Assembly: GCA_014359855.1 (NCBI GenBank)
Contig: JACIYQ010000215.1
Span: 1-33,502 of the forward strand
DNA length: 33,502 bases
Direction: 5' to 3'
DNA from: Parvibaculum sp.
GTDB taxonomy: Bacteria > Pseudomonadota > Alphaproteobacteria > Parvibaculales > Parvibaculaceae
Below are positions 1-33,502 of the stretch, piece after piece; position 1 is the stretch's first letter; every line of letters starts with the position of its first letter. The position numbers and the translations under genes are program-made. A model generated the notes under the pieces. It searched no databases. It was given only the letters and a program-made list of their open reading frames with translations, and was not told the origin of the DNA.

Positions 1-366
1 GACATCAACAAGTACTACCTCACCAACAACATCTCCGGTGCATGGGCGGGTTCCTACATCGCCAACACGGAGAAGTGGGAGGCGTTGCCGGAGCATCTGA
101 AGACGCTCTTCAAGCTCACCATCGACAGCTCGCACTACTACCGTCAGCATTGGTACTGGTGGGGTGAGGCGCATTACCGTGTCACCGGCGGCAAGCTCGA
201 ACTTACCACCATTCCCGAGTCCGAGTGGAAGACGGTCGAAGACGAGGCGCTCAAGTTCTGGGATGAGGTTGCCCAGAAGAGTCCGCGCAATGCCAAGGTC
301 GTCGAGATTCTGAAGAAATATGCCGACACCATGCGCAAAGCCGGCGCCCCCTACCGCTACGGCTGA
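1..366 (+). CDS. TRAP transporter substrate-binding protein (DctP-like), 3' part; 5' end outside window
   Basis: Frame 1 is open from base 1 (DINKYYLTNNISGAWAGSYIANTEKWEALPEHLKTLFK...); C-terminal style of DctP-type solute receptors. Confidence 0.7.
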   Translation, partial: DINKYYLTNNISGAWAGSYIANTEKWEALPEHLKTLFKLTIDSSHYYRQHWYWWGEAHYRVTGGKLELTTIPESEWKTVEDEALKFWDEVAQKSPRNAKVVEILKKYADTMRKAGAPYRYG

Positions 367-572
367 TCCGCGAACACTTGCCTCGTTACATGTCGGGCTC
401 CGCCGGGAGGCGGAGCCCGATTGTCGTTCGAGGCAGTGCCGTCATCCGATCTGACGTCGCGAAACCCTCGCGGCGTCCACATGCTTTTGACAGATAGTAA
501 GGCATTATTATCATCTTCATCAAACGCAGGGCATATCGGCCCGGGCGGCCGCTCATTAGAAGGCGGCGACAG

Positions 573-1247
573 ATGAGGGATGAAATGAGCCGCTGGGACT
601 ACGATTACACGGGCGGCGATTGCAACGGCGATCTCGAAAAGCTGAAGGACAAGCGCGTCGGCATCATCGACACGCAGGGCAGGGGCGTCGAGCGCATCGC
701 CGAAAATGCGGTGGTTGCGAACGGCAAGGAGTACGAGATCGACTGCCTCATCTACGCGACGGGCTTCGAAGTCGGCACCGGCTATACGCGCCGCGCGGGT
801 TTCGAAATCTATGGACGCGGCGGCGAAACGCTCACCGGAAAATGGAAGGAAGGCGTCTCCTCCCTCCACGGCATGCACACGCGCGGCTTTCCGAATTGTT
901 TCATCGTCAGCAATGCGCAGGCGGGCTTCACGGCCAACTATCCGCATATGCTGAACGGGCAGTCGAAGCACCTGTCCTATATCGTCAAGCAATGCATCGA
1001 CCGGCAGGCCCGCATGGTGGAAACGACGCAGGAGGCTGAGGCGGACTGGCTCGACACGGTGCTCAAGGCCTCTGTTTTCAACAAGCGGTTCCTGGAGGAA
1101 TGCACGCCTGACTACAACAACAACGAAGGCAAGCCCTCCGAGGCGGCGATCCGCAACGGCCCCTTCGGTGGCGGGTCCGTTGCCTTCATCAAGATTCTGG
1201 AGGATTGGCGCAGCAGCGGCGATCTGGCGGGCCTGGAATTGCACTGA
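573..1247 (+). pseudogene. Flavin-dependent (Baeyer-Villiger type) monooxygenase remnant: N-terminal truncation plus internal deletion
   Basis: SRWDYDYTGGD..GDLEKLKDKRVGII is joined directly to DTQGRGVERI..CLIYATGFEVGTGYTRR..; the FAD-binding N-terminus and the remainder of the NADPH Rossmann domain are absent. Confidence 0.75.
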
Positions 1248-1362
1248 GCGCCAAGTGTTGACGAACGGGGGAGCGGCGACTAGGTTTCGCCCGCGCAGCC
1301 AAGGCGCGCAGCGCCTCGAGTCGGCCGCCAGGCGGCGGAAACCGGGGCTCTGAACGGCGCAT

Positions 1363-1436
1363 TGGGGGATCGTCTAACGGTAGGACAGCGGACTCTGACT
1401 CCGCCAGTCTAGGTTCGAATCCTAGTCCCCCAGCCA
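1363..1436 (+). tRNA. tRNA-Gln (anticodon CTG), CCA encoded
   Basis: Acceptor TGGGGGA/TCCCCCA, D-stem GTC/GAC, anticodon stem GCGGA/TCCGC with loop CTCTGAC, T arm CTAGG-TTCGAAT-CCTAG, then GCCA. Confidence 0.95.
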
Positions 1437-1451
1437 AACCCCGTTAAGTCA

Positions 1452-1981
1452 TTGATAACAAAAGGATTTTTGGCATCACTGCCGCCTGTGACACGCAGGC
1501 GCTACTTCGTCGACCTTGTTGGCGACAAGCAAATGCAAGACCTGACGCCAGAGGACGGGCAGAAATTCGCGAGCCAACTGCTCCGTGTGCCGCGCGACTA
1601 TGGAAAGGGCCTCTATCGCTGCATGACGCCCCGCCAGGCGGTTGCCTTGCGGATCGTCTCGAACGGGAAATCGCCGCCGCTGACAGCGACCAGCAGTTGA
1701 TCGCCGTCGAATCGCACCGCATCACCGCCGCAGAAACGCGTCGGAAAGTCGAACGCATCCAGGCGACCTATGACCGGCGCTTGAAATCGAAGGCGGCGAT
1801 CCGCGAAGTACCTGTTCATTCGACGCTGATTGCGCTCGGTCTGCGCGACTTCGTCGACGGGTTTCCGGGCAAGGCGCCGCTCTTTCCGGATTTGCGGCCG
1901 ACGGGCGCCTACAAAGAGTTTGGCGAGCAACTCGGAAAATGGTTCCGGACCTACCGGCAGGCGCGCGGTCTTTATAGGTAG
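1452..1981 (+). pseudogene. Decayed tyrosine-type phage integrase
   Basis: Two frames give integrase-like pieces: RRRYFVDLVGDKQMQDLTPEDGQKFASQL and SKAAIREVPVHSTLIALGLRDFVDGFPGKAPLFPDLRPTGAYKEFGEQLGKWFRTYR; no R-H-R-Y catalytic end; immediately 3' of tRNA-Gln. Confidence 0.65.
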
Positions 1982-2022
1982 CTCCAAGCCGCTGATAAGT
2001 TCCCTCAAATTCCAGCGGAACG

Positions 2023-2253
2023 TCAGAGTCTCGGGCGATGTCTACGACGCACCTTGATCAGGGTTATCTTTTTTGAGGTAGCTTCTCTTCCAAATGGCCA
2101 AAGGGCTAGGGATGCCAGATTAAGGCACGCGCGTGCCCATGGAAGTCCAATCACTGTTACGGCCATGATGACCGCAGCAAAAAGCCAACCGATCGCTAAT
2201 ACGAGACCGCCAAACAGGAACCAAACTAGATTGAGGATCGGAGCCATCGCCAT
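2023..2253 (-). CDS. YccF/DUF307-like small membrane protein (single domain, possibly a fragment)
   Basis: MAMAPILNLVWFLFGGLVLAIGWLFAAVIMAVTVIGLPWARACLNLASLALWPFGRE matches the YccF motif pattern. Confidence 0.6.
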   Translation of the reverse strand: MAMAPILNLVWFLFGGLVLAIGWLFAAVIMAVTVIGLPWARACLNLASLALWPFGREATSKKITLIKVRRRHRPRL

Positions 2254-2439
2254 TCCTTCCGCTAATGCGTAGTGAAACCCGAGGTTCACATTCCGCCGGT
2301 TAATAAAGCGTATCGATCATATGGCTCTACCAGAATTGACCTGAGCCCCAAGTTTCATTCAGACTGAAGTGGAATCCGTTGAACCCCGAACTTTCCACAA
2401 TTTTGGTCCAGCTGAGCTGCTGAGGAATGAGTCTCGATG

Positions 2440-2688
2440 GGAGTGGGGAGCGCGGACACGGCGGCGACATCGCGCGCCCTCGTCATCTGCGTGGCAGGCC
2501 TTCCCGCCTTCGCCCTCATCAAGGTTTTCCAGCCGGGCTTCTTCGCGAGAGAAGACACGAAGACGCCGCTGCGCTTCGCCGCGCTGGCCGCCTTGATCGC
2601 GGGCGGCATCATCGTCTATTTCTCCCTCTGCCAGATCACCGGCGCCATCCGCCTCGCCGACCTCCGCCGCGCCTTCACGCGGAGCTGA
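2440..2688 (+). pseudogene. MurJ/MviN lipid II flippase C-terminal remnant with apparent internal deletion
   Basis: SADTAATSRALVICVAGLPAFALIKVFQPGFFAREDTKTPLRFA is joined to ALAALIAGGIIVYFSLCQITGAIRLADLRRAFTRS. Confidence 0.7.
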
Positions 2689-2777
2689 GGCCGGTCCTTC
2701 CCTTCATCATTGACAGGGGGCCGCCGCGCGGGCTGGGATAGCCGTTCAAATGGCGCAAGAGGGGAAGGGGGGCCGTC

Positions 2778-4571
2778 ATGCTGAAGGAACGGCTCCATGC
2801 CGTGGGTCACGCCGAGAAGTGGCAACTCGACTATCTCTTCGATCTGAGCTTTCAGGCCTGGCTCGTCCATATCGGCGTCGTCACGGCAACGGTTGCGCTT
2901 CTCGTCTATGCCTGGCCGGGCGAGGCCTGGCCATGGGTCTGGTATGCCGCCATCTGCGGTCTTTCCGCCGCGCTTGCCGCCCTCGCATGGCGCTACACGC
3001 ATGACCGCCCGGCGGACGAGGACGCCGCCCGGCCCTATGGCGTGGCGCATACCGCGCTCACCTTCTTCGTCGGCATAAGCTGGGGTCTCGGGGCCTTCGG
3101 CGCGGCGACGGGCGATTTCCATCACCTGCTGGTTTACTCGCTGGCCCTTGGCGGCACCGCGCTCGGCGCGGTCTCCTCGCAACATGCGCTGCCGCGCTCC
3201 TGCTTCATCAGCCTCTGGACGTCCGTGCCGCTGCTTGGCCTCGCGCATCTCTACCGCGATTCCAGTTTTTTGGGCGTGACGGTCATGGCAATGATCCTGC
3301 TTTATGCAGGTGTTCTCTCGATCCTCGGCTTCCGCATGTTGCGCTTCATGACGGCCAACGTGACGCTTACGCGCTCGCTCGACGGCAAGCTTGCCGAGAT
3401 CACCGGAATGGCGGCGGAACTTGAAGAAGCCCGCCGGGAGGCGGTGGAGGCGAACCTCTCGAAATCCCGCTTCCTCGCTCATGCGAGCCACGATCTGCGC
3501 CAGCCGGTACATGCCATCGGCCTCTTTACTGCCTGTTTGCGCGACCTGCGGCTCGACGGCGAGGTGCGGCAGCATGTCGTCAGCATCGACAATGCGGCCC
3601 GCTCCGTGAGCCGCCTGCTCGGCTCGCTCCTCGATATTTCGCGTCTCGATGTCGGCGGCATCGTGCCCCAGCCCGAGCGCATCTCTCTCGACGATGTGCT
3701 GCAAGGCATTGGCGGGCAGAACGCGGACGCCTTGCGCGAGAGCGGCTGCACACTCGTGCTGGAGCCGTCCGGCATCTTCGTGTCGGTGGACCCGGCCCTG
3801 TTCTCCACCATGATCCAGAACCTCCTGTCCAATGCGCAGAAATATGCGCGAGGCGCGACGGTTCGGATAACCGCCCGCACCGATGGCGAGGACCGCGCGG
3901 TCCTCGAGGTCGCGGATGACGGACCGGGCATCGGGGAGGCCGATCTCCGCCATATCTTCGATGAATTCTACCGCGCCGAAAACGATGCGCGGCACAGGGA
4001 AGAAGGTTTGGGTCTCGGCCTCGCCATTGTCCGCCGCCTTGGCGGGCTCATGGGGCTCGATGTCGGCATCGTCTCCGCCGAAGGACGCGGCACCGCGGTT
4101 CGCATCGCCGGTCTTCCCGTCGTGGAGCCGGGCGCTGTCTCCGCCCCGCGCGCCCATCGCCAGCATCCGCTCACCGGCCTTGCCGTCTGCGTCATCGACG
4201 ACGATCCCGAAGTGCTCGCCGCCACTGCGACGCTCCTGCGCCGCTGGGGCTGCGAGGTCATGGAGTTCGGCGGCCTGCCGCAGGAAGCCGCCGGATGCGA
4301 TGCGATCGTCAGCGATTTCGATCTCGGTGGCCCGCTGGACGGGCTCGGTGTCGTCGCACGGATACGCGAGATGGAGGGCTGGCCCGTGCCTGCCGCCATC
4401 CTCACGGGCCGCTCCGAGCCGGAAACGCTGGCGCATCTCGCCCGCTCCGGCATTCCCTTCCTGCGAAAGCCCGCGCATCCCGCCGAACTGCGCGCGCTCC
4501 TGACCGGCTTCGCGCTTGGCGATGAAGCAAAGGAAGACGAAGCGAAGGAAGACGAAGCAACCGCTTCCTGA
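2778..4571 (+). CDS. Membrane hybrid sensor histidine kinase with C-terminal receiver domain
   Basis: N-terminal hydrophobic helices; H-box HASHDLRQPVHAIGLF; N/G boxes (NLLSNAQKYARG, DDGPGIG, GLGLGLAIVRR); receiver CVIDDDPEV...VSDFDLGG...LRKP. Confidence 0.9.
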   Translation: MLKERLHAVGHAEKWQLDYLFDLSFQAWLVHIGVVTATVALLVYAWPGEAWPWVWYAAICGLSAALAALAWRYTHDRPADEDAARPYGVAHTALTFFVGISWGLGAFGAATGDFHHLLVYSLALGGTALGAVSSQHALPRSCFISLWTSVPLLGLAHLYRDSSFLGVTVMAMILLYAGVLSILGFRMLRFMTANVTLTRSLDGKLAEITGMAAELEEARREAVEANLSKSRFLAHASHDLRQPVHAIGLFTACLRDLRLDGEVRQHVVSIDNAARSVSRLLGSLLDISRLDVGGIVPQPERISLDDVLQGIGGQNADALRESGCTLVLEPSGIFVSVDPALFSTMIQNLLSNAQKYARGATVRITARTDGEDRAVLEVADDGPGIGEADLRHIFDEFYRAENDARHREEGLGLGLAIVRRLGGLMGLDVGIVSAEGRGTAVRIAGLPVVEPGAVSAPRAHRQHPLTGLAVCVIDDDPEVLAATATLLRRWGCEVMEFGGLPQEAAGCDAIVSDFDLGGPLDGLGVVARIREMEGWPVPAAILTGRSEPETLAHLARSGIPFLRKPAHPAELRALLTGFALGDEAKEDEAKEDEATAS

Positions 4572-4575
4572 CCGT

Positions 4576-5223
4576 TCAGAGCAGCTTCACCGCCACGCCC
4601 GCGGCCGCCGCGCGGCTCGCGACGCCGAGTGTCCTCAGCAGCGCCGACACATGCATCCGCGCCGTCACCGGCGAGATACCGAGCTGGCGCCCGATCTCCT
4701 TGTTGGTCATGCCGGTGGCGACGAGCCGCAGCACTTCGCGCTGGCGCGGCGAAAGCTGCACCTCGCTTTCCCCCGTCCCCATGCTCGCGCCCATGCCAGC
4801 CCGGACGGCCGGTGTCGGCAGATGCGCCGCCGCCGGCCTCACCACGATCTCGCCGCCATGGATCGCGGCAATCGCCTCGGCGATCTCCTCCGGCGGCACG
4901 GCCTTGCCGACAAAGCCGTCCGCGCCCGCCGCCATCACCGCGCCGATGGTTTCCCTGTCATCGGCCATGGAGACGATGGCGAGCGTCGCGCGCGGGAATT
5001 GCCGCCGCAGCATGCCGATGGACTGGTCGGGCACGAAGCCGGGAAACAGCAGGTCGAGCACGAACATGTCCGGCGCCTTGCCGTCCCGGGCCGCCGCCAG
5101 CACCTCCTCGAACGACCCCGCCTCGCATATCTCCGCGCCGGGGCAGGCCCTGCCGAGAATATGCCGCATCCCCATCCGGAACACCGGATGATCGTCGGCC
5201 ACGATGATGCGTTCCTCGGCCAA
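4576..5223 (-). CDS. LuxR/NarL-family response regulator (ORF extends to GTG at 5289; likely start is TTG at 5223)
   Basis: Receiver [29 protein letters not shown] and [47 protein letters not shown]. Confidence 0.88.
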
Positions 5224-5283
5224 GCGCCCGCGTCTCCCTGAATTGGCGGCCTCTTGCCGGAGTCTATCCCCCGGCAGGGTTAA

Positions 5284-5311
5284 TGACACCTGTACATCTG
5301 TACATCTGTCA
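5284..5311. promoter_or_regulatory. Repeat cluster in divergent intergenic region (candidate operator)
   Basis: TGACA-CC-TGTACATC-TGTACATC-TGTCA: tandem 8-mers containing palindromic TGTACA, bracketed by TGACA/TGTCA. Confidence 0.35.
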
Positions 5312-5399
5312 CCCGGTGTGCCGCAGCGCCAAAATTCCGTCGGCTTGTTTTGAGGAAAGGCCGGCGCTGACGCACCGGCGCGCCGCCAGGGGGAAAAAG

Positions 5400-8300
5400 A
5401 TGAACAGGTTCTACCGCCACATCTGGTCGAAGACGCTCGGACAAGCGATTGTCGTGCCCGAATGTGCCGGGGGCGGCGCCGGACGCAAGGCGGGCAGGCG
5501 GAGAGGCGGGAGCCTTGTTGCCTTGGCGCTCATTCTGGCAACTGCGCCGGGCAGCGGCGCAATCGCCGATACGGCCTGGACCAATGCCGGGGGCGACGGC
5601 GACTGGCACAATGCGGCCAACTGGTCGAATGGCGTTCCTTCGAACACCGGCAATCGCGCCTATATCACCGGCCCCGGCACAGCCACCATCTCGCAGGCGG
5701 CCTCCGGCGAGAACTGGACAAGGGTTGGCTACGGCGGCGGCAACAGCGGCGCGATAAGCGTCGGCGATGGAGGCAGCCTCACGGCCGGCTGCTGCTTCTA
5801 TCTCGGCGCCAATGGCGGCACCGGCACCATGACAGTGAGCGGCACGGGCACGGTCACCACGCCCGACATCTTCATGGTCGGCGATTACGGCTCCACAGGC
5901 CATCTCACCATCGAGAATGGCGGCACGGTCAACAGCGGCTCAAATACATTCGTAGGCCGCTGGGATGGTTCCACCGGATTCGCGACGGTAACGGGTCAGG
6001 ATTCTGTCTGGAACACGAGTTGGAATCTGACACTTGCAGGCGAATCGCCATCCAGCGCCACCGCCTATGGTGAGTTGACAATCTCCGATGGCGGCCTGGT
6101 GCGCGTGAACAGCGGCAATAGTGCGCTTAGGATCGGGTATGCGGCCGATTCGACCGGTCTGCTCAATATCGGCGCTGCCGAGGGTAACCTTGCGGCGGCG
6201 GCAGGCATGCTTCAAGCAAGCTCTGCGGTGTTTGGTGCAGGCAACAGCTCGATCGTCTTCAATCACACCGATCCTGGATACATCTTCTCGACCCCGATTT
6301 CCGGCAATGGCGAAGTACGCCAGCTCGCGGGCACCACCAGCCTCACCGGCTCGAACAGCTGGTCGGGCAGCACCGTGGTCGAAGGCGGCGTGCTGCGTGC
6401 GGGCGGCGCAAGCGGCTTGTCGGGCAATGCCACCTACGAGGTGAATGGCGGCACGCTCGACCTCAATGATTTCAATCTTTCCATGTCCGCGCTTTCAGGA
6501 ACGGGCGGCGAGGTCGATCTCGGCAGCGCGTCGCTGGCTGCCGGCAGCGGCAATACGGATACGTCTTTTGCGGGCGTGATCAAGGGCACGGGCGGTTTTG
6601 AAAAGACCGGTACCGGTACCTTGACGCTGACAGGCGCCAACAGCTGGACGGGCGGCACCACAATCTCCGGCGGCATGCTTGCCGGCAACACGACGAGCCT
6701 TGTGGGCGATATCCTCAACAATGCGACCCTTGCCTTCGATCAATCCGTGGATGGCAGTTTCTCCGGCGCTGTCTCCGGCACCGGCAGCCTTGTGAAGCTC
6801 GGCAACGGCGTGCTCACCCTCACCGGTACCAATAGCTATGGGGGCGGCACCACGGTTTCCGCCGGCACACTGCGCGCGGGCAATGCGACGGCTTTCGTCG
6901 CCGGCACGGCTTATACCGTCAATGGCGGCACGCTCGATTTCAACGATTTCAGCCGCACCATCGCGGCCCTCTCGGGCACGGGCGGCACGGTCGATCTCGG
7001 CAGCGCGACGCTGACTGTCGATCAGAGCGTGAACACCGTCTTCGCGGGCGCGATCGGCGGCAGCGGCGGCCTGGTCAAATCCGGCGCGGGAACGCTGTCC
7101 CTCACAGGCGCCAGCGTCTGGACCGGCAACACGTCGGTCGATGCCGGCACGCTCGGCATCACGGACGGCGGCACGGTCTCGAACACTTTCGGCTATATCG
7201 GCGCTTCGGCCGGCGGCACCGGCGAAGTCACGGTCGATGGCGCGGATTCCATCTGGACCAACAGCGGTGAGCTCATTGTCGGCCTTTCCGGCACCGGCAC
7301 GCTCGGCATCACGGGCGGCGGCACGGTCTCGAACACCACCGGCTATATTGGTAACTACGCCACAGGCACCGGCGAAGTGACGGTCGATGGCGCGGGTTCC
7401 ACCTGGACCAACAGCGGCGACCTCAATGTCGGCAGGTTCGGCACCGGCACGCTCGGCATCACGGGCGGCGGCGGCGTTTCCAACACCTTCGCCAGAATTG
7501 GCACTACGGCCGGCGGCACCGGCGAAGTCACGGTCGATGGCGCGGACTCGGCCTGGACCAACTCAAGCTACCTCACTGTCGGCTATTTAGGCACCGGCAC
7601 GCTCGGCATCGCCGGCGGCGGCACGGTCTCGAACACCTCGGGCATTATCGGCTCCGACTCCGGCACCGGCGAAGTCACGGTTTCCGGCGCGGATTCCACC
7701 TGGACCAACAGCAACAACCTCAATGTCGGCTCTTCCGGCACCGGCACGCTCGGCATCGCCGGCGGCGGCACGGTCTCAAACACCATCGGTACTGTCGGCC
7801 ACACGGCGGGCAGCACCGGCGGCGTCACGGTCGATGGCGCGGGCTCCACCTGGACCAACAGCAACAACCTCGTTGTCGGCAATTCCGGCACCGGCACGCT
7901 CGGCATCGCCGGCGGCGGCATGGTCTCGAACACTATCGGCCTTATCGGCCGTAACAGCGGCGGCACCGGCGACGTCACGGTCGATGGCGCGGATTCCACC
8001 TGGACCAACAGCGATCAGCTCATTGTCGGCAATTCCGGCACCGGCACGCTCGGCATCACGGGCGGCGGCAGGGTCTCGAACACCTCGGAGGGCTATATTG
8101 GCGCTTCGGCCGGCGGCACCGGCGAAGTCACGGTTTCCGGCGCGGGTTCCACCTGGACCAACAGCGACGAACTCTATGTCGGCGCTTACGGCACCGGCAC
8201 GCTCGGCATCACGGGCGGCGGCACGGTCTCGAACACCTGGCAGAGCTATATCGGCGCTTGGGCCGGCAGCACCGGCGACGTCACGGTCGATGGCGCGGAT

Positions 8301-11300
8301 TCCACCTGGACCAACTCAGGTTTCCTCAATGTCGGCCATTCCGGCACCGGCACGCTCGGCATCACGGACGGCGGCACGGTCTCGAACGCCACCAGCTATA
8401 TCGGCTATTTCACCGGCGGCACCGGCGAAGTCACGGTTTCCGGCGCGGATTCCACCTGGACCAACAGCAGCAACCTCACTGTCGGCAATTCCGGCACCGG
8501 CACGCTCGGCATCACGGACGGCGGCACGGTTAAGGTCGGCGGTGGCGCCGGCACGGTGAGGATCGCCGATCAGGCCGGTTCCACCGGCACATTGAACATC
8601 GGCGCCGCCTCGGGCGATGCGGCGGTTGCCGCCGGCACGCTCGATGCCGCCTCTGTCGCCTTCGGCGCCGGCACCGGCACGCTGGTCTTCAATCACATGG
8701 ATAGCGATTACCTCTTCGCCGCCGGCATTTCCGGCAATGGCGAAGTCCGCCAATTGGCCGGCACGACGATCCTGACCGGAGCGAACAGCTGGTCGGGCGG
8801 CACCACGGTTTCCGGCGGCACGCTCAAGGGCAGCACGGCAAGCCTTGTGGGCGATATTGCCATCACCGGCGGCACAGTCGAATTCGACCAGGCTTCGGCT
8901 GGCGCCTTCACCGGCGAGATTACCGGCACGGGCAGGCTTGTGAAGAGCGGCGAGGGCGAAACCGTCTTTTCCGGCAGCGGAATCGAGGCCGATTATTTCT
9001 ATGTCCGCGGTATGGGCACCGTGCTCGACGGCGTCGCCGTCGACATTGCCAACCGCCTCGATATTTCCAATCAACTCGAGTCGGGCGGGACGACCGATGC
9101 CGGCCTGACGATCCGGGGCGGTGCGAATGTCACAAGCGGCCAAGGCAGCATCGGCGACATCGGCAATTTCGAAGCCGCCGTCACAGTGTCGGGCGCGGGC
9201 AGCACCTGGACGATTGGCGAGGCGATCGTTCCCACTTCCTTCTCCGTCTCAGGCGAGGGCGCGGCCAGCCTTCTTGTGGAAGACGGCGGTAAAGTGGATG
9301 TGATCGGCACGGCCGATGTGTTTTCGAGGAATGACGGGCCTGCCTCCTCCGTCACCGTGACGGGCGGGAATTCCGCTTTCGATGTTTCCGGCCTTCTCGC
9401 CATCGGCAGCGGCGGCACGGGCGAACTCACCGTCTCCAATGGCGGGTCCGTGCACAGCGGCAGCGCCGAGGTCGGCGTCCTGTCGCCCAGAACCGGCATC
9501 GTCACCATTACAGGTACCGGATCGGAATGGCTGGTCGATGGAAGCAGCCTCGTGCTCGGCGGCAATAACGGCAATGCTCCCGGCACCGGCCATCTGACGC
9601 TCGCCGATGACGGCCTGCTCCGGGTCGGCGGCGGAACGGGCACGCTTCATGCGGCGCTCGGCGACGGCTCCACCGCGCGCATCAATATCGGCGCGGCGGA
9701 AGGTGAGGATGCAGCGGCGGCAGGTACCCTCGATCTCGGCACCATCGCTTTCGACACGGATGGTGGCGGCGACGGAAGGCTTCTCTTCAATCACACCGCG
9801 ACGGACTACCTCTTCGGCGCTCTTCTCGAAGGCGCGGGCACCGTCTCTCATCTCGCGGGCGTGACCACCTTCACCGGCCTCAGCACCGCCTTTACCGGCA
9901 CGACCTTCGTCGATGCGGGGGCGCTGATCGTCAACGGCCTTCTCGGCGGCACGCTCGATGTCGGCGCGGGCCTGCTCGGCGGCTCCGGCACGGTCGGCAC
10001 CACCGCGCTTGGCGCCGGCGCCATCTTCGCGCCCGGCAATTCGATCGGCACACTGAATGTCTCGGGCGACCTCCTTTTCGGTTCTCTCTCGATCTACGAG
10101 GTCGAGCTCGACGATGGCGGCAATACGCCCGGCGTCAACAACGACTTCATCGACGTCGTGGGCGCATTGACCATCGACAGCGGCGCATCGGTCTCGGTCA
10201 GGCCCGAAAACGGCACCGACGACGGCTCCACCTACACGCCCGGCCTCGTCTACACGATCCTTTCCGCGGCAAACGGTATCACCGGCGCTTTCGATGCGGT
10301 GACGGCGAGTTTCGCCTTCCTCACACCGTCGCTCGACTACGACGCCAACAATGTCTATCTGACCCTCGACATCGTGGCGGATTTTCAGGATGTCGCGCAA
10401 ACGCCGAACCAGCAGGGCGTGGCGAACACGGTCCAGACCTTCGGCCCCGGCAATACGCTTTACGACGGGCTTCTCGGTCTGACGGAGGATCAGGCGCGCT
10501 CTGCATTCAATTCGCTCTCGGGCGAGGCCCATGCCAGTGCTTCAACGTCGCCGCTTCCGGGCATGCAGCAGATTCGCCAGCAGATTCTCGATCGCCTCGC
10601 CCGGATCTTCGGCGGCGGCTTTGGCGGCTTCGGCTCGGCCGCGGCGAAACAGGCGCCGGCGGCCGGCGATGCACCGGCGCCGGGACATGCGGTCTGGGGC
10701 CAGCTTTTCGGATCATGGGGCAAGACCGACGGCAATGCCGTCTCCGCCGCGATCGACCGCGACAGCTACGGCTTCATCGGCGGCGCCGACCGCGAGATCG
10801 CGCCGGGCGTCCATGCGGGTGTCGCTCTCGGTTACAGCCGCTCGACCTGGGACGTTTCTGCGCGGTCCTCGTCCGGCGACAGCGACAATTTCCACATCGC
10901 CGGTTATGCCGGTACGGCGCTCGGCGCCGTCGATCTCAAGGGCGTTGTCAGCTACGCCTATGGCCGCGCCGATACCGACCGCACCGTGATCGTTGGTGTA
11001 CTGACGAATGAGCTGTCGGCCAGCTACGCGACCCATACGTTCCAGGCCGGTATCGAGGCCGGTTACGACCTCGATATGGGCCCCGTCGTGCTGACGCCTT
11101 TCGCCGGCCTCGCCGGCGTCCATGTCGAGACCGAGGACTTCACCGAGACCGGCGGTCCGGCCGCGCTGACCTTCGCCTCCACCGGCAACACCACCGGCGT
11201 CACCACGCTCGGCCTGCGCGCCCGTCATCAGGCGGGCAGCGTCGGGCTGACCGGCGCCGCCGCCTGGCGCCATGCCTTCGGCGATGTCGAGCCCACCTCG

Positions 11301-11498
11301 CGCGCCGCCTTCGCCTCGTCCCCCGCCGCCACCTTCGCGGTCAGGGGTGCGCCGCTTGTGCGCGATGCATTGGCGGTGGAAGGCGGATTTGAGGCGCGCA
11401 TCGATCGGGCGGCAACGCTCTCGTTCGGATACTCCGGGGAATACTCATCCGATACGCGCGATCACGCGCTCATGGCGGAGCTGCGCGTCGAGTTTTAG
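5400..11498 (+). CDS. Large autotransporter (type V secretion) with ESPR-like signal, beta-strand/PEP-type repeats and C-terminal beta-barrel
   Basis: [25 protein letters not shown]-like start, multiple [20 protein letters not shown]-type repeats, barrel [14 protein letters not shown]...[10 protein letters not shown] ending in Phe. Confidence 0.93.
7146..8498 (+). repeat. Nine in-frame ~150-bp tandem repeats (plus partial tenth) within the autotransporter passenger
   Basis: Consensus [50 protein letters not shown] counted nine times by eye. Confidence 0.93.
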
Positions 11499-11568
11499 GC
11501 CGTAAACTCATGAACGGGGTTCGCAAATCGGTTGTGTCGCGATTTGAATTTCCTGAAGGGGGATCTGG

Positions 11569-11680
11569 ATGGCACGTTACGATCTGAGCGATTTCGAGTG
11601 GTCTGTGATCGAGCCGGTGCTTCCCCCCGGAAGTCCCGGGGTGTTCCTCGGGTGGATGACAGGCTGAACTTGCCCCCAAC
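11569..11680 (+). pseudogene. IS5-family-type transposase N-terminal remnant, frameshifted
   Basis: ATGGCACGTTACGATCTGAGCGATTTCGAGTGGTCTGTGATCGAGCCGGTGCTTCC = MARYDLSDFEWSVIEPVLP, then RGVPRVDDRLN in another frame. Confidence 0.7.
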
Positions 11681-12224
11681 CCTGGACCGGCCGGTCCTTC
11701 TCAGGCTTTTCAAGCGCACTCCTCCCATACCTTCATCAAGGGAGCGGATGCCGGATCGTGACCCTTCACACACCGCGCAACCGGAAGCTTGAGCTTCTCG
11801 ACGAGGTGATATCTCTGAAGGTTCACTCGTCGTTCTCCCAAGCTTCGCAATACCGGCTTGGCTGGAATAACGGGAGCGAGAGCGTTTCCAGTCGGTGCGG
11901 TGCGTCGGTGCGCGCATTGGCCGGATAGCTGCAGGTGCTGCAGACACCCGTCCGAGATTCTCTGGAAACCTTACGGGGGCTTGAAAATCGCGGTCGGTGG
12001 GCGATCCCCTGTTGGGGGGGGGCGGCCCACTTCCCTCTCCCCTGTTCCCCAGCCAGCCATCGCCCGGAATAGTTGCGTCTCCCCGCCTTTACCGCGCCGC
12101 TCAGGCTGCTACACTCCTCCCAACTGAAAAATATGGGGAATCCGGTCGAAGCGCGGCCCGCCTCTGGCGGTTGGCATGTGCTTCCCGGGTCTGAGAGATA
12201 GTGCACCATAAGGGTGACGACGGC

Positions 12225-13571
12225 ATGGCGGGCCCTGGCGGGGCCCCTGCCGCTCAAGAGGGCCTGCCGCAGGCTCCATCCGCCGCGAAGAATTCGGCCC
12301 TACCGCAGGGAGGGGCTGAAGACGCGCAACCGCGCGGTGCCCGGGATACCGGGGACGGGATCGTACCGCCCCGCAAGTCGCGCAGGCGCGGCCGCCGGGG
12401 CAGGGGGCGCCGCAAGGAAGAAGCCCGCAAGGAAGCAGCCGCGGCCAACCCCGAGCCGAAGCCTTTCCGGAAATCCCCTCAAAAACCGTCGGGCCAAAAG
12501 CCGTCGAGCCGAAATCTGTCCAAAAGGCCGGGTGCCGCCGACAAGCTCTATGCCGCGCTCGATCTCGGCACCAACAATTGCCGTCTTCTGATTGCCCGCC
12601 CGTCGCCGGAAGGCTTCAAGGTCGTCGACGCCTATTCCCGCATCGTCCGTCTGGGAGAGGGGCTCGCCAGCACAGGCGCGCTAGGCGAGGCGGCCATGAA
12701 GCGGGCAATCGACGCGCTGCGCATCTGCGCGGAGAAGATGGAGCGCCGTGGCGTTATCCGCTCGCGCACCATCGCGACAGCGGCCTGCCGCACGGCGGAT
12801 AATGGCGCGGATTTCATAGAGCGCGTGAAAAGGGAGACGGGCCTCTCGCTTGAAGTCGTCTCGACCGAGGACGAAGCGCGCCTCGCCGTTGCGGGCTGCG
12901 CACCGCTTCTCGACAAGGCGTGCAGCTCCGCGCTCGTCTTCGATATCGGCGGCGGTTCCACGGAGCTCATCTGGGTGCGCATGGACGGAGAAAATGGCGC
13001 CCGCCCCGTCATCGCGGACTGGACGTCGCTGCCCTGCGGTGTCGTAACGCTCGCCGAACGCCATGGTGGCGTCGAGGTGCCGGAAGATACATATGCGCGC
13101 ATGGTGGGCGAGGTGAGCGGCCAGCTCAGCCCCTTCCTGGACCGGGTGAAGGACGGCACCGGAGGCGACGCATCGAATTTCCACCTGCTAGGCACCTCCG
13201 GCACGGTCACCACCATCGCGGGCGTCCATCTGGGCCTCAGCCGCTATGATCGCACGCGAGTGGATGGCGTCTGGATTTCGCCGGATGACGTTCAGTGTGT
13301 CACCAGGGCTCTTCTCGCGATGGATTATGGCAGCCGCGCGGCGCACCCTTGCGTCGGGCAGGAGCGGGCGGACCTCGTGCTTGCCGGCTGCGCCATTTTC
13401 GAGGCGATTGCCCTCGCCTGGCCGGCCGACCGGTTGCGCGTTGCCGATCGCGGCCTGCGCGAAGGTATCCTTCTTTCCCTCATGGAGGCCGATGCCTCCC
13501 GGCGCAGGTGCCGCCGCCGGAAACGGCGCCGTAGATCGAGCCCGGACGCCGGCGGCAATGGAACGATGTGA
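12225..13571 (+). CDS. Ppx/GppA family exopolyphosphatase / pppGpp phosphohydrolase
   Basis: [63 protein letters not shown]; basic low-complexity N-terminus; GTG start at 12201 also possible. Confidence 0.9.
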
Positions 13572-13573
13572 CG

Positions 13574-14329
13574 ATGGCAGATGACCGCAAGAGCAAGGGT
13601 AAGGGTGGCAAGAGCGCTGGTGACGGCGGCGCGCGCGCGCTGAAGGTGCGCGTGAAGACGGCGCGCAAACGCACCACATCGTCGACCCGCTGGCTGCAGC
13701 GCCAGTTGAACGATCCCTATGTCCACGCCGCCAAACGCGAGGGCTATCGCTCCCGCGCCGCCTTCAAGCTTGCCGAGATCGACGACAAATATCGCCTCCT
13801 GAAGCCGGGTGCGCGCGTGGTGGACCTCGGCTGCGCTCCCGGCGGCTGGTGCCAGGTAGCGGTCGCGCGGGCAAAGGCAGCAAGCGAGGACGGAAGCCGG
13901 GGCCGCGTCATCGGGCTCGACTACCTGGAAACCGAGTCGGTGCCGGGCGCGACCATCCTCCAGCTCAACTTTCTGGACGAGGGCGCGGACGACCGGGTGA
14001 AGGAACTGCTCGCGGGCGAAGCCGATCTCGTGCTCTCCGACATGGCCGCCCCCACCACCGGCCACAAGCAGACCGACCATATGCGCATCATGCATCTCTG
14101 CGAGATCGCGGCGCATTTTGCGGTTGAGGTGCTCGCCCCGGGCGGGGCCTTTCTGGCCAAGGTCTTGCGGGGCGGAACGGAGAACGAGCTTCTCACTCTC
14201 CTCAAGCAGCACTTCAAGACCGTCCGCCATGTGAAGCCGAAGGCAAGCCGGGCCGATTCGGCGGAGATGTACGTGCTCGCCCAAGGCTTTAAGGGACGTT
14301 CCGGAAGTGAAGCCGAAGACCTCGCGTGA
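13574..14329 (+). CDS. rlmE: 23S rRNA (uridine-2'-O-)-methyltransferase, FtsJ family
   Basis: [38 protein letters not shown] ... [20 protein letters not shown]. Confidence 0.92.
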
Positions 14330-14405
14330 TTATTTCGCAACCGCGGCATACTGCCCTTTGCTTTCCCGCATATAGGTGTTAAAAGCCAGCGCCAACACAG
14401 CATAG

Positions 14406-15905
<1,500 letters not shown>

Positions 15906-15933
15906 CTGCCGGCCTGACACCGGGTGACGCAAG

Positions 15934-17226
15934 ATGACACCCGGCGCACGTCTGCAATCGGCCATCGACATCCTGAACGATATCTTCCTGAGCGGCCGCC
16001 CGGCGGATCGCATCGTGGAGAACTGGGCGCGTTCGAACCGCTATGCCGGCTCGAAGGACCGCGCCGCCATATCGAACCTCGTCTACACCGTGCTTCGCCG
16101 CCGGGCGGAACTTTCCGCCGCCACGGGCCGCGAGGAAGCGAGGCTCCTCGCCTTCGCGGCTCTTGCGCTCGTCGAGGGCGAGGGAGTGTCCGCGCTCGCC
16201 GATGGCTCCCGCCACGCCCCCGCGCCGCTGACTGAGGAGGAGAGGGCCGTTATTGACGTGGCTTCCCTGCCGGGTCCGGATGCCGCACCCTGGGTCAGGC
16301 TCAATTATCCCGAATGGCTTCACACCGAATTCGAAGAGGCGTTCGGCGTCGCGCTCGAACGTGAGTTGGCGGCTCTCATGGACCGCGCTCCGACCGACCT
16401 TCGCGTCAATACGCTGAAGGCGAACCGCGCGACGGCCCTTGCTGCGCTGGAAGAGGCGGGCCTCTCCGCCGAGCCCTGCCCATGGTCGCCCTGGGGTCTT
16501 CGTCTGACCTCGCGCGGCAATCTGCCGGGCCTGACCGCCTATCGCGACGGCGCAATCGAGATACAGGACGAAGGCTCGCAGCTTGCCTGCCTTCTGGCGG
16601 GTGTGAAACCCGGCGAACAGGTGGTCGATCTTTGCGCGGGCGGCGGCGGCAAATCGCTGGCGCTCGCCGCGATGATGGGCAATCGCGGCCAGATATATGC
16701 CTGCGACACGGATGGCCGGCGTCTTGCGCCACTCGAGCCCCGCGCCCAGCGCGCGGGCATCCGCAATCTCCAGACGCGCACACTCGGCCCCTTCAGGCCC
16801 GGCGAAGCCGATACCGATTTCGCCGGTCTCGAAGCCCGCATGGATTGCGTCCTTGTCGATGCACCTTGCAGCGGCACCGGCGCCTGGCGGCGCAGCCCCG
16901 ACGCCCGCTGGCGTCTCGACCCCGGCACGCTCGAAGGATACCGCGCGGCACAAGCAGAAGTGCTCGCGCGCGCCGCCGCGCTGGTCCGCCCCGGCGGCCG
17001 AATCGTCTATGTCACCTGTTCGCTTCTGCCATCCGAGAACGAGCGGCAGGTGGAAGCCTTCCTCGCTGCCCATCCGGATTTCAAGCCGGTTCCCTGGACC
17101 GCGGCGTGGCCGGAAGGCCTCGTGCCGCCGCCGGCAGTGGTGGGAGACTGGTTTCGCCTGAGCCCGGCCTCGACCGGCACGGACGGCTTTTTTGTCGCCA
17201 TTCTTCGGCGGGAGGCAGGGGAATGA
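15934..17226 (+). CDS. RsmB/NOP-family class I SAM-dependent RNA m5C methyltransferase
   Basis: VVDLCAGGGGKSLALAAMM, VLVDAPCSGTGAWRRSPDARW, VYVTCSLLPSENERQVEAFL. Confidence 0.92.
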   Translation: MTPGARLQSAIDILNDIFLSGRPADRIVENWARSNRYAGSKDRAAISNLVYTVLRRRAELSAATGREEARLLAFAALALVEGEGVSALADGSRHAPAPLTEEERAVIDVASLPGPDAAPWVRLNYPEWLHTEFEEAFGVALERELAALMDRAPTDLRVNTLKANRATALAALEEAGLSAEPCPWSPWGLRLTSRGNLPGLTAYRDGAIEIQDEGSQLACLLAGVKPGEQVVDLCAGGGGKSLALAAMMGNRGQIYACDTDGRRLAPLEPRAQRAGIRNLQTRTLGPFRPGEADTDFAGLEARMDCVLVDAPCSGTGAWRRSPDARWRLDPGTLEGYRAAQAEVLARAAALVRPGGRIVYVTCSLLPSENERQVEAFLAAHPDFKPVPWTAAWPEGLVPPPAVVGDWFRLSPASTGTDGFFVAILRREAGE

Positions 17227-17303
17227 TGCGCTGCGGCATCGGGCTTGACGGGTCGGGGGAAGGATGGTCTATCGGATACATTCCCTCCGACGGGCCAGGA
17301 TCC

Positions 17304-17804
17304 ATGGCGGCCTCATTTTCCCGAAAATTGTCGCGTTACGCGCTGCTCCCGGTCTGGCTCATCCTGTTCGCGGCTTTCGTTCTGCCGCAGGCGGCACACG
17401 CCGTCGATGCCCGCTCCGAGCGGGCCTCCCTGCGCCTGGCGGAGAAGGGCGTTGCGGCGGCAGCCGAAGGACGCCTCGAAGAGGCGCAGCGTCTGCTGGA
17501 AGAAGCGGTTGTCTCCAATCCCGCCAATGCGAATGCCTACGCCGAACTGGCAGCCGTGCAGAATGCGGCCGGCAATCCCAGGCTCGCCCGCAAATATTAT
17601 GTCATCGCCCTCGAGATCGATCCGGTTCTTCCCGCAGCGCTGGGCGGCCTCGCGCGCCTGAACGTCGACGCCGGAGATCGCGAAGCGGCGGAAACTCTCC
17701 TGCGGAAGCTCCGCGCGACATGCCCCGCCTGTGCCGAAACGCGCGACGTCGAGCGCGCACTCGCGGGCATCGAACTTCCACCGAAATCGCAACCCAATCC
17801 GTAG
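17304..17804 (+). CDS. TPR-repeat protein with signal peptide
   Basis: Hydrophobic leader [20 protein letters not shown] followed by TPR-like helices; an ATG at 17223/17226 is also possible. Confidence 0.7.
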
Positions 17805-17811
17805 ACGGAAC

Positions 17812-19362
17812 ATGACTGAAGACCGCATTCTCATCATCGACTTTGGCAGCCAGGTCACGCAGCTCATTGCAAGGCGCGTTCGCGAAAGCGGCGTCTATTG
17901 CGAGATCGTGCCTTTCAACAAGGTCGAGGAGATGTGGGAAGGCTTTGGCCCGAGAGGGATCATCCTTTCCGGCAGCCCCGCCAGCGTCAGCCGCGAAAAC
18001 AGCCCGCGTGCGCCCCAATTCGTCTTTGAGGCAGGACTGCCCGTTCTCGGCATCTGTTACGGGCAGCAGACCATGACGCTGCAGCTCGGCGGCAAGGTCG
18101 AGGGAAGCGACGAGCGCGAGTTCGGCCGCGCCTCGATTGAGCTGGTCGAGGACACGCCTCTGCTCGACGGAATCGTCAAGAAAGGCGAGAGCGAGCCCGT
18201 CTGGATGAGCCATGGCGACCGCGTCGTCGCCATCGCGCCGGGCTTCAAGGTCGTGGCGCAGAGCCGCGGCGCGCCTTTCGCCGTCATCGCCGACGAGGAA
18301 CGCCGTTTCTATGGCGTCCAGTTCCATCCCGAAGTCGTCCACACGCCGCGCGGCCGCGACATGCTGTGGAATTTCACGCATCGCATCTGCGGCTGTAAGG
18401 GCGACTGGACCATGGCCGCCTTCCGCGAAACCGAAATCGCCAAGGTGCGCGCACAGGTAGGGTCGGGCAGGGTGATCTGCGGCCTTTCCGGCGGCGTCGA
18501 TTCATCGGTCGTCGCCGTGCTGCTGCACGAAGCGATCGGCGACCGGCTTCAATGCGTCTTCGTCGACACCGGCATGATGCGCGCGGGCGAGGCCGAGCAG
18601 GTCGTCTCGCTCTTCCGCGATCACTACAACATCCCGCTCGTCGCGGTCGACGCGAGCGAGCTTTTCCTCGGCAAGCTCGACGGTGTCACGGACCCTGAAC
18701 AAAAGCGCAAGATCATCGGCGCGACCTTCATCGACGTCTTCGAAGCGGAAGCAAAGAAGATCGGCGGCGCGGATTTCCTCGCGCAGGGCACGCTTTACCC
18801 CGACGTGATCGAGAGCGTCTCCTTCGCGGGCGGACCTTCCGTCACCATCAAGAGCCATCACAATGTCGGCGGGCTGCCCGAGCGCATGAACATGAAGCTC
18901 GTTGAGCCGCTCCGCGAACTCTTCAAGGACGAGGTGCGCGAGCTTGGCCGCGAACTCGGTCTTCCCGAGCAATTCGTCGGCCGCCATCCTTTCCCCGGAC
19001 CGGGCCTCGCGATCCGCGTGCCGGGCGAAATCACGCGCGAGCGCCTCGAGATCCTGCGCAAGGCGGACACCATCTATCTGGAAGAAATCCGCGCGGCCGG
19101 TCTCTACGACCGGATATGGCAGGCTTTCGCCGTGCTGCTGCCCGTGCGCACGGTCGGCGTCATGGGCGATGAGCGCACCTACGATTATGTCTGCGCGCTC
19201 CGCGCCGTCACCTCGCTCGACGGCATGACGGCGGATTATTATCCGTTCTCTCACGAGTTCCTGGGCCAGGTCTCGACCCGCATCATCAACGAAGTGCGCG
19301 GCATCAACCGCGTCGTCTACGACGTGACCTCGAAGCCGCCGGGAACGATTGAGTGGGAGTGA
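17812..19362 (+). CDS. guaA: GMP synthase (glutamine-hydrolysing)
   Basis: [52 protein letters not shown], terminal KPPGTIEWE. Confidence 0.98.
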
Positions 19363-19478
19363 ATTAGGGTGGTTTCAGACCATCCCGCTCCGTGCCGGAA
19401 ATCGCACGAACTCGTTGACTGACAAGGATTATTTTTCCCACCCCGTGTCGCTGCGTGTCACCCCAGCCGAGCCACTTT

Positions 19479-19536
19479 GTTGGTACCGATGTTGGTATGG
19501 CGCAGGATGGTCGAGAAACGGGCTTCCGGTACCAAC
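19479..19536. promoter_or_regulatory. Repeated GTTGGTA motifs between guaA and the integrase (candidate recombinase arm or regulatory sites)
   Basis: GTTGGTACC (19479-19487), GTTGGTATGG (19491-19500), inverted GGTACCAAC (19528-19536). Confidence 0.4.
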
Positions 19537-19583
19537 AGCGCCTGTTGATGGTATCCGTTTGCCCCCGGACCGGATGCGGATTT

Positions 19584-20933
19584 ATGGGCGATCTCACTGA
19601 TAAAGAACTGAAAAATCTCAAGCCGAAGGCCAAGCTCTACAAGGTGACGGACCGCGACGGGATGCACGCGGCCGTCACGCCGACCGGGGTCATCTCGTTC
19701 CGCTATCAGTACCGGGTGAACGGGCGGCAGGAGGTGTTGACCATCGGCCGGTATAGCGCCGAGGCGGCGCGCAATCTGACACGGGCGCCCGACGCGCTGG
19801 AATACGGAATGGAGGTGTCGCTTGCGGAGGCAAGGTCGCTGCTGGCGCGTGCCCGGCGTCAGGTCGAGCGGGGCGAGTCGCCGTCGAAAGCCAAGGTGGA
19901 GAAGCGCACCGCGTCAGCCGAGGCGTTGACGTTCGGCGGGTGGGCGGAAGCCTATTTCAAGCACAAAGCCGATCCCAAGTCGGGGGCCGAGAAACTGGCC
20001 GACAGCACCCTGGCGATGCGGCGGTCCGTCTATGATCGCGCCATCGCGGGAGAGTTGTCGAAGCTCAAGCTGGGGGAGGTGACGCCGCAACGCCTCAAAC
20101 ATCTGTGCGACGAGGTTAAGGAGAAGCGCGGGCCGGCCGTCGCCGTGCATGTCCGCGAGGTCGTGTTGCTGGTGTTCCGCCATGCCCAGGGAAGCGGGCT
20201 GGACGTGAGCAACCCGGCCGAGTCGATCCGCACCAGCGCCATCGCCACCTTCGAGCCGCGCGAGCGCGCCCTTTCGCCATCCGAGGTTCGCGCGGTCCTG
20301 GCGGCCTTGGATCATGTGTCGGCGGTGCCCACGCTGCGCTTAGCGGTGAAGTTTGTCCTGCTGACCGGCGTCCGCAAGTCGGAGTTCATCGACGCCACAT
20401 GGAAGGAAATCGACTTCGTCACCGCGCGCTGGACGATCCCCGCCGAGCGCATGAAGGCCGGCAAGGCGCATGTCGTCCCGCTGAGCGATCAGGCGCTCGA
20501 CATTCTGACGGTGTTCCGCACCATGTTCGGCGCCAGCCGATACCTGCACCCCGGCCGGTACGACAGCGACACGCCGATTAGCAACGCCACGCTCAACCGC
20601 GTGATCGACACGGTGGTAGAGCGTATCCGGGAGGCTGATCCTGACTTTCAGAGCTTCGGCGTTCACGACCTGCGCCGCACGTTCTCGACCGGCCTGAACC
20701 GCGCCAAGTTCGATGATCGCTGGATCGAGATGAGCCTGGCCCATGCGCCCCGGAACCGGATCGCGGCCGTCTACAACGTGAACCGCTACCTCGCTGAGCG
20801 GAAGATCATGCTTCAGTGCTGGGCCGATATGCTCGACGCTTGGGTGAAGGGCGAATCCGCAAAAGAGCTGATCGCAGACGCGAAGCGACGTGCCGCCGAG
20901 GTTCACGACGACGAATTGGACGACGATCTCTGA
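19584..20933 (+). CDS. Tyrosine recombinase / P4-type (DUF4102) integrase
   Basis: TDKELKNLKPKAKLYKVTDRDGMHAAVTPTG N-terminus; LLTGVRKSEF, HDLRRTFST, AVYN catalytic-region motifs. Confidence 0.93.
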   Translation: MGDLTDKELKNLKPKAKLYKVTDRDGMHAAVTPTGVISFRYQYRVNGRQEVLTIGRYSAEAARNLTRAPDALEYGMEVSLAEARSLLARARRQVERGESPSKAKVEKRTASAEALTFGGWAEAYFKHKADPKSGAEKLADSTLAMRRSVYDRAIAGELSKLKLGEVTPQRLKHLCDEVKEKRGPAVAVHVREVVLLVFRHAQGSGLDVSNPAESIRTSAIATFEPRERALSPSEVRAVLAALDHVSAVPTLRLAVKFVLLTGVRKSEFIDATWKEIDFVTARWTIPAERMKAGKAHVVPLSDQALDILTVFRTMFGASRYLHPGRYDSDTPISNATLNRVIDTVVERIREADPDFQSFGVHDLRRTFSTGLNRAKFDDRWIEMSLAHAPRNRIAAVYNVNRYLAERKIMLQCWADMLDAWVKGESAKELIADAKRRAAEVHDDELDDDL

Positions 20934-20934
20934 A

Positions 20935-21168
20935 CTACGTGGTGCGGCTCGCGTCCATTCTGTCAGTCGTCGTCATTGGTGACCGCCAGCCGACGGGATC
21001 GGCAATCCAGCGGTCGATGTCGGATTCCCGCCAGCCCGCGCCGTTGATGCTGATCTTGATCCGAGGCGGGAACGTGCCCTCGGCGATCTTGCGGTAGATG
21101 GTGGACCGGGACAGCCCGGTGCGGGCGAGAACGGTTTTCATGCGGACGATACGGTCTGCTACGAGCAT
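20935..21168 (-). CDS. AlpA-family DNA-binding protein
   Basis: VRMKTVLARTGLSRSTIYRKIAEGTFPPRIKISINGAGWRESDIDRWI. Confidence 0.9.
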   Translation of the reverse strand: MLVADRIVRMKTVLARTGLSRSTIYRKIAEGTFPPRIKISINGAGWRESDIDRWIADPVGWRSPMTTTDRMDASRTT

Positions 21169-21298
21169 GGCTGCGCTGCCTCCTGCCGGGTGTTTCTGAC
21201 GGCTTCCGGGACAAGACAGAGCGAGGATTTGCTGTTGTGCAAGAGTGATTTAGGCGTCGTAGCGCCGTGGCGTAGAGGCGGCGGTAAATAGGATGGTT

Positions 21299-24208
21299 CT
21301 ACAGCCCGAGACCCCGGCCCCGGCCAAGCCCGAACGTGAGGGTGAGGTCGCGGCCGACCCCCATTCCCGAATCGAATGAGATGCCGAGTTCCCGCTTGCG
21401 GCCCGCCAGAAGGGACTCCATCTGCGGGTCGCGTTCCAGGCTGTGCGCCATGTTCCCCATTTCCGCCCGCGCGGCCCTGTGACCGGCATAGTCGCCCGCT
21501 GCATATCGTTCGTCGCTGGCCCTGTGGAGATTTTGCCAGCGTTCCACGAAACGGTCGGCGCGCAGGTCGGGATCTGTGCGTAGCTCGGTTTCCAGTTGCA
21601 GGGCGCGGATTGCGCGCCGGGCGTCGCCGGACGCCGCCTCCGCCGCAAGCTCCGGGTTTTTCTTGTAGGCGGCTTCGGCGTCGTGCGAGCCGTGGGGGCG
21701 CACCTCCTCGAACCGCTGGCGCGCCTCCTGCAATTCCCTGATCTGATCGGGGCTGGCCTTGCCGCCCTGGCCCTGCGCCTCGAAGATCGCATCCACGGCG
21801 CGGGCATGACACACGAGTGCCTTGGTGCGGGCCTTGCGCAGGGCCTCTGCCGGGTCTTCTTCCACCTTCCTTTCCGGCCCTTGCTCGCCCTCGGTGGGCA
21901 GGTGCAACCCGTCAAACATGCCGCGCACCTTCTCGGGAACCTGCTTGACGATCTCGACAACCCGTTCCACGCGCTCGCGGAAGGTGATGCCGCGCCGCTC
22001 GGCGTAGCTCTGTGCCGGGTCGTAATCCGTCGCCATGTCCTTGGCGCGGTCGCGCGACAGGGTGCGGACAAGCCTGCTGTCGTCGGCGAAGTCATCGCGG
22101 CCGTAATGCAGGTCCATGCCGTCGCGGTGGCGCGACAGGGCGACATAGCTGCCGTGAGCGTCCAGGCCCGGCGTCGCCAGAACATGGATGCGGTCCACGG
22201 TCATGCCCTGCGCCTTGTGGATGGTCGCGGCATAGCCGTGGTCGATGCGGTCGTAGTCCTTGAAGTCAAACGCGACGCTGCGCCCGTCGTCGGTGCGCAC
22301 GGACATGGATCGTTCGCTGACCTCAACGATGGTTCCGAGCGTGCCGTTCTTCACGCCAAGGCCGCGCTCGTTTTGCAGGAACATGACGCGATCTCCGCTG
22401 GCGAAACTGCGTTCGCCGCGCTCGACGGTCAGGTGAACGTCCTCGCCCAATTCGCCCGTTTCCCGCATCCGCTCGCGCGCCGCCTCGTTGAGCGCGCGCA
22501 CCTCGTCGTTGGTGTGGGTGAGGATGATGCGGCTCTTGTCGGGCGCTGCCTGCCGCTCGCGGTCCCAGCGGTCGATCAGATCGTCGCGCGCCTGCTCGCG
22601 TGTCTGCGCTTCATGCACCATGCCGTGACTGTCATAGGCATGGATCGCTTCGCCCGTCCGGCCGGCCGCCAGGTCGCGCGTGGCGTCGCGCTGCCAGTCC
22701 TCGTGCTGGCGGCGCACCTCGCCGATCTCCGCCCCGCCGTGGCGCTCGTGAATGGAGCGGAACGCCGCGCCCGCCTCGATGGATTGCAACTGTTGCGGAT
22801 CGCCGACCAGCACCACCTTCGCACCGGCCTCGGCGGCATGGGACAGCACGCGCTCCAACTGGCGCGTGCCGACCATGCCCGCCTCGTCGATCACCAGAAC
22901 ATCGCGCGCGGTGAGCACGTCGCGGCCCTGTCCCCAACCGTGCTCCAGGCTGGCGATGGTGCGTGACGCGATGCCCGATCCACTTTCCAGATTCTCGGCC
23001 GCGATGCCGGACAGCGCCACGCCCCGGACCTCGTAGCCCGCCGCTTCCCAGGCTTCGCGCGCCACGCCCAGCATCGCGCTCTTTCCCGTCCCGGCATAGC
23101 CAACGACGATGCCGAGATCGCGCCCGTCCGTGACATGCGCCAGCGCCTCAGCCTGCTCGCCGGACAGGACAAGGCCGCGCGCTTCCGCACGCGCCAGCGC
23201 CGTTTCGCGATCCGCATCACGCACGCCATGGCGTTCCGTCTCGGCCATGAGTTCGGCGGCGCGGTGCAGGCGCTGCTCGGCCTCGATCATCTTGGCTGTG
23301 GTGAAGCGGTCCTCGCCGCGTCCGTCCGCGCCGAGTTCGACCAGGTCGGGCGCGCTCCGTATTGCGCCCATGACCTCGTTGAACTGCTCGATCCCGTCGC
23401 TGTGCCGGTGCGCGAACATCGCCATGTCGCGCCGCGTGAAGGTGGATTGCTGATGCGTGATGGCTTCCAGCGCGATGGAAGGATCGGCGATGATCCGCAC
23501 ACCGTTGTTGCGCGCGATCTCGCGGTGCATTTCCGCGCGGTCGGCGGCCTCGATCCCTTCGCCCTCGATCCGCTGCGCGGGTGCGCCGATCTGGCTCTGC
23601 GGCTCCAGCGCGATGCCCTGCGCCTCCAGGCTGCGATGGTCGATGCGCGCGTCGATGTCGAGTTCGGCCAGACGCTCGTTGGCCAGCTCCGCCCAGCGTT
23701 CGCGCCAGCGCTCCACCATCTCGGTACGGTTCCAGTCCCGCACCTTCTGGCCGAAGCCGTTTTCGTCCACGGATCGCATGGTGAGCATGACATGGGCATG
23801 GGGCCTGGGCGTCCCGTCCTCGGCCATATCCCAATGCACATTGAGGTCGGCGATCATGCCCTGATCGACGAACTCCGCCTGCACGAAGTCGCGGGCGAGT
23901 TCGATGCCCTGCGCCCGCGTCATCTCGCGCGGAATGGCGAACTCGATCTCGCGGCAAAGCTGCGCGTCCTTCCGTTTCTCGAAGGCTTCGACATCGTTCC
24001 AGAGCCGTTCGCGGTCGTTCCATTGCTCCGGGGCGTTCTCCGGCAGCATGACCTCGGAATGGACGACGCCGCGCTTGCTGGAAAAGTCGTGGCTGCGCTC
24101 AATCCGGTCGTCGCGCAGCCGCGAGGCCGAGCGGTAGGCGGCGGAGGCCACCGCGCTGGAGCCGGCCTTGCGGCCGATGACCTTGACGTGAAGATGATAG
24201 ATCGCCAT
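21299..24208 (-). CDS. traA: Ti-type conjugative relaxase TraA (MobA/MobL relaxase + RecD-like helicase)
   Basis: MAIYHLHVKVIGRKAGSSAVASAAYRSASRL, PRPHAHVMLTMR, Walker A VVGYAGTGKSAMLG, VLVIDEAGMVGTRQL. Confidence 0.95.
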   Translation of the reverse strand: MAIYHLHVKVIGRKAGSSAVASAAYRSASRLRDDRIERSHDFSSKRGVVHSEVMLPENAPEQWNDRERLWNDVEAFEKRKDAQLCREIEFAIPREMTRAQGIELARDFVQAEFVDQGMIADLNVHWDMAEDGTPRPHAHVMLTMRSVDENGFGQKVRDWNRTEMVERWRERWAELANERLAELDIDARIDHRSLEAQGIALEPQSQIGAPAQRIEGEGIEAADRAEMHREIARNNGVRIIADPSIALEAITHQQSTFTRRDMAMFAHRHSDGIEQFNEVMGAIRSAPDLVELGADGRGEDRFTTAKMIEAEQRLHRAAELMAETERHGVRDADRETALARAEARGLVLSGEQAEALAHVTDGRDLGIVVGYAGTGKSAMLGVAREAWEAAGYEVRGVALSGIAAENLESGSGIASRTIASLEHGWGQGRDVLTARDVLVIDEAGMVGTRQLERVLSHAAEAGAKVVLVGDPQQLQSIEAGAAFRSIHERHGGAEIGEVRRQHEDWQRDATRDLAAGRTGEAIHAYDSHGMVHEAQTREQARDDLIDRWDRERQAAPDKSRIILTHTNDEVRALNEAARERMRETGELGEDVHLTVERGERSFASGDRVMFLQNERGLGVKNGTLGTIVEVSERSMSVRTDDGRSVAFDFKDYDRIDHGYAATIHKAQGMTVDRIHVLATPGLDAHGSYVALSRHRDGMDLHYGRDDFADDSRLVRTLSRDRAKDMATDYDPAQSYAERRGITFRERVERVVEIVKQVPEKVRGMFDGLHLPTEGEQGPERKVEEDPAEALRKARTKALVCHARAVDAIFEAQGQGGKASPDQIRELQEARQRFEEVRPHGSHDAEAAYKKNPELAAEAASGDARRAIRALQLETELRTDPDLRADRFVERWQNLHRASDERYAAGDYAGHRAARAEMGNMAHSLERDPQMESLLAGRKRELGISFDSGMGVGRDLTLTFGLGRGRGLGL

Positions 24209-24238
24209 CGCGATCCGAACATCACCACGGCGAAGCGC

Positions 24239-24268
24239 ACGTCGGAACGACGTATAAGCGCGCCCTCG
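24239..24268 (+). other. Putative origin of transfer (oriT), MOBQ/RSF1010-like nic region
   Basis: ACGTCG-GAA-CGACGT hairpin followed by ATAAGCGCGCCCTCG, resembling MOBQ nic sequences (TAARTGCGCCCT); lies between divergent traA and traC/traD. Confidence 0.7.
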
Positions 24269-24367
24269 AAACTAATTTCTCGGGACGATCCGCGCCGTTT
24301 CAGCCCGTCCCGGCAACCTTACAGCATTGAGGCAGGCGCTCAACTATCATCGCTCCATCGACAGCTT

Positions 24368-24706
24368 ATGGAGACGACGATGCGCAAGCCACGGGACTTC
24401 GACACGGAACTGAAGTCACTGGAGGACAAGGCAAAAGACCTGAAAGCCCGCAAGGTGCAGCAGCTTGGCGAGCTGGTCATCTCCACCGGAGCCGATGCCC
24501 TCAGTGCCGAGGAACTGGCTGGCGCGCTGATCGTGCTGGCCGAAACCAAAGACGCCGGAAAGAGGGAGGCATGGGCGAAACGCGGCGCGGCGTTCTTTCA
24601 AGGGCGGTCACGGCGATCTGCATCGGCGCCTGACCGCGACGTTGGTGGCGCTCAACCGCAACCGGGCAGCCCGCAACCGGCATCAGGGGGCGCGGGCGCG
24701 GCATGA
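24368..24706 (+). CDS. Conjugal transfer TraC-like protein (alternative ATG at 24380)
   Basis: MRKPRDFDTELKSLEDKAKDLKARKVQQLGELVISTGADALSAEELAGALI; divergent from traA. Confidence 0.75.
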   Translation: METTMRKPRDFDTELKSLEDKAKDLKARKVQQLGELVISTGADALSAEELAGALIVLAETKDAGKREAWAKRGAAFFQGRSRRSASAPDRDVGGAQPQPGSPQPASGGAGAA

Positions 24707-24974
24707 CATGCGCACTTGGCAGGTCGAACGCCGCAAGCGCACACGGCATCTGATCGAACTCGGCGGCCTCGTGGTCAAGGCCGGGATCGTGGACCTGACG
24801 GGTGATGATCGCGCTATGATCTACGGCGCGCTGCTCTGGATGGCCGACAAGTTGCTGAGCGAGGACGGCGAACGGGTGCGCGGCATCTGGATAAAGCTGG
24901 GAAAGATGGCGTTTGAGGCGGATCATCCAGCAGACACGCATGGCAGGACGAGACCGCCGCAGGACCGGGCGTGA
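24642..24974 (+). CDS. Conjugal transfer TraD-like protein
   Basis: MRTWQVERRKRTRHLIELGGLVVKAGIVDLTGDDRAMIYGALLWMADKL; overlaps the TraC-like ORF. Confidence 0.75.
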   Translation: MVALNRNRAARNRHQGARARHDMRTWQVERRKRTRHLIELGGLVVKAGIVDLTGDDRAMIYGALLWMADKLLSEDGERVRGIWIKLGKMAFEADHPADTHGRTRPPQDRA

Positions 24975-25006
24975 AGGAGCGAGGCTCCGCCTCTGACTGG
25001 TGACAA

Positions 25007-27361
25007 TCAGGGGCGCACGTGAACGCCAACCTTCATTGGAAGCCGCAAACGATCCGCAAACCGGGCGTCGAGCTTGCCGGATATCTCGCCGAAATAGGCG
25101 CGATCATCTTCGAGAACAGACAAGATTGTCTGCGTTTGAGCGGTAAGCGCCGCGATCAGCCGTTCAAGCGGACCTCGTAATGCACCCGCTTTCTTGTGCG
25201 AGAGGACTGCCGTCTGCGCGGCCTTCGCCGCCCAATTCGAGAGCGCAAGATATTCAAGCACTCGCTGTTGCTCGGACTCATCCGGCTCAACGGTCAGGCT
25301 TTGCAACGCCCTTGTCGCGCCGAAATGCTGTAGCAGCAATCGACCGATCAGACGCGGCCAGTCGTAACCTTCCGCCGTATATACGGGAAGGATTTGCGAA
25401 GGTGAGAATGAACCCGATAGGGGCTGCGCGTGAGAGAGAATGATCTGCATGAGCGCGCGAAGTCTGACCATCTCCGATGTCGTGATCTTCTTTTCCGAGA
25501 GTGCCTTGCACCGAGTCTCGAAAGCGGTGACGGCCTCTTGAAACTTCTTGGCGGTCGCGCGGCTTTGCGCCGAAAGTGATCTGGTTGGGGATGCTCTTTC
25601 CGTGCGCGCGTTACCGCTTCGGTCATCATCTGCCGATTGCGGTTCTGTGGTTCGGAAATCTATCGCACCAAGAGCATCGATGTCCTCATCTTCCATGCCT
25701 CTCAAATCAGGGCCGACCAAGCCGATCATTTGATTAAGACAGACGCTCATCAAACTGGCCGCGCTATCGTGGCGACTATTCAGATATAGCCCGAACGATT
25801 TGCCTTGCGCGTTCGCATGGGTGCGCGCACGGATAAAATCATCGTATGAAAGGACTTCATATGTCGGCGGCGCAGCATCGGGGGCTTGCGACTTGGCTCG
25901 CGGCGTTTGGTCGGGCTGGCTTGCGCGATCTTCTTCCTCCAACGCTTCGAGCTGATTGAGCGTTTCGATCAGAACCAAATCTTCGTGGATGGATTCCACG
26001 AGCGTATCCATCAGCCGCCGCTTGCGCCCGCGTTGCGCAGGCAAGGTTGTCACGGCGAGATAATCAAGGTCGACGATTTGGACCGGGGCCGACATCGCGC
26101 CGTCCGCGAATGCCACGATGCCATATTTGGGACGCTGGGCGTCGGGCGAAACCACGTAGCTCGCCGAACTGCCGTTCGATTCCATCTCCGCCAAAGCTAA
26201 TCCATCGCGGTCATAGAGTTGGATCGTCGCCGGGGCCGCCGACGACGCTGCCGGGGTGGTCCATGACAATTTCCCCGCCTGCAATATCAAGGTGCCGCCA
26301 TCTATCGAAGGCTCCGCCTCCTTGGCCTCCTCGAATGATTGCTGAAGCTCCGCGAGTTGATCGCCCTCAATGCGGGCATCTTTATAATCCGCCAGTCCCA
26401 ATGCTTCCAAGGCTGCACCGCGCGGAACGCGCTTGTAGATTCCTGCTTCCGCATTTCCGTGGGCTGCCGGTCCCATCAAGGCCGGGAACGTGCAATTCAT
26501 GCTGCCGGAAATCACATGGTCCCAGCGTTCACCGTGGACGACGATGAGCTTTGCATGAAGGAATCGGCTCTCCGCGTGCGCGCTGACATCGAACAAAGAC
26601 GTATCTGAAAGTCCCGACAGCGCAGCTGAGGGGAAACCGTTTGCATCGCTCTCGATCAGAATATCAGTGATGGGATTTTCGAGCGCCGCGCGGAGCCGTG
26701 CCAATCCTTCAAGCCGCACGTCCCAATAGGGCGACACGATGACAAGCCGTTCAATCGGATCATCGCCTATGGATGCGATGATCTGATCGAGGCAATTGAT
26801 CTCCGGGCGGTCGAACAAGAGATTGAGTTCTGCCGTTCCCGCTCTATCGAACGTGTGATCGAAATTATCATCACGCAACCATGAAGCGAATCGCAGCGCC
26901 CGTTGCAGGCTGATCGGAAACCATTGATCGTCCAGCGGCACATAGCGCCGAAAATATCCAAGCGCGCTTTTGAAAAACTTCGCGTTCTCCTGCGTCTCCG
27001 GCGAATATGAGATGCTGGCGATCTGCTCCTTGTTACCGCCAAGGCCGAGAGCGGTCAGGTTTGCCGAACCTACGGTCAACCGACCTTTGGTCTCGCCGAT
27101 CAACATCGTAATTTTGGGATGGAAAGCGCCCGGCGCGTCGGCCTTGATGAGATGGTAGCTGGTTCCGGCAAAGCGCGGCGGTCCAAACTCCGAAAAAGCC
27201 TGATTGAGCATCCCCCTATCGGCGAGGACGGTGATGTTGCGACATCCGGCACCTCGGAGCTTCGGAAACGGTATATCCTCAAAGGCGAGCGATCCGAACG
27301 CATAGGTCGTCATGAACGCCGAATGGAATCCGCCTTCGCCAAACGCTTCAAAATACTTCAT
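25007..27361 (-). CDS. Phospholipase D-like (two-HKD) protein, 784 aa, function unknown
   Basis: Two HKD-like motifs: FHPKITMLIGETKGRLTVGSANLT and FLHAKLIVVHGERWDHVISGSMNCT; start overlaps upstream stop (ATGA). Confidence 0.8.
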   Translation of the reverse strand: MKYFEAFGEGGFHSAFMTTYAFGSLAFEDIPFPKLRGAGCRNITVLADRGMLNQAFSEFGPPRFAGTSYHLIKADAPGAFHPKITMLIGETKGRLTVGSANLTALGLGGNKEQIASISYSPETQENAKFFKSALGYFRRYVPLDDQWFPISLQRALRFASWLRDDNFDHTFDRAGTAELNLLFDRPEINCLDQIIASIGDDPIERLVIVSPYWDVRLEGLARLRAALENPITDILIESDANGFPSAALSGLSDTSLFDVSAHAESRFLHAKLIVVHGERWDHVISGSMNCTFPALMGPAAHGNAEAGIYKRVPRGAALEALGLADYKDARIEGDQLAELQQSFEEAKEAEPSIDGGTLILQAGKLSWTTPAASSAAPATIQLYDRDGLALAEMESNGSSASYVVSPDAQRPKYGIVAFADGAMSAPVQIVDLDYLAVTTLPAQRGRKRRLMDTLVESIHEDLVLIETLNQLEALEEEDRASQPDQTPRAKSQAPDAAPPTYEVLSYDDFIRARTHANAQGKSFGLYLNSRHDSAASLMSVCLNQMIGLVGPDLRGMEDEDIDALGAIDFRTTEPQSADDDRSGNARTERASPTRSLSAQSRATAKKFQEAVTAFETRCKALSEKKITTSEMVRLRALMQIILSHAQPLSGSFSPSQILPVYTAEGYDWPRLIGRLLLQHFGATRALQSLTVEPDESEQQRVLEYLALSNWAAKAAQTAVLSHKKAGALRGPLERLIAALTAQTQTILSVLEDDRAYFGEISGKLDARFADRLRLPMKVGVHVRP

Positions 27362-28896
27362 GCGGTCGCCATCTCCGCGCGGCCGCGTTCCGTGATTCCG
27401 TTCTCATCAATGAGGCTGATGTCGCGCAAATACCGGAGCGCCTGATCCAGCCGCGGGCTGCTTGGCGAAACCCGAAAGTGGCTGCGGTAACGTAGCTGCC
27501 CTTCTTCCGGCTCCATGTGGAAGGTGTATGCCTTCTGGTTTCGGAATTTGCGGGACGCGACCCACATATGGCGCTTTAGAATCCGCTCGCGGATCAAATC
27601 CGCGATCACGCGGCTCGCCGAAACTGCACGAGCGCGATCGAGAAATTGCACTTCCGTCCGTAGCGACTGAAAATAATCCGCGCCGCTTAGCGCCTCCTCG
27701 ATCAAATTCGTGGCCGCCGATGACCTGTCATAGAGGATCGCGATTAGTGATACGGCGAGGCGCACCTGTTCTGCCGTTTCACCTTCCTCCATCGCGGACA
27801 GCATGGCCTGAGCATGTTCGCGCGCCGCCGTTGCTTCATCGGCAAGGCCAAACGAAAAATCCTCCCACGTTTGATCGCCCGCAATTTCAGCGAAGCCGAT
27901 CAGTCCGTCTGTGAGGTCGGCAAGAGTCATCCGGCGTCGTGGCGCTGTTTCTAACAAGGTCAGCGCGGCTGACAGGATCGCCTCATAGGCAAGACGCACA
28001 AGATCGCAGGCTTGATACAGAAACCAGAGATGCGGAACCTCGCGGGCGTTGCCGCCCTGCAAATTCGGCACGTTCTCAAACCAATGCCATTTCACCTGCT
28101 CGGCGCGCGGGATCGAGCGCGAGGTCGCGACTACATCGAGGAGCATTTGAAGCGTGCTGCGCCGCATCCTATCCGTCTCGCTGCGCGTGTCGCTCTTCCC
28201 CAACAGAATCTCTGTCAGCAAAATATGCTCATCGCTGTCTTGTTTGAGCTGGTTCGGCTTCATGGCCTCGAACGATTTCAGGGATGGCAGAGCGATTTTC
28301 CCGGCTGCCACCACTTCAAAGAACTCATCCGCTGTTGCGCCAAGCTCCCGCGAAAAAGCGTCCGCCAACTTCAAGGCAACATCGGAACACACAGGATTGG
28401 GGTTTGGATGGCCCGCACCGGGGAAATGAATCAGTCCCATTTCCGACATTTGCGTTGCGTAAATCGCGCCGAACGCGCCGCCCTTGTTTCGCAGATAGCG
28501 CAGACTCTCATCGGTATTGGGATCGGCACCGACGCTGAAATCTATGATTGCCGCTTCACTGGATTGGGCGCGCGCGTCGCTCAGCGTTCGGTTGGCCCAG
28601 TCGGACCCCGTAATGCCCAATTCGCTTTCGCCGTATGTGCAGATAAGCGCGAAAAGCGCCTCGCATCGGCGCTGAAACTTTCGAAACTCATTGGGATCAG
28701 AATGTCTGATCTTTTCTTCGTAGTGTCTCAGTATGAAGGGAAAGAACGAGTAATAGCGATAGCGCAGCGTGATCGTGCTGATCCCCGGCACAATTGACTG
28801 ATAGATGACTTCTATTGGCCGCTGCATGCCGAGCGGGTCGAGGCCACTGTCTTGACCGAGTTCGGTCCATTCTGGAAATCCATACCCTAAGTCCAT
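27358..28896 (-). CDS. Uncharacterised 512-aa protein (possibly a distant DUF6361-like relative), first gene of operon with PLD protein
   Basis: Full ORF starting ATG at 28896; motif PGISTITLRYRYYSFFPFILRHYEEK; 4-bp overlap with the PLD gene. Confidence 0.6.
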   Translation of the reverse strand: MDLGYGFPEWTELGQDSGLDPLGMQRPIEVIYQSIVPGISTITLRYRYYSFFPFILRHYEEKIRHSDPNEFRKFQRRCEALFALICTYGESELGITGSDWANRTLSDARAQSSEAAIIDFSVGADPNTDESLRYLRNKGGAFGAIYATQMSEMGLIHFPGAGHPNPNPVCSDVALKLADAFSRELGATADEFFEVVAAGKIALPSLKSFEAMKPNQLKQDSDEHILLTEILLGKSDTRSETDRMRRSTLQMLLDVVATSRSIPRAEQVKWHWFENVPNLQGGNAREVPHLWFLYQACDLVRLAYEAILSAALTLLETAPRRRMTLADLTDGLIGFAEIAGDQTWEDFSFGLADEATAAREHAQAMLSAMEEGETAEQVRLAVSLIAILYDRSSAATNLIEEALSGADYFQSLRTEVQFLDRARAVSASRVIADLIRERILKRHMWVASRKFRNQKAYTFHMEPEEGQLRYRSHFRVSPSSPRLDQALRYLRDISLIDENGITERGRAEMATA

Positions 28897-28979
28897 TCAA
28901 ACACCGCCCTTTTTGTTCTTCGTTATATCGCTGAACTATGGTGTCGGCGCAGGAAGGGAAAGCAAGCGTTCGAGGACGG

Positions 28980-29840
28980 CTAGACTCCAAACCGTTCCCG
29001 CATTTCCCCGGCTTTCGCCCATTCGTCACCGGGTATCAGGTCGATTAGTTCGTTCATCACTTTGACGAAGGTGGCCTTGAGCGTCTCGTCGTTTAGCGCC
29101 TTGGCGCGATCTGTCTGAAGCAGCGGGCGCATGTCGGTGAAGAAGGTTGGATTGGCGAGTTTCTGGAACATGCGCTGCTGCGCCTCGGCCCTGGAAATCG
29201 TCACCTCCGACTTTTCAAGATAGAGCCGGAAACATTCGATGATCCGGGTCGTGTTCAACCCCTCGAACACGGTGAGCGCGTGATCGAGGTCGAACAGATC
29301 GCGGCCCTTGTTACGCTGAAGCAACGCCCGCAGCTTGGTCGCCAGCATTTCCTCCCGCGAGAAGGTCGGAATCGCCGCCTCGCCGGTGAACCACGGGTTT
29401 TCGATGCCGAACGGAATCTCGATGGGGGGATCGTAGGCTTCCCGCTCGCGCGTGTTGATTTCGACCTTGAGGTTGATGCGCGCATCGGCGGGCTCGCCTT
29501 CCGCATCGACGCGAAAGCGGAGTTTGGGAGCGACGGGGCTTGGACCGGACTTTGCCTTGCCAAGCCACGGTTCCAGTACGGTGCGAACACCGTCGAGGAC
29601 TGGCCCAATCGGGCCGGCGGTCGTCCGCACGAGGTCTATATCTTCCGAATACCGCAGCGGCGCCGGGAAATGCAGCTTGTTGAGCGCCGTGCCGCCACGG
29701 AAGCGCAGTTCGCCGCGCAGGAACGGATCGGAGAAGATGGTGACAAGCGCGCGGCTGATGATGAGGTCTTGCTCGACCTGCCGCTGGCTTGCCCACGGCG
29801 CGACGCGGCTCCAGGCGGTGATGTAGTCCTGCGGGATCAT
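28980..29840 (-). CDS. AbiEii-type nucleotidyltransferase toxin
   Basis: FRGGTALNKLHFPAPLRYSEDIDLV nucleotidyltransferase motif and MLATKLRALLQRNKGRDLFDLDHAL. Confidence 0.9.
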   Translation of the reverse strand: MIPQDYITAWSRVAPWASQRQVEQDLIISRALVTIFSDPFLRGELRFRGGTALNKLHFPAPLRYSEDIDLVRTTAGPIGPVLDGVRTVLEPWLGKAKSGPSPVAPKLRFRVDAEGEPADARINLKVEINTREREAYDPPIEIPFGIENPWFTGEAAIPTFSREEMLATKLRALLQRNKGRDLFDLDHALTVFEGLNTTRIIECFRLYLEKSEVTISRAEAQQRMFQKLANPTFFTDMRPLLQTDRAKALNDETLKATFVKVMNELIDLIPGDEWAKAGEMRERFGV

Positions 29841-30664
29841 TCGTCGATCTCCGGCGGTCGGCGAACAATCACGCGCCAGTGGTCATCGCGTTCGGACGGC
29901 GGCGGCGACAAATCGGGATCGCCAGCCTGTTTGGGATCGAGTTCGACCCACGGCAGCGGCCCGCGCGCCGAGAGCGCCGCGAACATCGCGTCCGCTATCT
30001 GCGGATGCCCCAGCCTTCCGAGCAGATGCCCAAGGCGTTGCACCACCGCTTTCTCGAAGGCACCCGACAGGGAGGCGAGCTTTTCCGGTTGCAGCCGTTC
30101 GGCAAGCTCGGAGAGCACCGTCGCGATGTTGTCCAGGCCCGCGCCGGATTGCGGGTAGCGCACCAGATCGAGCGCCGTGAGTTCCGGCGAGGACAGCTTC
30201 ATATAGCCCGATTGCGTCTTGCGATCCTCGATCCCCGCCGCCACCGCCGCCATGTCCTTGCGGTAGGAAAAGACGATCCGCGTCCGTCCGGCCTCGATGT
30301 CGGGCAGGAGCTTGTCCGTGACGACCTGAAATTCCATGACGGCCTGATGGGAAGCGCCGTGAGCCGTCGCCGCGGCCAGCAGCCCCACATAGTAGGGCCG
30401 TTTTTCGTGGCGCATCAGGGCGTCGATGTACCACTCAGGCGGCGGCGCTCCCGTCGTGGCGTGCTGTGGCGGTACGACCACGTAGAAGCCGCGCCGGGGC
30501 CGGATGAGTTGGCCGCGCCGCTGTAATCGCTCGGCGGCGTCGAGGAATGCGCCCCGACTGATGCCGATCTCCTTCTGCGCCTCATCCGCAGAAAAGACTC
30601 CCCGGCCCGCAGCAAGCAGGCCGGAAGCGTAGGAGGCCAAGGCTGATCGTTCGACTCGAATCAT
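29837..30664 (-). CDS. AbiEi-type antitoxin / transcriptional regulator
   Basis: N-terminal winged-HTH-like region plus YYVGLLAAATAHGASHQAVMEFQVVTDK; 4-bp overlap with the downstream toxin. Confidence 0.88.
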   Translation of the reverse strand: MIRVERSALASYASGLLAAGRGVFSADEAQKEIGISRGAFLDAAERLQRRGQLIRPRRGFYVVVPPQHATTGAPPPEWYIDALMRHEKRPYYVGLLAAATAHGASHQAVMEFQVVTDKLLPDIEAGRTRIVFSYRKDMAAVAAGIEDRKTQSGYMKLSSPELTALDLVRYPQSGAGLDNIATVLSELAERLQPEKLASLSGAFEKAVVQRLGHLLGRLGHPQIADAMFAALSARGPLPWVELDPKQAGDPDLSPPPSERDDHWRVIVRRPPEIDE

Positions 30665-30703
30665 ATGTCATTATCCGCCCTTAGCGCGGAATCTTCAATA
30701 TGA
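30661..30703. promoter_or_regulatory. Imperfect inverted repeat overlapping the abiEi start (candidate autoregulatory operator)
   Basis: TCATATGTCATTATCCGC-ccttagc-GCGGAATCTTCAATATGA; TTCAATATGA recurs at 30750-30759. Confidence 0.45.
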
Positions 30704-30724
30704 CTCTATGATCGGATCATCCTT

Positions 30725-30751
30725 AAAAATCCGCTTTCAGGGCGGGTTTTT
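30725..30751. terminator. Hairpin AAAAATCCGC-tttcagg-GCGGGTTTTT (bidirectional terminator-like or operator)
   Basis: Near-perfect 10-bp arms, A tract before and T tract after, between two divergent operons. Confidence 0.45.
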
Positions 30752-30873
30752 CAATATGATGCTGCGGCAGCTCCGGTCCCCGCTGCCCACCGCAAGGATG
30801 GACGTCACCATTATCTTCCCTGATTTTCTCCGATCTTCTATATACTTCTCCAACCACGAGTCACGGCAGGCGC

Positions 30874-31071
30874 ATGACCGACGAAATCCTGACGATCCGG
30901 GAGGTGGCGGAACTTCTCAAGATCAATGAGAAGACCGCCTACAAGCTCGCCTCGGCAGGCAAGATTCCTGGCTTCAAGGTCGGCGGATCGTGGCGATTCC
31001 AGCGGCAGGAAATCGCAAACTGGATAAAGCGTAAGGTTGAGGAACAGCAGGGGGGCAGCGGGGGCGCATGA
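30874..31071 (+). CDS. Helix-turn-helix (excisionase/MerR-like) DNA-binding protein
   Basis: MTDEILTIREVAELLKINEKTAYKLASAGKIPGFKVGGSWRFQRQEIANWIKRK. Confidence 0.9.
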   Translation: MTDEILTIREVAELLKINEKTAYKLASAGKIPGFKVGGSWRFQRQEIANWIKRKVEEQQGGSGGA

Positions 31072-31502
31072 CGAACGAAGCCGACACGTGCCGAAAATTC
31101 GTCGTGCCCAAGCTGCAATCCGCCGGTTGGGATAGCGACCCTCATTCCATCGCCGAGCAGCGCACCATCACGGATGGCCGCGTCATTCCCGTGGGCAAGG
31201 GTTTTGTCCGCAAGCCACCCAAGCGGGTTGATTACCTGCTGCGCTTTACGCGGGATTTTCCGCTCGCCGTGGTCGAGGCCAAGGCCAGCTACAAATCAGC
31301 GACCGATGCCGTGCAGCAGGCCCGCGATTATGCGGAAATCCTCGACCTCAAATACGCCTACGCCACCAACGGCGCCGAGATCATCGAGATCGACTATTTC
31401 AAGGGGACGGAAACGCGCGTTGCCGACTTCCCCACACCTGATGACCTTTGGCGGCGCTATGGCTCGTCGAAAACTGTCACCCATGTCTCCGAACACCTGT
31501 AA
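31068..31502 (+). pseudogene. HsdR-like (type I restriction endonuclease) N-terminal nuclease fragment, 3' truncated by IS sequence
   Basis: EADTCRKFVVPKLQSAGWD..HSIAEQRTITDGRV...KRVDYLLRF..FPLAVVEAKASYKSATDAVQQARDYAEILDLKYAYATNG; frame ends inside IS-end repeats, no helicase part follows. Confidence 0.85.
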
Positions 31503-31514
31503 CCCTTGTCTCCG
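31475..31514. repeat. IS-terminus-like tandem motif TGTMACCCWTGTCTCCG (two copies)
   Basis: TGTCACCCATGTCTCCG 31475-31491 and TGTAACCCTTGTCTCCG 31498-31514. Confidence 0.6.
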
Positions 31515-31528
31515 GTCCATACACCTCG

Positions 31529-32165
31529 ACGGGCATGGCCTTTGCGGCGGTGACGTCGTTGACTTTGGCTGCCGTCACCGCCGCATAGATCGGCCGCTCG
31601 GCGCCTGCGTCATAGATGACATGGACCTTGGCACCGCAGGCCCTGGCCGAGAAGCGCGCCCAGCCGCTCCCCTGGCCGCTCAGGCGGACGCCGGTCGAGT
31701 CGATGAGATAGACAGCCTCGTCGACGGCACGGCGCAAACCCCGTTGCGCGCCGGCGACCATGGTCGCGAACAGCTCGCCGAACACCGCCGAGGAACGCCG
31801 GGCGTTGGTATCGGCAAGCGTCGAGCGCGAGGCCGGCTTCGCCCCACATGATAGAGCCGCGCCGCATGGCTCTCCAGGCCGCCGGCGATCTCCCGCAGGC
31901 TCGCCGCACCGGAAAGCTGGCCGTAAAGCAGTGCGATGAACTGGCTCCGGGTCGAAAGACGGCGAACATGCTTGTCGGCCCCGTGCTCCGCCACCAGCCG
32001 GTCGAAAACAGCCCACGGAACATGCTTCAAGAGATCGTGGAAAACGCTATTGTGATGCCGCACGGTGTTGGCTCCGATTTTGTGTCCAGGAGACGCGCAA
32101 ACGTCTGAACACAAATAGAATCAACACCGTGCAGCCAGTCCAGAAATCTAAACCGGACAGCAGTG
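31529..32165 (-). mobile_element. Degraded IS4-family-type insertion sequence: frameshifted, 3'-truncated transposase
   Basis: VRHHNSVFHDLLKHVPWAVFDRLVAEHGADKHVRRLSTRSQFIALLYGQLSGAASLREI in one frame, continuing as SRSTLADTNARRSSAVFGEL...LIDSTGVRLSG...YAAVTAAKVNDVTAAKAMPVE in another; outer end CACTGCTGTCCGGTTTAGATTT. Confidence 0.82.
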
Positions 32166-32261
32166 CACTTGTTGCCGGGATCCATTGGCCTCTGGCTTTG
32201 CTGTGGGGTGGATTGGGAATAAATCCCGGGATGACATTTTTGTTTTGGCGAGGGCTTTGCC

Positions 32262-33161
32262 TCAGTCTTTCGCCGGCCACAGCCAGGCGGCGCCGCGGAC
32301 GCCGCTCGCATCGCCGTGTTTGTGGCGAAGGAGGGGCGTCGCGACGGTGTCGGAAAAGACGTAAGACCCCCAGCGCGACGGCACCTCGTCGTAGAGCGCG
32401 GCGATGTTCAACATGCCGCCGCCGAGGACGATGGCGTGCGGGTCCAGAATGTCGATCACGTGGGCGAGCGCGCGGGCGAGGCGGTCGGCATAGCGGCGGA
32501 GCGCGAGGCGGGCGGGGCGGCTGCCTGCTTCCGCCGCGGCGGCGATCGCTTCGGGCGAGAGGGCTTCGGCGTTTTCCTCCGCATAGAGGCGCGCGAAGGC
32601 GGGGCCGGATACCCATGTTTCGATGCAGCCTTTCTTGCCGCAGTAACAGTCCGTACCCGGATATTCATCGGGGAGCGCCCAGGGGAGGGGATTGTGGCCC
32701 CATTCGCCGGCAATGGCGTTCGGCCCCGACAAGAGCGCGCCGTTGACGACGATGCCGCCGCCGACGCCCGTGCCGAGGATGACGCCGAAGACGGTTTTGG
32801 CGCCTGCCGCCGCGCCGTCCGTCGCCTCGGATAGCGCGAAGCAGTCGGCGTCGTTGGCGAGGCGAACCGCGCGGCCGAGGGCGGCTTCGAGATCGCGCCC
32901 GAAGGGATGGCCGATGAGCCAGGTGTTGTTCGCGTTTTTCACGAGGCCGGTGGCGGGGGAGACGGCGCCGGGCATGCCGATGCCGATTGTGCCTTGTTCT
33001 CCGGTTTCGGCTTCGAGGGCGGCGACGAGATCGCGGATGGCGGCGATGGCGGCGTCATAGCTGCGCGGCGAGGGAATGCGCTTGCGCGCGCGCTCGCGAC
33101 CTTCAGCGTCGAGGGCGATGGCTTCGATCTTGGTGCCGCCGAGGTCTATGCCGATGCGCAT
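32262..33161 (-). CDS. ROK-family sugar kinase (fructokinase / N-acetylglucosamine kinase-like)
   Basis: MRIGIDLGGTKIEAIALDAEGRE; GTGVGGGIVVNG; GEWGHNPLPW; Zn-type CYCGKKGCIETWVSG. Confidence 0.95.
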   Translation of the reverse strand: MRIGIDLGGTKIEAIALDAEGRERARKRIPSPRSYDAAIAAIRDLVAALEAETGEQGTIGIGMPGAVSPATGLVKNANNTWLIGHPFGRDLEAALGRAVRLANDADCFALSEATDGAAAGAKTVFGVILGTGVGGGIVVNGALLSGPNAIAGEWGHNPLPWALPDEYPGTDCYCGKKGCIETWVSGPAFARLYAEENAEALSPEAIAAAAEAGSRPARLALRRYADRLARALAHVIDILDPHAIVLGGGMLNIAALYDEVPSRWGSYVFSDTVATPLLRHKHGDASGVRGAAWLWPAKD

Positions 33162-33280
33162 GGGAGTTCCTTTTTGCGCGGAGGATAGCATGGGAAGGTT
33201 TTTCCACGCAGAGGCGCAGAGACGCAGAGCAGGTGCGGTTGCCCCCCTCTTCAAACAGAATGTCATGCCCGGGCTTGACC

Positions 33281-33300
33281 CACTGGTGTCCGGTCAAGTG
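33281..33300 (+). repeat. IS-end-like sequence CACTGGTGTCCGGTCAAGTG
   Basis: Resembles the terminus at 33361 and the inverted one ending at 32165. Confidence 0.5.
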
Positions 33301-33360
33301 GAGCCGGTTGCAAGAACGATGAATTTTTCCAACCCAGAATCGTCATGGCGCGATTTATTC

Positions 33361-33502
33361 CACTGCTGTCCGGTTTAAATTTTTCGGGGCTGGTTCAAGC
33401 TTTTGATTTTGCGAGCGAAACGCCTGTTCGCCAGCACTCGGGACTCGGAACCGCGAAATCGGGTTTACTGGATCACCCGGATGTCCTGATCGGCTCCGAA
33501 TT
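33361..33502 (+). mobile_element. Probable left end of a second related IS element, continuing beyond the window
   Basis: CACTGCTGTCCGGTTTAAATTT is 21/22 identical to the inverted terminus at 32144-32165. Confidence 0.55.

Follow-up and report, generated by a model that had tools for sequence, protein, structure and literature searches.

In this study, we show that two adjacent genes, A and B, on a Parvibaculum sp. contig form a real, mobile unit, and that this pair is a new, helicase-less two-gene variant distantly related to the Azaca defense system (ZacABC). Judged by sequence comparison, A is remotely homologous to ZacA, a DUF6361 protein, and B to ZacB. We think it likely, with a probability of roughly 0.6, that the two genes constitute a self-contained mobile defense module related to Azaca but without ZacC, in which B would be the nuclease and A would provide recognition or restraint. 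In the window, by which we mean the whole stretch of 33,502 nucleotides that was analyzed, the pair lies in the following setting.

21299-24208, minus strand: traA relaxase gene (NCBIfam E 0), on the opposite side of the pair from abiE
24380-24974, plus strand: two small traC/traD-like ORFs, identified by eye
24974-28955, no strand: transferable unit holding A and B only, the longest stretch common to relatives with differing flanks (BLASTN against L002-L007)
25007-27361, minus strand: gene B, an ORF of 784 amino acids
27358-28896, minus strand: gene A, an ORF of 512 amino acids
27358-27361, minus strand: ATGA shared by the stop of A and the start of B, a 4-nt overlap read from the sequence
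28980-29840, minus strand: abiEii of AbiE (PADLOC E ~1e-102)
29837-30664, minus strand: abiEi of AbiE (PADLOC E ~1e-102)
beyond abiE, plus strand: hsdR remnant of the EcoAI type, an N-terminal fragment of 144 aa (NCBIfam E 1.6e-43)

The genes abiEi, abiEii, A and B are co-directional in the window, all on the minus strand, and the ATGA shared by A and B makes their translational coupling likely. The coupled gene arrangement, the adjoining AbiE and restriction remnant, and the lack of a helicase or methyltransferase gene adjoining the pair in the window are all as the first-pass annotation had described them. A scan for promoters and terminators gave output at chance level, and comparison of the integrase region with the region at 31 kb found no direct repeats as att sites. 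The similarity of the window to L001 and to L002 ends in both cases at the identical base, 31050, beyond which the window carries the hsdR remnant and L001 and L002 carry the start of a gene that reads by eye as a different DNA methyltransferase. Since different restriction-modification (R-M) genes lie past 31050, this site looks like a cargo slot that exchanges R-M genes. Overlapping ORFs at 31477-32114 (minus strand), which by eye read as a broken IS transposase, adjoin the truncated hsdR.

The pairing of A and B is highly conserved. A single-protein search returned eight close relatives of A, and B follows A in all seven substantial loci (L001-L007), of which L002 comes from the cultured Methylocystis silviterrae and L003 from the cultured Sphingomonas canadensis. 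When the set is extended to 28 loci, A immediately precedes B in 27, the two genes always overlapping at their ends, and in 21 of these 27 the overlap is exactly 4 nt; the one remaining locus (L020) has the reverse order, B then A. The distance matrices of A and B over the 28 loci correlate with r = 0.98 (permuted maximum 0.475 in 2000 permutations), a value that includes shared ancestry and is by itself no proof of interaction. Among 399 Pseudomonadota genomes, the six full-length matches to A and six matches to B (E <1e-60) came from the identical six genomes, the window's own included, so that the pair occurs in ~1.5% of the sample; full-length ZacB of Azaca occurs in ~1% (4/399). A PLD protein of genome G224, more distant from B, gave a seventh match and is adjoined by a PDC-M27C-like helicase. 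By BLASTN, the stretch shared with L003-L007 extends at most over 24981-28944, which leaves less than 100 bases to either side of A and B, and the sequences flanking it are unrelated; with L001 and L002 the window has more of the element in common. Moreover, dN/dS of A and B against the diverged relatives is 0.07-0.11, with B versus L006 as an outlier at 0.21, and comparison with the near-identical L001 says little; these low values indicate that both genes are maintained by purifying selection. More distant pairs were recovered by plasmid searches from Pseudomonadota, Bacteroidota and Halobacteria.

There are variations on this arrangement. In L078 (6393-9789) B precedes A beside brxA, and the B ORF there holds the second PLD motif only, so it may be broken or frameshifted. 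Two Sphingopyxis plasmids (L012 11331-11906 and L013 11325-11900) carry a third ORF (~191 aa, hypothetical), which shares 4 nt with the end of B and is possibly an accessory gene. Truncated or fragmentary A genes occur at L079 5527-7101, L062 7989-8270 (approximately the first 60 residues only) and L008 149-595; the one in L079 lacks B and lies beside an integrase and a CTP synthase. The phage collection searched with A contained no match, and four scans of viral contigs yielded a few loci, which are only putatively viral.

The relationship to Azaca first appears in PADLOC matches that are weak and partial, for A to ZacA at E 5.6e-6 over residues 36-103 only and for B to ZacB at E 2.7e-14. Azaca genomes were therefore taken for comparison, namely the four with full-length ZacB. 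Profile-profile alignment (hhalign) joins A to ZacA at 87% (E 3.7e-6, residues 15-99) and B to ZacB at 98.6% (E 9e-16, residues 1-307), the latter including both PLD half-sites, and the A profile matches ZacA of L049 at E 1e-11. The homology of A to ZacA is limited to ~85 N-terminal residues, in which the motif GLDPLGMQ...PGIST-x-TLR-x-RYYSFF aligns. The examined ZacA proteins match Pfam DUF6361 (E 7e-81, 5e-97) or the ZacA model, whereas A stays below detection by Pfam DUF6361, which none of the 18 A family members reaches. An earlier impression that A weakly recalls DUF6361 proteins was hence right at a remote level, ZacA being a DUF6361 protein. The pair and Azaca have in common the gene order A then B. 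They differ in size, with A at ~510 aa against 390-440 aa for ZacA and B at ~780-870 aa against 620-710 aa for ZacB, and B cannot be aligned to ZacB past ~307; B is a homolog of ZacB and not its full-length equivalent. ZacB forms a clade of its own (support 0.995) in a tree built from the N-terminal parts, where the placement of the L020 and G224 proteins is uncertain. The pair had been put forward as undescribed, which in the strict sense does not hold because both proteins are homologous to two Azaca subunits. However, Azaca possesses the ZacC helicase and the pair does not, so the pair falls outside Azaca as this system is defined; identity with canonical Azaca was rejected for want of this defining partner.

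Millman et al. 2022 is reportedly the source of the identity of Azaca with ZacABC. For this identity we rely further on the PADLOC names and on a paper in which ZacC is listed as the Azaca helicase, of the SF1/SF2 type (PMC12278908). Another paper lists a PLD-like domain for Azaca and cites Millman et al. 2022 for the system (PMC10952713), and a 2026 review places Azaca among systems of unknown mechanism (PMC12926258). These three papers and PMC12629846 make passing mention of Azaca only, and a literature search on ZacABC and DUF6361 returned nothing relevant.

Gene B passes the Pfam PLDc_2 cutoff (E 7e-9, 36 bits vs 27), as do all 18 B members of the first family alignment. It contains two HxK half-sites, each with a conserved N downstream, as is characteristic of the PLD superfamily.

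27017-27121, minus strand: first PLD half-site of B, residues 81-115, HPKITMLIGETKGRLTVGSANLTALGLGGNKEQIA, with columns invariant in 28 homologs
26441-26557, minus strand: second PLD half-site of B, residues 269-307, HAKLIVVHGERWDHVISGSMNCTFPALMGPAAHGNAEAG, with columns conserved in 28 homologs

The first half-site follows the pattern H81-x-K83...S99-x-N101...N110-x-E112, for which B reads HPK...VGSANLT......NKE, and H81, K83, S99, N101, T103, N110 and E112 are invariant in all 28 B homologs. The second follows H269-x-K271...G286-S287-x-N289...N303-x-E305, for which B reads HAK...SGSMNCT...NAE; here H269, K271, G286, S287, N303 and E305 are invariant in 28/28, and N289 is kept in 27, the exception being one archaeal member. 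The first-pass annotation had read these as two HKD motifs. Two PLD motifs are indeed present, but the aspartate at K+5 is absent from both half-sites in every one of the 28 homologs, so the motifs are of the HKN type and not those of phospholipase HKD proteins. The motif of Tdp1 likewise lacks the HKD aspartate, and B resembles Tdp1/NgoFVII-type phosphodiesterases in its HxK...N motifs. This likeness is at the level of fold or motif only, as B, unlike them, carries extra regions in its middle and at its C-terminus and is constantly paired with a partner gene. In a structure search NucT, Zucchini and Tdp1 were among the best matches to B, although with E >0.001 and from a low-confidence model (pLDDT 56), for which reason they were used as support only; the PDB sequence search gave weak matches to Tdp1 alone, and one B family member matches the PLD domain of the restriction enzyme NgoFVII. 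The earlier suggestion of a nuclease-type PLD component is supported. The companion suggestion of a lipase is unlikely to be correct, considering that the HKD aspartate is missing, that the maximum 19-residue hydropathy of B is 1.24 with no transmembrane-like segment, and that nucleases or Tdp1 come closest in fold. Secondary structure in the same low-confidence model suggests a beta-rich middle region (~357-431) and a helical C-terminal region (~594-772).

Gene A is less informative. It passes no Pfam family, and neither a fold search of the PDB with its AF2 model, which is all-helical (pLDDT 79), nor a PDB sequence search gave a meaningful or useful match. Its maximum 19-residue hydropathy is 1.42, with no transmembrane-like segment. 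One of the 18 A family members gives a wHTH match, and the C-terminus of A is possibly a winged helix.

Two further systems were compared and rejected. Identity with PDC-M27, a PADLOC candidate system, was dismissed since B matches PDC-M27B only weakly (E 1.2e-9), A matches no PDC-M27 model, and no counterpart of the helicase PDC-M27C adjoins the pair. DISARM was set aside because its DrmA helicase, DrmB and methyltransferase are missing beside the pair in the window; the PLD-type DrmC is matched by B at E 2.5e-6 over ~40 residues only.

Given the homology of A and B to ZacA and ZacB, the pair might be an incomplete Azaca that needs a helicase encoded elsewhere, either ZacC-like or borrowed from a neighboring system such as Zorya or type I R-M. 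SNF2 or UvrD helicases do lie near the pairs in L011, L014, L052 (UvrD-type) and L055 (SNF2 and UvrD-type), but such genes are found near some pairs and not others, so that none of them is a constant partner. Moreover, the ZacC model, which finds a full-length match in all four Azaca genomes (in the examined Azaca loci an SF2-type helicase of 1044-1129 aa), finds none adjoining the pair and none in the six pair-bearing genomes, of which the window's own is 72% complete and the other five 100%, and close relatives retain A and B alone when the flanks change. Dependence on an outside helicase therefore seems quite unlikely to us. Besides a divergent PLD protein (ZacB E 3e-16), the G224 locus (L057 3267-9470) encodes a helicase resembling SNF2/PDC-M27C and a protein of 434 aa that matches no family; this architecture is possibly an intermediate one.

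The first-pass annotation had proposed a check for recurrent co-occurrence in defense islands, and the neighbors of the pair are mostly defense genes. Recognized defense genes lie beside the pair in ~12 distinct neighborhoods, a raw count and not an enrichment against random loci. They comprise AbiE in the window and in L012/L013, type IIG (L003), type III R-M (L004), a type II methyltransferase (L005), SIR2-HerA (L007), type I R-M (L009, L015, L018), Zorya (L011), a type III methyltransferase with HNH (L053), helicases of the UvrD type (L052) or of the SNF2 and UvrD types (L055), and BrxA (L078). No clear defense gene was recognized near L016, L017, L019, L054 and L056. The traA relaxase and the traC/traD-like ORFs abut the pair in the window, so its position is at that end of a conjugative element where DNA is processed, with oriT possibly close by. 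Many homologs are found on conjugative or mobilizable plasmids as well, and together these observations could speak for a DNA-processing or maintenance role in such elements with no part in defense. We consider this very unlikely, as the pair also occurs in R-M, BREX-type and SIR2-HerA neighborhoods where no transfer genes were seen.

We propose for B the role of a tandem PLD-fold phosphodiesterase. Its two HxK/N/E half-sites probably unite into one active site, a fusion that is only inferred as the B model is poor, and an HxK histidine may act as the nucleophile by analogy with other PLD nucleases. B would cut nucleic acid that enters the cell with a phage, a plasmid or a conjugative element. 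Translational coupling would produce A in a dose matching B, and A probably binds B, supplying recognition or restraint. On present sequence evidence B is thus probably an anti-MGE nuclease controlled by A, and we infer an A-B complex in which A may serve as the sensor of the signal.

How A would exert this control separates two further possibilities. If it is by recognition, the pair could be a modification-dependent, type IV-like restriction system in which A reads modified phage bases and B cuts, with no need of a methyltransferase or helicase. This would agree with a pair that has neither a methyltransferase of its own nor a conserved neighbor, with the possible wHTH of one A member and with the NgoFVII match of one B member. 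Searched with Pfam, however, neither A nor B shows a domain that reads modified bases, such as SRA, YTH or EVE, and we regard this version as unlikely. If it is by restraint, A might keep B inactive until infection, whereupon B would degrade host nucleic acid indiscriminately in an abortive-type response. The likely coupling with A first and the strict co-inheritance would suit a restrainer-effector pair, and the truncated A without B in L079 fits the idea that B is the costly one of the two. Nevertheless, both proteins are large, unlike those of usual toxin-antitoxin pairs, and an indiscriminate response of this kind seems to us an unlikely account too.

Our preferred reading remains a self-contained mobile defense module, and because its PADLOC-DB 2.0.0 matches are only weak and partial, it is probably missed in genome annotation. 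More tentatively, and at somewhat below even odds, such pairs may represent a helicase-independent, two-protein PLD-nuclease immune system, spread over bacteria and archaea, that works on its own and needs no methylation, helicase or ATPase, and from which Azaca arose by gain of ZacC, or which arose from Azaca by its loss. If active, the pair would serve as a simple model of Azaca, one in which the nuclease-type subunit and the partner protein are open to study with no helicase present, and it would raise the question of how a PLD nuclease without a methyltransferase or ATPase distinguishes self from foreign DNA.
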